Source: Rhodospirillales bacterium BBD 1991-14 (GTDB lineage Bacteria; Pseudomonadota; Alphaproteobacteria; Kiloniellales; Kiloniellaceae). Taken from it: a stretch of 64,000 nt of DNA. The notes under the pieces were generated by a model. The model searched no databases and was not told where the DNA came from. It saw only the letters and a program-made list of their open reading frames with translations. Location of the stretch: NCBI GenBank assembly GCA_001657395.1, contig LYSY01000002.1:868001-932000 (forward strand), written 5' to 3'. Positions 1 through 64,000 of the stretch are shown here, in pieces; the first letter of the stretch is position 1; every line of letters begins with the position of its first letter. The translations under genes were made by a program, and so were the position numbers.

Positions 1-630
1 CTGTCGCGCTACGTCGATGCCATCATGATCCGCACCACCAAGGAGGAAATCCTGCTGGAGGTGGCGGAGCATGCCACGGTGCCGGTGATCAACGGCCTGA
101 CCGACGTCACCCATCCCTGCCAGCTCATGGCCGATGTCATGACCTTCGAGGAACATCTCGGCCGTATCGACGGCAAGGTGGTGGCCTGGTGCGGCGACGG
201 CAACAACATGGCGGCCTCCTGGATCCACGCCGCCGTGCGCTTCGGGTTCGAGCTGCGCCTGGCCTGTCCGGAGCCGCTGCGGCCGCCGCAGGAGGTTCTG
301 GACTGGGCGGCTTCGGAGGGCGGCAGGATCGTCGTCTCCTCCGATGTCGACGCGATGGTGGGCGGTGCCGATGCGGTGGTGACCGACACCTGGGTTTCCA
401 TGGGCGATGATGACGGCGAAAGCCGCCACAACCTGCTGCGGTCCTACCAGGTCGACGAGCGGGTCATGGCGCTGGCCAAGCCCAATGCCATCTTCATGCA
501 CTGCCTGCCCGCCCACCGCGGCAACGAGGTGACCGCCGAGGTGATCGACGGCCCGCAGTCGGTGGTCTGGGATGAAGCGGAAAACCGACTCCATGCGCAG
601 AAAGGTATTCTTGCGTGGTGCCTGACCTGA
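1..630 (+). CDS. argF: Ornithine carbamoyltransferase, C-terminal part (5' end outside the window)
   Basis: This enzyme condenses ornithine and carbamoyl phosphate to citrulline in cytoplasmic arginine synthesis. The reading frame is open from base 1, so about the first third of the protein is missing. The visible 209 residues contain the ornithine-binding stretch around SMGDDDGE and the family signature HCLPAHRG near codons 167-174, whose cysteine lies in the active site. The C-terminal helix region ([13 protein letters not shown]) is typical of the family. The stop codon overlaps the next start by one base (TGATG), so argF and hslO are probably co-transcribed and translationally coupled. 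The HCLP signature and the ornithine loop separate it from aspartate carbamoyltransferase. Confidence 0.95.
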
Positions 631-1550
631 TGCCCGACGGCGACAGTCCGGAAACCCGCATCGACGCCGACAAGGTCCAGCCCTTCCTGCTCGAATCCTC
701 CGATATCCGGGGGCGCTTGTTGCGGCTGGAGCAGGTCAGCAGCGAGATCCTGCGGCGCCACGACTATCCGGAGCCGGTGGCCCGCCTGCTGGCGGAGATG
801 CTGGCGCTTTGCGGCGGGCTGTCCGCGATGCTGAAGTACGAGGGCGTTTTCACGCTGCAGGCCAGCGGCGACGGGCCGGTCCGGCTCATGGTGGTCGACG
901 TCACCGCCGAGGGGGCCATGCGCGGCTATGCCAGCTACGACCGGGAACGGCTCGACAGGGTCGTCTCCGAAGTGGGGCCGCTGCCGACGGTTCCGGCCCT
1001 TTTCGGCAAGGGCTCGCTCGCCTTCACCGTCGACCAGGGCGTGCACAGCGAGCGCTACCAGGGCATCGTCGTGCTCGACGGCGATACCCTGGCCGACTGT
1101 CTGCAGCACTACTTCATGCAGTCCGAACAGCTTCAGAGCGGTATCGTTCTGGCCGCCGACCGGCGCGGCGGCGCCTGGGTCTCCGCCGCCCTGGTGCTGC
1201 AGCGCCTGCCGGAGGAGCATATCCACAGCATCGAGGACGCGGACGACTGGCGCCGGGCCATGGTGCTGCAGGCCAGCGTCAGGCCGGAAGAGCTGCTGGA
1301 CGACAGCCTGCCGCTGAACGACCTGCTCTACCGCCTGTTCCACGAGGAGGGCGTGCGGGTTTTCGAACCGCGCCCCCTCTTCGAGGCCTGCCGCTGCTCA
1401 GGCGAGCGGCTGGAGACCGTGCTGGCGGCCATGCCGAGACCGGAGATTGAAGATCTCAAGGTCAATGGCGCGGTTGAGGTGACCTGCGAGTTCTGCACCC
1501 GGGTCTATCGCTTCGATGAAGACGACCTGGAGCGCATTTACGCGCCTTGA
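630..1550 (+). CDS. hslO: Hsp33 redox-regulated holdase chaperone
   Basis: Cytosolic chaperone of about 306 residues that is activated when oxidation and heat unfold its C-terminal zinc centre, after which it holds unfolding proteins. The C-terminal redox switch is visible as C-x-C (about residues 254 and 256) followed by C-x2-C (about 286 and 289), the expected four zinc-binding cysteines. The N-terminal substrate-binding fold has typical family text such as GPVRLMVVDV. I chose the ATG at 630, which overlaps the argF stop; GTG codons at 615 and 618 are in frame but would overlap argF further. The argF-hslO order is common in alphaproteobacteria. Confidence 0.93.
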   Translation: MPDGDSPETRIDADKVQPFLLESSDIRGRLLRLEQVSSEILRRHDYPEPVARLLAEMLALCGGLSAMLKYEGVFTLQASGDGPVRLMVVDVTAEGAMRGYASYDRERLDRVVSEVGPLPTVPALFGKGSLAFTVDQGVHSERYQGIVVLDGDTLADCLQHYFMQSEQLQSGIVLAADRRGGAWVSAALVLQRLPEEHIHSIEDADDWRRAMVLQASVRPEELLDDSLPLNDLLYRLFHEEGVRVFEPRPLFEACRCSGERLETVLAAMPRPEIEDLKVNGAVEVTCEFCTRVYRFDEDDLERIYAP

Positions 1551-1613
1551 TCCTGCCCAATTCTGCGCTTATGCCTGAGCCTCCCAAGTCTTGACCATCC
1601 AGGGATTGCCGGC

Positions 1614-2204
1614 ATGTTCGCCTTTCTGAGGCCCTTTTTTGTCATCCTTTCTCTCGGCGGGATTCTGACGGCCTGCGCCGTCGACGACCCGCGCAACGAG
1701 TTTGCCGACCTCACCTACAGTCACCTTGGGGAGATCCGCCTGGATGTCGGGGATGTGCGCATCGAGCAGGCCTACATCATGCCGGGCAAGGACCCCAACG
1801 TGGAGCATCGCTTCCCGGTCCGGCCCCACGATGCCGCGACGCGCTGGGCGCAGGACCGGCTGGAGGCCGACGGCGACCGCCTTGTCTTCCGCTACATCGT
1901 GCGCGAAGCCTCGGTGACGGAGACGGCGCTCGCCACGCAGAGCGGGGTCAGGGGCCTGCTGACCACCGACCAGTCGGAGCGCTACGAAGCCCGCATTGTT
2001 ATCGACATGCAGATCCTTGACGGCCGCCAGGTTCAGGCGACGGCGAACGCCGAGGCGCGGCGCTCCATCACCGTCCCGGAAGACATCAGCCTTAAGGAAC
2101 GCGAGCAGGTCTGGTACAAGCTGACGGAAGACACCATGCAGGATCTCAACACTCAGCTTGAAGAGACCGTCCGCAGTGCCTTCTTCCCTTACATCATTCT
2201 CTAG
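1614..2204 (+). CDS. Predicted lipoprotein of unknown function
   Basis: A 196-residue protein with a short hydrophobic signal ending in the lipobox LTAC (Cys about 21), so it is probably lipidated and membrane-anchored in the periplasm. The mature part has no motif I can name; it reads as a mixed alpha/beta domain with a charged helical C-terminus (MQDLNTQLEETVRSAF). It lies 63 bases after hslO and 15 bases before murI, all rightward, so it may be part of the argF-hslO-murI transcription unit. No function can be assigned from sequence. Confidence 0.8.
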   Translation: MFAFLRPFFVILSLGGILTACAVDDPRNEFADLTYSHLGEIRLDVGDVRIEQAYIMPGKDPNVEHRFPVRPHDAATRWAQDRLEADGDRLVFRYIVREASVTETALATQSGVRGLLTTDQSERYEARIVIDMQILDGRQVQATANAEARRSITVPEDISLKEREQVWYKLTEDTMQDLNTQLEETVRSAFFPYIIL

Positions 2205-2219
2205 CCTGTCGTAACGGCG

Positions 2220-3086
2220 ATGATCGGGGTCTTCGATTCCGGTCACGGCGGGCTGACGGTTCTGCGCCAGCTCATCGCGCGGCTGCCCCAGGAATACTTC
2301 GTCTACTTCGGCGACCACGCGCATGCGCCCTATGGGCGGCGCGAGCCCGAGGAGATCTACCAGTTGACCCTGGAGGCGGTGGAGCGGCTGTTTCAGCACG
2401 GCTGCCGCCTGGTGCTCCTGGCCTGCAACACCGCCTCGGCCGTCGCCCTGCGCCGCATGCAGCAGGACTGGCTGCCGCAGAACGCCCCGAATCACCGGGT
2501 GCTGGGCGTCTTCGTGCCCATGGTGGAGGCGCTGACCGCGACCTCCTGGCGGGACGGACTGCCCTTGCCGGGCCGGGTGGCCGAGGATGGCCTCGTTGCC
2601 GTCTTTGCCACCCAGCGCACCGTGCTGTCGGGGGCCTATCCCCTGGAGATCTCCCTGCGCGCACCGCAGCTGCGGGTCGTCGCCCAGGCCTGTCCTCAGC
2701 TCGTGGCGGCGATCGAGGGGCAGGAACCGCCGGCGCGGCTGAAGTCCATGGTCACGGGCTACGTTGCCGAGATGTTGGCGAAGACCGGCGCCGCCGCCCC
2801 GGGGGCCGCCGTTCTGGGCTGCACCCACTATCCGCTGGTGGCGGAGCACTTTGCCGAAGCGCTGCCGCAGACGACGCGGCTGATGGACCAGCCGGGCATC
2901 GTGGCCGCCAGCCTGGCCGAATACCTGGAGCGTCATCCCCGCTTCGCTGCCACGCCCGGCAGCCTGAGCGGCGCGCGTTTCCTGACATCAGGCGACCCCC
3001 GGACGGTGTCGGCCTTCGCCAGCCGCTTTTTCGGCGCGGAGGTTGCTTTTGCTTCCGTCGAGGAGCTCGGGACCGCCGCCGGTTAG
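2220..3086 (+). CDS. murI: Glutamate racemase
   Basis: Converts L-glutamate to D-glutamate for peptidoglycan precursors. The 288-residue protein shows the N-terminal DSGHGG motif (residues 6-11), the first catalytic cysteine in ACNTAS (Cys69) and the second in GCTHYP (Cys201), as expected for the two-base racemase mechanism. The third conserved block reads YFGDHAHAPYG rather than the more usual YxGDxxRxPYG, a mild divergence that leaves the catalytic cysteines intact. Aspartate/glutamate racemases of another type are less likely because of the GCTHYP context. The gene ends 12 bases from the convergent argE. Confidence 0.92.
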   Translation: MIGVFDSGHGGLTVLRQLIARLPQEYFVYFGDHAHAPYGRREPEEIYQLTLEAVERLFQHGCRLVLLACNTASAVALRRMQQDWLPQNAPNHRVLGVFVPMVEALTATSWRDGLPLPGRVAEDGLVAVFATQRTVLSGAYPLEISLRAPQLRVVAQACPQLVAAIEGQEPPARLKSMVTGYVAEMLAKTGAAAPGAAVLGCTHYPLVAEHFAEALPQTTRLMDQPGIVAASLAEYLERHPRFAATPGSLSGARFLTSGDPRTVSAFASRFFGAEVAFASVEELGTAAG

Positions 3087-3098
3087 GCGCCCCGGCCC

Positions 3099-4256
3099 TC
3101 AGCCCCGCGCCCAGTTGCAGAGTTTCAGAAGGAAAGCTTCGCAGGCGGCCACCTGTTCCAGGGCGATGAACTCGTTGGCCTGGTGGGCCTGATCGATGGA
3201 GCCGGGGCCGAAGACGACCGTCGACAGGCCGGCGGCCTGGAACAGCCCGCCCTCGGTGCCGAAGGAAACGACGGCGCTGTCGTTGGCGCCGGTCAGACGG
3301 CGCACCAGGCTCTCCGCCGCCCCGTCCTTCTCCGGCGCCAGCGGCAGCACGGTGGCCGGGCGCCGTATCTCGATGCTGGCATGGGGTGCGAACTCCTGCA
3401 GTTCCGGCAGCACCTCCTCCATGGCGAAGCGCTCGACCTCGGCGATGATCGCCTCCGTGTCCTCGCCGGGAACGGGCCGGAACTCCCAGGTGAATCGGCA
3501 GTCCTGCGCGACGATGTTGATCGCCTTGCCGCCGTTGATCTCACCCATGTTGAAGGTGGTATAGGGCGGATCGAAGGGGTTCCCGGGGTCCGCGGCAGCG
3601 CGCTTGGCCGCTGCCAGGCCGGCGATGTGGGCGATCATCCTTCCGGCCGCGGTGATGGCGTTGGCGCCGAGCTGCGGCAGGCTGGAGTGCGCCGCCTGCC
3701 CCCTGATCTCGGTCTCGAAAAGAAAGCAGCCCTTGTGGCCGTTGACGATCTGCATGGAGGTGGGTTCGCCGACGATCACCAGCGCCGGGTCCGGCAGGTG
3801 CCGCGAGACTGTGTCGATCAGCGAGGCCACACCGGTGCAGCCGACCTCTTCGTCATAGGAAAAGGCGAGGTGGATCGGCCTGGCGAGCGGCTGCGCGACG
3901 ATTTCGGGGACCAGCCCCAGTGCGATGGCCAGGAAACTCTTCATGTCGGCGGTGCCGCGCCCGTAGAGCCGCCCGTCCTTCTCGACGACGGTAAAGGGGT
4001 CGCTGTCCCATGGCTGGTCTTCGACCGGCACCACGTCGCTGTGGCCGGAGAGCACGACGCCGCCGGGCTGGTCGGGCCCCAGGCTCGCCAGCAGGTTCGC
4101 CTTTGTGCCCTCGGCGTTCCCGATGCGCCGGCAGCGCGCGCCCCGGCTTTCCAGGTAGTCCTGCACGAAGTCGATCAGCGCCAGGTTGGACTTGGCGGAG
4201 ACCGTGTCGAAGCCGACGAGACGCTCGATCATTTCACGGGAGGAGGATCGGATCAT
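3099..4256 (-). CDS. argE: Acetylornithine deacetylase (M20 metallopeptidase family)
   Basis: Hydrolyses N-acetylornithine to ornithine and acetate in arginine synthesis. The 385-residue protein has the M20 zinc-site motifs in order: SGHSDVVP, GRGTADMKS, the catalytic/bridging glutamates in YDEEVGCTG, GEPT, and the C-terminal histidine in DQAHQANEF. Related M20 enzymes (DapE, carboxypeptidase G2) cannot be fully excluded, but the overall text matches ArgE best. The stop codon of the upstream trkH sits in its ribosome-binding region (CTAGGAGCGCTGTC before ATG), so the two leftward genes are probably translationally coupled. With argF it places two arginine-pathway genes within 4 kb. Confidence 0.88.
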   Translation of the reverse strand: MIRSSSREMIERLVGFDTVSAKSNLALIDFVQDYLESRGARCRRIGNAEGTKANLLASLGPDQPGGVVLSGHSDVVPVEDQPWDSDPFTVVEKDGRLYGRGTADMKSFLAIALGLVPEIVAQPLARPIHLAFSYDEEVGCTGVASLIDTVSRHLPDPALVIVGEPTSMQIVNGHKGCFLFETEIRGQAAHSSLPQLGANAITAAGRMIAHIAGLAAAKRAAADPGNPFDPPYTTFNMGEINGGKAINIVAQDCRFTWEFRPVPGEDTEAIIAEVERFAMEEVLPELQEFAPHASIEIRRPATVLPLAPEKDGAAESLVRRLTGANDSAVVSFGTEGGLFQAAGLSTVVFGPGSIDQAHQANEFIALEQVAACEAFLLKLCNWARG

Positions 4257-4266
4257 GACAGCGCTC

Positions 4267-5712
4267 CTAGCCGCGCCAGAACGCAGGGGCCAGCAGGATC
4301 AGCACCGTGAAGAGCTCCAGGCGCCCCAGCAGCATGCCGACAGACAGCAGCAGCTTCGCGCTGTCCGGCAGCGTCGCATAGTTGCCTGCCGGGCCGATCA
4401 CGTCGCCCAGGCCGGGCCCGACGTTGGCAATGGCCGAGGCGGCGCCGGAGACCGCGGTGATGAAATCCAGCCCGGTCATGCCCAGCCCTATGGCCAGGAG
4501 CGCGAAGCAGGTGACGAAGAGAAAGAAGAAGGACATGACCGAGGCCGCCACGGCCTCGGGGATCGGCTTCTTGTTGTAGTAGGCGAAGAACACGCCGTTG
4601 GGCTGCATCAGCCGCTGCAGCTGCGCCTTGGCTGTCGAGTAGAGGACCTGCAGGCGGAAGATCTTGACCCCGCAGGTGGTCGAACCCGCGCAGCCGCCGA
4701 CGAACATCAGCACGAACATCAGCGAGACCGCGAAGCTGCCCCAGGCGTTGTAGTCGGCGGTGGAAAAGCCGCTGCCGGTCATCACCGAGATGACGTTGAA
4801 AGTGGCATAGCGCAGGGCCTGGAACGGCTCCATCAGCGATTCCATCACCAGCCAGATCGCCGTCAGCACGATGGCCGCGGCGAGGATGAAGAGAAACCAC
4901 CGAACCTGGGTGTCGGCGAAGACCGGCCTGAGGTCGCCGCGGATGACGCGCAGATAGAGCACGAAGGGAATCGACCCCAGCACCATCACGACGCTCATGG
5001 TCCAGTCCACCGCGGGGTTGGCGAAGTGGCCGACGGAGGCGTCGTAGGTGGAGAAGCCGCCGGTGGCGATGGAGGTCATGGCATGGGCGACGGCATCGAA
5101 GGTGGACATGCCCACCGACCAGAACATGATCGCCGCAACCGCGGTCAGAAAGACATAGATGATCGAGATGCCGCCGGCGATCTGGGCCGCGCGCGGCAGC
5201 ACCTTGTCGGTGTCGAAGGCCTCCACGCGGAACATCTGCATGCCACCGACCTGCAGCACGGGCAGAATGGCAACGGCCATGACGATGATGCCGATGCCGC
5301 CCAGCCACTGCAGGATGGCGCGCCAGAGCAGAATTCCCGGCGGCGCGAAATCGAGCCCGACGATCACCGTGGCGCCGGTGGTGGTGACGCCCGACATGGA
5401 CTCGAAGAAGGAATCGGTGAAGCTCAGTTCCAGTTCCGAGAAGGTGAAGGGCAGGGCGCCGAAGACCGCGATGACAATCCAGGCCAGGTTGGTCATGACA
5501 AAGGCCTGGCGCAACGAGAAGTTGCCGAGGCGCGAGCGCGTCGTCAGCATCATTGACACGCCGATGAACAGCGTGACGGCGGCCGCCTTGGAGAACACCA
5601 GCCAGTCTGGATGCCCCACCGCCGCGTCCACCACGGCCGGGATCACCATGGCGATGGCCAGAACGGTGATCAGGATGCCGTTGATGAAAAGGACAGGCCG
5701 CAGCTCGATCAT
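4267..5712 (-). CDS. trkH: TrkH/KtrB-type potassium uptake membrane subunit
   Basis: Inner-membrane potassium translocating subunit of a Trk system, 481 residues with many hydrophobic segments arranged as four M1-P-M2 repeats. All four selectivity-filter loops can be read: TTTGAT, ATGGFS, TGSGFS and AGSTTCG, each with the glycine that lines the filter. It would normally need a TrkA-type NAD-binding partner, which is not in this window. It lies upstream of argE with 10 bases between stop and start. The ATG start follows a promoter region that also holds a GC hairpin at 5735-5755. Confidence 0.92.
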   Translation of the reverse strand: MIELRPVLFINGILITVLAIAMVIPAVVDAAVGHPDWLVFSKAAAVTLFIGVSMMLTTRSRLGNFSLRQAFVMTNLAWIVIAVFGALPFTFSELELSFTDSFFESMSGVTTTGATVIVGLDFAPPGILLWRAILQWLGGIGIIVMAVAILPVLQVGGMQMFRVEAFDTDKVLPRAAQIAGGISIIYVFLTAVAAIMFWSVGMSTFDAVAHAMTSIATGGFSTYDASVGHFANPAVDWTMSVVMVLGSIPFVLYLRVIRGDLRPVFADTQVRWFLFILAAAIVLTAIWLVMESLMEPFQALRYATFNVISVMTGSGFSTADYNAWGSFAVSLMFVLMFVGGCAGSTTCGVKIFRLQVLYSTAKAQLQRLMQPNGVFFAYYNKKPIPEAVAASVMSFFFLFVTCFALLAIGLGMTGLDFITAVSGAASAIANVGPGLGDVIGPAGNYATLPDSAKLLLSVGMLLGRLELFTVLILLAPAFWRG

Positions 5713-5734
5713 GGCCGCGGCCTTTCTGCTGCGC

Positions 5735-5755
5735 GCGGCAGCACTTTGCTGCCGC
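5735..5755 (-). terminator. GC-rich hairpin between folE and trkH
   Basis: A perfect 9-base inverted repeat, GCGGCAGCA / TGCTGCCGC, with a 3-base loop. It lies after the leftward folE stop (5842) and just before the trkH start (5712). There is no U-run, so it could end folE transcription only weakly or act as a 5' leader structure of trkH. The rest of 5713-5841 shows nothing recognisable. Confidence 0.3.
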
Positions 5756-5841
5756 TTGCCCCGGGCGCCCGCGAGACCGTGTTTAAGACCTGCATCATAT
5801 CAGACAAGGGAATCGGTCAAGGGGTTCGGCGTTCGGGCGGG

Positions 5842-6471
5842 CTAGCGGGCACTGCGGCTCTGCGCGGGATTGCCGACCAGGGCGAGAAATTCACGCCGGG
5901 TCGAGGCGTTGCTGCGAAAGAGTCCGAGCATGCGGCTGGTCACCATGGAGGTTCCGGGCTTATGCACCCCGCGGGTCGTCATGCACTGGTGCGTAGCCTC
6001 GACGACCACCGCCACACCCTTGGGTCTCAGAACCTCGTCGATCGTGTTGGCGATCTGCGCGGTCATCTTCTCCTGGATCTGCAGCCGGTTGGCATAGGTC
6101 TCGACGACGCGGGCGAGCTTTGAGATGCCGACCACCCGCGTTCTGGGCAGATAGGCGACATGGGCAATGCCGATGATCGGGGCGAGATGGTGTTCGCAGT
6201 GCGACTCGAACCGGATGTCGCGCAGCAGCACCATCTCGTCGTAGCCCTCGACCTCTTCGAAGGTCCGCTGCAGCAGCTCTACGGGATCGCTGCGATAGCC
6301 GGAGAAGAATTCCTCATAGGAGCGCACCACCCGCTCGGGGGTTCCGCGCAGGCCCTCGCGTTCCGGATCGTCGCCGGCCCAGCGAATCAGCGTCTCGACC
6401 GCTTTCAAGGTTTCCTGCCGGCTCGGCCGCTGGCCGGCGGCAAAGGGCGTTATGGTGTGGCTCTCCTCCAC
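5842..6471 (-). CDS. folE: GTP cyclohydrolase I
   Basis: Converts GTP to 7,8-dihydroneopterin triphosphate, the first step of folate/pterin synthesis. The zinc-binding and catalytic text is present: [11 protein letters not shown], then the second zinc cysteine in HQCMTTRGV, and the family C-terminus [14 protein letters not shown] chose the GTG at 6471 (VEESHTITP), giving 209 residues, because it has a purine-rich GAGGGGAAGA upstream and matches the family length. A longer frame continues upstream through apaG but its extra residues do not look like FolE. It lies downstream of apaG on the same strand with an 79-base gap. Confidence 0.93.
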
Positions 6472-6550
6472 GCGCCTGTCTTCCCCTCTTTGTTCTCTCC
6501 CACGCCTGCCCGCACCCCCCCGGCGGCAGCCGGCACAGGATCCGGCAGCG

Positions 6551-6943
6551 TCAGTTGAGTTGCACGGGCTGGTGGGGGCTGTCCAGCGAAAAGGCCGGAA
6601 TATCAACGTCGAAGCGCCTGCCGTCGGCGCCTTCCATCTCGTAGGTGCCGACCATGATGCCGGAGGGTGTGGAAAGCGGTGTGCCACTGGTGTACTCGAA
6701 GCTCTCGCCCGGCTGCAGGGTCGGCTGTTCGCCCACCACGCCGGCGCCGTGCACCTCCTGCACCCGCCCCATGGAGTCGGTGATCCGCCAGTAGCGGTTC
6801 AGCAACTGAACGGTTTCCGGCCCTGTGTTCTCAATCGTCACCTGATAGGCCCAGACATAGTGCCCTTCGGTGGGCGAGGACTGTTCGTCTAGGTATATCG
6901 GCTTGACCGTCACGCTGATCGACTGGGTGGTCGCGCTGTACAT
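6551..6943 (-). CDS. apaG: ApaG/DUF525 family protein
   Basis: A 130-residue protein with the immunoglobulin-like ApaG fold. The characteristic YQVTIENTG and [10 protein letters not shown] strands, the glycine-rich [11 protein letters not shown] loop and the C-terminal GTYEM strand are all present. ApaG proteins have been linked to cobalt/magnesium resistance and to diadenosine tetraphosphate metabolism, but the molecular role is not settled. It is transcribed leftward, ahead of folE. The assignment rests on end-to-end family resemblance. Confidence 0.92.
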
Positions 6944-7112
6944 GATCTCTGCGGGTCCCTTGTTCGCCGGCAGCCCCTTTTTTGCCGGGAGCCTCTGCCA
7001 AAGCGTGAAACGGCATCACCGGCCCTGCCAACCCTGGCGGATCGCCAGGGCGGGCGCGGCTCTGGGCACCGGGCGGCGACACCTGAACCTCCGCAGTCTA
7101 CGCTCTGAAGCG

Positions 7113-7156
7113 TTGACAAGAAAGGGTCGGCAGTACCCTATCGCACCGCCGACCCT
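7113..7156 (-). terminator. Probable Rho-independent terminator of the OmpA-like lipoprotein gene
   Basis: Read leftward, a perfect 9-base stem AGGGTCGGC / GCCGACCCT (7148-7156 and 7123-7131) encloses a 16-base loop and is followed by TTTCTTGTC. It lies 20 bases after the stop of the OmpA-like gene and before apaG. Confidence 0.55.
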
Positions 7157-7175
7157 GATAAGATACAAGCTATTG

Positions 7176-8045
7176 TTATTGCGGGATAATTTCGACCCGC
7201 CGGTTGGCCTGTTCGCGAACCCCGTCGGCGGTGGGAACGGCCGGCTCAGCCTCGCCGCGGCCCGCCACGAAAATGCCGTCGAGATCGAAGCCGCGGCCGG
7301 TCAGGGCGTCCCGCACCGCATCGGCCCGGCGCAGCGAGAGATCGAGGTTGTAATCCTCCGATCCCGCACGGTCGGCGTGGCCGGTCACCGAGAACTCGCT
7401 GAAGCCGCCGCTGCCTGCTGCGGCAATGGCTTCGTCGATCACCGCGGCGCCGGCCGGGGTGATGACGTCGCTGTCGAAGTCGAAGAACAGCACGAAGGTC
7501 TGCGGCGCGACCGAGGCCGGCGGCGGTGTCGGGGCCGGCGCGGCCGGCGGCGGCGCCTCTGCCATCGCACCGTCCAGCCTGTCCAGGGCGGCATAGAACT
7601 CGTCGCGGCAGCGGGCGATGTGGTCGAGTTGATGGCCCTCTTCCTGCTGTTCCAGCCAGCAGTCGAAGCGCGTCTGGGCAATGGCGGCATCCTCGGGCGC
7701 CTTGGTCCTGGCGCTGGCGTCCAGCAGGCTGACAAGGCGCGCCCGGCCGTCGGAGAACTCCGGCACCAAGGCCTCGGGAATGCGCCAGTCGCCGACGGCT
7801 TCCGGCTGCACCTCGCTGCCTTCCGCGGCCATGAGACCTTTCCTGGCGTAGAGATCGGCGGAGTGCCAGTCGACCATCTCGTCGGCCTCGAATTCGGTCA
7901 GGTCGCGGTACTCCGCCGTAAGGGCTGTGGTGAAGGGGGCGCCGGTCGCCTCTGCCGTGCGCATCTCGTCGACGTTGTACCCGGCAACGCAGCCGCTGAC
8001 CGCGATTGTCAGGACCCCGAAAGCCAAAACTCGCATGAAAACCAT
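7176..8045 (-). CDS. OmpA-family outer-membrane lipoprotein
   Basis: A 289-residue predicted lipoprotein: signal peptide with lipobox VSGC (Cys19), a roughly 150-residue helical middle domain, a proline/alanine linker (APTPPPASV), then a C-terminal OmpA-like peptidoglycan-binding domain. That domain starts at FVLFFDFDSD and contains TGHADRAGSEDYN and the closing NRRVEII. It probably tethers the outer membrane to peptidoglycan. The ATG at 8045 has a good AGGGAGA upstream; an ATG nine bases later is also possible. The middle domain has two cysteines (FDCWLEQ and ARCRDEF) that could form a disulfide. Confidence 0.85.
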   Translation of the reverse strand: MVFMRVLAFGVLTIAVSGCVAGYNVDEMRTAEATGAPFTTALTAEYRDLTEFEADEMVDWHSADLYARKGLMAAEGSEVQPEAVGDWRIPEALVPEFSDGRARLVSLLDASARTKAPEDAAIAQTRFDCWLEQQEEGHQLDHIARCRDEFYAALDRLDGAMAEAPPPAAPAPTPPPASVAPQTFVLFFDFDSDVITPAGAAVIDEAIAAAGSGGFSEFSVTGHADRAGSEDYNLDLSLRRADAVRDALTGRGFDLDGIFVAGRGEAEPAVPTADGVREQANRRVEIIPQ

Positions 8046-8262
8046 TCTTGAACATCTCCCTCTCATCGAATGGGGGCCCGCCACCCGGTCGTGATGGCAA
8101 AGGCAGGTGAGAGTTGTGATCTTTGCGGACCACCCGCCCCTGCTGGCCCCCGCCGGACAGCCACCCCCGGAGTCCCGACCGTTGCTGCTTAAGACCGCTG
8201 GTTTGAGAAATTATTCCGGGAAGGCGCCGGCGCAGGGGCGGGCCGGCTTCGGCAGGGCAGCC

Positions 8263-8964
8263 CTAACCGAGATGGGCGGTGCGGCGTGCCATGACCTGGC
8301 CCCCCGCATCGATCTCCAGGACCGGGCCGCCGGCATCGGCTGCATCGGCAGGGTCGTGGGTGACGAGCAGAGTGGGCAGGGACTGGGCGCGGGCGTGCTC
8401 GAAGACGAAGGAGCGGAAGCGCGCGCGCAGCGCCACGTCCAGCTTGGCGAAGGGCTCGTCCAACAGCAGTGCGCAGGGTTCCGACAGCAGCGTCCGCAAA
8501 AGGGCGATGCGCGCGCGCTGGCCGCCGGAGAGAGTCTCCGGATCGCGGTCGTAGAAGGCGCTCATGTCCGCTTCCGCCAGCGCCTCTTCGATGCGCGCGC
8601 GCCGGGCCTTGCGGTCGCGGATCTCGGGCGGCAGCCCGAAGGCCAGGTTGCCGGCCACCGAGAGGTGGGGAAAGAGAAGATCGTCCTGGAACAGGATCCC
8701 GATACGGCGTTCCTCGGGCGGGCGGCTGGCCAGTTCCTCGCCGTTCAGCAGAATGCGCCCGCTGCCCGCAAGCGCCGGGTCCAGGGTGCCGCAGACGAAG
8801 GCCAGAAGGCTCGACTTGCCACAGCCGCTGGGCCCCATCACCGTCACCACCTCGCCGGGCGCGACGGTCAGGCTGAGCGGACCCAGGAAGCGTCCGCCGC
8901 CATGGGCCAGCTCGACTTGGCGCAGCGCAAGGCCGTAGTCCTTGGTGACCGAGATGACGGTCAT
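8263..8964 (-). CDS. ynjD: ABC importer ATPase, YnjD-like
   Basis: A 233-residue ATP-binding subunit with Walker A GPSGCGKSS, signature LSGGQRAR, Walker B LLLDEPF and the switch histidine in LVTHD. It follows the large permease gene with a 4-base ATGA overlap (8961-8964), so it belongs to the same operon. The order binding protein, double-size permease, ATPase matches the E. coli YnjBCD importer, whose substrate is not established but whose relatives transport thiamine-like or sulfonate-like compounds. ThiQ is a close alternative name. Confidence 0.85.
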   Translation of the reverse strand: MTVISVTKDYGLALRQVELAHGGGRFLGPLSLTVAPGEVVTVMGPSGCGKSSLLAFVCGTLDPALAGSGRILLNGEELASRPPEERRIGILFQDDLLFPHLSVAGNLAFGLPPEIRDRKARRARIEEALAEADMSAFYDRDPETLSGGQRARIALLRTLLSEPCALLLDEPFAKLDVALRARFRSFVFEHARAQSLPTLLVTHDPADAADAGGPVLEIDAGGQVMARRTAHLG

Positions 8965-10658
8965 GCCCGCTGCTCTCGCAGAATGCGGGTGCGGGCCAGG
9001 CGCCGCGGCAGGGCCAAGGCGGCGGCAAAGGCGATCAACGGCAAGGCGGCCTGGAGAAAGGCAAAGACGCCCATCACGCGGCGGTCTCCCCCGGCAGAGA
9101 GGCTGACGGCTTCCGTCGTCAGGGTAACGAAGCGGCCCGCCCCGGCAAAGAGCGTCGGCAGGTACTGGGTCACGCTGACGGCGAAGCCCACCGCGGCGGC
9201 GAAGAGCACCGGGCGCAGCAGCATCGGCAGCTTGACGCGCCAGAACACCCGGTTCGGGTTGGCCCCCAGGCAGAGCGCGGTGCGGCTGTAGCGTTCGTCC
9301 AGCGCGCGGTAATGATCGGCGAGCGATAGAAACACATAAGGCAGTACGAAGAGCAGATGGCTCCAGACCAGCGCGATCCAGGTGCCGTCGATGCCGATCT
9401 GGATCGACAGCACCTGGCTGCCGAACAGAAAGGCCACCTGCGGCACCAGCAGGGGGACGTAGAGCAGCCAGAGCGCCCGCGCGGAGATGGTCAGGCCGCG
9501 CCGCTGCTCGTTTTCCAGGCAGCCGAGGACCAGCGCGACGGCGATGAAGGCGGCGGCGAGGCCGCTGATCAGGGTGGTGCCGGTGATCCACAGCAGGTCG
9601 TGGCCCTGGCGCGCCCAGATATCGGTGCTGAGGACAGAAGGCAGCGCATCGGGATAGCGCCAGCGGCGGGTCACCGACCACAGCGCCATGGCCAGAAGGC
9701 CCGCGGCCGCCATCGCCACCAGGAGCTGGACAAGGGATGTCGTTGCAGCACGCAGAACCCGGCCCTTGCCGCCGCGGCGTCCGCCGGCGATCCACAAGCG
9801 GCCCAGGCGGGCGACCAGGATCTCGGCAAGGCGCCAGACTGCGATTGCCCCGACCACCAGCAAAAGCTGCAGCACCGCTCCCGCGGCGGCGACGAAGCGC
9901 ATGGTCAGGTCCGGATCGTTGAACCAGCGGAGGACCTGGACCGCCAGGGGCGGCGGCGACAGCGGTGCAAGGATCAGCGCCATGTCCACCACCGAAAGGG
10001 AATAGGCGAGGACGGCATAGACGGGCAGGCGGATCCGGCGGTAGATCGCCGGCAGCACGGTCTTCAGCCAGGCCATGACCGGGCCGTAGCCCAGGGAGCG
10101 GGCGATCGCCAGGCGTTCTTCGGCGCGGCTGTGCTCCAGCGCCGCCAGGGTCATCAGCAAGAGGAACGGCAGTTCCTTCATCACCAGGCCGAGGGTCAGC
10201 GCCAGGGCGTTGGGGTCCTGCACGGTGGCGACGTCGGGCGGCAGGTCCCAGCCGGTGGCCCAGGGCGAGACCAGCCGCACGAGCCAGCCGCTGGGCGCGA
10301 TGAGAAAGGCGAGCCCCAGCGCCATGGCCGCGTGCGGTACGGCCAGCAGCGGCGCCATCAGGCCGCGGATCGCCAGAGTGATGCGGCCACCGTGGCAGGC
10401 GGCGAGAAAGAACACGGTCAGCGAGAAGGAGATGACCGTTGCCAGCAGGCCGGAAACCAGGGTCAGGCGCAGCGACTCGCCGAGGCCCGGATGGTCGAAC
10501 AGCATCACCCAGGGTTCGAGCGTGAAGCTGTGGCCGCCCAGGGTCGGAAAGTAGCCGAAGGCCGGCAGCCAGGTCCCGATCAGCCCGGCCGCCACCGGCG
10601 TCAGGAAGAGCAGCAGGGTCGCGCCGGGCAGATAGGCGAGAAGGTCGCGGCGGGTCAT
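8961..10658 (-). CDS. ynjC: ABC importer permease, double-length, YnjC-like
   Basis: Inner-membrane permease of 565 residues, about twice the usual permease length, with two halves of roughly six transmembrane segments each. Each half carries a cytoplasmic coupling loop (EERLAIARSLGYGP in the first, DERYSRTALCLGANP in the second), which shows an internally fused dimer. ThiP, FbpB-type and YnjC permeases share this design; the neighbouring YnjB-like binding protein favours YnjC. I chose the ATG at 10658 (MTRRDLLAYLPG), which gives an ordinary N-terminal membrane segment. It starts 61 bases after the binding-protein stop. Confidence 0.85.
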   Translation of the reverse strand: MTRRDLLAYLPGATLLLFLTPVAAGLIGTWLPAFGYFPTLGGHSFTLEPWVMLFDHPGLGESLRLTLVSGLLATVISFSLTVFFLAACHGGRITLAIRGLMAPLLAVPHAAMALGLAFLIAPSGWLVRLVSPWATGWDLPPDVATVQDPNALALTLGLVMKELPFLLLMTLAALEHSRAEERLAIARSLGYGPVMAWLKTVLPAIYRRIRLPVYAVLAYSLSVVDMALILAPLSPPPLAVQVLRWFNDPDLTMRFVAAAGAVLQLLLVVGAIAVWRLAEILVARLGRLWIAGGRRGGKGRVLRAATTSLVQLLVAMAAAGLLAMALWSVTRRWRYPDALPSVLSTDIWARQGHDLLWITGTTLISGLAAAFIAVALVLGCLENEQRRGLTISARALWLLYVPLLVPQVAFLFGSQVLSIQIGIDGTWIALVWSHLLFVLPYVFLSLADHYRALDERYSRTALCLGANPNRVFWRVKLPMLLRPVLFAAAVGFAVSVTQYLPTLFAGAGRFVTLTTEAVSLSAGGDRRVMGVFAFLQAALPLIAFAAALALPRRLARTRILREQRA

Positions 10659-10719
10659 GCTGTCGTGCCTGGCGGTATGGCTTCCGAGGCTTTTCGCGCA
10701 ACCGGCGCTGTGCGCCTGC

Positions 10720-11946
10720 CTAGCGGGCGTAGCGGCGCTGCCATTCCGCTTCGATGCGCACCATCCAGGAGGGATGCGGCTCCAGCAGGGTCGGCCCCAG
10801 GTGCTCGGGCGCAAGGGTTGCCGCACCGACAGGCAGCGCCTCGAAACGCCTGCGCTCGGCGGGGTCGAGCTTGGCCATGGCCAGAACCGTATCGTCGCCC
10901 CAGACCTCCGGGTTCTGCTTCTGGGCCTGCGCCTCCGCGCTCATCAGGAAGTTCGCGACGACCAGAGCCCCTTCGGCGGCCGTGGCGTTGAACGGGATGG
11001 CGACGAAGTGGGTGTTGCCGATGGTGCCGCGGTCCAGCACGAAGGTCCTGGCCGTCTCCGGCAGCAGGCCGTTGGCGATGGCGGAGGAGGCTTCCGAGGG
11101 GTAGAACGAAAGGGTGATGTCGACCTCGCCGTCATCGAGCAGCTGGCGCTGGGCGGGCCCGCTGGCTGGGAAGGTGTCGCCGCCGCGCCACAGATGGGGG
11201 TGCAGGGCGTCGAGGAACTCCCACAGCGGCTGCGCAACCTGCTCGACCTGGGAGTCGTCGACCACGGCCTGCTGCAGAAAGGCCGGATCGGGCGCCAGTT
11301 CGATCAGCACCTGCTTCAGGAAGGTGCTTCCCAGAAAGTCCGGTGGTGTCGGATAGGTGAAGCGCCCGGGATTGGCGCGCGCCCAGTTGAGCAGGGCCGG
11401 GATGGAGCCCGGCGTTTCGGCGACGCGGGCCGAATCGTAGATGAAGTTCAGCTTAGCCATGCCCCAGGGCGCCTCCAGCCCCTCGGTCGGCACGGTGAAG
11501 TCCACCAGGGTCGAGGGCTTGTCCTCGAAATCGACGAGCTGGAAGTTCGGCAGCGCCTGGGTGAAGGGCCCGTAGAGCAGGGCGTTGTCCTTCATGGTGG
11601 CGAAGTTCTCGCCGTTGATCCAGATGAGGTCGATGGAGCCGTCCGCGGTCTTGCCGGCGGCCCGCTCGGCCAGGACGCGGGAAACCGCATCGGCGGTATC
11701 GGCCAGTTTCACATGGCGCAGCATGATGCCGTAGTCGTCCCAGACCCGCTCGCCGACCCAGGCGATATAGGCGTTGATCCGCTCGTCGCCGCCCCAGGCA
11801 TTCCAGTAGACCGTCTGCCCGTTGGCGGCGTCGACGATCTGCTCCCAGGGGCGCTGCTCGGCGGCGGCGGCGTCCTTGCCCGCCAGGCCCAGGGATGTGG
11901 CCAGGGCGGCGGCCAAAAGCGGCAGGAGCGCAATCCGGCGGCGCAT
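10720..11946 (-). CDS. ynjB: ABC importer periplasmic substrate-binding protein, YnjB-like
   Basis: A 408-residue exported protein with a cleavable signal (MRRRIALLPLLAAALATS...) and a spermidine/putrescine-like binding fold. The text VYWNAWGGDERINAYI, WINGENFATMK and EAPWGMAKLNFIYD is characteristic of the YnjB family. It probably captures the ligand for the permease and ATPase encoded downstream. The start has an AGGAGA 8 bases upstream. I looked in the 263-base leader for a thiamine-pyrophosphate riboswitch and found no convincing one, so the substrate remains open. Confidence 0.87.
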   Translation of the reverse strand: MRRRIALLPLLAAALATSLGLAGKDAAAAEQRPWEQIVDAANGQTVYWNAWGGDERINAYIAWVGERVWDDYGIMLRHVKLADTADAVSRVLAERAAGKTADGSIDLIWINGENFATMKDNALLYGPFTQALPNFQLVDFEDKPSTLVDFTVPTEGLEAPWGMAKLNFIYDSARVAETPGSIPALLNWARANPGRFTYPTPPDFLGSTFLKQVLIELAPDPAFLQQAVVDDSQVEQVAQPLWEFLDALHPHLWRGGDTFPASGPAQRQLLDDGEVDITLSFYPSEASSAIANGLLPETARTFVLDRGTIGNTHFVAIPFNATAAEGALVVANFLMSAEAQAQKQNPEVWGDDTVLAMAKLDPAERRRFEALPVGAATLAPEHLGPTLLEPHPSWMVRIEAEWQRRYAR

Positions 11947-12209
11947 ATGCTGATCTCCTATCGTTGCTCGGGTCCAATCCTGCGCCCTGGGTCCGGCCGA
12001 TGCCAGGGCTGCACGGGCCGCGATGGCTGCCCCCGCCAGGGCCGATGGCCCGTGGAAAGGCTCGGGCCGTCTCGTCCCTTGGCTTAGATAGGAGCAGCCT
12101 ACAGGCGCGCCCAGACCCTGTCATCCGTCGGGGGCCGGCGATCACAGGGCTTTTATTGGATGGCCCGCTTTCGTGAACCGTTACGCTGGCCCGGTTTCCG
12201 GGGTGGCCC

Positions 12210-12800
12210 CTATTCCGCTGAGGGAAAGCCGGCGCGCATGTAGGCGACGACCCGCCAGATGTCGTCTTCCTGAAGCGTTTCCTTATAGGCCGGCATGGCG
12301 GTGCCGAAGGCGCCGCCCCCTTCTGCGATCGACCACAGCAGGTACTCGTCCACGGCGCCCTGCCGGTCCATGAGCTGACCCAGCAGCGCCGGAGAGGGCA
12401 GCAGGTCGAGCCCCGCGTCCCCGTCGCCGCGGCCTTTCGCCCCGTGGCAGTCCGCACAGTTGGCCTGGTAGACCGCGCCGCCCGCGGCAATGATGCCCGG
12501 ACTGGCGGGAAAGGGGCTGCGGCGGCTGCGGTATTCGAGCGGAACGCCGGCCTGAATGAATTCGCGGTGGCGCGCGGCCCGGTCCTCCAGCTTCGGCGGG
12601 CTGTTTTCCAGGTCCCACTGCGGCAGCCGCTCGATCTCCACGTTCCAGGGGTCGAGGCCGGGAATGATCGTGAGCCTGTCCTCCGGGTTCCCTGCACCGC
12701 CCTGGGCCAGGGCTGCCGGCGCATCCGCCACGGCCAGCAGCGCTGTCACGGCAATCGCGCCGAGAACAGCGCGCAGCGGGAAAGGATGGAACGAAGACAT
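12210..12800 (-). CDS. Exported mono-heme c-type cytochrome
   Basis: A 196-residue periplasmic protein: N-terminal signal (residues 1-32, ending PAALAQ), a roughly 70-residue non-heme region rich in charged residues, then a class I cytochrome c domain. The heme site is CADCH (Cys115, Cys118, His119), and the likely axial methionine is Met169 in GTAMPAYKE. The domain resembles small electron carriers of the c4/c5 or c555 kind. It lies between the YnjBCD-like operon and the Ada/dioxygenase fusion, all leftward, but the gaps of 263 and 102 bases do not prove co-transcription. The redox partner is unknown. Confidence 0.87.
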   Translation of the reverse strand: MSSFHPFPLRAVLGAIAVTALLAVADAPAALAQGGAGNPEDRLTIIPGLDPWNVEIERLPQWDLENSPPKLEDRAARHREFIQAGVPLEYRSRRSPFPASPGIIAAGGAVYQANCADCHGAKGRGDGDAGLDLLPSPALLGQLMDRQGAVDEYLLWSIAEGGGAFGTAMPAYKETLQEDDIWRVVAYMRAGFPSAE

Positions 12801-12902
12801 GAGGGAGGCTCCCCTTGGCGGTCTGTGACCTCAGGGGTAGCGGGCACGCGTCGCTGCGGCCATGACCCAGGTCAAGAAGCGGCCGGCCCTCCGGTGTCTC
12901 GT

Positions 12903-13907
12903 CTACTGGGCGTCGTGGAAGATGATGCCGGCGGCGAAGCGTTCGCCGGCGTGGATGCGGCTGACGCCGTGGCGCAGTTTCACCCGGTGGTAGCCCCTGG
13001 AGCCCTGGCGCGGGCGCTCGTTGACGGCGAAGAGCGCCGCCTCGCCGCGCAGCAGCGGCACCACCTCGACGCGCGACTGCATGCGCGGACGCTGTTCGGT
13101 CACCACGAACTCGCCGCCGGTGAAATCGCCGCCGACAAAGTCGGCCCCCGGTTTGCTCAGCAGGATCACCATCTGCAGCGGCAGCACCTCGTCGCCGTAG
13201 AGGTCCTGGTGCAGGCAGTTGTAGTCGCCGGGCCCGTAGCGCAGCAGCAGCGGCGTCGGGCGCTTCTGCCCGGCGTTATGGCAGCGCTTCAGGTAGGCCC
13301 CGTGGCTGGCCGGAAAGACCGGGTCCTCGCCCAACAGGCCGCGCCAGGCGTTGGCTATGCGCGCCGCGTGGGGATAGACGGCCGCGCGCAGGGCGGCGAT
13401 GACCGGCGGCAGGGGATAGGCGAAGTACTTGTACTCGCCGCGCCCGAAGCCGTGGCGGGCCATGATGACGCGGCTGCGGAAGGGCGCCTCCTGGTCGTAA
13501 AGGCCGGTCAGGGCGGCACAATCCCCCGGCGTCAGGATCGGCCCCAGCCGGGCGACGCCGTGTTCGTTCAAATCGCCCTCGATGCGGGGCCAGTTCAGGC
13601 CGGCGATGCGCCGGGCGACCTGTGGCGCCGGGGTTCCCGTACCCGGCAGCCGGTCGGGCCGGCAGCGTTTGCAGGCGCGAAAACCCTCGGCCTCCGCCGC
13701 CGCGGGGTCGGGGAAGAAGCGCACGTTTTCGCGCCTGGCCGGGCGCGAGGGGCAGCTCGGCCGGCAATAGATGCCGGTGCTGAGGACGGCGTAGACGAAG
13801 CGTCCGTCCATGGCGGCGTCGCGCCGCTCCACCGCCGCCCAGCGCGCCTCGGCCATCGCCGCGTCCGCATCCAAAAGCCCGGTATCCAAACGCCCAGCGT
13901 CGTCCAT
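12903..13907 (-). CDS. Ada zinc domain fused to a 2-oxoglutarate/Fe(II) dioxygenase
   Basis: A 334-residue fusion. Residues about 30-85 are an Ada N-terminal methyl-acceptor domain with the four zinc cysteines Cys48, Cys52, Cys79 and Cys82 in the pattern YCRPSC ... CKRCRP. Residues about 120-334 are a 2OG-Fe(II) oxygenase with the iron motif HQD (His233-x-Asp235) and a distal histidine around 307-313, followed by an arginine-containing segment. Ada domains accept methyl groups from DNA phosphotriesters; AlkB-like 2OG enzymes remove alkyl groups oxidatively. The fusion therefore suggests DNA-alkylation repair or sensing, which is an inference. The ATG at 13907 has AAGGAG 9 bases upstream. Confidence 0.82.
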   Translation of the reverse strand: MDDAGRLDTGLLDADAAMAEARWAAVERRDAAMDGRFVYAVLSTGIYCRPSCPSRPARRENVRFFPDPAAAEAEGFRACKRCRPDRLPGTGTPAPQVARRIAGLNWPRIEGDLNEHGVARLGPILTPGDCAALTGLYDQEAPFRSRVIMARHGFGRGEYKYFAYPLPPVIAALRAAVYPHAARIANAWRGLLGEDPVFPASHGAYLKRCHNAGQKRPTPLLLRYGPGDYNCLHQDLYGDEVLPLQMVILLSKPGADFVGGDFTGGEFVVTEQRPRMQSRVEVVPLLRGEAALFAVNERPRQGSRGYHRVKLRHGVSRIHAGERFAAGIIFHDAQ

Positions 13908-14095
13908 CGCATCCGTCTCCTTGACCGTTATGACGGTCTTAGCCCGGAGAAGGACGCAGGCGACATCCGTTTCTTGCGCTGAGACGTTGCGCCACACCCC
14001 CCTTCTTCGACATCCCCGTACTCCGGGTGGCTTGCCATGCCGCGGCGGACCTCTTACCTTCTTCGCCGGCAGCAGGCCCTGGCCGCATGACCCGG

Positions 14096-14169
14096 GCGGG
14101 TATGATGTAGTGGTAGCCTGTCAGCTTCCCAAGCTGAACGCGCGGGTTCGATTCCCGCTACCCGCTCCA
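14096..14169 (+). tRNA. tRNA-Gly (anticodon CCC)
   Basis: A full cloverleaf with encoded CCA. The acceptor stem pairs GCGGGTA (14096-14102) with TACCCGC (14159-14165). The anticodon stem TCAGC/GCTGA encloses loop TTCCCAA with anticodon CCC. The T arm reads CGGGTTCGATTCCCG. It decodes GGG glycine codons. Flanking sequence shows no integrase; a short palindrome of the dispersed repeat type follows at 14200. Confidence 0.95.
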
Positions 14170-14199
14170 GTTTCCTTCCTTGATGTCCAAGCTCCTCTC

Positions 14200-14226
14200 G
14201 TCATCGCGGGTCAGGCCCGGGATGAC
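14200..14226. repeat. Short single-hairpin member of the dispersed palindromic repeat family A
   Basis: The palindrome opens GTCATCGCGGG and closes CCCGGGATGAC, with an imperfect stem. It resembles the second hairpin of the longer repeats at 32335, 33820 and 63627. It lies 30 bases downstream of the tRNA-Gly and may help end its transcript. Confidence 0.4.
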
Positions 14227-14276
14227 AGTCCGGGTTGGTCGCAGCATTCCAACATGTGCTGCCCGGTCATGTGCAA

Positions 14277-15413
14277 TCAGGGCGCCCTGAGCGAAGGGAA
14301 GAGGACTTCGGTCAGGATGCGGACCGAGAGCCGCCAGGCGTCGCGCTGGTTGTAGCGGCCGGCGTAGACCACCATGACCAGATCCAGATCCGGGAACACC
14401 GCCAGACGCTGGCCGCCGTTGCCGATGCCGGCCATCCAGCCGCGTCCGCCGCGCCGGCCCTGGCCGAGCCACCACTGATAGCCGTAGGAGAGGCCGTCCT
14501 CCACGGCAGCGTGCCTGACGAAGGAGTCGCGCAGCCATAGCGCGGGCACGATCTGATGCTCATTCCAGCGCCCGCCGTTCAGCACCATCTGGCCGATGCG
14601 CGCGAGGTCGCGGGCGGTGAGCCGCAGGCCGGAGGCAGCGGCCGCCTCTCCGCTGAAGCCCGGCGTCCAACTGCTCTGGTCGATGCCGAGGGGCGTGAAG
14701 AGTTTTTCGCGGGCATAGTCGATCAGGGGCTTGCCACTGCCGCGGGACACGAGATGGGCGAGCAGCGCCGTCGCGCCGCCGCTGTAGGTCCACTGGCTGC
14801 CGGGGTCGGTCACGATGGGCCGCTCCAGAATGTAGCGGTAACGGTCTTCCGACCGCTCCATGGCGATCTCGCTGTTGCGCGGGTCGCTGTAGGGCAGGGT
14901 TTCGTCCCAGGCGAGCCCCATGGTCATGGTGAGCGCGTGTTCCACCGTGATCTTCTGCCGCGCCGGATCGGCGGCGAGGTCGGCATAGTCGAACAGGTCG
15001 ACCAGCGGCGTCTCGCGTGGCGGTACGGTCCCCTCGGCCAGGGCGATACCGTAGAGCAGGCCGACGATGCTCTTGGAGACCGAGCGCAGGTCGTGCATCA
15101 CCTCCGGCCCGAAGGCGACGCTGCCCTGCGGATCGCCCCAGATCTCGTCCTCGCCTTCGAAATAGCGTTCCAGCACCAGCTTGCCGTGACGGGCGACGAC
15201 GACGGCATGCAGGTCGGGCAGTTCGCCGGACCCGTAAAGCGCGTCCAGCAGATCGCCGGTCTCGGCGGCAAAGCCGGCCTCGGTCAGGGGCGCCGTCTGC
15301 CAGGCGTCGGCAGCGGCACCTGGGGTCGTGGCTGTTTGAGACATGGCGCTGGGGGTGAAGGACATGAGCAGGGCTCCGGCAAGCAGAAGGCAGCGGAAGG
15401 GGCGGTGTTGCAT
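14277..15413 (-). CDS. Exported serine hydrolase of the class C beta-lactamase/penicillin-binding fold
   Basis: A 378-residue protein with a signal peptide (MQHRPFRCLLLAGALLMSF...) and a beta-lactamase-like domain. The nucleophile motif is SVSK (S-x-x-K), and the second motif reads YSG rather than the YxN of true class C beta-lactamases. The KTG-like third motif is weak. Esterase or peptidase activity is more likely than antibiotic hydrolysis. It lies between a tRNA gene and pyc, leftward, with no apparent operon partner. The function beyond the fold is not assignable. Confidence 0.8.
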   Translation of the reverse strand: MQHRPFRCLLLAGALLMSFTPSAMSQTATTPGAAADAWQTAPLTEAGFAAETGDLLDALYGSGELPDLHAVVVARHGKLVLERYFEGEDEIWGDPQGSVAFGPEVMHDLRSVSKSIVGLLYGIALAEGTVPPRETPLVDLFDYADLAADPARQKITVEHALTMTMGLAWDETLPYSDPRNSEIAMERSEDRYRYILERPIVTDPGSQWTYSGGATALLAHLVSRGSGKPLIDYAREKLFTPLGIDQSSWTPGFSGEAAAASGLRLTARDLARIGQMVLNGGRWNEHQIVPALWLRDSFVRHAAVEDGLSYGYQWWLGQGRRGGRGWMAGIGNGGQRLAVFPDLDLVMVVYAGRYNQRDAWRLSVRILTEVLFPSLRAP

Positions 15414-15512
15414 TCCACAGTCTCACATATCAGTTCGACAAAGATCGCGCCCAAGTTGCCGTTGCGGCGTGCGTCCGACCAGTGAATTTTTGTGTGGCAT
15501 ACTTATTTTTCG

Positions 15513-15537
15513 GGAATAGATCCGGCGGCGGCGCGTT
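15513..15537 (+). promoter_or_regulatory. GGAAT-N16-CGTT motif upstream of pyc (possible chance match)
   Basis: GGAAT at 15513-15517 and CGTT at 15534-15537 are separated by 16 bases, the same arrangement as the three promoters near 41.7 and 43.3 kb. It lies about 160 bases before pyc. One such match is expected by chance in a window this size, so support is weak. The remaining sequence of 15414-15695 shows nothing else recognisable. Confidence 0.2.
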
Positions 15538-15695
15538 GTCGCCCTGAGACTCCTGCCGGTCGCCCGTCCGTGCTTTGCCCGCTCCGCGGTCTGCCGTCGC
15601 GGAAAGGCCATGGCGATGCGCCGGCCGGGGGGCTATAGTGCAGCGCAGCAATCGCGCGCTCGCTTAACGATAATCCAAACTGGGGGAATGAGAGG

Positions 15696-18600
15696 GTGAG
15701 CCCATCCCGAGTCGGCGGCGCACGGCCGCCGTTCCGCAAGCTGCTCGTCGCCAACCGCAGCGAAATCGCCATCCGCGTGCTGCGCGCGGCCAACGAGCTC
15801 GGCATCCGCACCGTGGCGATCTATTCCCACGAGGACCGCTTCGCCCTGCACCGCTTCAAGGCGGACGAGGCCTTCCAGGTCGGCAAGGGCAAGGAGCCGG
15901 TGGCCGCCTATCTGGACATCGACGACATCCTGCGGGTCGCCCGCGAAGCGCGGGTCGACGCCATTCACCCGGGCTACGGCTTTCTCTCGGAAAACCCCGA
16001 CTTCGCCGAAGCCTGTGCAAAGGCCGGGATCACCTTCATCGGCCCCAAACCCGATGTGATGCGCCGCCTGGGATCGAAGGTGGAGGCCCGGGCCCTGGCG
16101 GAGGAGGCGGGCATTCCTGTCATGCCGGCGACCGGCGCCCTGCCTCACGACGAGGCGGAGGCGGCCAAGCTGGCCGAAGACATCGGCTATCCCATCATGG
16201 CCAAGGCCTCCTGGGGCGGCGGCGGACGCGGCATGCGGGTGGTCGAGGACGCCGGGCAGCTTCACGAGCAGGTGGCGGCGGGCCGGCGCGAGGCCAAGGC
16301 CGCCTTCGGCAACGACGAGATCTTCCTGGAGAAGCTGGTGCGCCAGGCGCGCCACGTGGAGGTGCAGGTCCTCGGCGACACCCACGGCAACGTCATCCAT
16401 CTCTTCGAGCGCGACTGCTCCATGCAGCGGCGCAACCAGAAGATCGTCGAGCGCGCGCCGGCCCCCTATCTCAGCGAGGCCAAGCGCGCCGAACTCTGCG
16501 ACGCCGCTGTGCGCCTCGCCCGTGCCGCGGGGTACGAGTGCGCCGGCACGGTCGAGTTCCTGATGGATGCGGAAACCGACGCGCTCTACTTCATCGAGGT
16601 CAATCCCCGCATCCAGGTGGAGCACACGGTGACCGAGGAGGTCACCGGCGTCGACCTGGTGAAGGCGCAGATCCGCATCTCCGCAGGCGCGCGCATCGGC
16701 GAGCCCGAAAGCGGTGTGCCGGCGCAGCACCAGCTTTCCCTCGACGGCCACGCCCTGCAGTGCCGCATCACCACCGAAGATCCGCTGAACAAGTTCATTC
16801 CCGACTACGGGCGGATCTCCGCCTATCGCGGCGCCACCGGCTTCGGCATCCGCCTCGACGGCGGCACCGCCTATTCCGGCGCCCTCATCACGCCGTTTTA
16901 CGACTCGCTACTGGAGAAGGTGACGGCCTGGGGGCCGACGGCGGCGGAAGCGACGGCGCGCATGGACCGGGCACTGCGCGAGTTCCGTATCCGCGGTGTG
17001 GCGACCAACCTCTGGTTCCTGGAGGCGGTCATCGGCCATCCCAAGTTCCAGAGCGGCGAGGCGACGACCCGCTTCATCGACTCGACGCCGGAGCTCTTCG
17101 ACTTCCACCGCCGCCGCGACCGCGCGACGCGCCTCTTGACCTTCATCGGCGACGTCATCGTCAACGGCAATCCGGAGGTCGAGGGACGGCCCCTGCCGGC
17201 CCCCACCACACCGGCGGTCCTGCCGGAGATCCCGCCCGCCAGCCTGCTGCAGGACCCGCCCGATGGCAGCAAGCAGCGTCTCGACGCACTGGGGCCGGAG
17301 GGTTTTGCCAAGTGGATGATGGAGCAGGACAAACTCCTGCTCACCGACACCACCATGCGCGACGCCCACCAGTCGCTCTTCGCGACGCGCATGCGCTCCT
17401 ACGACCTGGTCGCCATCGCGCCGGCCTATGCGCGTCTGCTGCCGCAACTGCTGTCGCTGGAGTGCTGGGGCGGGGCCACCTTCGACGTCGCCCTGCGCTT
17501 CCTGAAGGAAGATCCCTGGGAGCGTCTGGCGGCCCTGCGCGAGGCGGTGCCCAACACGCTGCTGCAGATGCTCACGCGCGGCTCCAACGGCGTCGGCTAT
17601 TCGAACTATCCCGACAACGTGGTGCGCCACTTCATCGCCCAGGCCGCCGATGCGGGCATCGACCTTTTCCGCGTCTTCGACTCGCTGAACTGGGTGGAGA
17701 ACATGCGGGTCTCCATCGACGCCATCCGCGAAACCGGCCTGCTCTGCGAGGCGGCAATCTGCTATACCGGCGACCTCTCCGACCCCGGCGAGGACAAGTA
17801 CGATTTGAAGTACTACGTCGGCCTCGCCAAGGAACTGGAGGCCGCCGGCGCCCACATTCTGGGCATCAAGGACATGGGCGGCCTCTGCAAGCCGGCGGCG
17901 GCGCGCCTGCTGGTCACCACGCTGAAGCAGGAAACCGGCCTGCCGATCCACTTCCACACCCACGACACCTCCGGCATCTCCGCCGCCTCGGTGCTGGCGG
18001 CAGCGGAAGCGGGTGTCGATGCCGCCGATGCGGCCATGGACGCCATGAGCGGCCTGACTTCCCAACCCAACCTCGGCTCCATCTCGGCGGCGCTCGCCGG
18101 CAGCCCGCGCGATCCCGGCCTGGACCGCGAGGCGCTGCGCGAGATCAACGCCTACTGGGAAGGGGCGCGGCGCCATTACGCGGGCTTCGAAAGCGAGATG
18201 CGCGCCGGCGCCTCCTCGGTCTACGAGCACGGCATGCCCGGCGGCCAGTTCACCAACCTGCAGGAGCAGGCCCGCGCCCTGGGTCTGGCGCGCAAGTGGG
18301 GCGAGGTGGAAAAGGCCTATGCCCAGGTGAACGAGATGTTCGGGGACATCGTCAAGGTGACGCCGACGTCGAAGGTGGTCGGTGACATGGCGCTCTACAT
18401 GGTCTCCAACGGCCTGACGCCGGAGGACGTGATGGACCCTGCGCGGGAGGTGGCCTTTCCCGCTTCGGTCATCGCGCTGTTCCGCGGCGAGGTGGGCCAG
18501 CCCTACGGCGGCTTCCCGGAAGCCCTGCAGAAGAAGGTGCTGAAGGGCGAGGCGCCGCTCAGCGAGCGCCGCGGCGCGACCCTGCCGCCGGCCGATCTGA

Positions 18601-19178
18601 CCGCGGTGCGCAAGGAGGCGGAGAAGAAGGCGCGGCGCCATATCGGAGAGCGCGAGCTGTCCTCCTACCTCATGTATCCGGAGGTCTTCGTCGACTACGC
18701 CAAGCACCGCCGCGCCTACGGCGACACCTCCGCGCTGCCGACGACGGTCTACTTCTACGGCATGGAGCCGGGTCAGGAGATCGCCGTCGATATCGAGCGC
18801 GGCAAGACGCTCATCATTTCCTACCTGGCCCTGAGCGATCCCGACGACGAAGGCCAGCGCACGGTCTTCTTCGAACTCAACGGCCAGCCCCGCACGGTGA
18901 AGGTGCTGGACAAGGCCCTGGCCGCCTCCGGCAAGGTGCGCCGCAAGGCCGACGAATCAGATCCGGGCCAAGTGGGGGCGCCCATGCCGGGCCTGATCGT
19001 CAACATCTGCGATGTCGGCAAGCGGGTCGCCGCCGGCGACCGCCTCTTCACCATCGAAGCGATGAAGATGGAAACCGCCGTCTATGCCGAGACCGCCGGC
19101 AAGGTGGGCGAGGTGGTGGCCGCCGCCGGCAGCCGCGTCGAGCCGCACGACCTGGTGGTGGTGCTGGAGCCGGCCTAG
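15696..19178 (+). CDS. pyc: Pyruvate carboxylase
   Basis: ATP- and biotin-dependent carboxylation of pyruvate to oxaloacetate, refilling the TCA cycle. The single 1160-residue chain has the expected order: biotin carboxylase/ATP-grasp (about 1-460, with KLLVANRSEIAIR near the start and the GGGGRGMR loop), carboxyltransferase (from about 547, TDTTMRDAHQSL), and a C-terminal biotinyl domain with EAMKMET (biotinylated Lys1124). Its length is normal for the family. The start is a GTG at 15696 with a GGGGGA upstream. A monocistronic gene is likely. Confidence 0.97.
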   Translation: MSPSRVGGARPPFRKLLVANRSEIAIRVLRAANELGIRTVAIYSHEDRFALHRFKADEAFQVGKGKEPVAAYLDIDDILRVAREARVDAIHPGYGFLSENPDFAEACAKAGITFIGPKPDVMRRLGSKVEARALAEEAGIPVMPATGALPHDEAEAAKLAEDIGYPIMAKASWGGGGRGMRVVEDAGQLHEQVAAGRREAKAAFGNDEIFLEKLVRQARHVEVQVLGDTHGNVIHLFERDCSMQRRNQKIVERAPAPYLSEAKRAELCDAAVRLARAAGYECAGTVEFLMDAETDALYFIEVNPRIQVEHTVTEEVTGVDLVKAQIRISAGARIGEPESGVPAQHQLSLDGHALQCRITTEDPLNKFIPDYGRISAYRGATGFGIRLDGGTAYSGALITPFYDSLLEKVTAWGPTAAEATARMDRALREFRIRGVATNLWFLEAVIGHPKFQSGEATTRFIDSTPELFDFHRRRDRATRLLTFIGDVIVNGNPEVEGRPLPAPTTPAVLPEIPPASLLQDPPDGSKQRLDALGPEGFAKWMMEQDKLLLTDTTMRDAHQSLFATRMRSYDLVAIAPAYARLLPQLLSLECWGGATFDVALRFLKEDPWERLAALREAVPNTLLQMLTRGSNGVGYSNYPDNVVRHFIAQAADAGIDLFRVFDSLNWVENMRVSIDAIRETGLLCEAAICYTGDLSDPGEDKYDLKYYVGLAKELEAAGAHILGIKDMGGLCKPAAARLLVTTLKQETGLPIHFHTHDTSGISAASVLAAAEAGVDAADAAMDAMSGLTSQPNLGSISAALAGSPRDPGLDREALREINAYWEGARRHYAGFESEMRAGASSVYEHGMPGGQFTNLQEQARALGLARKWGEVEKAYAQVNEMFGDIVKVTPTSKVVGDMALYMVSNGLTPEDVMDPAREVAFPASVIALFRGEVGQPYGGFPEALQKKVLKGEAPLSERRGATLPPADLTAVRKEAEKKARRHIGERELSSYLMYPEVFVDYAKHRRAYGDTSALPTTVYFYGMEPGQEIAVDIERGKTLIISYLALSDPDDEGQRTVFFELNGQPRTVKVLDKALAASGKVRRKADESDPGQVGAPMPGLIVNICDVGKRVAAGDRLFTIEAMKMETAVYAETAGKVGEVVAAAGSRVEPHDLVVVLEPA

Positions 19179-19321
19179 GCGCAGCCTGCTCCGGAAGCCG
19201 GGACGATTGGCGGCCGGCAGCCAGGCCGAGTCCTTTGAACGTTCTTTTGAACCTTTTCTCAACTGTTGCGACAAAGGGGTAATCACCCCTCAGCAACGAA
19301 CCGGGAAAAGGAGGCACGGCG

Positions 19322-19579
19322 GTGTCCAAGACCCCAAGCCTTGTCCTTGCCGCCCTGCTGGCCGCATCGGCACTCACCCCGTCCCTCGCCTCCGCCATCG
19401 ACAACGGCCCCTGTGACCACTGCACCATGGAGCCGATCGTGGTTAAGGGCGAGCGCCCCACAAAGGAAGAGGACAAAAGCCAGGAACCGATCCAGGATGT
19501 CGAGGTCGAGCAGCGGGATTCGGAATCCGGCTACTCCCCGCAATTCTACTTCCCAACAGTGAAGACCACGGGCAAGTAG
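19322..19579 (+). CDS. Small exported protein of unknown function
   Basis: An 85-residue protein starting at GTG, with a strong GGAGG 7 bases upstream. The N-terminus is a cleavable signal (SLVLAALLAASALTPSLASA), so the mature product is only about 60 residues. It begins IDNGPCDHCTME, with a C-x2-C pair that could bind metal or form a disulfide, followed by an acidic region. I do not recognise a family. It is the first of three small exported proteins encoded in a row after pyc. Confidence 0.6.
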   Translation: MSKTPSLVLAALLAASALTPSLASAIDNGPCDHCTMEPIVVKGERPTKEEDKSQEPIQDVEVEQRDSESGYSPQFYFPTVKTTGK

Positions 19580-19720
19580 CTGCCCTACCCCCTGTCGGGC
19601 TGCCGTTTCTGGTGGTCCCGACTTCGGGAGGCCAATCGCAGCCAATCACCGGCGTATCGTGGCGCGCCGGTGGCCCGGCAGAAACGGTTGTGATCGAAAC
19701 CTGCGGCGGTTCCCGCTAAT

Positions 19721-19954
19721 GTGACGGCACCGCAAGCAGCCGGAATTTCTCCTTTGCCGCCATCGCCTAGACCTGCCGCCCGCTCCAGACTGGCCGTTCT
19801 CTCACTGGTGCTTTTCAGCGGCCTGCTTCTCGCCGGCTGCAGCACCCAGCAGATCGGCCGGGCGCTTGGCGCCTTTTGCCACTCGGCGGAGCCCTGCACG
19901 GCCTACAACTCTGATGGTACGCCGGTCAGCGGACGCTGGTACAACCCCCACTGA
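19721..19954 (+). CDS. Small predicted lipoprotein
   Basis: A 77-residue product with a hydrophobic segment ending in lipobox LLAGC (Cys40). The mature peptide is about 37 residues and contains two more cysteines (GAFCHSAEPCTAY). The only in-frame start that includes the signal is GTG at 19721, which gives an unusually long, proline-rich N-terminus; translation may start nearer the hydrophobic core. No family is recognised. Confidence 0.5.
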   Translation: MTAPQAAGISPLPPSPRPAARSRLAVLSLVLFSGLLLAGCSTQQIGRALGAFCHSAEPCTAYNSDGTPVSGRWYNPH

Positions 19955-20071
19955 CGGTTCCGGGCGGAGAGCCTTTCCCGGCGCTAACTCCCTAAAATCC
20001 CAGCTTTCACCTTTCCTCAAGGTTCGGCTGATAGTCGATATGACTAGGATTAGTCGGGAGAGTTTTCCCAG

Positions 20072-20497
20072 ATGGCGGGACCCGTCAAACTCGCAGCGAC
20101 GCTGGCGTTGATTGCCGTGCTCGTGCTTCCGGAAGCCACCGGCGCGGCCGCAACGGCCGGCCGGCCTTCCGCGCGCACGGGCGAGGTCACGCAGATTGAC
20201 GCCGAGTCCTTCCAGCGGATGCTGGAGGAGGTGAGCGCCCTTGAAGGCGCTGTGGCCGAGGAGGACGGCGGCATCACGCGCGTCGCGATCGCAACCGACG
20301 GCAAGGTCTGGTTCTTTACTCAGCCGGGTCATGCCGCCCACCCCGCCATCGTCTCGGTGCAGATCTTGCGCGAGGAGGGCGTGCCCCACATCCAGACCGA
20401 CGGTTGGCGCGGCGGCAGCCGCATGGCCTTCGACGAGTGGTTCACCGCCTTCGTGCGGCGCAACGCCCATCTCGCCCGCAAATGGCGGGAGCAGTAA
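20072..20497 (+). CDS. Exported protein of unknown function
   Basis: A 141-residue protein with an N-terminal signal or anchor (LAATLALIAVLVLPEATGAA). The mature part includes an alternating hydrophobic strand region (VAIATDGKVWFFTQPGHAAHPAI in outline) and a helical C-terminus. No catalytic motif or named domain is visible. It is followed by an intergenic repeat and then by the convergent cobW-like gene. Confidence 0.65.
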   Translation: MAGPVKLAATLALIAVLVLPEATGAAATAGRPSARTGEVTQIDAESFQRMLEEVSALEGAVAEEDGGITRVAIATDGKVWFFTQPGHAAHPAIVSVQILREEGVPHIQTDGWRGGSRMAFDEWFTAFVRRNAHLARKWREQ

Positions 20498-20530
20498 GTA
20501 ACGGCCAACGGCCGGAGTCAAAGCCGGTCG

Positions 20531-20643
20531 CGCATGCTTCGAGACGGGCCTTGCGGCCCTCCTCAGCATGAGGCCGTGTTCTGATATCGGACTCTGACCT
20601 CATCCTGAGATGCGGAGCGAAGCGAAGCCTCGAAGGATGCGCG
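20531..20643. repeat. Dispersed palindromic repeat, family B (copy 1)
   Basis: About 113 bases reading GCATGCTTCGAGACGGGCC ... CTCCTCAGCATGAGG ... CCTCATCCTGAGATGCGGAG ... GCCTCGAAGGATGCG. The two ends are inverted copies (CTTCGAGAC against CTCGAAGG), and the inner arms TCAGCATGAGG/CCTCATCCTGA also pair, so it can fold into one long imperfect hairpin. A second copy is at 54744-54854. Both lie between convergent genes. Confidence 0.65.
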
Positions 20644-20667
20644 GGGGTCTGTCCTCGCCCATCGCCT

Positions 20668-21786
20668 TCAGAGCGGCGCGGCGGAGTCCTCGTTGAAGGC
20701 CTTCAGCGTGTGCTCGAACATCTCCGGCTTCAGATCCCTGACGATGAAGACCAGGCGCGAGTCCCGTGAGTCGTCGGGCCAGGCCTCCAGACGCACCGGC
20801 GGATGGAAGACGTGCTGCACGCCGTGGATCACGATGGGTTGCGCCACCTCGGCGACGTTCAAGAGCCCCTTGATGCGCAGGATGTTGGCCCCGTAGAGCG
20901 TGATCAGCATCTCGATCCAGGAATTGAAGCGGTCCCAGTCGAGCGGCTTGTCGTAGGTCAGGCAGAAGGCGCGGATCGAGGCGTCGTGGCGGTTTACGTC
21001 GTGCCCATGATCATGCTCGTGGTGGTGCTCATGCTCATGACTGTGGGCATGGCCGTGATGGCCGCGGTCGTGATCGTAGGCTTCGGCCTTCAGCCAGGCC
21101 CGCACGTCGGCGGTCTTCTTCTCGGGATCGTAGAGCCCGGCGTTGAACAGCAGGTCCGGCGACACCGCGCCCTGGACGCTCGGATAGATCGGCGCTGCAG
21201 GGTTCAATTGCTGCAGGCGCTCTTCCAGGGCTTCGCAGGTTTCTGCGTCGGCGATGTCGCGCTTGGTCAGCAGGATGCGGTCGGCCACGGCCGCCTGCTT
21301 CACCGACTCCCTCTGGCGGTCCAGGGTCTCCGAGCCGTTGACCGCGTCCACCGTGGTGATGACGCCATCCAGCCGGAAGCGGTTGGACAGCAGCGGGTCG
21401 GTCATCAGGGTTTGCAGGATCGGCGCCGGGTCGGCCAGGCCGGTGGTTTCGATCACCAGACGTTTGAAGGGCGGGACCTCGCGTTGCACCCGGCGCCGGA
21501 AGAGATCGCGCATCCCGGCGACGAGGTCGCCGCGCACCGTGCAGCACAGACAGCCGCTGTTGAGAAGCACCGTATCCTCGGTCGCCTGTTCGACCAGCAG
21601 GTGGTCCAGGCCGATCTCGCCGAACTCGTTGACGATGACGGCGGTCTCCTCCATCGCCGGGTCGGCCAGCAGGTGGCGCAGCAGCGTGGTCTTGCCGCTG
21701 CCCAGGAACCCGGTGAGCACGGAGACGGCAAGCGGTTCCTCCGGAATGTCCAGGTCTTCCCCTTGGGGATTTGGTGCGTCGCTCAT
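20668..21786 (-). CDS. CobW/G3E-family GTPase (metal chaperone type)
   Basis: A 372-residue GTPase with Walker A GFLGSGKTTLLR, the metal-binding G-C-x-C-C motif NSGCLCCTVRGD, switch/Walker B region ETTGLADP and guanine-specificity TKRD. A His-rich insert around residues 240-275 (for example HHGHAHSHEHEHHHEHDHGH) separates the GTPase from the C-terminal CobW domain. Family members insert or deliver zinc, cobalt or other metals to client enzymes. The gap to the upstream ctaA is 10 bases, so the pair is probably co-transcribed, but a link to heme A synthesis is only inferred. Confidence 0.88.
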   Translation of the reverse strand: MSDAPNPQGEDLDIPEEPLAVSVLTGFLGSGKTTLLRHLLADPAMEETAVIVNEFGEIGLDHLLVEQATEDTVLLNSGCLCCTVRGDLVAGMRDLFRRRVQREVPPFKRLVIETTGLADPAPILQTLMTDPLLSNRFRLDGVITTVDAVNGSETLDRQRESVKQAAVADRILLTKRDIADAETCEALEERLQQLNPAAPIYPSVQGAVSPDLLFNAGLYDPEKKTADVRAWLKAEAYDHDRGHHGHAHSHEHEHHHEHDHGHDVNRHDASIRAFCLTYDKPLDWDRFNSWIEMLITLYGANILRIKGLLNVAEVAQPIVIHGVQHVFHPPVRLEAWPDDSRDSRLVFIVRDLKPEMFEHTLKAFNEDSAAPL

Positions 21787-21796
21787 CGGTACCCCG

Positions 21797-22879
21797 CTAG
21801 GCCGCCAAGGTCTGCCGGCGCGCGCGCAGATGATAGAGGCACCAGAGCGCGGCGGTGAGCACCAGGATCGCGCCGGCCTGATGCAGGGCCGCAGCCCAGA
21901 TCGGCACCACGAGCAGCAGGGTGACGATGCCGAGCGCGAGCTGAAGCAGCGCCACGATGGCCAAAAGCGCGAAGCCGCCCTGGGCGACAGGAGTCAGGTC
22001 GAGGCGCAGCGACCACAGCCAGACCGCAAGGCAGGCCAGCACCGTGGCGACGGCGAGCAGACGATGATTGAACTGCACCGCCGCGTGGTTCTCGAAAAGG
22101 TTCAGGGGCCAGGGGGCGAGCATGCCGTAGCCGGCCGGCACCAGGTCGCCGTCCATCAGCGGAAAGGTGTTGTAGACGAGGCCCGCATTGAGCCCGGCGA
22201 CGAAACCGCCGGAGACGATGGTGAGGGCGACCAGAGCGAGCAGAGCGAAAGCAGCGCGGCGCAGGCGGCCGGCGCCGGGATCGCGGCTGCGCTCAGGCCG
22301 CGGCCAGAACTGTCCGAGCGCCAGCCAGAACAGATAGGCGTAGATCGCCAGCGCCAGGCCCAGGTGGGCCACTAGGCGGTACTGGCTGACATCGGTGCGG
22401 TCCCCGAAGCCGCTGGCCACCATGAACCAGCCGAGCAGGCCCTGCAGGCCGCCCAGGGCAAGCGCGATCAGCAGCAGCATGGTCAGGCGCCGGTCGAGCC
22501 GTCCACGCCACCAGAACCAGAAAAAGGGCAGTGCGAAGACGACGCCGATCAGCCGGCCCCAGAGACGGTGAATGTACTCCCACCAGAAGATGGTCTTGAA
22601 CTCGTCCAGGCTCATGCCGGCGTTGACCTGCTGATACTCGGGGATCTGCTGGTAGAGGTCGAAAAGGCGCTGCCATTCGCTTGCGCTCAGGGGCGGCAGG
22701 GCGCCGCTGATCGGCGCCCACTCCATGATGGAAAGGCCGGACTCTGTGAGGCGTGTAATGGCGCCGATTACCGCCATGGCGAAGATCATGGCACAGCAGC
22801 CGATCAGCCAGACCCCGACTGCGCGGTCGGTCGAGGCGGCGCGGGGCGCGGCGATACTGGCGGGCGTGGTGGTTGTCAT
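21797..22879 (-). CDS. ctaA: Heme A synthase (CtaA/Cox15)
   Basis: Oxidises the methyl group of heme O to heme A for cytochrome aa3 oxidase. The 360-residue membrane protein has about eight transmembrane segments in two four-helix halves. The conserved histidines that bind heme are visible in WWEYIHRLWGR, LVAHLGLAL, FNHRLLA and LHQAGA, in family order. TRLTESGLSIMEW near the first helix is diagnostic. I chose the ATG at 22879 (MTTTTPAS); a start 12 codons upstream is possible. No oxidase subunit genes lie nearby. Confidence 0.93.
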   Translation of the reverse strand: MTTTTPASIAAPRAASTDRAVGVWLIGCCAMIFAMAVIGAITRLTESGLSIMEWAPISGALPPLSASEWQRLFDLYQQIPEYQQVNAGMSLDEFKTIFWWEYIHRLWGRLIGVVFALPFFWFWWRGRLDRRLTMLLLIALALGGLQGLLGWFMVASGFGDRTDVSQYRLVAHLGLALAIYAYLFWLALGQFWPRPERSRDPGAGRLRRAAFALLALVALTIVSGGFVAGLNAGLVYNTFPLMDGDLVPAGYGMLAPWPLNLFENHAAVQFNHRLLAVATVLACLAVWLWSLRLDLTPVAQGGFALLAIVALLQLALGIVTLLLVVPIWAAALHQAGAILVLTAALWCLYHLRARRQTLAA

Positions 22880-23108
22880 CGGCGCTAACCTAGTGCCCCG
22901 AGGCCAGGGCGCCAAGAGCGCGAAAGCGTCTGTGAAGAGGGGGGTGCTGGAGCGCGACCTTGTGTCGCGCGGCGACGCTGCGGCGATCGATCCAAGCCCG
23001 GGATCTGTTGTCCGGGGCCTGTTGCAGGGGCGCCGCCGTGTGCGGCCCCGATGCGAGAGGCTGGGGCCGCCTCTGGCCGGACGCGCCCGGCGGAGGGCAG
23101 GGCCGCTC

Positions 23109-23372
23109 CTACTGAAGCGTCAGGCTGCAGGCGGCGAAACGGGTGTCCGGAGCCCGGATGATCGGGATATTGGCGACCTTCACCGAATGCAGCGGGCCAT
23201 CAAGATTCTTTTCCCAAAAGGCCAGGAACCTGCGCAGTTCCGGGTAGTTCGGCGCCAGGTCGTACTCCTGCCAGATGTAAGTCTGCAGCAATGCCGGGTG
23301 GTCCGGCAGGTGGTAGAGGATTTCGGCCGTGGTCAGCCGGTAGTCGTTCATCTGCAGCGCAAGATCGCTCAT
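23109..23372 (-). CDS. usg: Usg family protein
   Basis: An 87-residue protein that matches the small alphaproteobacterial Usg family closely: LTTAEILYHLPDHPALLQ, YIWQEYDLAPNYPELR and FWEKNLDGPLHSV. Usg was first noted beside tryptophan biosynthesis genes and its molecular function is unknown; no trp genes are present here. The ATG at 23372 is preceded by AGGAGGG, a strong ribosome-binding site, so the longer upstream frame is rejected. The gene appears to stand alone. Confidence 0.85.
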   Translation of the reverse strand: MSDLALQMNDYRLTTAEILYHLPDHPALLQTYIWQEYDLAPNYPELRRFLAFWEKNLDGPLHSVKVANIPIIRAPDTRFAACSLTLQ

Positions 23373-23590
23373 CTTCCCTCCTATCTCACCGTCCCTTGGG
23401 ACCCGATAGGGATCAAGCTTGCCCACCTGTCAGAGAAATCTCAACAAAATAACATTAATAAAACAATAACTTAGCAGCCTCTCGCGACGAGTGCTGCTAT
23501 GTCGTTTGCAGGAGGCCAAGCCACGGCGCCGGCCGCGGGCGGCCGCCGGGCAGAGGGATGGGATCGGCGAAGGGGGAAGAGCGGCGGGTG

Positions 23591-23995
23591 TTACAGCCGC
23601 ATGTTGCGGGCGCGGGTACCCCGCTCGATCGCGGCGGCGGGCAGGCGGCCCACCTGCAGACGGTGGCGCAGCATCTCCAGCAGCCGGAGCTCCTCCTGGG
23701 TCACCGCGCTGTCGGCGGCGGCCACGTCCAGGGCGATGGCATAGGCCGTCTCGGAGAGCTTGCTCGGCAGATTTCCGGTGATGAAACCCAGGACCGCCTC
23801 CAGGCCGTTCTCCTGGCCCAGCATCTCGGCGCAGGCCTGGGCGGCCTTCGGCAGCTCGTTCAGATCATAGTCTGCGAAGACCGGCAGGTGCTTCACCGTG
23901 TCGCCGATGGTCAGCAGCTCAGAGTCGGTCATGTCCCGGTCTGCGGCGGAGACGAGAACCATGGTGTAGACGAGGGCCGTGTGATGGTCGGACAT
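23591..23995 (-). CDS. TerB-like (tellurite-resistance fold) protein
   Basis: A 134-residue, all-helical cytoplasmic protein with the two acidic repeats expected of the TerB family: VSAADRDMTDSELLTI and DVAAADSAVTQEELRLL. These acidic loops bind metal in TerB structures. TerB homologues in alphaproteobacteria are mostly single genes of unknown role, and no other ter genes are near. Tellurite resistance should not be assumed. Confidence 0.75.
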   Translation of the reverse strand: MSDHHTALVYTMVLVSAADRDMTDSELLTIGDTVKHLPVFADYDLNELPKAAQACAEMLGQENGLEAVLGFITGNLPSKLSETAYAIALDVAAADSAVTQEELRLLEMLRHRLQVGRLPAAAIERGTRARNMRL

Positions 23996-24217
23996 TGCGC
24001 TTCGCTTCTTGCTCTCTGCTGTGCGGAACCGGGATGGCGGCGTTGTGAGGCGGAACGGACTTCTTGCGGCGAGCCGATCCCGATTCAGGTGAACCGGCTC
24101 CGGCGGCGGCGAAGACTAGTCAGGCGGCAGCGGCGAGGTCAAGCCTGCAGCGCCTGCGGGGCAGGCAGGCGGTTTTAGCGCTTGGCAAGCCCCGGGGGCG
24201 GCGGCAAGGTCCGCGCC

Positions 24218-25156
24218 ATGGGGCCCATCCTGAACGTTGTCTTTCCGGTCTTCGGTATCATGCTCGCCGGCTATCTGGCCGGGCGCTTCCGCATCCTGGG
24301 GAACGAGAGCAGCGAGGCGCTGAACCGCTTCGTCTACTTCATCGCCCTGCCGGCGCTGTTTTTCATCTCCATGGCCCGGGTGTCCCTGGATCAGGTCTTC
24401 AACCTGCCGTTCCTGGCGGCCTACGGCGGCGGCGTGACCTTCACCTTCGTCCTCGCCTTCGTGGTGGCGCGCTTTGCCTTTCCCAACCGCCTGGGCGCGC
24501 TTGGGCTGGGCGGTCTCTCGGCCATCTTCTCGAACACCGGCTACATGGGCATCCCGCTCCTGATGCTGGCCTTCGGCGAGGCCGGAATGCTGCCGGCCAT
24601 CATCACCACCATCCTGAACGGTGCGGTGATCATGGCCCTCGGCATCGCGCTCCTTGAACTGGACGTGCACCAGGGCAAGGGGGCGGCGACGGTTCTGCGC
24701 GGCGTGCTGGGCGGCATCCTGCGCTCGCCGCTGGTGATCTCCGCCGTGCTCGGCCTCGGCGCCTCCGCCCTCGGCCTGCCGATACCCCAGGCCCTGGCCA
24801 CCTTCTGCGACATCCTGGGTGCCGCCGCCGGTCCCTGTGCGCTCTTCGCCATCGGGCTCTTCATGGTCGGCAAGTCCTTCACCGCCGGGATGACGGAGGT
24901 CGGCTGGCTGGTGCTGCTGAAGCTGGCCGTGCAGCCTTTGGTGACCTGGTGGCTCGCCTTCCAGGTCTTCACCATGGACCCGATCTGGGCGGCGGGCGCC
25001 CTCATCCAGTCGGCCCTGCCCACCGGCGCCCTGGTCTTCGTCCTCGCCCAGCAGTACGGCATCTATATCCAGCGCTCCACGGCGGTCATCATGATCTCCA
25101 CCGTCGTCTCGCTGGCGACGCTCTCCGCGCTCTTCGTCTACCTGGGGATCGGTTAG
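24218..25156 (+). CDS. AEC family transporter (auxin efflux carrier type)
   Basis: A 312-residue inner-membrane carrier with about ten transmembrane segments in two five-helix halves. The first half ends with the conserved SNTGYMGIPL motif and the second has QSALPTGALVFVLAQQYG, both hallmarks of the family. Bacterial members export or import small organic acids such as malate or malonate; the substrate here is not evident. I chose the ATG at 24218 (MGPILNVVFPVFG) because it puts the first membrane segment at the N-terminus. Confidence 0.85.
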   Translation: MGPILNVVFPVFGIMLAGYLAGRFRILGNESSEALNRFVYFIALPALFFISMARVSLDQVFNLPFLAAYGGGVTFTFVLAFVVARFAFPNRLGALGLGGLSAIFSNTGYMGIPLLMLAFGEAGMLPAIITTILNGAVIMALGIALLELDVHQGKGAATVLRGVLGGILRSPLVISAVLGLGASALGLPIPQALATFCDILGAAAGPCALFAIGLFMVGKSFTAGMTEVGWLVLLKLAVQPLVTWWLAFQVFTMDPIWAAGALIQSALPTGALVFVLAQQYGIYIQRSTAVIMISTVVSLATLSALFVYLGIG

Positions 25157-25280
25157 CCTCGTTCCCGGCCTCTCAGCTTCGCGCGGAGGGGGCCGTTTCG
25201 ATGTGTGCGCAGAGGACTTGCAGCACGGTGCAGTCAAAGCGGCCCTTGTGCGCCGGCGCAGCAGGTCCGACAATCGATCG

Positions 25281-25820
25281 ATGGAAGAGGTCCTGAAGGA
25301 CATTCGTTCGGCCGAGCTGGATCTGGACGCCGGCCTTGCGCTCTATCCGGATCTGGTGCAGGCGCTGGCTTACTGGCGCGGCAAGTGCGGCGCGCGCTTC
25401 GCGCCAAGGCGCGAGGACATCGACCCGACCGAAATCACGGAACTGCTGCCGCGGGTCATGCTGGCCGACGTCTTGCGGGCGCAAGCTGGCAGCCTCGACT
25501 TCCTTTACCGCCTGAGCGGGACGGGCATCTGCGATGTCCATGGCTACAACCTGACCAGCCTGCAACCGCGCGACCTCAGCCCGCCGGCTTACGGTCAGAT
25601 GGTCTACGAGCACTACTGCGCCGCGGTGGAAAGCCGCGGCCCCCTGGCCCACGTACTGGCGCTGCAGACCAACATCAAGCAGCGCTCCTATGCGCGCATC
25701 ATCCTGCCGCTCTCCGCCGACGGCGAGAGCGTCACCATGCTGTTGATGGTGGACAGCGCAAAGCAGAACGACCTGCATGAGTTCCTGGACGTCATCAGGG
25801 TCTACGGCAAGCCGGTGTGA
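25281..25820 (+). CDS. PAS-domain protein (PAS_5-like)
   Basis: A 179-residue protein consisting largely of one PAS-like domain of the kind found in multiple copies in alphaproteobacteria. Typical phrases are ALAYWRGKCGARFAPRREDI, ITELLPRVMLADVL, FLYRLSGTGI and ARIILPLSADGE. There is no attached kinase, cyclase or DNA-binding domain, so it may sense a ligand and act through a partner. The start at 25281 (MEEVLKD) is favoured over an upstream one because homologous text begins soon afterwards. Ligand and partner are unknown. Confidence 0.78.
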   Translation: MEEVLKDIRSAELDLDAGLALYPDLVQALAYWRGKCGARFAPRREDIDPTEITELLPRVMLADVLRAQAGSLDFLYRLSGTGICDVHGYNLTSLQPRDLSPPAYGQMVYEHYCAAVESRGPLAHVLALQTNIKQRSYARIILPLSADGESVTMLLMVDSAKQNDLHEFLDVIRVYGKPV

Positions 25821-25838
25821 TGGTCCGAACCGGGCACG

Positions 25839-28691
25839 TCAGGTTCCGAGGAAGTCCTTCACCCCCGCCACCGCCTCCGCAAGCCCGACCCGCGCGGCGG
25901 TGACCGTTTCCGGAAAGGCGTCCAGGAGGCGCGAGGGCAGCGGGTCCAGCAGCACGAAGACGCCGCGGTCGTCGGCGCGGCGGACAAGGCGCCCAAAGGC
26001 CTGGCGCAGCTTCAGGCGCGTGAGCTGTTCATCATAGGCGCGTCCGCCGAAGACGCTTCGGCGCGCCTTGTGGATGATGTCCGGCCTGGGCCAGGGCACG
26101 CGGTCGAAGGCGATGAGCCGGAGCGAGCGCCCCGGCACGTCGACCCCGTCGCGCACCGCATCGGTGCCGAGCAGGCAGGAGTCCTCCTCGGCGCGGAAGA
26201 TATCGACCAGGGTGCCCGTGTCCAGGCCGTCGACGTGCTGGCTGTAGAGCGGCAGCCCCGCCTCGGCCAACGCGGGGGCGAGGCGATTCTGCACGGCGCG
26301 CAGGCGCGCGATGGCGGTGAAGAGGCCCAGCGCCCCGCCGCCGGCGGCGAGAAAGAGCGCGCGGTAGGCGGCGGCCAGTTGGTTCAGGTCGCCGCGTTTC
26401 AGGTCGTGGACGATGAAGACGCGGGTCTGGCGGGCGTAGTCGAAGGGCGAGGGCAGGCTGACCCGCGAGACCCTGGCGGCCATATGGGCGATGCCCAGGC
26501 GCGCGTCGGCGGCACGCCAGACGGGCGGTTCCTCGGCGCTGCCGGTTGCGGCTTCGCTGCGGCTTGCTTCGGCGAAGCTCTGGTCGGCCAGGGTGGCGGA
26601 GGTGATCAGCAGGCCGTGGGCGGAGCGGCCGAGGCTTTCGGCAAGGGGGCGGCTCGGGTCGATCCAGTGGCGGTAGAGGCCGATGTCGAGGGTGCGTCCG
26701 TCGACGCGCTCGATGGCAAGCCAGTCGCAGAACTCCGGCGGCGTGTCCTCGGCCAGGGCGCGCAGCATGTCGCGCCAGGCCGCCAGCGGCAGCAGGGCGC
26801 GGCTCTCCAGCCCGCGGGCCGCGGTCTCGATGCGGCGCCGGCTGTCGCTGTCCAGGGATTCGGACTCGTCGTCCAGGCGTGCCAGCAAGAGACGCCGCAG
26901 TTCCTTCAGGGGCGCGGCAAGGTCACCCAGATCGGCGGCCAGGCTCTCGGCGGCGGCCAGCAGGCCTTCGAGAGGCGGCTGCGCCGGTGCCTCCAGGCTG
27001 TAGGGCTGATCCCGGCCACTGGCACGGGCGAGAACCTGTTGCGCCGCCACGGCCAGAAAAGCCTCGCAGGCGCCCTGCGGCCGCTGTTCCTCCACTCTCT
27101 GCCGCCAGCCTTCTCCGGCCAGCACCTTCGCGGCGGCGAGCGCCCGCTCCAGGGCGTTCACGGCCGCCTCGTCGGCGCCCAACAGATCCTCCAGCCGGCG
27201 GCGCAGGCCGCGCATGCGGCTGATCCCGCCGGCGCCTCTGCGTCCGCCCTCGGCCCCCAGCAGCCAGCGGCGCAGCTCGCGCGTCTCCAGGCCGCTCAGG
27301 TGGGCGGCAAAGGCGCTGTCCGCCGCCTCGAAGAGGTGATGGCCCTCGTCGAAGACGTAGCGGCTGGGCAGCTGTCCGTCGTCGCCGCCGCCCATGGCTG
27401 CCTGGATCATCACCAGCGCGTGGTTGGCGATGACGATGTCGGCCTGGCGGGCGCTGCGCACCGAACGTTCGATGAAGCATTTCTTGTAGTGCTGACAGGC
27501 GGAATAGATGCACTCGCCGCGGCGGTCGGCGAGCCCCAGGGTGCGCGCCGGCCCGAAGAGGTCGACGAACCAGCCGGGAAAGTCGCCGCCCACCATGTCG
27601 CCGTTGCGCGTCCGCAGCGCCCAACGCACCATGAGGCCGAGGGCGACCGCATCCTGCGGGCGGGCCGGAAGCTGGCCCACCGCCTCGGCGAGGTTCAGCA
27701 GGCAGAGATAGTTCTCCCGCCCCTTGCGGATCACCACCTTGGCGGCTTTCTCGCGCGGCTCCGGATAGAGCGCCGCCAGTTCCTCGTCCACCTGGCCCTG
27801 CAGGTTGCGGGTGTAGGTGGAGATCCAGGCGGCGGCATCGTTGCGCTCGGCCCAGAGGCTGGCCGGGGCCAGATAGCCCAGGGTCTTGCCGGTGCCGGTG
27901 CCCGCCTCGGCCAGGACCACCTGGGGCTCGCCCTCGGTGGCGCGGGGCGCAAAGGCGGCGCTGACCGCGGCGGCATAGTCGGCCTGCTGCGGGCGCGGCT
28001 CGGCCTCCGCCGCGGTCATCTGGCCCAAAACCTCCGCCAGACGGGCGCGGCTTTCCTCCGGCAGGACCGGCCGGCTGCCCGGCGCCCCGCGCGGCGCCCG
28101 TTCCTCCCAGTCCGGCAGGCGTTCCCAGACCCGCAGCCCCAGAGAGCGCCGAGGCAGGGTGCTGCCGCCCTCGCCGTAGCCCAGCGCAGAGATGACGAAG
28201 GGCCCCCAGGGCCAGCCGGCCTGGGCCATGGTCCAGGCGATGCCGGGGGCGTCCCGGTCACCCCCGGAAGAGGAGGTGCCGCGCGCCGCCAGTTCCTGCA
28301 GCAATGCCGCGGCGGCCTGCGGCAGCAGTGCGGCGGCCGCCTCGGGCTCGTCCGGTTTCGGAAACCCCAGCACGGCGGCCAGGCCGTAAGGGCTGGGCGG
28401 GCAGAAGCTGGCCGGCCGCACGAAGGCATAGAGCTCCAGCAGGTCGAAGGCGGGAAAGGGATCGCAGCCCAGGCGCCGCGCCAGCCCCGGCCCATGGCAG
28501 ACGATAGGAGGTTCGCTGCGGGCGCGCAGCGCCGCATCGGCGGCGGAAAGACTCAGGACTTCTCCGTCCCGGTCGATCCAGACCACGCGGCCGGGCGCGC
28601 CCAGCAGAACCGGCGCCGCCGGCAGACGCAGCGGTGCCGGAGCCGGTGCCGAATCGGCTTTTGTCTGGGGTGGAACGGAGGGGGAACCCAT
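25839..28691 (-). CDS. DinG/Rad3-type ATP-dependent DNA helicase
   Basis: A 950-residue superfamily 2 helicase. Walker A AEAGTGTGKT lies near residue 262 and the DEAH-box variant FDEGHH near residue 449. Between them are cysteines arranged as YLC ... ECIYSACQHYKKC (about 326-404), which look like the four ligands of the iron-sulfur cluster in XPD/DinG enzymes. The C-terminal motifs end with KLRQAFGRLVRRADDRGV. The first 250 residues precede the helicase core. DinG unwinds 5'-to-3' and removes R-loops and other structures during replication and repair. It is convergent with the PAS gene. Confidence 0.87.
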   Translation of the reverse strand: MGSPSVPPQTKADSAPAPAPLRLPAAPVLLGAPGRVVWIDRDGEVLSLSAADAALRARSEPPIVCHGPGLARRLGCDPFPAFDLLELYAFVRPASFCPPSPYGLAAVLGFPKPDEPEAAAALLPQAAAALLQELAARGTSSSGGDRDAPGIAWTMAQAGWPWGPFVISALGYGEGGSTLPRRSLGLRVWERLPDWEERAPRGAPGSRPVLPEESRARLAEVLGQMTAAEAEPRPQQADYAAAVSAAFAPRATEGEPQVVLAEAGTGTGKTLGYLAPASLWAERNDAAAWISTYTRNLQGQVDEELAALYPEPREKAAKVVIRKGRENYLCLLNLAEAVGQLPARPQDAVALGLMVRWALRTRNGDMVGGDFPGWFVDLFGPARTLGLADRRGECIYSACQHYKKCFIERSVRSARQADIVIANHALVMIQAAMGGGDDGQLPSRYVFDEGHHLFEAADSAFAAHLSGLETRELRRWLLGAEGGRRGAGGISRMRGLRRRLEDLLGADEAAVNALERALAAAKVLAGEGWRQRVEEQRPQGACEAFLAVAAQQVLARASGRDQPYSLEAPAQPPLEGLLAAAESLAADLGDLAAPLKELRRLLLARLDDESESLDSDSRRRIETAARGLESRALLPLAAWRDMLRALAEDTPPEFCDWLAIERVDGRTLDIGLYRHWIDPSRPLAESLGRSAHGLLITSATLADQSFAEASRSEAATGSAEEPPVWRAADARLGIAHMAARVSRVSLPSPFDYARQTRVFIVHDLKRGDLNQLAAAYRALFLAAGGGALGLFTAIARLRAVQNRLAPALAEAGLPLYSQHVDGLDTGTLVDIFRAEEDSCLLGTDAVRDGVDVPGRSLRLIAFDRVPWPRPDIIHKARRSVFGGRAYDEQLTRLKLRQAFGRLVRRADDRGVFVLLDPLPSRLLDAFPETVTAARVGLAEAVAGVKDFLGT

Positions 28692-28897
28692 GCGCCGGAC
28701 TATAGCCGCCGCCGGGCGGCAGCGCCATGCGGCGTGTGGCCTTTGCCGGCTCTTGGCGCCCCGCTCTTGGGGCCCGGCCTTGGCGCCTGTTCTCGGGCCC
28801 TGGCCTTACCACGATGCCTTGCGGTGGCGCTTGCGCTATGCTGGGGCCATGGCGAGGGACCGATCGGGGCCGCGTGGGGGCGGCCAAGCAGAGTTGC

Positions 28898-29461
28898 GTG
28901 GCTGACGAAGGGGCGGATCTTTCCGCCCTGCTGGCGGGGGACAAGCAGGCCTGGGACCGCTTCGTGGAGCGTCATGCCGGGGTGATCTTCGCCGCGGTGC
29001 GTCGGCGTTTGATCGCTGCCGGGCGCAACGCCGACGCGGAGGACGTGGTGCAGGACGTTTTCCTGCGCCTCTGCCGCAACGACTTCGCCCTGCTGCGGCG
29101 CTACGATTCCGGCCGGGCCAGGATGACGACCTGGCTGACGGTGGTGGCGAACTCCGCGGCGATCGACCATCTGCGCCGGCTGAAGCGCCGGACGGAAGAC
29201 CTGGAGTCCCAGTCCGAGGCGGTGCTGTCGGTGGACCCGGTGGTGCCGGAGCGGGTGAAAATCCCCGAGGGGGTGATCTCGCCGCGCCAGGCCCTGGTTC
29301 TGGAGCTGCTCTATCGCCGCGACATGACCCCGGCGGAGGCCGGCGCAGTGATGGGGGTGGATCCGCAGACGGTGCGCTCCATGCACCACAAGGCATTGGT
29401 GAAGCTGCGGGCACATTTTCAGGCGGAAATCGACCTGGCGGAGGGGCGCAAGGGGGGATAA
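28898..29461 (+). CDS. ECF-type RNA polymerase sigma factor
   Basis: A 187-residue sigma-70 factor with region 2 (DAEDVVQDVFLRLCRN, then MTTWLTVVANSAAIDHLRR) and region 4 (RQALVLELLYRRDMTPAEAGAVMGVDPQTVRSMHHKA in outline). It directs RNA polymerase to a small stress regulon. The start is uncertain: GTG at 28898 gives a standard ECF N-terminus, and ATG at 28838 is in frame. It heads a rightward group with an anti-sigma-like membrane protein and a periplasmic sensor-like protein, an arrangement resembling the CnrH-CnrY-CnrX type of signalling. Confidence 0.82.
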   Translation: MADEGADLSALLAGDKQAWDRFVERHAGVIFAAVRRRLIAAGRNADAEDVVQDVFLRLCRNDFALLRRYDSGRARMTTWLTVVANSAAIDHLRRLKRRTEDLESQSEAVLSVDPVVPERVKIPEGVISPRQALVLELLYRRDMTPAEAGAVMGVDPQTVRSMHHKALVKLRAHFQAEIDLAEGRKGG

Positions 29462-29490
29462 GGGCCCGGGATTGCCCGTATAACGGACAT

Positions 29491-29508
29491 AGGTCAGGGG
29501 TGTGACCT
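29491..29508. promoter_or_regulatory. Inverted repeat upstream of the anti-sigma-like gene
   Basis: AGGTCA (29491-29496) and TGACCT (29503-29508) form a perfect 6-base inverted repeat with a 6-base spacer in the 72-base gap after the sigma gene. It could be an operator or a weak RNA hairpin. No protein can be assigned to it. Confidence 0.3.
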
Positions 29509-29533
29509 GTAAGGGGAAGAAAAGACTGAAACC

Positions 29534-30154
29534 ATGACGGACGAGAGAACGAGAAACGGCCCAACAAATGAGGGCGCCGCACTCTGGCAGAAGGCCCGCG
29601 AATCCTGGTCGGCAGCGGGTTCTGGAGACAGCCCAGATTCGAAAGAGCTTCCGGACCCCGATCCCATGCTGTTGGCCGCCTATCTGGACGGCCGGCTGGA
29701 CGGGCCGGAGGCCGAGGCCCTGGAAGCCCGCCTGATGGCGGACCCGGCGCTGCTCGACCAACTGCTCGACCTGCGCCAGGCCCTGGCGGAGGGCCCAGCG
29801 GCCACACCAGCGGCCACACCAGCGGCCACACCAGCGGCGACACCAGCGGCGACACCAGAGACGTCATTGGAGGTGCCGCCGGCTTCCATGGTCGCACGCG
29901 CCAAGGGCTTGCGCCCGTCCTCCCAAAGCAAAAGTGGGGCCGGACGCGAAATCGCGGCTCCGCCATGGTACGGCGTCTTCGCCGGCTGGCTGCGCCCGGC
30001 GGTGCCGGCCTTTGCCGTGCTCACGGTGGTTCTGGCCTGCGCCGGCGCGTTCGAGCTGGGCCGCTACCAGTCGGAGCGCATCCTGCTGCAGGAGGCCAGC
30101 GTCCAGGCGGACGAGCGGAGGCCCGGCCCCCTCACCTTCGATGACTTCATCTAG
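29534..30154 (+). CDS. Single-pass membrane anti-sigma-like protein
   Basis: A 206-residue protein: an N-terminal cytoplasmic part with LLAAYLDGRLDGPEAEALEARL, the usual start of an anti-sigma domain (without a zinc HxxxCxxC motif), a Pro-Ala-Ala-Thr repeat linker, one transmembrane helix (PAFAVLTVVLACAGAFELG, about 154-172) and a short periplasmic tail. It probably holds the preceding ECF sigma factor at the membrane. The linker is encoded by five 12-base tandem repeats (29795-29854) and may vary in length. The spacing to the next gene is 8 bases, so they are co-transcribed. Confidence 0.7.
   Translation: MTDERTRNGPTNEGAALWQKARESWSAAGSGDSPDSKELPDPDPMLLAAYLDGRLDGPEAEALEARLMADPALLDQLLDLRQALAEGPAATPAATPAATPAATPAATPETSLEVPPASMVARAKGLRPSSQSKSGAGREIAAPPWYGVFAGWLRPAVPAFAVLTVVLACAGAFELGRYQSERILLQEASVQADERRPGPLTFDDFI
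29795..29854 (+). repeat. Five 12-base tandem repeats inside the anti-sigma-like gene
   Basis: Three exact units CCAGCGGCCACA are followed by two units CCAGCGGCGACA. In frame they encode Pro-Ala-Ala-Thr repeats in the linker before the membrane helix. Units are a multiple of three, so copy-number change would lengthen or shorten the linker without a frameshift. Confidence 0.9.
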
Positions 30155-30162
30155 GGGCGGTT

Positions 30163-30639
30163 ATGGGCAAGAAACCTCTGTGGTTCCTGCTGACCGCCTC
30201 GGTGGCCGTGAACCTCTTCTTCCTGGCCGGGCTGGTCTATCCCCAGCTTATGGGGGCGCCTGAGCCTTCCGATGCCGCCGCGGCGGACCCGGTGGCCGCC
30301 GCCGCCGAGGACCTGGACCTCAGCGCGGCGCAGGTCGCCGGCCTCGAAGCGCTGCGCCAGCGCACCGCCGAGCGGCGCGAGGCTGCCGGCGGCAACGCCG
30401 GCAGCTTTCGCGCCCTTCTGCTGACGGAACTGGCCAAGCCGGTCTTCGACCGGGACGGCCTGCTGCAGCAGATGGAAGAGCGCCGCGCGCGCATGGGCAC
30501 GGTGGTGCTGGACACCACCGAGGACCTGCACGGCTATCTCGCCACGCTCTCGCCGGAGCAGAAGACGGCCTTTCTCGAGCGCGCCCAGGACCCAGGCTTT
30601 CTGCGCAGGCTGCTCTGGCCGCCGCGGGAGCAGCGTTGA
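30163..30639 (+). CDS. Periplasmic heavy-metal-sensor-like protein (CnrX/Spy-type fold)
   Basis: A 158-residue membrane-anchored helical protein: one N-terminal transmembrane helix (FLLTASVAVNLFFLAGLVY) and a periplasmic helical domain with LDLSAAQVAGLEALRQRT and LATLSPEQKTAFLERA, resembling the LTxxQ/Metal_resist group. CnrX-like proteins pass periplasmic metal signals to an anti-sigma factor. This copy has no cluster of His, Met or Cys residues, so metal sensing is uncertain. It is the third gene of the sigma / anti-sigma / sensor set. Confidence 0.7.
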   Translation: MGKKPLWFLLTASVAVNLFFLAGLVYPQLMGAPEPSDAAAADPVAAAAEDLDLSAAQVAGLEALRQRTAERREAAGGNAGSFRALLLTELAKPVFDRDGLLQQMEERRARMGTVVLDTTEDLHGYLATLSPEQKTAFLERAQDPGFLRRLLWPPREQR

Positions 30640-30725
30640 CGCCCGCCTGAGCCAAGCCTAGGTTCCCGAACGGCAGAGCCTGCTTCGGCAGTGCTGTCCG
30701 GCGTTCAGGTAAGGCGAGACATCTC

Positions 30726-32309
30726 ATGGCAAACGAGCGGGAACTGGCCGAAGGCGCGCGCGCCTGGCCCTTCGAAGAGGCACGGCGGGTGGTGAAGCGC
30801 CTGGGCGGCAAGACGCCGGAAAAGGGCTATGCCCTCTTCGAGACCGGTTACGGCCCCTCCGGCCTGCCCCATATCGGCACCTTCGGCGAGGTGGCGCGCA
30901 CGACGATGGTGCGTCAGGCCTTTCAGCGCCTGAGCGACATTCCGACCAGGCTGTTCTGCTTTTCCGACGACATGGACGGCCTGCGTAAGGTGCCGGACAA
31001 CATCCCCAACAAGGAGATGGTGGCCGAACATCTGGGCAAGCCGCTGACGCAGATCCCCGACCCCTTCGGCACCCACGAAAGCTTCGGGCACCATAACAAC
31101 GCACGCCTGCGCGGCTTCCTCGATGCCTTCGGCTTCGACTACGACTTCCAGTCCTCGACCGAGTTCTACACTTCCGGCCGCTTCGACGCCGCGCTGCTGC
31201 AGGTGCTGCGGAACTACGACAAGGTGAAGAACGTGGTACTGCCCACCCTGGGGCCGGAGCGGCGCGAGACCTACAGCCCCTTCCTGCCGATCTGCACCAA
31301 AACCGGACGGGTGCTGCAGGTGCCGGTGCTGGAGACTGATGCGGAGGCCGGCACCATCGTCTACCAGGACGAAGACGGCAGCAAGGTGGAGACGCCGGTG
31401 ACCGGGGGGCACTGCAAGCTGCAATGGAAGGCCGACTGGGCCATGCGCTGGTACGCGCTGGACGTCGACTACGAGATGTCCGGCAAGGACCTGATCGACT
31501 CGGTGAAACTGGGCGGCCAGATCTGCCGCATCCTCGGCGCCCGCCCGCCGGAGGGCTTCACCTACGAGCTCTTCCTGGACGAGGAAGCGAAGAAGATTTC
31601 CAAGTCCAAGGGCAACGGCCTCTCGGCCGAGGAGTGGCTGACCTACGGCCCGCAGGAATCGCTCTCGCTGTTCATGTTCCAGAAGCCGCGGGCGGCCAAG
31701 CGGCTTTACTTCGACGTCATCCCGCGCGCGGTCGACGACTACCTCTCGCACCTGCAGGCCTACAACGGCCAGGACGAGAAGCGCCTGGAAAACCCGGTCT
31801 GGCATATCCACGGCGGCCAGCCGCCGCTGCCGGGCACCAAGCTCAGCTTCGCCATGCTGTTGAACCTCGCCAGCGTCTGCAACACCGAGGACCCGGCGGT
31901 CCTCTGGGGCTTCATCTCCCGCTACGCGCCCGACGCCTCGCCGGAGAGCGATGCCTTCCTCGATCATCTGGTCGGTTTTGCGCTGCGTTACTACAAGGAC
32001 TTCGTGAAGCCCTCCAAGCGCTACCGCGCGCCCGACGAGAAGGAGCGCAAGGCCCTGGCCGACTTGGCCGGGCGGCTGCGCGCGCTGCCGGAGGATGCGG
32101 ACGGCGAGACCATCCAGGCCGAGGTCTACGCCGTCGGCAAGGAGCACGGCTTCGAGAACCTGCGCGACTGGTTCAAGGCGCTCTACGAGATCCTGCTGGG
32201 CCAGGACCAGGGCCCGCGCATGGGCTCCTTCATGGCGCTCTACGGCCTACAGGAAAGCCTGGCGCTGATCGACCAGGCGCTGGAAGGCCAGAGCCTGACG
32301 GGGTCGTAA
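30726..32309 (+). CDS. lysK: Lysyl-tRNA synthetase, class I
   Basis: Charges tRNA-Lys with lysine. The 527-residue protein is the archaeal-type class I enzyme, not the common class II LysS. It has the HIGH-like motif HIGT (residues 49-52) in [13 protein letters not shown] and the KMSKS-like KISKS around residue 290. The family phrases [21 protein letters not shown] and MSGKDLIDS are present. Many alphaproteobacteria use the class I form. No class II copy is seen in the window. Confidence 0.95.
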
Positions 32310-32334
32310 AGCTCAGCCCAGCGTCGTCTTTATC

Positions 32335-32442
32335 GTCACCCTCGGACTTGTTCCGAGGGTCCATGGTGCTACCGCTTCGGATTCGCGAACGATGGTGAGG
32401 TCTGGCCGATCCATGGGTGCTCGGGTCAAGCCCGAGCATGAC
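32335..32442 (+). repeat. Dispersed two-hairpin repeat, family A (copy 1)
   Basis: A 108-base element in the lysK downstream gap. The first hairpin is CCCTCGGACTTGTTCCGAGGG-like and the second TGCTCGGGTCAAGCCCGAGCA, joined by about 60 less conserved bases. Two further copies of nearly the same length and orientation lie at 33820-33929 and 63627-63734. Its hairpins could end the lysK transcript. Confidence 0.7.
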
Positions 32443-32576
32443 ATTCATGAATATGTAGACGTTTCGCTGATCTTCGAAGCCGGACCGCTTGACCGGGAAT
32501 GGGCGGGCGCCGAAATAGGAGAAAGAAGCCGCAGTCCGCGGCGTGCAGGACGACTTTCGCACAGAGGAGGTTCGCG

Positions 32577-33005
32577 GTGAGCGAAACCTGGGACTATCAG
32601 ATCCGCATCACGCTCGACGATGCCGTTGCGCCCGTGGCGCGGCGCGACCCCGATGATCCGGCGCTGGCGCCGCTGGCTGCGGTCCTGCGCAAGCACGATG
32701 CCAAGCTCAGTTGCCAGTTCGACGCCTTCGCGGGCTACGTCGCCGAGGCCGAGGCCAAAGGCACGGAGAACTATCCGCTCTATGCCTGGACCAAGGCGAC
32801 CATCGAGAACCCGGCCAAAGAGGCCAAGTACATCAAGGCCTTCACGCTCTACGTCGGCGGGGCGGAGGTCTATGCCCGCGACCTGGCCGAGGCCCTGGAA
32901 AGCGACCTCCAGCCGCTCGTCGGCGGCGCCATCGTCACCCATCTCTCCAAGCACGACACCAACCCCGCCAACAACCCCCAGCCACCCAAACGCTACCGGC
33001 AGTAG
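32577..33005 (+). CDS. Conserved-looking protein of unknown function
   Basis: A 142-residue soluble protein starting at GTG (32577) with AGGAGG 6 bases upstream. It has no signal peptide or membrane helix. The text LSCQFDAFAGYVAEAE and YPLYAWTKATIENPAK suggests an alpha/beta fold, but I recognise no family. The composition is normal for the genome (high GC), unlike the following SpoU gene. Both lie between two copies of repeat family A. Confidence 0.65.
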   Translation: MSETWDYQIRITLDDAVAPVARRDPDDPALAPLAAVLRKHDAKLSCQFDAFAGYVAEAEAKGTENYPLYAWTKATIENPAKEAKYIKAFTLYVGGAEVYARDLAEALESDLQPLVGGAIVTHLSKHDTNPANNPQPPKRYRQ

Positions 33006-33116
33006 GCGGAAAAGGACTCTATCTGATCTGGAGCAGGTGGCTGATATCTCGAGACGAGTGCCTTGCGCAGCAGTCGCGTCCGCCAACCAGAAACAAGCCG
33101 AAAGGGCGATCGCGTC

Positions 33117-33740
33117 GTGGAAACAGACGAAATTGCGGCCGATAAGAGCGCTGCCCGCCGACGTGCCGATGAGGTCAAGTCCTACAGGTGCAAAAACCTG
33201 ATCGCCGTCCTGGAAAATCCAAACGACATCAAGAACGTCGGCACCGTTATCCGTAATGTGAACGCGCTGGGAGTCGAGAAAGCCTATATCGTCGATCCCC
33301 GGCGGGCGTTGCCGGACGACTGGCAGGAAATGCGGGAGCGGAAGTCGCTGTCGAAGACCTCTGTCTCGGCTATCAAATGGAGCTTCGTGAAGCGGTTTGA
33401 TAGCTCAGAGGAATGCTTGCAGCATCTGCACAGGAACCGATTTGTATCCATCGTCACGTCGCCACACATCAAGGGCAGGAGAAACGTGGTGCTGCACGAA
33501 GCGGACTACACCGTGTACACGAAGCTCGCCGTGTGGTTTGGGAACGAGTCGAGAGGAATAAGTGATCTGGTCGTCGAGCATAGCGAGATGTGTGTCGGCA
33601 TTCCGATGTTTGGCATGATTGAGAGTCTGAATCTGGGGACGACAACAGGCATCGTTCTCTACGAGGTTACGAAGCAGAGGCGCGATTACCAGAGCAGGTA
33701 CAAGCGAAGCCGAAAGCGCCGCAAAAAGCCGTTGGCCTAA
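33117..33740 (+). CDS. SpoU/TrmH-family RNA 2'-O-methyltransferase
   Basis: A 207-residue SPOUT methyltransferase with all three family motifs: NVGTVIRNVNALG (motif 1), WFGNESRGIS (motif 2) and IPMFGMIESLNLGTTTGI (motif 3), which form the knotted SAM site. It should methylate a tRNA or rRNA ribose; the target is unknown. The C-terminus is very basic (RYKRSRKRRKKP), likely for RNA binding. Its GC content is visibly lower and its codon use more mixed than its neighbours, suggesting acquisition by transfer. The GTG at 33117 is a probable start; a TTG at 33063 is possible. Confidence 0.83.
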   Translation: METDEIAADKSAARRRADEVKSYRCKNLIAVLENPNDIKNVGTVIRNVNALGVEKAYIVDPRRALPDDWQEMRERKSLSKTSVSAIKWSFVKRFDSSEECLQHLHRNRFVSIVTSPHIKGRRNVVLHEADYTVYTKLAVWFGNESRGISDLVVEHSEMCVGIPMFGMIESLNLGTTTGIVLYEVTKQRRDYQSRYKRSRKRRKKPLA

Positions 33741-33819
33741 AGCATCTCCGAGCTTCGGCAGCTGGCGGACGGCTAAGGCCGGTTCCCCCGACTGTCGGGT
33801 GCCTGGAACCAGCACCGCT

Positions 33820-33929
33820 GTCACCCTTGGACGTGTTCCGAGGGTCTATTGCGCCAAAGCCTGGAAGAAGGTCGGTGGGTCAAGCTGCCTGATAACGTCA
33901 TGGATGCTCGGTTCGAGCCCGAACATGAC
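33820..33929 (+). repeat. Dispersed two-hairpin repeat, family A (copy 2)
   Basis: A 110-base element with TCACCCTTGGACGTGTTCCG-AGGGT at one end and ATGCTCGGTTCGAGCCCGAA-CATGAC at the other. It is more diverged than copies 1 and 3. It lies between the convergent SpoU and LysR genes, in the same orientation as copy 1, so the two frame a 1.4-kb segment. Confidence 0.6.
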
Positions 33930-33937
33930 CGGATCGG

Positions 33938-34888
33938 CTAGTCGCCCGCCTCCGCCTGTCGCGCCAACGGCACCACCGTCGCAGCGTCCCGGTCGCTTTC
34001 GATCTCCCCCTCGATCTCTTTGCGGCAGTCCGCGAAGAGGCGGGCGAGGGCGTCCATGACGATGCGGATGCGCGGGACGTTGCGCAGGTCGGCATGCACC
34101 AGCAGCCAGTGGTCGACGCGGGCTTCCTCCAGGATCGGGGTGAGCCGGGTAAGAGCCGGGTCGGCGTCGCCCAGGAAGCAGGGCAGGACGCCGATGCCGT
34201 TGCCGGCGCGGATGGCGTTGGCCAGGACGATGCCGTTGTTGGTGCGCACCGCCGGGCGCCGCTCGCCCAGGAAGTTCGCCTGCCAGGTCTGGCCGGGCAT
34301 GTAGATGTGTTCGCTGTCGAAGCCGACCCAGGGCAGACTGCGCAGGGTCTCGTCGCTGCCGTCGACCTGCCGCGCAAAGTCCGCCGTCCCGTAGACCGCA
34401 TAGGCGAAGGTGGCGAGCTTGCGCCCGACGATGCTGGCGAGGTCCGGCACGTGGAAGCGGATCAGCAGGTCGGCCTCCCGCTTGGAGAGGTTGGCCGAGA
34501 TGTGGGTCACCGAAATCTCGAACTCGATGCACTGATGGTTCTCGCGCAGGGACCGCAGATGGCGGGTCACGAAGGCGGCCATGGTCTCGTCGACCGAGAT
34601 GCGCACGGTCCCGAGGTGGGAGCCCGAGAGCCCGGCCGCGCGGCGGTCGATGGCCTGGGAGGCGCGCTCCATCTCCTTGGCGTCGTGCAGCAGTTCGAGG
34701 GCGGTTTCCGTCGGCTGAAAGCGGTCCGGCAGCCGGTCGAACAGCTTGGTACCGACCGCGTCCTCCAGCGCCTTGATGCGGCGCGCGACGGTGGGGTGGC
34801 TGACCTGCAGGCGTTTGGCGGCCGCCGTCAGGCTGCCCTCCTCGGCCAGGGCCACGAAGACCCGGAGGTTGTCCCAATCGCCGATCAT
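33938..34888 (-). CDS. LysR-family transcriptional regulator
   Basis: A 316-residue regulator with an N-terminal winged helix-turn-helix (WDNLRVFVALAEEGSLTAAA, then LQVSHPTVARRIKALE) and a C-terminal effector-binding domain. It is divergent from the fused ABC exporter with a 150-base gap containing inverted repeats. By the usual LysR pattern it may control that exporter and itself, but this is inference. The start ATG at 34888 puts the helix-turn-helix at the N-terminus. A much longer antisense frame upstream is not real. Confidence 0.87.
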   Translation of the reverse strand: MIGDWDNLRVFVALAEEGSLTAAAKRLQVSHPTVARRIKALEDAVGTKLFDRLPDRFQPTETALELLHDAKEMERASQAIDRRAAGLSGSHLGTVRISVDETMAAFVTRHLRSLRENHQCIEFEISVTHISANLSKREADLLIRFHVPDLASIVGRKLATFAYAVYGTADFARQVDGSDETLRSLPWVGFDSEHIYMPGQTWQANFLGERRPAVRTNNGIVLANAIRAGNGIGVLPCFLGDADPALTRLTPILEEARVDHWLLVHADLRNVPRIRIVMDALARLFADCRKEIEGEIESDRDAATVVPLARQAEAGD

Positions 34889-34920
34889 GCCTAGTGAGCC
34901 TCTTCCCTCGGTGTCGGTAT

Positions 34921-34966
34921 CTGTACATATTTCTACAGTGATTCTTCGAATTCGTCTAGAGACGAA
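34921..34966. promoter_or_regulatory. Inverted repeats in the LysR / ABC exporter intergenic region
   Basis: Two inverted repeats: CTGTA (34921-34925) with TACAG (34934-34938), and a perfect 7-base TTCGTCT/AGACGAA with a 2-base centre at 34951-34966. The region is AT-rich compared with its surroundings. They are candidate sites for the adjacent LysR regulator or for divergent promoters. Confidence 0.35.
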
Positions 34967-35038
34967 CGAAAACGTTCTGCAATAGGATGGATTGTCCCGC
35001 CAATCGGGCCGGCGTAACCGGGCACAGGAGTGAAGCCG

Positions 35039-38000
35039 ATGCATCTGGAACCCCGTCTCTGGGCCTTCACCAAGGGGCTGCGCGGCCGCATCGCCTATGC
35101 CGTGGCCATCGGTCTGGTCGCGGTGGGGCTGGGGGTCGCCCGCCTGGCGCTGCTGGGATGGCTGATTGCCCAGGTCTTTGCCGGGGCCGCCTTGACGGAT
35201 CTGGTGTTTCCGGTGGCGGTTGTCGCCTTGGTGATGGTGCTGCGCGGCTGGTTCGAGCAGTGGCGGGCCATGGTCGCCCATGAAACCGCCGCCCGGGTGC
35301 AGAAGCGCCTGCGCCGCGCCCTCTTCGAGAAGCTCTGCGCTCTCGGGCCGGCCTATGCCGGGGTGCAACGTTCCGGCGACGTGACCCTCACCATGATCGA
35401 CGGGGTCGAACAGCTTGAGACCTACTTCGGCAAGTACCTGCCGCAGCTTCTGGTCTCCCTGCTGACGCCGGTCCTGATCTTCGTCTTTGTTGCCTTTCTC
35501 GATCTTCCGGTGGCCGCGGTCCTGCTGACCTTTGCGCTGATCGCCCTTTTCGCGCCGGCGGCCTGGCAGAAGCGCGACTGGCGCAATGCCAAGGACCGCC
35601 AGGGGGCCTACGGCGATTTCGCCGCCGAGCTGCTGGACTCGATCCAGGGGCTGGCGACCCTGAAGGCCTTCGGCCGCTCGCGCGAACGCGCCGCGGTGCT
35701 GGCGGAGAAGGCGGATTACCTGTTCCGCACCACCATGTGGGTGCTGGGCACCAACACGCTGTCGCGCGGCATCACCGACACGGCCATCGCCGTTGGTGCC
35801 GCGGCGGCCCTGGCGCTCGGCGCCTACCGGGTCGAGGCCGGGGCGATGGAACTGACCGCCCTGCTGATGATCCTGATGATGGGGGTGGAGATCTTCCGTC
35901 CCATGCGGGACCTGCGCACGGTGCTGCATGAAGGCATGGTCGGTCTCTCGGCAGCCCAGGGCCTCTACCGGCTTTTCGATGCCACCCCGCCGGTGGCCGA
36001 CGCGCCGCCGCGGGCGGTCGAGACTCTTGCCCCGGGCATTGCTTTCGAGGACGTCACCTTCGCCTATCCCGGTTCGCGGCGCGTGGTGCATCGCGGCCTC
36101 AGCTTCACCGTGCAGCCCGGCGAGCGGGTCGGCGTGGTCGGCCCCTCCGGCGTCGGCAAGTCGACCATCGTCCGCCTGCTGCTGCGCTTCTTCGATCCGG
36201 ACGGGGGCTCTGTGCGGATCGGCGGCGAGGATTTGCGCGGCCTGCCCTTCGAAGCCATCCGCAGCCGCATTGCCGTGGTGCAGCAGGATGCTTTTCTCTT
36301 CCATGGCTCGGTCGGCGAGAACATCCGCCTCGGCCGCCCGGATGCGGATGAGGAGGCTGTCGTCGCCGCGGCCAAGGTGGCCAACATCCACGACTTCATT
36401 ACCGCTCTGCCGCAGGGCTACGACACGCCCATCGGCGAGAAGGGGATCAAGCTTTCCGGCGGTCAGCGCCAGCGCGTGGCCATCGCCCGCGCCGTGCTGC
36501 GCGATGCGCCGATCCTGATCCTGGACGAGGCGCTCTCCGCTGTGGACTCGGAGAACGAGGCGGTGATCCAGGAAGCGCTGGACCGCCTCATGCAGGGCCG
36601 CACCACCCTGGTCCTGGCCCACCGTCTCTCCAGTGTCATCGGCTGCGACCGCATCCTGGTAGTGGACCAGGGTCGGGTTGTCGAGGAGGGCGGCCACGAC
36701 GCCCTGATGGCCGGGGGCGGCATCTATGCGGCGCTGATGGCCGAACAGGTGCGTGACGCCGGGCAGGCGGCTGACGACCCCGCCCTCGATGAAACGCCGC
36801 CCCGGCAAACGGCGCTCACGGCGTCCCCCTCGGTACCCCAACCGCTGCCGGCATCGGCGGCGCCGACGGAAGGGATCGTCGCGGCGGAGGGGCTCGGCTG
36901 GGCCCGGCTGGTGCGGATCCTCTTCGCCATGATCGCGCCCTGGAAAGGCAAGATGACCGCCACCTTCGTCTTCGGTGTGCTGCGGGTGCTCGCCTTCATC
37001 GGCGTCGGCGTTATCTCCGCGCTCATCGTTCTGGCGTTGAAGGAGAGCCGCGACTTCACGCACCTGCTGCCCTGGCTCTTCATCGCCGCGCCGCTGGCCG
37101 GCATTCTGCACTGGGCTGAATCCTGGCTCGCCCATGACGTGGCCTTCCGCCTCCTTGCGCAAATGCGCATGGCCCTCTTCGACAAGCTCGACAAGCTGGC
37201 GCCGGCTTACCTGGTGCGGCGGCGCACCGGCGACCTGATGGGGATCGCGACCCAGGATATCGAACTGGTGGAGTACTTCTTCGCCCACACGGTGGCGCCC
37301 GCCTTCGTCGCGGTGCTGGTGCCCGCCCTGGTTCTGGGGACGCTCGCCTGGGCCGACCCCTGGCTGGCGGCCGCGCTGCTGCCCTTCCTGCTGGCGGTCG
37401 CGCTCAGCCCCTGGCTGCTGCGCCGCCGGGTCGACCGGCTGGGCTCGCAGGCCCGCGAAGCGGCGGGCGAACTGGCGGCCCACGCTGTGGATTCCGTGCA
37501 GGGCCTGGGCGAGGTCGTCGCGAACCGGCAGGAGCAAAACCGTGCAGAGGCGCTCGACCGCCTGACCGACCGCCACGTCGCGCTGCGCATGCCTTTCTTC
37601 CGGGAGCTGACGGCACAGAACTCCCTGCTGGAAGTGTTGACGGGCCTCGGCGGTCTCGCGGTCGTCACCGTTGGCGCCCTGCAGGTCTCCGCCGGCGCGC
37701 TGGATGCCGGGCTTCTGCCGCTGCTGACGCTGCTGGCGCTGGCCGCCTTTCTTCCGGTCTCGGAGATTGCCCAGATCGGCCGCCAGCTTGCCGATACCCT
37801 GGGGGCCACCCGGCGCATCTATGCGGTGGAACGCGAGAAACCCGTGGTCGACGACGGCCCTGGTGTGCCGGCGCCTGCGAACCGCAGTGCCGGCGTGACC
37901 CTCTCCGTGGAGAGCCTTGCCTTTCGTTATCCCGGCGCTGCGGTGCCCGCGCTGGCCGATGTCTCCTTCGACGCCCATCCGGGTGAGACCGTCGCCTTGG

Positions 38001-38659
38001 TCGGTCCTTCCGGGGCGGGCAAGACCACCACGGCCCAACTGCTCATGCGCTTCTGGGATCCGGACGCAGGCGTCATCCGGCTGGACGGCCACGACCTCGA
38101 TCACTACAGGCTCGACGAGCTGCGCGAGCGCGTCGCGCTGGTGGCCCAGGACACCTACCTCTTCAACGACAGCCTGGAGGCCAACATCCGCATCGCGCGT
38201 CCGGAGGCCAGCGCCCAGGACCTGAAGGCGGCCATTGAGCACGCGGCTCTCGGCGAGCTGATCGCGTCGCTGCCGCAGGGGCTGGAGACGCCGGTGGGCG
38301 AGCGCGGCGCCAGCCTCTCCGGCGGGCAGCGCCAGCGGGTGGCCATCGCCCGCGCCTTTCTGAAGGATGCGCCGCTGCTGATCCTGGACGAGGCGACCTC
38401 CCATCTGGACGCGGTGAACGAGAAGCTGGTGCGGGGCGCTCTCGACCGCCTGCAGCAGGGGCGCACGACGATCGTGATCGCCCATCGCCTCTCCACCGTG
38501 CGCAGGGCCGACCGCATCGTCGCGATGGAGGCCGGACGGGTGGTGGAATCCGGGCGCCATGAAGACCTGATGGCCCGCGGCGGCCTCTACGCCCGTCTCG
38601 TGCACCGCCAGCAGGGCAACGCCGGTGGCCGAATGCCGCCTGCGAGCGCCGCGAGCTGA
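35039..38659 (+). CDS. Fused double ABC exporter (CydDC-like arrangement)
   Basis: A 1206-residue chain joining two complete half-exporters, each a six-helix membrane domain followed by an ATPase. The first ATPase has GPSGVGKST near residue 370, LSGGQRQR and ILDEALS; the second has GPSGAGKTT near residue 991, LSGGQRQR and ILDEATS. Both sites look intact. CydD and CydC, which export cysteine/glutathione for cytochrome bd assembly, are the closest known pair, but they are usually separate genes and no cyd oxidase is here. Multidrug or lipid export is equally possible. The ATG at 35039 has an AGGAG 8 bases upstream. Confidence 0.85.
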   Translation: MHLEPRLWAFTKGLRGRIAYAVAIGLVAVGLGVARLALLGWLIAQVFAGAALTDLVFPVAVVALVMVLRGWFEQWRAMVAHETAARVQKRLRRALFEKLCALGPAYAGVQRSGDVTLTMIDGVEQLETYFGKYLPQLLVSLLTPVLIFVFVAFLDLPVAAVLLTFALIALFAPAAWQKRDWRNAKDRQGAYGDFAAELLDSIQGLATLKAFGRSRERAAVLAEKADYLFRTTMWVLGTNTLSRGITDTAIAVGAAAALALGAYRVEAGAMELTALLMILMMGVEIFRPMRDLRTVLHEGMVGLSAAQGLYRLFDATPPVADAPPRAVETLAPGIAFEDVTFAYPGSRRVVHRGLSFTVQPGERVGVVGPSGVGKSTIVRLLLRFFDPDGGSVRIGGEDLRGLPFEAIRSRIAVVQQDAFLFHGSVGENIRLGRPDADEEAVVAAAKVANIHDFITALPQGYDTPIGEKGIKLSGGQRQRVAIARAVLRDAPILILDEALSAVDSENEAVIQEALDRLMQGRTTLVLAHRLSSVIGCDRILVVDQGRVVEEGGHDALMAGGGIYAALMAEQVRDAGQAADDPALDETPPRQTALTASPSVPQPLPASAAPTEGIVAAEGLGWARLVRILFAMIAPWKGKMTATFVFGVLRVLAFIGVGVISALIVLALKESRDFTHLLPWLFIAAPLAGILHWAESWLAHDVAFRLLAQMRMALFDKLDKLAPAYLVRRRTGDLMGIATQDIELVEYFFAHTVAPAFVAVLVPALVLGTLAWADPWLAAALLPFLLAVALSPWLLRRRVDRLGSQAREAAGELAAHAVDSVQGLGEVVANRQEQNRAEALDRLTDRHVALRMPFFRELTAQNSLLEVLTGLGGLAVVTVGALQVSAGALDAGLLPLLTLLALAAFLPVSEIAQIGRQLADTLGATRRIYAVEREKPVVDDGPGVPAPANRSAGVTLSVESLAFRYPGAAVPALADVSFDAHPGETVALVGPSGAGKTTTAQLLMRFWDPDAGVIRLDGHDLDHYRLDELRERVALVAQDTYLFNDSLEANIRIARPEASAQDLKAAIEHAALGELIASLPQGLETPVGERGASLSGGQRQRVAIARAFLKDAPLLILDEATSHLDAVNEKLVRGALDRLQQGRTTIVIAHRLSTVRRADRIVAMEAGRVVESGRHEDLMARGGLYARLVHRQQGNAGGRMPPASAAS

Positions 38660-38747
38660 CGCCGGAAGCCGGCTGCGGCTGGCCGCTTTCGGACCTGATC
38701 CTGTGTCACGTCTCGCCGTAGCGCGGGTGACGTGATAGGTCAGGTCC

Positions 38748-39329
38748 ATGCTGGTACCGCCGCTGGATTTCGAAACCTGCAACGCCGCCCGTCTGCGCCG
38801 CGACCCGGCCTTCGACGGACTGTTTTTCGTCGCCGTCAGGACCACCATGGTCTACTGCCGTCCGGTCTGCCGGGTGCGCCAGCCGCTCACCCGCAACATC
38901 AGCTTCTTTCCCAGTGCCGCCGCCGCGGAGCAGGCCGGTTACCGCCCCTGTCTGCGCTGCCGGCCGGAGACGGCGCCTTTCTCCGCCGCCTGGAAAGGGA
39001 CCGAGGCGACGGTCGAGCGGGCGCTGCGGCTCATTGAAGAGGGTGCCCTGGACCGCGGCAGCGTGGCAGGGCTCTCCGAGCGCCTGGGCATCGGGCCGCG
39101 TCATCTCTCGCGGCTGTTCAAGCGCCATCTCGCCGCTTCGCCGCTGCAGGTTGCCAAGACCCTGCGCCTTCAGCGCGCCAAGCGGTTGCTGGATGAGACC
39201 GCTCTGCCGATGTCCGTGGTTGCGGAACGATCCGGGTTCGGCAGCCTGCGGCGCTTCAACGCGGCCTTTGCCGATCTTTACGGCCGTCCGCCTTCTTCCC
39301 TCAGGCGCAGGCTGCGGCCGGCCGCCTGA
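38748..39329 (+). CDS. Ada-type methyl-sensing AraC-family regulator
   Basis: A 193-residue protein with an Ada zinc domain (Cys37, Cys41, Cys68, Cys71 in YCRPVC ... CLRCRP) followed by an AraC-type helix-turn-helix domain (about 90-190, LGIGPRHLSRLFKRHL and VVAERSGFGSLRRFN). The O6-methylguanine methyltransferase domain of full-length Ada is absent. On methylation from DNA phosphotriesters such proteins activate repair genes; AdaA of Bacillus has the same build. No alkA or ogt gene is adjacent. It is the second Ada zinc domain in the window. Confidence 0.85.
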   Translation: MLVPPLDFETCNAARLRRDPAFDGLFFVAVRTTMVYCRPVCRVRQPLTRNISFFPSAAAAEQAGYRPCLRCRPETAPFSAAWKGTEATVERALRLIEEGALDRGSVAGLSERLGIGPRHLSRLFKRHLAASPLQVAKTLRLQRAKRLLDETALPMSVVAERSGFGSLRRFNAAFADLYGRPPSSLRRRLRPAA

Positions 39330-39385
39330 ACCCAGATGCCAGACCCCGTCACCAGGACCCGACATTCAGGAGAAACGAGGAGACG

Positions 39386-40192
39386 ATGACCCCAACCGAG
39401 ACAGCCGCCGAGAAAGCTCCCGAGAAAGCCCGCGAGAAAGCCACGGCCTTCGCCGCCCTGCACCAGCCGGGCGATCCCTTGGTGCTCTACAACATCTGGG
39501 ATGCCGGCGGCGCCAAGACCATTGCAAAGGCCGGTGCGAAAGCGGTCGCGACCGGAAGCTGGTCGGTCGCCGCCGCGCAGGGTTACGGCGACGGCGAGGC
39601 GATCCCGCTCGATCTCGTCCTCACTCTTGTTTCGCGCATCACGGCGACGGTCGACCTGCCGGTCACGGTGGACTTCGAGGGCGCTTACGCGCAGGCGCCG
39701 TCAGAAGCGGCGGCGAATCTTTCCCGCCTCCTGGACGCCGGGGCGATCGGCATCAACTTCGAGGATCAGGTCGTCGGCGGCGAGGGGCTCCATGCGCCGG
39801 AGTTTCAGGCGGAGCGGATCGCGGCCCTGCGCGCTGCGGCGGACGCCGCCGGCGTGCCGCTTTTCATCAACGCCAGAACCGATCTTTTTCTCAAAGAGCG
39901 GGAACGCAGCAAGCACGAAGCCTTGCTCGACGAAGCGGCCGGGCGCGCCGCCGTCTACGCCGAGGCCGGGGCCAGCGGCTTCTTCGCGCCGGCGCTGGTG
40001 GAGCCGGGTTTGGTCAAGCGGCTTTGCGATCAGGTTGAATTGCCGGTCAACATCATGATGTTGGAGGGCGCGCCCAGCCTTCCCGAACTCGCCGCGCTCG
40101 GCGTGGCGCGGATCAGCTACGGGCCGGGCCCTTACGTCGAGGCCATGGCCCGCCTCGCCGAGCGTTTCGGGGAGGCCACAGCGCTCACTTAG
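39386..40192 (+). CDS. Isocitrate lyase/PEP mutase superfamily protein
   Basis: A 268-residue TIM-barrel enzyme of the isocitrate lyase/phosphoenolpyruvate mutase superfamily. Family text includes LYNIWDAGGAKTIAKAGAKA, VTVDFEGAY, INFEDQ and INARTD, the acidic residues of which bind the metal. Members cleave or rearrange 2-methylisocitrate, oxaloacetate or phosphonates; the exact substrate is not evident. The N-terminus has an unusual charged repeat (AAEKAPEKAREKA). It follows the Ada-AraC gene by 56 bases, with its own AGGAGA. Confidence 0.8.
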   Translation: MTPTETAAEKAPEKAREKATAFAALHQPGDPLVLYNIWDAGGAKTIAKAGAKAVATGSWSVAAAQGYGDGEAIPLDLVLTLVSRITATVDLPVTVDFEGAYAQAPSEAAANLSRLLDAGAIGINFEDQVVGGEGLHAPEFQAERIAALRAAADAAGVPLFINARTDLFLKERERSKHEALLDEAAGRAAVYAEAGASGFFAPALVEPGLVKRLCDQVELPVNIMMLEGAPSLPELAALGVARISYGPGPYVEAMARLAERFGEATALT

Positions 40193-40210
40193 GCACGCGG
40201 CCGCCCTTCC

Positions 40211-41647
<1,437 letters not shown>

Positions 41648-41685
41648 TGGCAGAAATCCTTGAAGACAGCGCTTTCCAGAGGCAC

Positions 41686-41710
41686 AACGTCTCGGGGCAA
41701 AAAAAATTCC
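41686..41710 (-). promoter_or_regulatory. Predicted ECF promoter of the S8 protease gene
   Basis: Read leftward: GGAAT (41710-41706), 16-base spacer, CGTT (41689-41686), 38 bases before the protease ATG. The spacing and both elements are identical to the promoters facing the sigma gene and the lipoprotein gene. Such elements (GGAAC-like at -35 and CGTT at -10) are known for several ECF sigma factors. Confidence 0.65.
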
Positions 41711-41721
41711 CTACCCCTTTG

Positions 41722-41746
41722 GAATATTCACTCTCGCCCGACGTTG
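41722..41746 (+). promoter_or_regulatory. Predicted ECF promoter of the sigma/anti-sigma operon
   Basis: GGAAT (41722-41726), 16-base spacer, CGTT (41743-41746), 30 bases before the sigma ATG. It shares the extended start GGAATATTC with the lipoprotein promoter at 43279. It is back to back with the protease promoter, 11 bases between the two -35 elements. This suggests autoregulation of the sigma factor. Confidence 0.65.
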
Positions 41747-41776
41747 TCCAACCGAAAAGAGGCCGAGCGCCCGTCC

Positions 41777-42274
41777 ATGTACGAAGATATCAAAGTCGAG
41801 ATGGTCGCTCTGGTGCCGCGTTTACGCCGTTTTGCCTATGCGATCACAGGATCGCAGGATGAAGGAGAGGACCTCGTGCAGGCCGCTTGCGTCAAGGCCC
41901 TGGACAGACTGGACCAGTTCAAGCCGGGGACCCGGCTGGATAGCTGGATGTTCCGTATCGTCCAGACCACCTGGATCGACCGGGTCCGCAGCCGCGGGCG
42001 GCGGGGCGAACTGGGTGATCCCGATGCGCTGGACCGGATCTCCGACCACGGAGTCGGCGCCCGGGCGGCGGAAGACCGCCTGACCCTGGAGCGGGTGCGC
42101 GCGGCCATGGCCCAGCTTCCCGAGGATCAGCGGGCGGTTCTCGCCCTGGTCGCAATCGAGGGATACTCATACAAGGCCGCCGCTGAGGCCCTGGAGACGC
42201 CCCTGGGCACCGTAATGAGCCGTCTGGCCCGTGCCCGGTCCAAGCTCCTGCCGTTGCTGAAGGAGAGTGAATGA
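41777..42274 (+). CDS. ECF-type RNA polymerase sigma factor
   Basis: A 165-residue ECF sigma factor with region 2 (LRRFAYAITGSQDEGEDLVQ in outline, then LDSWMFRIVQTTWIDRVRS) and region 4 (LPEDQRAVLALVAIEGYSY, TPLGTVMSRLARARSKL). It overlaps the anti-sigma gene by four bases (ATGA), the classic sigma/anti-sigma coupling. Its predicted promoter has the same form as those of the divergent protease and the downstream lipoprotein, so these are its likely targets. It lacks a NepR/PhyR neighbour, so it is not the general-stress EcfG itself despite the similar promoter form. Confidence 0.87.
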   Translation: MYEDIKVEMVALVPRLRRFAYAITGSQDEGEDLVQAACVKALDRLDQFKPGTRLDSWMFRIVQTTWIDRVRSRGRRGELGDPDALDRISDHGVGARAAEDRLTLERVRAAMAQLPEDQRAVLALVAIEGYSYKAAAEALETPLGTVMSRLARARSKLLPLLKESE

Positions 42275-43062
42275 TGCCGGAAAAGGTGAGCGAAGAGCAG
42301 ATTGCCGCCTATGTGGACGGCAGCCTGGGCCCGGCGGAGGCCGCGACGGTCGCCGCCGCCCTGGCACAGGACGAGTCGCTGAGGGCCTATGCCGATGAGG
42401 TGAGGCAGGCCAGCCGGCTGCTGCGCGAGGCTTTTGAGGAGCCGATGCGTGAACCGGTCTCCGCCGACCTGAGGGCTACGATACTGGGTCCTTCCGGACT
42501 GGGCCCTACCGGCAGCCTTGACCGGGAGGCGGCAGAGCCCGGCCAGGTTGTGGACTTGGCCCAGGTGCGCAAGGCGCGCCGGCCGTGGGTCGGCATGGCC
42601 CTGGCTGCCAGCATCGCGCTGGTGATCGGCGTTTCCGCCACCTCCGTGATGATTCCCGGTGGGCCGCAGTCTGCGGATCAGGTTGCCATGGTGGGCACGG
42701 CGCCTGTCGAGGGTCCGCTGCATCAGGCCCTGGAGGTTTTGCCGAGCGGGCGGATTTCGGAAGATGGCATTCAACCTATGCTCACGTTCTACGACGGCTC
42801 CGATCGGATCTGCCGCGAGTTCGAGGTGATCCCCGAGGATGCCGTGGAATTGGCGTTCGGGATTGCCTGCCGGACCGGCGATCAGCGCTGGGACGTGGAG
42901 ATCGTCGTCACCGCGCCGAAGGGCGAGGTCGGGCCGGACGGCTTCGTGCCGGCATCCGGGCCGGGCGCTGACGCCCTGGAGGCGATGTTGGACTCGCTGG
43001 GGGCGAAGCCTGCCATTGCGCCGGCAGAGGAAACCGAGCTTCTGGATCGTGGCTGGCGATGA
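42271..43062 (+). CDS. Membrane anti-sigma factor
   Basis: A 263-residue single-pass membrane protein. The N-terminal cytoplasmic part (residues 1-107) begins VSEEQIAAYVDGSLGPAEA, typical of anti-sigma factors, without a zinc HxxxCxxC motif. One transmembrane helix follows (WVGMALAASIALVIGVSATS, about 108-127). The periplasmic domain (about 130-263) has two cysteines (DRICREFEV and GIACRTGD) that may form a disulfide. It probably restrains the preceding sigma factor until a periplasmic signal arrives. The start ATG at 42271 overlaps the sigma stop; ATG at 42274 is an alternative. Confidence 0.8.
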   Translation: MMPEKVSEEQIAAYVDGSLGPAEAATVAAALAQDESLRAYADEVRQASRLLREAFEEPMREPVSADLRATILGPSGLGPTGSLDREAAEPGQVVDLAQVRKARRPWVGMALAASIALVIGVSATSVMIPGGPQSADQVAMVGTAPVEGPLHQALEVLPSGRISEDGIQPMLTFYDGSDRICREFEVIPEDAVELAFGIACRTGDQRWDVEIVVTAPKGEVGPDGFVPASGPGADALEAMLDSLGAKPAIAPAEETELLDRGWR

Positions 43063-43133
43063 CTGCCTGTCGTTAGGACCCCTCGGAGTATTTTGACACA
43101 CCCCGTCGGGCCTGAACGCAGCTCCATCGCCAG

Positions 43134-43176
43134 GGCCGGGGACCTGCCGTAGGCAGGTCCCCGGCCTTTATCTTTT
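43134..43176 (+). terminator. Strong Rho-independent terminator after the sigma/anti-sigma operon
   Basis: A perfect 15-base stem, GGCCGGGGACCTGCC (43134-43148) with GGCAGGTCCCCGGCC (43152-43166), a 3-base loop, and the U-rich tract TTTATCTTTT. It closes the sigma/anti-sigma operon 72 bases after its stop. The AT-rich stretch at 43220-43262 follows, before the next promoter. Confidence 0.9.
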
Positions 43177-43278
43177 GGGCCCGCCACCCGCGCCGCCGCT
43201 TTGCGGATACCGAGGATTCTTCTCAAATTATTGATAAATTTGAATAAAATCAATTAACCGAAAATCGGGCTGGCGGCC

Positions 43279-43303
43279 GGAATATTCCTCTGGCCGGCGC
43301 GTT
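43279..43303 (+). promoter_or_regulatory. Predicted ECF promoter of the downstream lipoprotein gene
   Basis: GGAAT (43279-43283), 16-base spacer, CGTT (43300-43303), 51 bases before the lipoprotein ATG. The first nine bases, GGAATATTC, are identical to the sigma-gene promoter. It lies after a strong terminator, so the lipoprotein is a separate transcription unit in the same regulon. Confidence 0.65.
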
Positions 43304-43354
43304 CTCCTGGTGAACATGGCCGATGGGGTCGGCCGAAAACCAGGAGATCAACCG

Positions 43355-44008
43355 ATGAAACGCCTTTGTTCCTTGCTGGTCACTCTGCCGCTGGCAGCCT
43401 GTTCGACGGATGGATTTGAGTTGCCGTCGTTCTCCTCCGTGGCCTCCCTGCTCGATCCGACTCGGCCTGAGACGCAGACGCTGAGCGGTCCGATCGAGAC
43501 CGTCTCCCGCCCCGACTTCGGCGGCAGCGAGAACATCACCGTCTCCAGCCTGACCGGTGACGGCGCCAAGAGCTTCACCGTGCGTCCCTACGGCAACGGC
43601 GTGCGTGTCAGCCAGAGCGACGGCTGCGTCTGGACCCGCTCCAGCGACTGGTTCTCGCCGTCTGACAGCTGGGCCAACTGTGGAGACTCCAAGAACTGGC
43701 ACACCGCCCAGGCCCAGGTGCGCGAGCTGGACTCGCTCTATCCGCTGAAGGTCGGCAGCACGGGCCGCTATCAGCGCAGTGCCGTCTCCCACACCGGCCG
43801 CAGCTATACCCGTGAGACCCGCTGCACGGTGACCGACGCGGTGGAAGTCGTGCGCAGCGGCCATGCGGCCACGCCGGCCTACGTGGTGGAATGCGACGAC
43901 AGCCGGCGGCTGCGCACGACCTGGTATGCCCCCGGCGAAGGCCCCATCGCTTATCGCGAAAGGCACTTCCGCAACGGCGTCGAGGAAGCCTGGGTCCGGG
44001 TCGATTGA
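43355..44008 (+). CDS. Predicted lipoprotein, likely member of the ECF regulon
   Basis: A 217-residue protein with a lipoprotein signal (MKRLCSLLVTLPLAAC, lipidated Cys16). The mature part has four further cysteines (DGCVWTR, WANCGDS, TRCTVTD, VECDDS) and a beta-rich look with repeated aromatic residues. I recognise no family. The ATG at 43355 has AGGAG 8 bases upstream. A GGAAT-N16-CGTT promoter directly upstream ties it to the adjacent ECF sigma factor. Confidence 0.78.
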   Translation: MKRLCSLLVTLPLAACSTDGFELPSFSSVASLLDPTRPETQTLSGPIETVSRPDFGGSENITVSSLTGDGAKSFTVRPYGNGVRVSQSDGCVWTRSSDWFSPSDSWANCGDSKNWHTAQAQVRELDSLYPLKVGSTGRYQRSAVSHTGRSYTRETRCTVTDAVEVVRSGHAATPAYVVECDDSRRLRTTWYAPGEGPIAYRERHFRNGVEEAWVRVD

Positions 44009-44131
44009 ACGGCCCAGACTCCGCGAAGATGAAAACGAGCTGAAAACGACATGAAACCCAGTCAAACAGGGCATGAACGTTAACCAAGAAAAATATTAAG
44101 AAACAAAGAGTTAGTTGTCATATCGCCGGGC

Positions 44132-44260
44132 ATGGCCATTTACTTGGCAGACGAACGACAGTCCCGGCGCCGCGGACAGCGTCCCCTGACTGGAAACTGC
44201 AACCCGGCAGAGAAGTCCGGCCCCCGGCCGGTTCCTGCGGCCCTCAAGAGGAGAGCGTGA
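44132..44260 (+). CDS. Possible 42-residue basic peptide ahead of the hydroxylase gene
   Basis: A small frame from ATG 44132 to TGA 44258-44260, overlapping the hydroxylase ATG by one base (TGATG). The peptide is arginine-rich (RQSRRRGQR near the middle, LKRRA at the end) with one cysteine in GNCNPAE. No clear ribosome-binding site precedes it and its third-position GC is lower than that of neighbouring genes, so it may not be translated. If real it could be a leader peptide or a substrate of the hydroxylase; both ideas are speculative. The rest of 44009-44131 is AT-rich with no feature I can name. Confidence 0.2.
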   Translation: MAIYLADERQSRRRGQRPLTGNCNPAEKSGPRPVPAALKRRA

Positions 44261-44832
44261 TGAAGTACTTCCGTTGCATTACATCCGACGTCGATCCAGC
44301 CCCGTTCCTGGCCGAGATTAACGCCATCGATGACGCCTGGGATGCCTCGACCGGCCGGCAGGACAAGATCAAGGTCCAGCGCGAAGCCCTGTCCATTCCG
44401 CTGCGCGGGCTGCGCAAGTCCGCTATCGGCGAGCGCAAGCGCCGCGACGTGCACGAAAGCCGCTGGACGACCGGATCGAAGCGCTACCCCCTGGCGCGCC
44501 AGTTCCTGCAGGACACCGCCCGGGCGGAGTACAGCCTGCTCAGCCGCGCCAAGATCGTCTGCCTGCCGGCGGGCCGCCGGGTCTATCCGCATATCGATCG
44601 CGGCGATTACTACAAGGTCCGCAATCGCTACCACCTGGTGCTGCGGTCGGCCAAAGGGTCCTGGCTCAAGGCCGGCGACGAGGAGGTGCGGATGCAGGAA
44701 GGCGAGCTCTGGTGGTTCGACAACAAGCAGGTCCACGAAGCCTTCAACGACGGCGATCAGGACCGCATCCACATGATCTTCGATCTGCTGCCTGCTGCAA
44801 AGGCCGAAGCGGTTCTCAGCAAGGTCGCCTGA
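44260..44832 (+). CDS. Aspartyl/asparaginyl beta-hydroxylase-like 2OG-Fe(II) enzyme
   Basis: A 190-residue cytoplasmic enzyme of the Asp/Asn hydroxylase fold. Iron ligands are probably His111 and His159, with Asp113 in the H-x-D pattern of PHIDRGD. The family phrases RNRYHLVLRS, GELWWFDN and QVHEAFNDGD follow in order. Such enzymes hydroxylate aspartyl or asparaginyl residues in peptides or free amino-acid derivatives. The start at ATG 44260 follows GAGGAGA. It is the first gene of a tight rightward cluster (next gap 34 bases) ending in an ABC exporter and a two-component system. Confidence 0.8.
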   Translation: MKYFRCITSDVDPAPFLAEINAIDDAWDASTGRQDKIKVQREALSIPLRGLRKSAIGERKRRDVHESRWTTGSKRYPLARQFLQDTARAEYSLLSRAKIVCLPAGRRVYPHIDRGDYYKVRNRYHLVLRSAKGSWLKAGDEEVRMQEGELWWFDNKQVHEAFNDGDQDRIHMIFDLLPAAKAEAVLSKVA

Positions 44833-44866
44833 CTCGAGCAAGAAAACGTTACCAAGGAAGAAAACG

Positions 44867-45787
44867 ATGCTGCGCAATGTTCCCAAAACCGGTGACGCCC
44901 GGACCGACGCTGCGAAGCGGGCCGCTGACTTCACGCTCGTGAAGCGTCCTGCAAAGGGCCGCGGGGCCCTGGCCTGCTGGCTGGCCCTGCCGGCCGAGAT
45001 GGACCCCAAGGCAACGCCGCTGGTAGCCGTCCACGGGATCCAGCGCCGGGCCAAGGATCAGGCCGCGTCCTACGGTGCGCGTGCCGCTGCTCTTGGACGG
45101 CCGGTGATTGCGCCGATCTTCGACGCGCGTGCCTGGCCGCGCTATCAGCAGGTGGTGCGCAAGGGCCGGGCAGACCATGCCCTGCTCGCCCTGATGAGCG
45201 AGCTGCGCCTCACCGGCATCTGGAACACGCGCAGCTTTGAACTGGCGGGTTTCTCGGGCGGCGCCCAGTTTGCCCACCGTTTTGCCATGCTGTATCCGCA
45301 GCTGGTCTCGCGGCTCACCCTGTCGTCGGCCGGCTGGTACACCTTCCCGGACACCGCGGCCTTTCCCTATGGCTTCTCCGCGCGGCCCGGCCGGCGCAAC
45401 GATTGGGGGCCGCGCATGGCGGCCGGTCTCGACCAGTTTCTGAGGCTCCCTATTCAGGTCTGCGTCGGTGCCGAGGACAATCTGCAGGATGCCAACACCC
45501 GCAGCGGCGCGGAGATCGACCGCCAGCAGGGCAGGGACCGCCTGACGCGGGCACAGCGCTGGGCCGAGGCGATCAGCGCCGCTGCCGCCGCCCGCGGCAT
45601 TGCGCCCCAGGTGACCTTCAAGGCTTTGCCGGGCTGCGGCCATGACTTTCGCGATTGCGTGGAATACGGCGGTCTCGACAGCGTTGTTGTTCCAGGAACC
45701 GGTCCTGTCGAAGCCGCAGTGGTCCGCGGGTCAGCGGCAGGGTCAGGGTTCTCCGGCCGCGAGGTGATGCTGCAGGCCGGACTTTAA
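44867..45787 (+). CDS. Alpha/beta hydrolase
   Basis: A 306-residue hydrolase without a signal peptide. The nucleophile elbow is GFSGGAQ, the oxyanion strand is LVAVHGIQRR, and the catalytic histidine is probably in PGCGHDFRD near residue 260. The fold resembles esterase or PHB-depolymerase-like enzymes. It is encoded 34 bases after the hydroxylase gene, so the pair may act on one compound, with hydroxylation and ester or amide hydrolysis as steps. The substrate is unknown. Confidence 0.78.
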   Translation: MLRNVPKTGDARTDAAKRAADFTLVKRPAKGRGALACWLALPAEMDPKATPLVAVHGIQRRAKDQAASYGARAAALGRPVIAPIFDARAWPRYQQVVRKGRADHALLALMSELRLTGIWNTRSFELAGFSGGAQFAHRFAMLYPQLVSRLTLSSAGWYTFPDTAAFPYGFSARPGRRNDWGPRMAAGLDQFLRLPIQVCVGAEDNLQDANTRSGAEIDRQQGRDRLTRAQRWAEAISAAAAARGIAPQVTFKALPGCGHDFRDCVEYGGLDSVVVPGTGPVEAAVVRGSAAGSGFSGREVMLQAGL

Positions 45788-45924
45788 GGCCGCAGCACGC
45801 TTCATGACCCGTTCATTTCGCATTGCGCGATCATTCATGGGGGCGACAGGTGCCCTTTAACGACAACAGTCATCATGTCGCACAAGACAACAGCGACAAA
45901 CGGTATTCACGAGGAGTTCACACT

Positions 45925-47022
45925 ATGACCGCCCTGACGCCCATCACTCCCGAAGTCCTGGCCCGTGCGAAGTGGGCCTTTTCTACCCGCCGCGTACGCC
46001 GCAAGGATGCCGTGCGTCTCAGCGAGAACCTGGCCGAGGCCACCTCGGGCGACCTGGTGCTCGGCCGTGTGGAGCGCATCGGGTCCCACAAGAAGATCCA
46101 GCTGGCCGAAGGCCGCGCCTCCGAACTCTATGTCGGCGACCTCGTGGTGCTGGCCTGCGGCGACCGTTACGCGCCCGATCAATTCGAAGGCCTGGCGGAA
46201 CTCGACCCCGAGGGTGCCGACATGCTGGCTGGCGGCGGTGTCCTGGGCCGCATGCGTCATCGCCATGCCCGCATGTCGGCACCGACCCGGGTTGTCCCGC
46301 TCGGTCTCCTGACCCATGGCTCCGGCAAGGTGATCAACCTCGCAAGCTATGCGCTGCACGAGGCGGAGCGCCCGCAGGGCATGACGGTGATCGGTGTCGT
46401 CGGTGCCTCCATGAACTCCGGCAAGACCACCGCCGTTGCGCGCCTTGCCCACGGCCTCAGCCGGGCAGGCTACGAAGTCGCCGCCATCAAGGCGACGGGC
46501 ACCGGCGCCTTCGGCGACTTCAACGCCTTCGTCGATACCGGTGCGGCCTATGTCGCCGACTTCACCGATGCCGGCATGGTCTCCACCTACCGCCAGCCGC
46601 TGGCCCGGATCGAAGCAGGCCTCGACACGCTGCTGGCCCATGCGGCCCGCCACGGCTGCGAGGTCGCGGTGGTCGAACTGGCCGACGGCGTGTTCCAGAA
46701 GGAGACAGCAGACCTGCTGAAGCAGCCGCATGTGCGTGACAGCTTTGCCGGTGTCGTCTTCGCCGCGCCCGATGCGTTGGCCGCCGCCGGCGGCTGCGCA
46801 GCGCTGCGCGGCATGGGGATCGAGCCGGCAGCCGTCACCGGCATGGTGAGCTGCTCGCCGCTCGGTGCCGCCGAGGCCGAGACCGCCACCGGTGTCTCCG
46901 TGGTCACCCGTGACGAGCTTGCCGACCCGGCACAGGCCAACGCCCTCCTGGGCCAGCTGGTCGAGGGTCGCGATGCGACGCAGCCTGCCGTCGCGATCTC
47001 GGAAGTCGGAGTCGCCGCATGA
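45925..47022 (+). CDS. P-loop NTPase with an unassigned N-terminal domain
   Basis: A 365-residue cytoplasmic protein. Residues about 1-150 are a beta-rich domain (GDLVLGRVERIGSHKKIQL, GDLVVLACGDRYAP) of no family I know. Residues 153-350 resemble the MobB/dethiobiotin-synthetase branch of P-loop proteins, with the nucleotide motif A161-x4-GKT (GASMNSGKTT, Lys167) and the acidic stretch VVELADGVFQ. It could be a ligase, a kinase or an NTP-dependent activator. It lies 137 bases after the hydrolase and overlaps the exporter gene by four bases, so it is tied to export. The start has GAGGAG upstream. Confidence 0.7.
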   Translation: MTALTPITPEVLARAKWAFSTRRVRRKDAVRLSENLAEATSGDLVLGRVERIGSHKKIQLAEGRASELYVGDLVVLACGDRYAPDQFEGLAELDPEGADMLAGGGVLGRMRHRHARMSAPTRVVPLGLLTHGSGKVINLASYALHEAERPQGMTVIGVVGASMNSGKTTAVARLAHGLSRAGYEVAAIKATGTGAFGDFNAFVDTGAAYVADFTDAGMVSTYRQPLARIEAGLDTLLAHAARHGCEVAVVELADGVFQKETADLLKQPHVRDSFAGVVFAAPDALAAAGGCAALRGMGIEPAAVTGMVSCSPLGAAEAETATGVSVVTRDELADPAQANALLGQLVEGRDATQPAVAISEVGVAA

Positions 47023-48698
47023 GCCGCCTTCCGCGCGTGGCGGGCGAGGGCCGCGGCCGGAGCATTGCTCTGGTTGCGGTCCTGGCCCTGGGGCAGGCAG
47101 CCGCTGCCGGCATGGCCGCTTTCGCAACGCGGGACGTCTTTGCCGCCTTCCGCGACGATGCCGTCAGCCTGCCGGTTCTGGCCCTGGCGATGGTTGCCGC
47201 AGCCGGGCTTGCCATCGCGCTGTTTCGTGTCTTTGAACGGGTTGTCGCCGAGCGGGTCGGGCAGAACTACGCCGCCTCGCTGCGTCTGAAGCTTTTTGCG
47301 CATCTGACCGAGATGTCTGCGCGCGACGTCGCTGACCGCCGCAGCGGCGGCCTCGCGATGCGCTTTGTCGGCGACCTGGCGGCCGTGCGCGGTTGGGTCA
47401 GCCTGGGCATTGCCCGCCTGATCTCGGCGAGCATCGTGTTGCCCGCCGCCACCGCCGTCCTTTTCCTGCTTGATCCGCGGCTCGGTGTGGCCGCGGCCGT
47501 TCCCATCGTCATCGGCCTTGCCGTCATGGCCCTGGCCGGCCCGCGCCTGGGCCCCGCGCATAAACGCCTGCGGGCGCGCCGGGCGCGGCTTGCCGCCGAC
47601 ATGAGCGAGCGCATCCCCCACGCGCCGGAGCTGCGCCTGCTGGGCCGCATCCGCACCGAAAGGGCGCACCTTCTGCGCCGTACCGAAAAGCTGATCGCCT
47701 CCGCCCTGGCGCGGGCCCGCGGCGCCGCGCTGCTGCGCGCCGTGCCCGATGCCGTCTCCGGCATTGCCGCCGCCAGCCTGTTCACCGCCGCGCTGACCCT
47801 CGGCGTTGCCGCACCCGAGGCGGCCGGCGCGATGGCCGCAGTCGGCCTGATCATCCAGCCGATGCGCGATCTCGCCGGTGTCTGGGACCGTCACCGCGCC
47901 TGGATTGCCGCGCGCGACAAGTGCGATGCGCTGTTGGCCGCACCGACACTGAAACGCCGGCGCAAGGCCGCGCGCAAGCCGCTGGCCGATGCACCGCAAC
48001 CGCTCCGCTTTGCCGGGGTTTCCGCCGGGGCCCTGAAGGATGTCGAAATCGAGGCGCCGGCCCGGCGCAAGATCGCCATCGTCGGCGGCAACGGCGCCGG
48101 CAAGTCGACCCTGCTGAGCCTGGCCGCCGGGCTGGAGCAGCCGGAGAAGGGCAAGGTCAGCCTGGGTGGCCGCGCGCCCAGCAGCCTGAGTGCCGCCGAG
48201 CGCCGCCGCATGATCGCCCTGGTGGGCACCCGCTCGCCCATTCTTGCGGGCAGTCTGCGGCGCGCCCTCACCATGGGGTCTGCCGAGCAGCTCGGCGACG
48301 ATGCCGTTGCGGCCAAGGCCGAAGCCTTCGGGCTGGGTGACGTCATGGAGCGCATCGGCGGACTCGACGGGCGCCTTGCCGAAGGCGGCCGCAATCTCTC
48401 CGCCGGCGAGATCCGCCGTGTTCTGCTGACACGGGCGGCCCTGTCGGGGTCGCGCCTGATGCTGCTGGATGAGCCGGACGACGCACTGGACGTGGACGGC
48501 CCGGCCCTGGTGGAGCGCCTGGTCCGCAAGAGCGACGCGACAACGCTGATGATCACCCACAACCTGGCGCTCGCGCGGCGCATGGACGAAATCTGGTTCG
48601 TCGAAGACGGCCGCATCGTCGAGGTCGGGACGCCGGAGGAGGTTTTCTCCGGCTCCGGCCCGGCAGCGCGTTTCTTCGCGCCGCGCTGGGCGGCTTAG
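47019..48698 (+). CDS. ABC exporter half-transporter
   Basis: A 559-residue half-exporter with an N-terminal membrane domain (about five to six helices, residues 1-300) and a C-terminal ATPase. Walker A is GGNGAGKST, the signature LSAGEIRR is a variant of LSGGQ, Walker B is MLLDEPDD and the switch histidine is in MITHN. It probably works as a homodimer. Its start overlaps the stop of the P-loop gene (ATGA). The exported compound may be the product of the hydroxylase-hydrolase-P-loop set. Confidence 0.83.
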   Translation: MSRLPRVAGEGRGRSIALVAVLALGQAAAAGMAAFATRDVFAAFRDDAVSLPVLALAMVAAAGLAIALFRVFERVVAERVGQNYAASLRLKLFAHLTEMSARDVADRRSGGLAMRFVGDLAAVRGWVSLGIARLISASIVLPAATAVLFLLDPRLGVAAAVPIVIGLAVMALAGPRLGPAHKRLRARRARLAADMSERIPHAPELRLLGRIRTERAHLLRRTEKLIASALARARGAALLRAVPDAVSGIAAASLFTAALTLGVAAPEAAGAMAAVGLIIQPMRDLAGVWDRHRAWIAARDKCDALLAAPTLKRRRKAARKPLADAPQPLRFAGVSAGALKDVEIEAPARRKIAIVGGNGAGKSTLLSLAAGLEQPEKGKVSLGGRAPSSLSAAERRRMIALVGTRSPILAGSLRRALTMGSAEQLGDDAVAAKAEAFGLGDVMERIGGLDGRLAEGGRNLSAGEIRRVLLTRAALSGSRLMLLDEPDDALDVDGPALVERLVRKSDATTLMITHNLALARRMDEIWFVEDGRIVEVGTPEEVFSGSGPAARFFAPRWAA

Positions 48699-48716
48699 CA
48701 TGTTTCGGGAGCGGCC

Positions 48717-50312
48717 TTGCGGTACCTGACCAAGCTGAACCTCGCTATCGGCGGCCTCTTGGCCATGGCGCTGCTCAGCGCCGGGGTGGCCTACTGGTCG
48801 GCGCGCACAGCCGAGTTCCTGCTGGAACGGTCGCGCCTGGCCCACCAGGTGCACGAACAGTATCTCTCGCTGTCAAGCCACACCTACCAGCTGTTCAAGC
48901 AGTACGGCGACGCCCTGCTGATCGGCGACCGCGACGGCGGGGCCGGGGAGGCCTTGCTGATGTCGAAGATCCGCAACAACATCAGCGAACTGCGCAGCCT
49001 GATCGGGACGGAGGTGCAGATGGTCGGAGAGGAGGAGATCGAAGAACTCGAACTCCTCGCCCGCATCGAGCGCAAGATCGACTACATCCTCCGCGACTTC
49101 GCCCGCCTGAAATCGTCGACACTCGAACCCGGGACACCGGAGTACACGGCGCGCCTGGCGGCGATCCTGGACGAGCGCATCGACGCCGAACTGCGGGCGA
49201 AGATTGCCGAGGCGCTCGCCGAAGAGCAGGAGGAGGTCGAGGAAGCGGAGGCTGAGATGCGTGCGGCCGTCGCCGGCTTTCAACGCACCGCCGTGGTCGC
49301 TGCGCTGTTTGCGGCTTTCACCGCCATCTTCGGCACCTATCTGCTGCGCAGCGGGCTGACGCGCCCGCTCCAACGCCTGCTGGCCGGGGCCGAGGCTGTC
49401 GGGCGCGGCGACCTGGATCATCGTATCGAGGTGCCCGGCGACACCGAACTGGACCGTGTCGCACAGGCCTTCAACCACATGATCGCGAAGGTAGCCGAGC
49501 GTCAGGATCTGCTCGCGGCCTCGCATGGCGAACTGGAAAAGGAAGTTTCGCGCCGCACCGCGCAACTCGAGAAACTTCTGAAGACGCTGCGCCAGACCGA
49601 AGCCAACCGCAAGCGCCTGCTCGCCGATGTCAGCCACGAACTGCGCACGCCGCTGACCATCATCCGCGGCGAGGCGGACGTAGCCTTGCGCGGGGCGCGC
49701 CGCGACGTGGAGGAATACCGCGAAGTTCTGATGCGCACGCGTGAGGCGGCCGATCATACCGCAAGGATCGTCGACGACCTGCTCTTCGTCGCGCGGCAGG
49801 AAAGCGGAGAGATTCGGATCCAGCCGTGCGAGATGGACCTCTCCGAGGTAGTCGAGCGCGCGGTGATAGCCAGCCGCGCTCTCGACGATGCCCACGAAGA
49901 TGACATCGTAAAGGCCGTGCACTTCGACTCCACGGTCGACGGCGCGCGCTTGAGCGCCGACCCCAACCGCATTCACCAGGTGATGACCATCCTGCTCGAG
50001 AACGCCCTGCGATACGGCGGAGAGGAGGTGCGCGTCAGGCTCGATCGGACGCCGAACGGCTATGCGGTGACCGTGTCGGATGATGGCCCGGGCCTGACCG
50101 ATCAGGAACTCGCACACGTCTTCGAACGCTTTTTCCGCGGCTCCAATGCGGCGATCCGTTACGACAGCGGCGCCGGGCTTGGGCTGCCGATGGCCAAAGC
50201 CATCGTCGAGGCGCATGGCGGCCGCATCGCCCTGACCAGTCAGCCCGGCCTGGGCGTCCAGGCGCGCTTCACGCTCCCGAGCCAACCGACCCTGGCCGCG
50301 GTGGCGTGCTGA
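48717..50312 (+). CDS. Membrane sensor histidine kinase
   Basis: A 531-residue sensor. Transmembrane helices at about 8-27 and 191-210 enclose a long helical, acid-rich periplasmic domain. HAMP follows (about 211-265), then the dimerisation domain with phosphoacceptor His307 in ADVSHELRTPLT, and the ATPase domain with N, G1 and G2 boxes (ENALRYGG, VSDDGPGLT, GAGLGLPMAKAIVEAHGG). It starts at TTG 48717, 18 bases after the exporter stop, so it is likely part of that operon. It probably signals to the OmpR-type regulator encoded 301 bases further on. Confidence 0.88.
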   Translation: MRYLTKLNLAIGGLLAMALLSAGVAYWSARTAEFLLERSRLAHQVHEQYLSLSSHTYQLFKQYGDALLIGDRDGGAGEALLMSKIRNNISELRSLIGTEVQMVGEEEIEELELLARIERKIDYILRDFARLKSSTLEPGTPEYTARLAAILDERIDAELRAKIAEALAEEQEEVEEAEAEMRAAVAGFQRTAVVAALFAAFTAIFGTYLLRSGLTRPLQRLLAGAEAVGRGDLDHRIEVPGDTELDRVAQAFNHMIAKVAERQDLLAASHGELEKEVSRRTAQLEKLLKTLRQTEANRKRLLADVSHELRTPLTIIRGEADVALRGARRDVEEYREVLMRTREAADHTARIVDDLLFVARQESGEIRIQPCEMDLSEVVERAVIASRALDDAHEDDIVKAVHFDSTVDGARLSADPNRIHQVMTILLENALRYGGEEVRVRLDRTPNGYAVTVSDDGPGLTDQELAHVFERFFRGSNAAIRYDSGAGLGLPMAKAIVEAHGGRIALTSQPGLGVQARFTLPSQPTLAAVAC

Positions 50313-50356
50313 CCCGGTTTTCGAGAACGTCTTAGGTCTGTCTTTTCGGTCTTACT

Positions 50357-50385
50357 GTGCAGCGGGCAGTTTCAGCCCGCTGCAC
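50357..50385. terminator. Perfect 11-base hairpin between histidine kinase and regulator genes
   Basis: GTGCAGCGGGC (50357-50367) pairs exactly with GCCCGCTGCAC (50375-50385) around a 7-base loop. There is no U-tract, so termination would need help or may be partial. The surrounding region 50313-50613 shows no gene and no other clear signal apart from the ribosome-binding region of the response regulator. Confidence 0.4.
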
Positions 50386-50613
50386 GTCGTGCCGTGTTGC
50401 CGGCACCGACCCTTCCGCGGAGAGTCCGCGCCGTTTTTTCACTGCCGCCCCAATCTTGTCACAGCTTTGGAGGAATAGGTGTCGCCGCGTTTCGTTGTCC
50501 TACTGACGAAGGTTGACGCGAAATACAGGGAGCAAGGACATGCACTTCAGAGGCCGCGGACTGTCGGACAGGCCGGCATTCTGTGCAGGCATGTCGGGGA
50601 GGGGGCTTTGCCG

Positions 50614-51291
50614 ATGAACATACTCTTGGTCGAAGACGAGGCGCGTGTCGCCGATTTCGTTCTCCGCGGTCTCCGTGCGGAGGGCTGGACCGTCATGCAT
50701 GCCGCCGATGCGGACATGGGTCTTGAACTGACGATGCAGGAAGGCTTCGACGTTATCGTTCTGGATCTGATGCTGCCCGGGCTGCCGGGCCAGGACTTCT
50801 GCCGCAAGCTGCGCGCGCGCAGAGACCTGACACCCATCCTGATTCTCTCTGCTTTGGATGCCCTCGATGAAAGGGTCGAGGGCCTGCGCATCGGCGCAGA
50901 CGACTACATGGTAAAGCCATTCGAGTTCGACGAACTGATCGCCCGCATCGAGGCGCTGGCCCGCCGTTCCCGCCAGTTCGTCAAGGATTCTTCGGCGGCG
51001 GTGCTGCAGGCCGGTGTCATCGCACTCGACCTTGAAACCCTTGAAGCCACCGTCGAGGGCGCGCCCATGGATCTCACCGCGAAAGAGCGCGAGATCCTGA
51101 AGCTCTTTCTCTCAAAGCCCGGCCGCGTCTTTTCGCGCGAGCGCATTCTGAATTCCGTCTGGGGCGCCAGCGAAGATCCTCTGACCAACATCGTCGATGT
51201 CTATGTCGGACGGCTGCGCCGCAAGCTCGGCTCACACGGCGCGGAGCTTCAGACCGTCCGCGGCGCCGGCTACCGCCTGCGTGCCAAGTAA
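50614..51291 (+). CDS. OmpR-family response regulator
   Basis: A 225-residue two-domain regulator. The receiver domain has phosphoacceptor Asp51 (VIVLDLMLPG), the acidic pair in LLVEDEA and Lys in YMVKPFEF; the C-terminal winged helix ends VYVGRLRRKLGS and TVRGAGYRLRAK. I chose the ATG at 50614 because it gives a standard MNILLVEDE start; in-frame upstream codons exist but add an unrelated sequence. It is the natural partner of the kinase upstream and may regulate the hydroxylase-exporter cluster. Confidence 0.9.
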   Translation: MNILLVEDEARVADFVLRGLRAEGWTVMHAADADMGLELTMQEGFDVIVLDLMLPGLPGQDFCRKLRARRDLTPILILSALDALDERVEGLRIGADDYMVKPFEFDELIARIEALARRSRQFVKDSSAAVLQAGVIALDLETLEATVEGAPMDLTAKEREILKLFLSKPGRVFSRERILNSVWGASEDPLTNIVDVYVGRLRRKLGSHGAELQTVRGAGYRLRAK

Positions 51292-51329
51292 CCTCGCCCC
51301 TTCAAAAATACCCTCGCGGGCTCCGTCCT

Positions 51330-51352
51330 TGCGGCTGCAGCCGCAGTTTTTT
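51330..51352 (+). terminator. Rho-independent terminator of the response regulator gene
   Basis: TGCGGC (51330-51335) pairs with GCCGCA (51340-51345) around TGCA, one G follows, then six T (51347-51352). It lies 39 bases after the regulator stop and before the convergent aminotransferase gene. Confidence 0.8.
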
Positions 51353-51363
51353 GTGCGGCGCCT

Positions 51364-52209
51364 TCAGCCGTTGTGCGCCCAGGACCAATAGGCTTCGCGT
51401 GCGGTGCTGAAGACCGGGCCGGGCTGAAGGCTGCGGTCCTCGACCTGGGTAATGGGGAGCACCTTGCCGTAGTTCCCGGTCGAGAAGACCTCGTCGGCCT
51501 CCATGACGTCGCGCCAGGTGACCTGGGCCTCGTGGACCTTGATGCCGGCCTGCTCCAACAGCATCGCCACGCGCTGCTTGGTGATGCCGTTCAAAAAGGT
51601 TCCGTTGGGCGCCGGGGTGATTGCCGCACCGTCCTTGGCGATCCAGATGTTGGCGGTCGCCAGCTCCGCGACGTTGCCGAGGGCATCGAGCACGACGGCG
51701 TTCTCGAAACCGCGCTTGCTCGCTTCACGCAGGGCCCGTGCGGAGTTGGGATAGAGGCAGGAGGCCTTGGCGTCGGTCGGCGCCATGGACTGCATCGGCC
51801 GGCGGAAGCTCGACAGGCAGACGGAGAAGCCGTCCCCCGGCGGCAGCGGTGCCTCATAGATCGTGAAGCAGAAACGCGTGCTCTCGGGGTCGCAGTCGAC
51901 GAAGCCTTCGTCGGCCCAGAGCATCGGCCTCAGATAAAGCGCCGCGTCCTTGTCGAACTTTGCGAGACCGTCCTGAGCGATCTCCTGCATCTCGCCGGCG
52001 CTGTGCACAAACCCCAGGCCGAAGCGCTCGGCGGACTGCACCAGGCGCTCGCAGTGGAGGTCCAGGTCGGGGGTCACGCCTTCGAACGCGCGGGCCCCGT
52101 CGAAGACGACCGAGGCCATCCAGGCCGCATGGGTCATCGGCCCCATGATGGGCGGATTGCCCTCGACCCATTCGCCATCCAGGAAGTGCACGGCCTTTGG
52201 GTGTGTCAT
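51364..52209 (-). CDS. Branched-chain amino acid aminotransferase-like class IV PLP enzyme
   Basis: A 281-residue fold-type IV aminotransferase. The PLP lysine is likely the one in TDAKASCLYPNS, and the phosphate and C-terminal motifs NVAELATANIWI, NGITKQRV and EVFSTGNYGKVLPITQ match the branched-chain/D-amino-acid aminotransferase group. It should transfer amino groups among leucine, isoleucine, valine and 2-oxoglutarate; a D-amino-acid or aminodeoxychorismate role cannot be excluded. It is leftward, downstream of a palindromic repeat, with no operon partner. Confidence 0.83.
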   Translation of the reverse strand: MTHPKAVHFLDGEWVEGNPPIMGPMTHAAWMASVVFDGARAFEGVTPDLDLHCERLVQSAERFGLGFVHSAGEMQEIAQDGLAKFDKDAALYLRPMLWADEGFVDCDPESTRFCFTIYEAPLPPGDGFSVCLSSFRRPMQSMAPTDAKASCLYPNSARALREASKRGFENAVVLDALGNVAELATANIWIAKDGAAITPAPNGTFLNGITKQRVAMLLEQAGIKVHEAQVTWRDVMEADEVFSTGNYGKVLPITQVEDRSLQPGPVFSTAREAYWSWAHNG

Positions 52210-52284
52210 GCCTTGAAGGTTCCCTCTGTTGCTCCCGGTACGCGACTGATTTGGGTACGAGACGGCGGTTGCGGCGCAGCCTAG

Positions 52285-52342
52285 AGCGGATCATGTCCAG
52301 ACGGAAACACTTTCGTGTTTGCGTCTGGACATGTGAATCCGC
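52285..52342. repeat. Long palindromic intergenic repeat (family C)
   Basis: An imperfect 58-base inverted repeat: arms GCGGATCATGTCCAGACG... and ...CGTCTGGACATGTGAATCCGC with a short TTTC loop, one mismatch and a 3-base bulge. It is followed by CCAACAGCTAGAGCAGGATT, a phrase often next to such elements in alphaproteobacteria. It sits upstream of the aminotransferase gene in 52210-52474, where I see nothing else. Confidence 0.7.
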
Positions 52343-52474
52343 CCTATTTCCAACAGCTAGAGCAGGATTAGAGAAAGCACGGGCCAGGGAAAGCACAGAC
52401 TGCAGGGCCGCGTCTTGGCGGTTCTTGCCCGCCAAGCGATGCCTTGCGGATGCCGGCCTGACGCTTCGACCCGG

Positions 52475-53107
52475 TTAATGCTTGGACCAGGCGATGCGGG
52501 AGACCCACTGCACCTGGCCGGCGGCCAGGCCGCGGGTGGCCTGTTCGCGGCCGAGCGATCTCAGCAGCAGTTCCTGTTCGCTGCGCGCCTGCAACTCGGC
52601 GATCAGCATTTCGCCCTGCTGGGTTCTGACAACCACGCGGTCGCCCGGGGAGACCCGGGCATCGGGCGAGACGATCACCAGGTCGCCGTGGCGGTAGACA
52701 GGCTGCAGACCGTCACCGGTGACCTCCAGGGCATAGGCATGGGGGTCGGCGATGTCGGGAAAGCTGGTCTCTTCCCACTGCGTGCGGAGCGGGCGCCCGG
52801 CGGCGTCAAAGTAGCCGGGCTGGGCCGCCTGCGCGAAGCGCAGCTTGGGCAGCCGGCGCTGCCCGGCAGACCCGTCCTGCGCCTCGATCAGGCCGACAAA
52901 CTCGCTGAGCGACGCCCCGGTCGCATTCAGGACCTTTGCCAGAGACTCCGTGCTCGGCCAGCGTTGCTTGCCCTCCTTGGTGATCCGTTTGCTTTTGTTG
53001 AAGGTGGTCGGATCCAAGCCGGCTTGCCGGGCAAGGCCGGAGGGCGAAAGGCCATAGCGCGCCGCAAGGCGGTCGATCGCATGCCATACACTGTGATGCT
53101 GGAGCAT
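52475..53107 (-). CDS. S24/LexA-fold transcriptional regulator lacking the protease dyad
   Basis: A 210-residue regulator with an N-terminal helix-turn-helix (YGLSPSGLARQAGLDPTTFN, residues 19-38) and a C-terminal S24 peptidase fold (about 120-200). In active LexA/CI proteins the catalytic serine lies in GDSM; here it reads GDGLQP, with Gly133 in place of serine, and the lysine position near 170 reads LIAEL. Self-cleavage is therefore unlikely, so it may act as a stable or ligand-controlled regulator. It is divergent from the DUF952 gene, with direct repeats between them. Confidence 0.82.
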   Translation of the reverse strand: MLQHHSVWHAIDRLAARYGLSPSGLARQAGLDPTTFNKSKRITKEGKQRWPSTESLAKVLNATGASLSEFVGLIEAQDGSAGQRRLPKLRFAQAAQPGYFDAAGRPLRTQWEETSFPDIADPHAYALEVTGDGLQPVYRHGDLVIVSPDARVSPGDRVVVRTQQGEMLIAELQARSEQELLLRSLGREQATRGLAAGQVQWVSRIAWSKH

Positions 53108-53110
53108 GGG

Positions 53111-53158
53111 AACATTGTCTTATAAATCGACGCCTAATGCAGCAAGAACATAGTCTTA
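53111..53158. promoter_or_regulatory. Direct repeats, possible operators of the S24-fold regulator
   Basis: AACATTGTCTTA (53111-53122) and AACATAGTCTTA (53147-53158) differ at one base and are spaced 36 bases start to start. They are in an AT-rich divergent promoter region between the S24 regulator and the DUF952 gene. Autoregulation is plausible but not shown. Confidence 0.4.
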
Positions 53159-53248
53159 ACTGTAGTCAAATAGGCAAGATATTACGGTCCAGAAACCCGC
53201 TTCAGGCGAGGCTGGTCAAGCTGCGGTTGTGCCACTACCTTGGCGGCC

Positions 53249-53599
53249 ATGCAGGACACCGTAATCTTTCATATCTGCCGCAAGGACGAATGGGCCGAGG
53301 CGCAGGGCCGCGGGCACTACGACGGCTCCTCCCAGGACCGCGCCGACGGCTTCATTCACTTCTCCACTGCGGCCCAGGTCGAGACGTCTGCGGCCAAGCA
53401 TCGCGCCGGGCAGGATGGCTTGCTCCTGCTGGCTGTGGATGCAGGGGCGCTCGGCTCTGCGTTGAAGTGGGAGCCGTCGCGTGGGGGCGCGCTGTTTCCG
53501 CACCTCTACGGTCCGCTTCCTCTAACGGCGGTGCGCCGGGTCGACGACCTGCCGCTGGGCGCCGACGGCCGTCATCGCTTTCCACCTCTGGTGGACTAA
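53249..53599 (+). CDS. DUF952 family protein
   Basis: A 116-residue cytoplasmic protein matching DUF952: VIFHICRKDEWAEAQ, DGFIHFSTAAQV and a conserved FPHLYGPLP near residue 85. The family is related in fold to ADP-ribose-handling or RNA-end-binding domains, but its function is unknown. It ends 18 bases before pyrD and is often its neighbour in alphaproteobacteria. The ATG at 53249 is chosen; an upstream TTG is in frame. Confidence 0.8.
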   Translation: MQDTVIFHICRKDEWAEAQGRGHYDGSSQDRADGFIHFSTAAQVETSAAKHRAGQDGLLLLAVDAGALGSALKWEPSRGGALFPHLYGPLPLTAVRRVDDLPLGADGRHRFPPLVD

Positions 53600-53617
53600 T
53601 ACGAGGCCCTCTGAATC

Positions 53618-54712
53618 TTGGCGTCTTTTCTCTTTGACCGGCTGATCGGCCCCGGACTCAGGCTTCTGGACCCGGAGACGGCGCACGGCCTGACGCTGAA
53701 GGCGCTGGCCGCGGGCCTGGCGCCGCGCGCAACGGAGCCCGACGACCCGCTGCTGGCGACCCGGGTCTGGGGGCGCGCCTTTTCCAATCCGGTGGGTCTC
53801 TCCGCGGGGTTCGACAAGGACGCGGAGGTCATGGCGCCGATGCTCGCGCTCGGCTTCGGCTTCGTCGAGGTGGGCAGCATCACGCCGCGCCCGCAAGGCG
53901 GCAATCCGAAGCCGCGGATCTTTCGCCTGCCCGACGACGCGGCGGTGATCAACCGCCTCGGCTTCAACAGCGGCGGACTGGAGGCGGCAGCGGAGCGGCT
54001 GAAAGCCTATCGGGCTGGCTCATCGAAAGGGCAGGTGCAGGGGCAGACGCAGGGCCTCATCGGCATCAATCTGGGCAAGAACAGGGACAGCGCCGATGCG
54101 GCGGACGACTATGCCCGGGGTGCTGCCGCCCTGGCGCCGCTGGCCGACTATCTGGTGGTCAACGTTTCCTCGCCCAACACGCCGGGCCTGCGGGCTCTGC
54201 AGGGGCGCGGCGAACTGGAGGACCTGCTGGGCCGTGTCACGGCCGCCCTGCCGTCACCGGCCCCGCCGCTGCTGTTGAAGATCGCGCCGGACCTCACCGA
54301 GGAAGACAAGCAGGACATCGCCGCCGTCTGCCTTGCCGCCGGGGTTGCCGGGATCATCGCCACCAACACCACCATCGAAAGGCCGGACAGCCTGCGCGGC
54401 ACTGCCAGGGGCGAGGGCGGTGGGCTGTCCGGCAAGCCGCTGTTCGTTCCCTCTACCGCCGTGCTCTCGGACCTCTATCGCCTGACCGAAGGCAGGCTGC
54501 CGCTGATCGGTGTCGGCGGCATCGCCTCCGGCGCCGACGCATACCGCAAGATCCGCGCCGGTGCCTCCCTGGTGCAGCTCTATACGGCGCTGATCTACCA
54601 GGGCCCGGCCCTGGTGACGCGGATCAAGCGGGAGCTGGCCCGCCTGCTGCGGGACGACGGTTTCGAGTCCCTCGCCGCTGCAGTCGGCGCCGACCACCGC
54701 TACAGCGGCTAG
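53618..54712 (+). CDS. pyrD: Dihydroorotate dehydrogenase (quinone), class 2
   Basis: Oxidises dihydroorotate to orotate in pyrimidine synthesis, passing electrons to the quinone pool at the inner membrane. The 364-residue protein has the N-terminal membrane-associating helices of class 2 (FLFDRLIGPGLRLLD), the FMN site text GFDKDAEV, and the catalytic serine of class 2 enzymes in NVSSPNTPGL. Motifs IATNTTIERP and GVGGIASGADAY also match. The start is TTG at 53618. It is 18 bases after the DUF952 gene. Confidence 0.95.
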   Translation: MASFLFDRLIGPGLRLLDPETAHGLTLKALAAGLAPRATEPDDPLLATRVWGRAFSNPVGLSAGFDKDAEVMAPMLALGFGFVEVGSITPRPQGGNPKPRIFRLPDDAAVINRLGFNSGGLEAAAERLKAYRAGSSKGQVQGQTQGLIGINLGKNRDSADAADDYARGAAALAPLADYLVVNVSSPNTPGLRALQGRGELEDLLGRVTAALPSPAPPLLLKIAPDLTEEDKQDIAAVCLAAGVAGIIATNTTIERPDSLRGTARGEGGGLSGKPLFVPSTAVLSDLYRLTEGRLPLIGVGGIASGADAYRKIRAGASLVQLYTALIYQGPALVTRIKRELARLLRDDGFESLAAAVGADHRYSG

Positions 54713-54743
54713 GATGCTGCTGAAGGAAGGGGCTTAGCGACCG

Positions 54744-54854
54744 CCATCCTTCGAGACGCGCGCCTGAGGCACGCTCCTCAGGATGAGGATCGAAAGGGTG
54801 AAACAGCCGACCCTCATGCTGAGGAGTGAGCGTAGCGAACGTCTCTAAGCATCT
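54744..54854. repeat. Dispersed palindromic repeat, family B (copy 2)
   Basis: About 111 bases: CCATCCTTCGAGACGCGCG ... CTCCTCAGGATGAGG ... CCCTCATGCTGAGGAG ... ACGTCTCTAAGCATC. The arms are inverted copies of one another as in the copy at 20531-20643. It lies between convergent pyrD and arsC and may terminate both. Confidence 0.65.
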
Positions 54855-54883
54855 CGCCGCTGTCCCCTGTTTTCGTCGGCTGG

Positions 54884-55231
54884 CTAGAGGATCTCGAGCA
54901 CGCTTTCCGGCGGGCGGCCCAGCGCCGCCTTCGATCCCTTGGTGACGATGGGCCGTTCGATCAGGATCGGGTGCTCCACCATGGCCGCAATGAGGGCGCT
55001 GCGGCTGAGGCCGGCATCCTGCAGATTGAGGTCCTTGTAAGGGGCTTCCTTGCGCCGCATGAGGTCGCGCGGTTCCATCTTCAGCCGCTTCAGGATCGCA
55101 TCCAGGGTTGCCGCATCCGGCGGGGTCTTCAGGTACTCCACGATCCGGGGCTCGACGCCGCGGTCCTGGAGCAGGGCCAGGGTCTGGCGCGACTTGCTGC
55201 AACGCGGATTGTGATAGAGGGTGACCGTCAT
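54884..55231 (-). CDS. arsC: Arsenate reductase (glutaredoxin-coupled type)
   Basis: A 115-residue ArsC/Spx-fold protein. The catalytic cysteine is Cys11 in YHNPRCSKSRQ, and the family text VEYLKTPP, EAPYKDLNL and ERPIVTKGSKAALGRPP is complete, including the arsenate-binding arginines. It reduces arsenate to arsenite using glutathione and glutaredoxin. No arsenite pump or ArsR is nearby. The YffB-like branch of the same family is an alternative, but the HNPRCSKSR context favours true ArsC. Confidence 0.87.
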   Translation of the reverse strand: MTVTLYHNPRCSKSRQTLALLQDRGVEPRIVEYLKTPPDAATLDAILKRLKMEPRDLMRRKEAPYKDLNLQDAGLSRSALIAAMVEHPILIERPIVTKGSKAALGRPPESVLEIL

Positions 55232-55499
55232 CGTCCGTGTCCTTGTTTCTTATCGGCCCTTCCGGGCTCTCGCTGGGCGCCGCCAGCTTTCTGATCCGCG
55301 GGGGCGCGTCCGTCAAGCGCCCTCCCCCAAAACACCCCGCCTGCGGTGGCGTAAAGGACGGCGCGGCCCGTCGCAGACCGCAAGACTCCGTTAACCCTCT
55401 TTCAAGACTGGCCCGGCAGAGTAGGCGCCATGGATCGGTCCATCCCCTTTACGGCTCTGCGCGCCTGCCGGTGGTGCGCGGCGATGCCGGGTCGCCGCG

Positions 55500-56882
55500 A
55501 TGCTTAGGCACCTGGCGATCTTCCTCTGCTACGCCGCAGCGGCGGCGGCGGTGCTGCTTTACGGCCCCGGCTGGCATCCGCTGATCGATGCCCGCAGCGC
55601 CATCGGCCTGGCTCTGGCGGTGCTGCTGGGCGGCGGGCTGCTGCATGAGGTCTACGCCCGTCTGGGCCGGGAGACCTTCCTGGCGCAGAAGCTGCTTTCC
55701 CTGCGGGTCGCCCAGGGCGACGCCCTGGAAGAACTGAGCTGGACCCGCCGGGAGCTGGCGGTGCTGCGCGAAGCCCTGGAATCCGCCGGCGGCGTCAGCA
55801 AGTCCGGCAAGTCGGTGGACGAGGTGATTGCCGAGGTCAAGGTGCTGCAGTCACTGATCACCCGGCTCGCCAAGTCCTCCAAAGCGCCGCGGCAGGCTGC
55901 GGAAGCGGAGGAGGCTGCCGCCGCTGCGCCGGCGGCGCAGCGACTGACGGCTAGACAAGAAGCGGCGGTGCCGGCCGGAAAACCGCACCCCCTGCGGCCT
56001 CGTCCGGTTGACAGTCAGGCGCACAGTCGCGTGGACAGCGAAGACGCCACGCCGCGCGCGCCGGCCCCCGCCAACGCCCTTGCCAACGCCCCCGCCAATA
56101 CAAACGAGGCCGAGAAGAAAGCCGGCGTGCTGCCGCCGGTCGCGCTCGGCCTGGACGAGGCGGCAGTGCTGGAGGTGGCGCGCCAGGCGCTGCGCGACGA
56201 CCGCATCGATCTGGTGCTGCAGCCCATCGTCCTGCTGCCGCAGCGCAAGCGCCGCTACTACGAGTGCTTCTCGCGCCTGCGCACCACCGACGGATTCATG
56301 ATCCTGCCGGAGCAGTACATCAATCTCGCCGAGCGCGAGGGCCTGGTGGCGGCGATCGACAACATGCTGCTGATCCGCTGCATCCAGCTCATCCGCAAGA
56401 TTCAGCGGCGCAACGAGAAGCTCGATTTCTTCTGCAACATCTCCAGCCTGACCCTGGGCGACGACGTCTTCTTCGCCGATTTCGTCGACTTTCTGGAGAG
56501 CAACCGCGAACTGACCCGCAACCTGATCTTCGAGTTCCCGCAGAGCGACTACAACGCCTGGGACGCCAGCGCCGGCATCTATCTGAAGCGCCTGGCCGAT
56601 CTCGGCTGCCGCTTCTCGCTGGACGGGGTCATCGACCTCGAGATCGACCCGGCCGCCCTGGCGGCGCGGGAATTCCACTTCGTCAAGATCCGCGCCGAAG
56701 CGCTGCTCGCCGAACCTGAGAAGGGCGAGCGGCTGCAGGCCGGCCTCAAGGAATACGGCATCCGTCTGGTCGCCGAAAAGGTGGAGGACGAGGACGCCCT
56801 GGTGGAGGTGCTCGACCTCGGCATCGATTGCGCCCAGGGCTATCTCTTCGGCGAACCCCGCCTGGCCAGGCCGGCGGCGTAA
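55500..56882 (+). CDS. Membrane-anchored degenerate EAL-domain protein (TipF-like)
   Basis: A 460-residue protein: two N-terminal transmembrane helices (about 4-50), a coiled-coil (about 60-125), a Pro/Ala-rich linker (125-210) and a C-terminal EAL domain (about 215-455). The EAL motif itself reads ECF (Glu255), the DDFG motif reads LDGV and the catalytic lysine block reads AEKVED, so phosphodiesterase activity is doubtful. The layout resembles Caulobacter TipF, which binds c-di-GMP and places the flagellum. No flagellar genes are near, so a role in polarity is only inferred. Confidence 0.75.
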   Translation: MLRHLAIFLCYAAAAAAVLLYGPGWHPLIDARSAIGLALAVLLGGGLLHEVYARLGRETFLAQKLLSLRVAQGDALEELSWTRRELAVLREALESAGGVSKSGKSVDEVIAEVKVLQSLITRLAKSSKAPRQAAEAEEAAAAAPAAQRLTARQEAAVPAGKPHPLRPRPVDSQAHSRVDSEDATPRAPAPANALANAPANTNEAEKKAGVLPPVALGLDEAAVLEVARQALRDDRIDLVLQPIVLLPQRKRRYYECFSRLRTTDGFMILPEQYINLAEREGLVAAIDNMLLIRCIQLIRKIQRRNEKLDFFCNISSLTLGDDVFFADFVDFLESNRELTRNLIFEFPQSDYNAWDASAGIYLKRLADLGCRFSLDGVIDLEIDPAALAAREFHFVKIRAEALLAEPEKGERLQAGLKEYGIRLVAEKVEDEDALVEVLDLGIDCAQGYLFGEPRLARPAA

Positions 56883-56961
56883 GACGCCGGCATCTTGGGC
56901 GAGGGCCGCTGACGATCCTACCCTGCGAGCCTAATTGGTTCGTACGGCGCTGCTGATCCGC

Positions 56962-57705
56962 CTACAGCAGCTCATGGAGCCTCTCCGCCATGACCGGCTT
57001 GACTTCTTCAACCGTCATGCCGGGCTTTATCCGGTTATCGTACCAGACCCTCAGCAAGACGACCTCCTCCGCTGCTTCGCTGAATGGGTCGTCCTGTGGC
57101 GTCTCGGCTTCTCCCGCCGCGGGGGACTCGGGCTCCGCTCCACCCAGCGCGCTGACGAGCAGACTCATGGTGCACCTTTCGATGCGATCCTCCGGGAGCC
57201 CCGATGGCACTTGCCCGACCGCATAGACGATTTCGTGGGGAGAATCGGCGTTCGTCGCCCATTTGGAGCGGCAATAGCCGTCCATCGCGGCAGGCTCGTC
57301 GCCCAGATCCGCCGCCATGGCGGTCCCGCTGCTGTAGAGCGGCGCGAAAACCTCGGCGTGGCTGGCAAGGGCCGCCTGCGGCGTCGGCGCGCCGAAGACC
57401 AGCCAGGCATCGGCCTCGTTTCCTTCCACCAACGCCAGGCGGTGCTCGGTAATGGTTTCCAGGAGTTCCAATTGCCTGACCACAGAGGCGCGGTGGTCTG
57501 CGGCTCCCGCGCCGGTCAGAGATACCGTTACCGGCCGGACCCACTTGTACACCCGCGCGCCATCGTCGGTCCTGGCGTCGAGGGGCAGGATCGCCGGGCG
57601 CGGCGTGTAGACTATTGCCTGGGGTGCGCAGTTCGCGAGGGTGAGGCAGGTCGCGGCGGCAACGACGACGTCTTTCCAGCGCAAGCGAAAGAAACGCACC
57701 TTCAC
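56962..57705 (-). CDS. Predicted lipoprotein, DUF2927-like
   Basis: A 247-residue lipoprotein starting at GTG (57705) with GGGGAGAGG upstream and lipobox LANC (Cys26). The C-terminal text VVLLRVWYDNRIKPGMTVEE resembles the end of DUF2927 proteins (an LLYDPRIKPGM-type motif), and VYKWVRPVTVSLTG could be its first strand. DUF2927 proteins are exported and uncharacterised; one related member is a putative protease. The longer frame starting upstream is not supported. Confidence 0.62.
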   Translation of the reverse strand: MKVRFFRLRWKDVVVAAATCLTLANCAPQAIVYTPRPAILPLDARTDDGARVYKWVRPVTVSLTGAGAADHRASVVRQLELLETITEHRLALVEGNEADAWLVFGAPTPQAALASHAEVFAPLYSSGTAMAADLGDEPAAMDGYCRSKWATNADSPHEIVYAVGQVPSGLPEDRIERCTMSLLVSALGGAEPESPAAGEAETPQDDPFSEAAEEVVLLRVWYDNRIKPGMTVEEVKPVMAERLHELL

Positions 57706-57901
57706 CCTCTCCCCCCGGTACTTGCGGCAGTTTAACCCTGCGGGACCGGGTGTGACGGTAGCATGGCTCCCGCGGGGGTTGAACCCTCCTTGCCGCCACT
57801 GTGCTTCCACAGCGGGTTGGCACCGCGATCTGGCCTTTGCATGAAGTGCCGGCCTGTGGCAGAAGGGCGCCGATACGCCCCCGTGGCCTCGCGGAGCTTT
57901 C

Positions 57902-58777
57902 ATGTCCCATCCGTCCTTCTACCCGGGCCTCGCCGCCCTGGCCGACCGCTATGACGCCTTTATCGTCGACCTCTGGGGGGTCATGCACGACGGGATCGCC
58001 GCCTTCCCGGACGCGGTGGCGGCCCTGAAGGCGCTGAAGGCCGCCGGCAAGCGCTCGGTCATCCTCTCCAACGCGCCGCGGCGGGTGGATGTCATCGTCG
58101 CACGCAACGCGGAACTGGGGATCGACCCCAAGCTGCCCGATGCCCTGATGTCCTCCGGCGAGGATGCCTGGCAGCATCTGAGCCAGCGGCGCGATCCCTG
58201 GTACCGGGCGCTGGGTCGGCGCTGCTACCACCTGGGGCCGGAGCGCGACCACGGCATGCGCGAGGGACTGGATCTGGACTTCGTCGAAAGCCTGGAGCAG
58301 GCCGACTTCATCCTCAATACCGGGAACCTCAGTCCCCTCGACAGCGTCGAGACCTATGACGACTTCATCGGCCAGGCCCTCGCACTCGGCCTGCCGATGA
58401 TCTGCACCAATCCGGATCTGGTGGTGGTGCGCGGCGGCAAGCGGGAGATCTGCGCCGGCGCCATCGCCCTGGAGTTCGAGCAGCGCGGCGGCGAGGTGCG
58501 CTGGCACGGCAAGCCGCACCCGGAGGTTTACCGGACCTGCTTTGACCTGCTTCCCGGTATCGCCCCGGAACGGATTGCGGCCATCGGCGATTCCCTGCGG
58601 ACCGATGTGGCCGGCGCAGCGGCTGCGGGCATTGACTGTATTTTCGTCGCCGCCGGCATCCATGGCGAGGAACTGGGCGTAGACAAGGACGGGACCATCG
58701 ATCCCGACCGTTACGCTGCCATGATCGCCGACGCGCCTGCCGCGCCGAGCGCGGTCATGCCGTTTATGCGCTGGTAG
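57902..58777 (+). CDS. HAD-superfamily class IIA phosphatase (TIGR01459-like)
   Basis: A 291-residue HAD hydrolase. Motif 1 is DLWGVMHDG (nucleophile Asp in FIVDLWG), motif 2 is ILSNAPRR, motif 3 has GKPHPEVY and motif 4 is IGDSLRTDVAGA, the order for NagD-like class IIA phosphatases. The tryptophan after the first aspartate is typical of a proteobacterial subgroup of unknown substrate. It is followed 42 bases later by the cyclase gene, both rightward. Confidence 0.83.
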   Translation: MSHPSFYPGLAALADRYDAFIVDLWGVMHDGIAAFPDAVAALKALKAAGKRSVILSNAPRRVDVIVARNAELGIDPKLPDALMSSGEDAWQHLSQRRDPWYRALGRRCYHLGPERDHGMREGLDLDFVESLEQADFILNTGNLSPLDSVETYDDFIGQALALGLPMICTNPDLVVVRGGKREICAGAIALEFEQRGGEVRWHGKPHPEVYRTCFDLLPGIAPERIAAIGDSLRTDVAGAAAAGIDCIFVAAGIHGEELGVDKDGTIDPDRYAAMIADAPAAPSAVMPFMRW

Positions 58778-58802
58778 GGCCGGGCCTCGCACGGCCCTGC
58801 CA
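58774..58802 (+). terminator. Hairpin after the HAD phosphatase gene
   Basis: GGTAGGGCCG and CGGCCCTGCC form a 10-base stem with one G-T wobble around the loop GGCCTCGCA. It overlaps the stop codon of the HAD gene. There is no U-tract, so this could be only partial termination before the cyclase gene. Confidence 0.3.
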
Positions 58803-58819
58803 CCCGGAGGACCGAAGGG

Positions 58820-60619
58820 ATGGCACAGCCGCAGAGCCGCACCTTTCACTGGGAGTTCGAGAACCCGGCAGAGGCCATCTGGCCGCTGCTGGCTGATACC
58901 GTGCGCTTCAACGAGGCTGCGGGCCTGCCCCGTTACGAGGTCAGCGAGACAGCGCAGCCGGACGGGTCGGTGCTCTACGAGGGCCGCATGAAGCGCGGCC
59001 TCTTCACGATCGCCTGGCGCGAGATCCCGGTGAACTGGGTGGCCGGGCGTTGGTTCGAGCATCGCCGCGAATTCCTGAACGGCCCCTTGAAGGACCTGAC
59101 GGCGCGCCTGGTGCTCTCGCCCGGCACGGATGGCAGGGGCTGCCGCGGCGACTACACGCTGACCGCGACCCCGGCCAACCTGCTGGGCCGGGTTATGCTG
59201 AAAGCCGGGTTCTTCGAATCGACTGCCAAGACCTTCGCCGGACTGGCCGCCGACGCTGACCGCTTCGCCGGCGGCCTGGCGGTCGAGCCCTTCACCTTCA
59301 CGGCACCGACGCCCGACCCGGCCGTTCGGGACAAGGTGGCGGAGCTGGTCGCCGCCATCGAGGCCGGGCCCCATGGCCATGGCCTCGCCGCGCGACTGGC
59401 CGAGCACCTGCTGTCGGCGCAGGAGGCCGACCTCGTTCATCTCAGGCCTCTGGCGCTGGCCCGGCGCTGGCAGGTGGAGGAGCGCGCCGCCATCGAGCTC
59501 TGCCTGGAGGCGGTGCGCGCTGGCCTGCTCGACATGCGCTGGGATCTGCTCTGCCCGCGCTGCCGCATTCCCAAGGCGGCGGTGGAAGCGCTGGACGGCC
59601 TGCCGCAGGGCGCACACTGCGACAGCTGCAACATCGACTATGAGCGCGACTTCTCGCGCAACGTCGAACTCAGCTTTCAGCCGGCTGCGGCGGTCCGCCC
59701 GCTGGGCAGCGGCGAGCACTGCCTCTTCGGGCCAATGTCGACGCCACACATCTGGCTGCAGCGGACCCTGGCGCCAGGAGAAAGCATGAGCGAGCCTTGC
59801 GGCTTGCCGCCGGGCCGTTATGCCCTGCGCACCCTGGAGCCGGGGCCGGAATGCATTGTCGATCTCGCGGAGGATTCGGCTTTACCGGAAGTGACCCTCG
59901 ACAACGACAGCATCACCGCGACCCCGGCGGGACAGGCCGGAAGAACTGTTCTGCACAACCGCACCGCCCGGCCGCTCACCGTGATCGTGGAGGAGCGGCG
60001 CTGGGTCCGCGATGCCCTCACCGCCGACCGGGTCACGGCGCTGCAGGCTTTCCGCGACCTCTTTTCCGATCAGGTCCTGCGGCCCGGCGACGAGGTGGCG
60101 GTGGCGCGCATCTCCCTTCTGTTCACCGACCTCAGGCGTTCGACGGAACTCTACGGGCGTATCGGCGATGCCGCGGCCTATCACCTGGTGCGCGACCACT
60201 TCGCCTTTCTCGGCGCCATCGTGCGGCGCCACAGCGGCGCGGTGGTGAAGACCATCGGCGATGCGGTCATGGCCGCCTTCGCCACGCCGGCCGATGCGGT
60301 TGCGGCGGCGCTTGCGATCCAGCGCGAGGTCGCGGCCTTTAACGCGCGCGAGGAGGTGCCGGTGGTCATCAAGCTCGGCGTGCACGAAGGCCCCTGCATT
60401 GCCGTCACCCTGAACGGTCGACTCGACTACTTCGGCAGCACGGTCAACATGGCCGCGCGCCTGCAGGGCAAGAGCGAAGGCGGCGACCTGGTCGTCTCGC
60501 AGTCGGTCGGCGCGGAGGGCGCGGTTGCGGCTTTGCTCCAGGATCACAACTGCGTTCACGAGACCACGCAGCTCAAGGGCTTCGAGCAGCCGGTCGCCTA
60601 TTGCCGGGTGCGCCTTTAG
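58820..60619 (+). CDS. Class III adenylate/guanylate cyclase with SRPBCC-like and zinc-ribbon domains
   Basis: A 599-residue cytoplasmic protein. Residues about 1-155 look like an SRPBCC/START-type ligand-binding domain; a DUF5939-like middle region follows, with a zinc-ribbon-like C245-x2-C248 ... C267-x2-C270. The C-terminal cyclase domain (about 425-599) has metal-binding Asp437 and Asp481, purine-selecting Lys477 and Asp536, and transition-state Asn543 and Arg547. All catalytic residues are present. Lys/Asp at the selector positions favours adenylate cyclase. It probably makes cAMP in response to a hydrophobic ligand. Confidence 0.83.
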   Translation: MAQPQSRTFHWEFENPAEAIWPLLADTVRFNEAAGLPRYEVSETAQPDGSVLYEGRMKRGLFTIAWREIPVNWVAGRWFEHRREFLNGPLKDLTARLVLSPGTDGRGCRGDYTLTATPANLLGRVMLKAGFFESTAKTFAGLAADADRFAGGLAVEPFTFTAPTPDPAVRDKVAELVAAIEAGPHGHGLAARLAEHLLSAQEADLVHLRPLALARRWQVEERAAIELCLEAVRAGLLDMRWDLLCPRCRIPKAAVEALDGLPQGAHCDSCNIDYERDFSRNVELSFQPAAAVRPLGSGEHCLFGPMSTPHIWLQRTLAPGESMSEPCGLPPGRYALRTLEPGPECIVDLAEDSALPEVTLDNDSITATPAGQAGRTVLHNRTARPLTVIVEERRWVRDALTADRVTALQAFRDLFSDQVLRPGDEVAVARISLLFTDLRRSTELYGRIGDAAAYHLVRDHFAFLGAIVRRHSGAVVKTIGDAVMAAFATPADAVAAALAIQREVAAFNAREEVPVVIKLGVHEGPCIAVTLNGRLDYFGSTVNMAARLQGKSEGGDLVVSQSVGAEGAVAALLQDHNCVHETTQLKGFEQPVAYCRVRL

Positions 60620-60693
60620 TCCCGGCGGTGGCGCGGCTGCGGGATTGGCGCTAAAAGGGCCCAACAGGCGCTCACGACTGGAGTGAGGGGGAT

Positions 60694-61281
60694 ATGGGGA
60701 CTGGTTTCTTTGGGCGCGTTCTTGCGGTTGCGCTTCTGGTGTCGTCGTTCGTCATGGATTCCGCACCGGCCGATGCCGCGGACTTCGACCTCTCGAAGCT
60801 GAAGGACGGCGGCTATGTGGTGCTGCTGCGCCATGTGAAGGCGGGCGGCAGCGACTCCGACGACTTCGACCTGGCGGACTGCCTGACACAGCGGCAGGTC
60901 GGCGCGGCGGGCCGCAAGCAGGCGGCGGAACTGAAGGAACGCTTCCTCGCCGCCGGGATCACCGAACTGCGGCTGCTCAGCAGCCAATACTGCCGGGCCC
61001 TGCAGACCGCCGAACTGCTGGATCTGGGCACGGTCACCGAAGAGCCCGCCCTGAACTATTTCCACTGGCGCATGGGCGACAAGGACGCGGTCTACGAAGG
61101 TCTGCGCCGCTTCATCGTTGCCTTGGAGGCGCCCGGCGACGGCCCGCCGCTGGTGCTGGTCGGCCACACCCATGCCTTCAATATCATCGGGCTTGAAGCG
61201 GTGGACTCGGGCGGCGGTCTCGTCCTGCGGCCCAATGGCAGCGACCGGCCGGAGGTGGTGGGCACGATCACGGCGCCCTGA
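60694..61281 (+). CDS. Exported histidine phosphatase-superfamily protein
   Basis: A 195-residue protein with a signal peptide (about 1-28) and a phosphoglycerate-mutase-like fold. The catalytic histidine is His47 in LLRHVKAGG, with RHV replacing the usual RHG, and the second histidine is in VGHTHAFN. Periplasmic location suggests a broad phosphatase or a lipid-A-core phosphatase (Ais-like) role, which is inference. It is 74 bases after the cyclase. Confidence 0.78.
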   Translation: MGTGFFGRVLAVALLVSSFVMDSAPADAADFDLSKLKDGGYVVLLRHVKAGGSDSDDFDLADCLTQRQVGAAGRKQAAELKERFLAAGITELRLLSSQYCRALQTAELLDLGTVTEEPALNYFHWRMGDKDAVYEGLRRFIVALEAPGDGPPLVLVGHTHAFNIIGLEAVDSGGGLVLRPNGSDRPEVVGTITAP

Positions 61282-61377
61282 CGATTGTGACGCCCTAAGC
61301 CGGCGCCCCCGCCTGCGGGAGGCTGCCCGGCGGGATTTGCACGTCGGCCGCCTGCGCCGCGTGCTAGCCTTGCAACC

Positions 61378-62550
61378 ATGACCAGCGACAGCGGGACGAT
61401 ACCGGCACAGGGGGCGGCGGCGGTGGCGCTGGGCGGCTGCATCGCGCTGGCCGCGGCCATGGGCATCGGGCGCTTCGTCTACACGCCGATCCTGCCCTTC
61501 ATGGTGGAGACCCTGGGCCTCACTCAGGCGCAGGCGGGTGTCGTCGCCTCGGCCAATTTCCTCGGCTACTTGCTGGGTGCGCTGGCCGCGGCCAAGGCGG
61601 CGCTGCCCGGGGGGCGGCGGCGCTGGTTCCTGGCGGCGCTGGCCGTCTCGGCGGTGACGACGGCGGCCATGGCCGCCGAGCCGTCGCTGATCCTGTTCCT
61701 CGTCCTGCGCTTTGCCGGCGGCGTGGCCAGCGCTTTCGTCCTCGTGTTCTCTTCGGCGCTGGTTCTGGACCGTCTCGCCGCGGCGGGGAAGCCCGGGTTC
61801 TCCGCCCTGCACTTCGCCGGCGTCGGCTGCGGCATCGCCGTTTCCGCCGTGCTGGTGGCCTGGCTGGCGGCGCTGGGGAGCGACTGGCGCGACCTCTGGC
61901 TGGCCAGCGGCGCGGTCTCCCTGCTCGCCTTGGCCGCGGCGGTCAGGCTGATCCCGCCGGAGACGGAGGGCGCCTCTTCGCCGCCGCGCGGGGCCGCGCA
62001 GGACGGTGACCGCCGCCGGCTGGTCGCCCTCATCGTTGCCTATGGCCTCTTCGGCTTCGGCTACGTCATCACCGCGACCTTCATCTCCACCCTGGTGCGC
62101 CTGACGCCGGAGATCCGCTGGCTGGAGCCCTACGTCTGGCTGACCGTGGGCCTCGCCGCCGTGCCCTCGGTCGCCTTCTGGACCTGGGTGGCCGGGCGCC
62201 TCGGCAAGGCGCGCGGCTTCGCGCTGGCCTGTCTGGCGGAGGGGCTGGGCGTGGCGCTCTCCGTCCTCGGCAGCGGCGCCCCGGCGGTGCTGCTCGCCGC
62301 CGCGCTGCTGGGCGGCACCTTCATGGGCATCACGGCCCTGGGCCTGGTCTACGCCCGCAGCCTCACCGCCGGCGATCCGCGCCGCTCCATTGCCCTGATG
62401 ACGGCGGCCTTCGGCCTCGGCCAGATGATCGGCCCCAGCTTCGCCGGCTACGCCTACGGCTTCGGTCAGTCCTTCCTGCTGCCCAGCCTGGTGGCCGCCG
62501 GCGCGCTGCTGGTGGCCTTCGCCCTCACCATGGACTGGCGCCGCGCCTGA
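61378..62550 (+). CDS. MFS transporter, YbfB/YjiJ family
   Basis: A 390-residue 12-helix major facilitator protein. The N-terminal phrase AMGIGRFVYTPILPFM is the hallmark of the YbfB/YjiJ group, and the second half has the typical GQMIGPSFAGYAYG. Substrates of the group are mostly unknown. The ATG at 61378 gives a standard N-terminus. It is convergent with the AraC-type gene. Confidence 0.85.
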   Translation: MTSDSGTIPAQGAAAVALGGCIALAAAMGIGRFVYTPILPFMVETLGLTQAQAGVVASANFLGYLLGALAAAKAALPGGRRRWFLAALAVSAVTTAAMAAEPSLILFLVLRFAGGVASAFVLVFSSALVLDRLAAAGKPGFSALHFAGVGCGIAVSAVLVAWLAALGSDWRDLWLASGAVSLLALAAAVRLIPPETEGASSPPRGAAQDGDRRRLVALIVAYGLFGFGYVITATFISTLVRLTPEIRWLEPYVWLTVGLAAVPSVAFWTWVAGRLGKARGFALACLAEGLGVALSVLGSGAPAVLLAAALLGGTFMGITALGLVYARSLTAGDPRRSIALMTAAFGLGQMIGPSFAGYAYGFGQSFLLPSLVAAGALLVAFALTMDWRRA

Positions 62551-62589
62551 CCACGGTCTCGCGGGCTGCCGAAGCCGCACTTCACCCCT

Positions 62590-63459
62590 TCAGCGACATC
62601 CCTTCAGGGGCATATGGATCTCGGTGATGTTGTCCGCGGGCGCCACCTCGCGCGGGTTGGTGAGGTAGTACTCCATGCAGGGGGCATCGCCAGGCTCCTC
62701 GCCGCTTTGCGGCAGCCAGGTGCCGAAGAACCAGTTGTAGGCGCCGAGCAGCTCGGCATAGGCACCCTTGAAGCGCAGGATGGCATGGCGCCCGCCGGGC
62801 ACGTCCACCAGCTGGATCGGTTCCTTCACCGGCGTGCCGGGTTCCACCGAGATGCCGACGTCGGAGCGCAGGTCCTCTTCCGCCACTGCACCCGGGTCGT
62901 CGTGGTAGATGCCGATGACGCGGGTCGAGGGCCCCATCTGGCCGGCGCCCATGGCCCAGGCGAAGACTTGGTTGAAGGGTTTCTCGACCTCCAGGTAGGG
63001 GCCGACATGGCGGATCGCGGCCAGGGTGACCGGCTCCACCTCTTCGATACGGACGTCATGCATTGCGGAGTTTCCTTCTTTCGGGGGGCTGAGGGTGATG
63101 GGCGGGTCGAGCCGCCCTTCGGTGCGGTAGACCGCCGGGCTGCGCCCGAAGGCGCGGGAGAAGGCCCGGGTAAAGGCGGCGGCCGAGCCATAGCCCGCCG
63201 CGCGGGCCACGGCCTCCACCGGGTCGTTGTCCTTGATCAGCGCGTTGGCGGCGTGGTGCAGGCGCAGGCGCGTCACCATCTGGGCCAGGGTCTCGCCGGT
63301 GAAGGCGTGCCAGCAGCGGTGGAAGTGGTAGGGCGAGAGGCAGGCCACCTCCGCCAGGCGGTCCAGGTCCAGATCCTCCTCCAAATGCGCGGTGATGTAG
63401 TCGCTCACCCGGACGAAGCGGCCCAGCCAGGCCTGCTGCGTGGTCTCTCTTTGGCTCAT
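62590..63459 (-). CDS. AraC-family regulator with GyrI-like ligand domain
   Basis: A 289-residue regulator. Residues 1-115 are an AraC-type double helix-turn-helix (LDRLAEVACLSPYHFHRCWH, then VARAAGYGSAAAFTRAFSRA) placed at the N-terminus, and 130-289 are a GyrI-like effector-binding domain (VRIEEVEPVTLAAIRHVGPY, PGGRHAILRF). SoxS/Rob-like regulators with this layout (for example Rob, BmrR-type effector domains) sense hydrophobic compounds. A nearby MFS gene is a plausible target. The next 167 bases (63460-63626) show nothing further. Confidence 0.85.
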   Translation of the reverse strand: MSQRETTQQAWLGRFVRVSDYITAHLEEDLDLDRLAEVACLSPYHFHRCWHAFTGETLAQMVTRLRLHHAANALIKDNDPVEAVARAAGYGSAAAFTRAFSRAFGRSPAVYRTEGRLDPPITLSPPKEGNSAMHDVRIEEVEPVTLAAIRHVGPYLEVEKPFNQVFAWAMGAGQMGPSTRVIGIYHDDPGAVAEEDLRSDVGISVEPGTPVKEPIQLVDVPGGRHAILRFKGAYAELLGAYNWFFGTWLPQSGEEPGDAPCMEYYLTNPREVAPADNITEIHMPLKGCR

Positions 63460-63626
63460 GGGCGGGCTCCCTCCCTCGCGGTTCTCTCAGGCGCTCTGTC
63501 GGCATCGGCCTCTGGTTCGTGGCCTCTGGGCGCGCCCCAAGACCTATCCGAAGCCCGCTTGATCTGTCTTGCGGAATTGCGGGCGGCGGGGAGCGGGGGT
63601 GCAGGCCCTGCCGAATTCTCCCGACT

Positions 63627-63734
63627 GTCACCCTTTTGCTTGTCACGAGGGTCCATCGCGCCACTGGCTCAGCGTCGGCCTGAGAGACCCGGTCTGGCCG
63701 TTCCATGGATGCTCGGGACAAGCCCGAGCATGAC
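63627..63734 (+). repeat. Dispersed two-hairpin repeat, family A (copy 3)
   Basis: A 108-base element: GTCACCCTTTTGCTTGTCA-CGAGGGTCC at one end, ATGCTCGGGACAAGCCCGAG-CATGAC at the other, and a central GGTCTGGCCGTTCCATGGAT shared in outline with copy 1 (GGTCTGGCCGATCCATGGGT). It lies just upstream of the NrtS-like gene, between divergent genes. The 338-base gap 63460-63797 holds this repeat and nothing else that I recognise. Confidence 0.65.
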
Positions 63735-63797
63735 GGGTGGAGGCGGTGGCGCTAACCTGCGGCGCTAACGTGGGAAATGCACGAAGGAGGCGGTTGA

Positions 63798-64000
63798 ATG
63801 AACAGATGGGTCGCCATCGCCCTCCGCCCGGCCGTGGTGCGCCGCTCTCTGACCGTCGCGCTGGTCGTCGGCACCGCGCTGGTGGCCATCAACCAGGGCG
63901 ACCGCCTCGTCGCCGGCCAGGGCCTCGACCTGATGAAGGCCGTGCTGACCTACCTCGTCCCCTACTGCGTCGCCACCTACGGCGCCGTTTCGGCGCTGCT
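63798..64000 (+). CDS. nrtS: NrtS-like nitrate/nitrite transporter, N-terminal part (continues beyond the window)
   Basis: The first 67 residues of a small membrane protein. They match the NrtS family: WVAIALRPAVVRRSLTVALV, GTALVAINQGD and TYLVPYCVATYGAVSAL, with two transmembrane helices, and should be about 70-85 residues complete. NrtS subunits move nitrate and nitrite in marine bacteria. The ATG at 63798 has AAGGAGG upstream. The 3' end is cut by the window. Confidence 0.75.
   Translation, partial: MNRWVAIALRPAVVRRSLTVALVVGTALVAINQGDRLVAGQGLDLMKAVLTYLVPYCVATYGAVSAL

Follow-up and report, generated by a model that had tools for sequence, protein, structure and literature searches.

Genes at the locus

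The stretch of DNA that we analysed, 64 kb long and referred to below as the window, carries a small cluster of genes arranged around an ECF sigma factor. The sigma gene (41777..42274, forward strand) encodes a protein of 165 aa that consists of sigma2 and sigma4 domains only (Pfam Sigma70_r2, 6.9e-15; Sigma70_r4_2, 7.4e-17), and in region 4 this protein has a GTVMSR stretch in common with SigH of M. tuberculosis, a sigma factor under zinc-type redox anti-sigma control. The ORF that follows in the same direction (42271..43062, forward strand), the start of which overlaps the sigma stop by 4 nt, encodes a putative anti-sigma factor of 263 aa, with profile matches that are both below the cut-off (NCBIfam antisigma, 1.4e-9; Pfam DUF3379, 1.2e-5).

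A helical N-terminal domain, a hydrophobic helix at residues 108-126 and a C-terminal domain can be read from the alignment of this protein and from its predicted model (mean pLDDT 81.8). The C-terminal domain contains two cysteines, C181 and C200, both present in every one of the 24 aligned rows. Zinc-binding (ZAS) anti-sigma factors carry HxxxCxxC in their N-terminal domain; in the window protein C181 is the first cysteine, and there is none before it. A Foldseek search with the model returned no match at E 0.001 or better, and the resemblance to its top match, ChrR with SigE (E 0.086), is only suggestive.

Divergent from the sigma gene lies a gene for an S8 (subtilisin-type) serine protease (40211..41647, reverse strand; Peptidase_S8, 2.9e-28). 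Judged by eye the protein has a probable signal peptide, and a long Asp/Asn-rich linker separates its N-terminus from the protease domain; the strand opposite the Asp/Asn run is open as poly-Ser. Downstream of the anti-sigma gene a lipoprotein of 217 aa is encoded (43355..44008, forward strand), with a LAAC lipobox recognized by eye. Homologues of it, 64-98% identical, were found in 8 other genomes in a search of 41. The protein belongs to no known family (a profile search gave no Pfam or NCBIfam match), and its predicted model is weak (mean pLDDT 64.5, from 4 rows); here, too, Foldseek returned nothing at E 0.001 or better. The next two genes, at 44260-45787, are aspartyl/asparaginyl hydroxylase-like and esterase-like, and this pair stands after the lipoprotein gene in all eight relatives looked at, even where the sigma factor is distant.

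Promoter-like sites in the window

The initial annotation placed the motif GGAAT-N16-CGTT before the protease, sigma and lipoprotein genes, 30-51 bases from a start codon, and all three sites are indeed present. The predicted ECF promoter of the sigma and anti-sigma genes, GGAATATTCACTCTCGCCCGACGTT, occupies 41721..41745 on the forward strand, one base to the left of its original position (41722-41746). Those of the S8 protease (GGAATTTTTTTTGCCCCGAGACGTT, 41686..41710, reverse strand) and of the lipoprotein (GGAATATTCCTCTGGCCGGCGCGTT, 43279..43303, forward strand) lie exactly where they had been placed. The distance from CGTT to the start codon is 38 nt for the protease (ATG 41647), 31 nt for the sigma factor (ATG 41777) and 51 nt for the lipoprotein (ATG 43355), in agreement with the original range.

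It had also been argued that three such sites exceed what chance would give, and this argument is upheld. A pattern search of both strands finds seven matches in the window, while 100 dinucleotide shuffles of the window give 0.21 on average and never more than 2. The remaining 5.45 Mb of the same genome contain 16 matches, a rate of 0.19 per 64 kb, and the whole genome of 5.51 Mb contains 23, against 10 for the reversed pattern. Most of these 23 matches lie in or across ORFs. Nevertheless the motif is conserved in relatives, as described below, and its distribution is not the unconserved scatter through genes that would speak against a promoter.

Beside the three core sites the window has four more matches, which begin at 5809, 15513, 45661 and 50472. 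We rejected the match at 45661 as a promoter, since it sits inside a hydrolase ORF (44867-45787), and likewise the one at 5809, which is flanked by the genes for TrkH and GTP cyclohydrolase I, both directed leftward; the rightward ORFs listed near it appear, by eye, to be spurious.

Conservation in Pelagibius and further candidate targets

Eight Pelagibius genomes were searched, including the one to which the window belongs (G000). Five of them (G000, G020, G016, G019 and G021) have the window sigma factor together with the S8 gene. Among the other three, G018 is without a sigma match at 1e-25, and nothing closer than a relative of 45-48% identity is found in G017 and G022. The sigma site is found in all five sigma-bearing genomes, with a spacing one base longer in G021. 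The protease site is found in four, being kept in G020, G019 and G021, while G016 reads GGATT. The lipoprotein site is kept in all of the other four (G020, G019, G016 and G021). It should be said that G020 adds little independent weight, because it almost duplicates the window, with a sigma factor 100% and an anti-sigma factor 96% identical.

The extended pattern GGAAT-N16-CGTTNTC has five matches in the window's own genome and none when reversed. These five precede the sigma gene, the lipoprotein gene, a response regulator gene (50472), a pyruvate carboxylase gene (15513) and a gene for a small secreted protein (G000:C9:218836); the protease site ends in CGTTGTG and hence is outside this set. 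Counted across all eight Pelagibius genomes, this longer pattern has 32 matches, against 3 for its reversed form. Of the 28 matches in the five genomes with the sigma factor, 19 stand at the identified target genes, the other 9 (one of them at G019:C175) being unassigned, and in the three genomes without the sigma factor none of 4 matches does so. A GGAATA-N15-CGTTNT sequence also occurs at G000:C13:59335-59359 (L054:2036-2060), where it begins 94 nt upstream of a 61-codon ORF.

Two of these genes, for pyruvate carboxylase and the response regulator, are unexpected but, from the sequence comparison, well conserved candidate targets. The predicted promoter at 50472..50496 (forward strand) is present in five of five sigma-bearing Pelagibius genomes and begins 139-142 nt upstream of the ATG in all of them; it precedes a gene for an OmpR-type response regulator of 225 aa (50614..51291, forward strand; Response_reg 6.7e-24, Trans_reg_C 4.3e-25). 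The gene itself is found in nine of nine genomes with the sigma factor (at 1.4e-113 or better), and was not found in G017, G018 and G022 at 1e-60. Its site is present in none of four genomes of the sister genus and is absent in G006, a genome that has a 57% identical relative of the response regulator, yet no sigma match.

The predicted promoter at 15513..15537 (forward strand) also occurs in five of five sigma-bearing Pelagibius genomes. It precedes a gene for pyruvate carboxylase of 1160 aa (15696..19178, forward strand, start GTG 15696; PYC_OADA 8.3e-79, with biotin carboxylase and biotinyl domains). This site is found in none of the three Pelagibius genomes without this sigma factor, in none of four from the sister genus and not in G006, all counts being made without loci L223-L230 (genera g3 and g5). 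Among the papers that mention pyruvate carboxylase together with an ECF sigma factor and a regulon, none concerns such a regulon as judged from its title.

The small secreted protein is a less sure candidate. Its site begins 97 nt upstream of the gene and is found in three of the five sigma-bearing Pelagibius genomes, in none of the three without the sigma factor and in none of the four of the sister genus, where the homologues are only 45-52% identical.

Conservation in more distant relatives

For a wider comparison we scanned named genomes with the sigma alignment, taking the best 80 of 544 relatives, some of which nearly duplicate one another or the window. GGAA-N15..18-CGTT was found within 160 bases upstream of the matched sigma start (the first matched residue) in 66 of 79 homologues, against 0.66% in base shuffles and 2 loci for the reversed pattern; L192 was excluded as it has no upstream DNA, and 13 homologues are without the pattern. 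Between GGAAN and CGTT there are 16 bases in 56 of the 66 loci and 17 in 10. In the 56 loci with 16 bases, T occupies the fifth position in 53 and G in 3, and A the sixth in 52; of the bases that follow CGTT, the second is T in 52 and the third is C in 31.

An S8 gene is found in the fetched flanks, upstream or downstream of the sigma gene, at 51 of 80 loci, and at 35 of the 45 loci with at least 12 kb. The site occurs on the S8 strand at 23 of the 51 loci with such a gene, and its reversed form at none of the 51; the region counted, from 300 bases upstream of the ORF to 450 bases inside it, depends on longest-ORF starts. The lipoprotein is also encoded in Limibaculum sediminis (L158), with the site kept about 70 nt upstream. 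What comparison among genomes shows is the predicted promoter elements, how far they are conserved and how the genes are ordered. It supports the regulon of sigma factor, anti-sigma factor, protease and lipoprotein that was proposed originally: the genome-wide search and the search in relatives both find the motif, at 66 of 79 sigma genes, on 23 of 51 S8 strands, and at the lipoprotein gene in five of five sigma-bearing Pelagibius genomes and four of four of the sister genus, there with a changed base.

The sister genus and the fifth base of the -35 element

The four sister-genus genomes (G001-G004) have the same cluster of sigma, anti-sigma and S8 genes, and on the same contig, 105-119 kb from the sigma gene, the lipoprotein gene. 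GGAAG-N16-CGTT, with G as the fifth base, stands upstream of sigma, S8 and lipoprotein genes in 12 of 12 regions. The longer GGGAAG-N16-CGTTGT has 11 matches in the four genomes, 10 of them at these genes, while the reversed control, with 6, is not small. In the sigma tree the G021 and sister-genus sigma factors are outside the window clade on long branches, with the deep forks unresolved, and they may be either diverged orthologues or replacements. The sister genus also has a further sigma paralogue (L252, L253 and L254), with upstream sites GGAATAAATTCG...GCGTT in which the spacing is one base longer.

The fifth base goes together with residue 147 of the sigma factor. Among sigma genes with a site, Met147 accompanies T in 60 and A in 2 (repeats included), and Thr147 accompanies G in 10 and C in 1, with 8 of those 10 distinct (L161 and L168 repeat G001 and G002). 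Fisher's test gives 7e-10 with kinship ignored, and the count is partly fitted, because the pattern was widened (GGA[AT], [CT]GTT.T) after the Thr loci had been viewed; 22 of 95 rows are without a site by this pattern. Thr147 occurs in separate groups of the tree, but a single origin is conceivable, since the tree has long branches and does not settle the deep forks. Another ECF26-like sigma factor, in G017, G022 and G016 (L250, L251 and L256), likewise has Thr at position 147, and the stretches upstream of its gene read GGATG or GGAAG with TGTTGT.

Met147 aligns with the Met of GTVMSR in M. tuberculosis SigH, which, by the residue order given in the available part of PMC6411747, would be SigH M181. 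According to that part of the paper, M181 touches the fourth and fifth -35 bases and the change M181A relaxes them. For ECF sigma factors in general, a code that relates residues to bases has been published, as told in the portion of PMC8103513 considered here. The Met/Thr147 pairing is not a new principle, because it fits these known residue-base rules.

Relationship to known ECF26 systems

Group ECF26 has been described as having a -35 element GGAATA, a -10 element GT and a membrane anti-sigma factor, and a serine protease divergent from the sigma gene is said to be widely conserved in it (PMC6180224, in part). Although one of the major ECF subgroups, it is described as poorly characterised (PMC3511301, in part). 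The window sigma factor, with sigma2 and sigma4 domains only, has the domain composition of this group. Its sites contain GGAATA and GT by sequence; the ORF overlap, the alignment and the model indicate a co-directional downstream anti-sigma factor with a cytoplasmic domain, a membrane span and a periplasmic domain; and the serine protease gene is divergent. The system most probably belongs to ECF26, which promoter form, membrane anti-sigma factor and divergent S8 gene fit. The comparison with the ECF subgroup suggested by the initial annotation points to this group, and this outcome, like the further targets and the -35 change in the sister genus, goes beyond what had been noted. A word search of PMC3420878 finds no mention of ECF26, of GGAAT, or of a subtilisin-type or other protease.

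The closest parallel among described systems is that of S. meliloti. In the accessible part of PMC6180224, RpoE6 is reported to be autoregulated, as we propose for the window sigma factor, and its overexpression raises the divergent serine protease and its own anti-sigma gene; the RpoE6 targets named there include no lipoprotein, pyruvate carboxylase or response regulator. Locus L207, on a plasmid of S. meliloti LMB1, has genes for a VOC protein, an S8 peptidase, a sigma and an anti-sigma factor in the same divergent order as the window, and from the gene order given in that part of the paper we infer that it is the published rpoE6 locus (RpoE6-EcfR6, SMa0142). Like the window it has GGAAT-N16-CGTT on the protease strand, where the site begins 134 nt before the S8 gene. 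Unlike the window, its sigma factor being 47% identical, it has no exact site directly upstream of the sigma gene but one inside the sigma coding sequence before the anti-sigma gene, and this fits the internal ecfR6 promoter suggested in the same source. In the sigma tree, which does not include RpoE1, RpoE3 and RpoE4, L207 has a long branch, and the fork where it joins is not resolved. The site is also absent directly upstream of the sigma gene at L208, on an Aminobacter plasmid, where an ECF26-like sigma gene and a divergent S8 gene lie beside genes for a response regulator, glyA and PEP carboxylase, another anaplerotic enzyme, as is pyruvate carboxylase in Pelagibius.

RpoE1 and RpoE4 of S. 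meliloti, ECF26 members that respond to sulfite, use -35 GGAAT(A) and -10 GT or CGTC, and share with the window autoregulation and a downstream anti-sigma factor; the RpoE1 operon holds a putative lipoprotein gene (PMC6180224, PMC3511301 and PMC6527743, each in part). Promoters of the sulfite branch are given as GGAAT/CGTC in the part of PMC6527743 considered. In contrast to these systems, there are no sulfite oxidase genes among the identified neighbours in the window, and while the description of SMc01418 mentions a 'lipoprotein 15' motif (PMC3511301, in part), the window lipoprotein is without a Pfam match. The window system is, in our opinion, a well-supported new example of a known, ECF26 kind.

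Proposed mechanism and alternative explanations

We consider it highly probable, on the grounds of the sequence comparisons, that this is an autoregulated ECF26-type system in which the sigma factor drives its own operon, the S8 protease and the lipoprotein, and in Pelagibius also the response regulator and pyruvate carboxylase. Autoregulation is proposed because the site is conserved before related sigma genes. What we infer about binding by this sigma factor, about the signal and the way in which it leads to release, and about the part played by the protease is as follows. The membrane-anchored anti-sigma factor would hold the sigma factor until an envelope signal, perhaps through the invariant pair of cysteines in the periplasmic domain (a possible disulfide), frees it. 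RNA polymerase with the sigma factor would then start at GGAAT(A)-N15/16-CGTTNT promoters. Self-activation of the sigma-anti-sigma operon would make a positive loop with a built-in brake, and the sigma factor would also drive the lipoprotein gene and the divergent S8 gene. In Pelagibius its targets would extend to the OmpR-type response regulator and pyruvate carboxylase and, less surely, to the small secreted protein. The S8 protease could be an output of the system, or a helper that clears the anti-sigma factor.

Another ECF26-like sigma factor of the same genome might also read some of these promoters, by cross-talk or in a shared regulon. This is compatible with our main reading, and we regard it as unlikely, if worth bearing in mind. 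It is possible because the genome has a second ECF sigma factor, 43% identical (G000:C1:606510-606962), and RpoE1 and RpoE4 of S. meliloti are described as cross-activating in the available part of PMC6180224. However, it is the window sigma gene that the motif precedes in most relatives; the second sigma gene has no motif in its fetched flanks, and the protein belongs to a distant branch of the tree.

It is still less probable that a different regulator accounts for the conservation of the sites at the response regulator and pyruvate carboxylase genes and that the regulon comprises only sigma factor, anti-sigma factor, protease and lipoprotein. Their absence from all four sister-genus genomes would agree with this, as would their position, since the distance from the beginning of the site to the start codon is 124-194 nt, compared with 56-76 nt at the window's three core sites. 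On the other hand, they have the same -35 element, spacing and CGTT, and the flanking DNA is, by eye, less alike than the sites. Both are found wherever Pelagibius has the sigma factor, and the pyruvate carboxylase site is missing from the Pelagibius genomes that do not have it.

We find it hard to believe that the promoters belong to the general stress sigma factor EcfG rather than to the linked one. EcfG (ECF15), which is under NepR/PhyR control, uses GGAAC-N16/17-CGTT, similar in spacing and -10 element but with GGAAC where the window sites have GGAAT. The regulons of RpoE6 (ECF26) and RpoE2 (ECF15) do overlap in S. meliloti according to the accessible part of PMC6180224. Yet NepR has no match in eight of eight Pelagibius genomes, while it scores over the cut-off in Caulobacter (1 of 14 controls) and in G003 and G004; as NepR is a short model, an EcfG with an unrecognised partner is conceivable. 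In the window's own genome GGAAC-N16-CGTT is near its reversed control (53 against 42), and the pyruvate carboxylase site tracks this sigma factor, not the genus. On the absence of NepR and the distribution of that site we set EcfG aside as reader of the sites. Finally, that the sites are chance matches of a nine-base pattern deserves practically no credence in view of the shuffles and the conservation in relatives, even if two of the seven window matches (5809 and 45661) do look like chance and most of the other matches in the genome overlap ORFs.

Implications of the hypothesis

Returning to the autoregulated ECF26-type system, its history may be pictured as follows. In Pelagibius, as an envelope-sensing system, it would have taken charge of central metabolism, through pyruvate carboxylase, and of a second regulator, the OmpR-type one. 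In the sister genus the core would have been kept, with G in place of T as the fifth -35 base of every core promoter and Thr in place of Met147 in the sigma factor. The regulon would then have moved as a block to a new promoter code, maybe by a one-residue switch. Our confidence in this picture is evenly divided.

For ECF26 the analysis yields a promoter consensus drawn from 66 loci, together with a core of protease and lipoprotein and a definite list of candidate targets. The pairing of Met or Thr with T or G is a test case, provided by nature, for the way in which promoter code changes among ECF sigma factors. As for the bacterium itself, which is marine, a stress-type sigma factor acting before pyruvate carboxylase would link the entry of carbon into the TCA cycle to a signal from the envelope.
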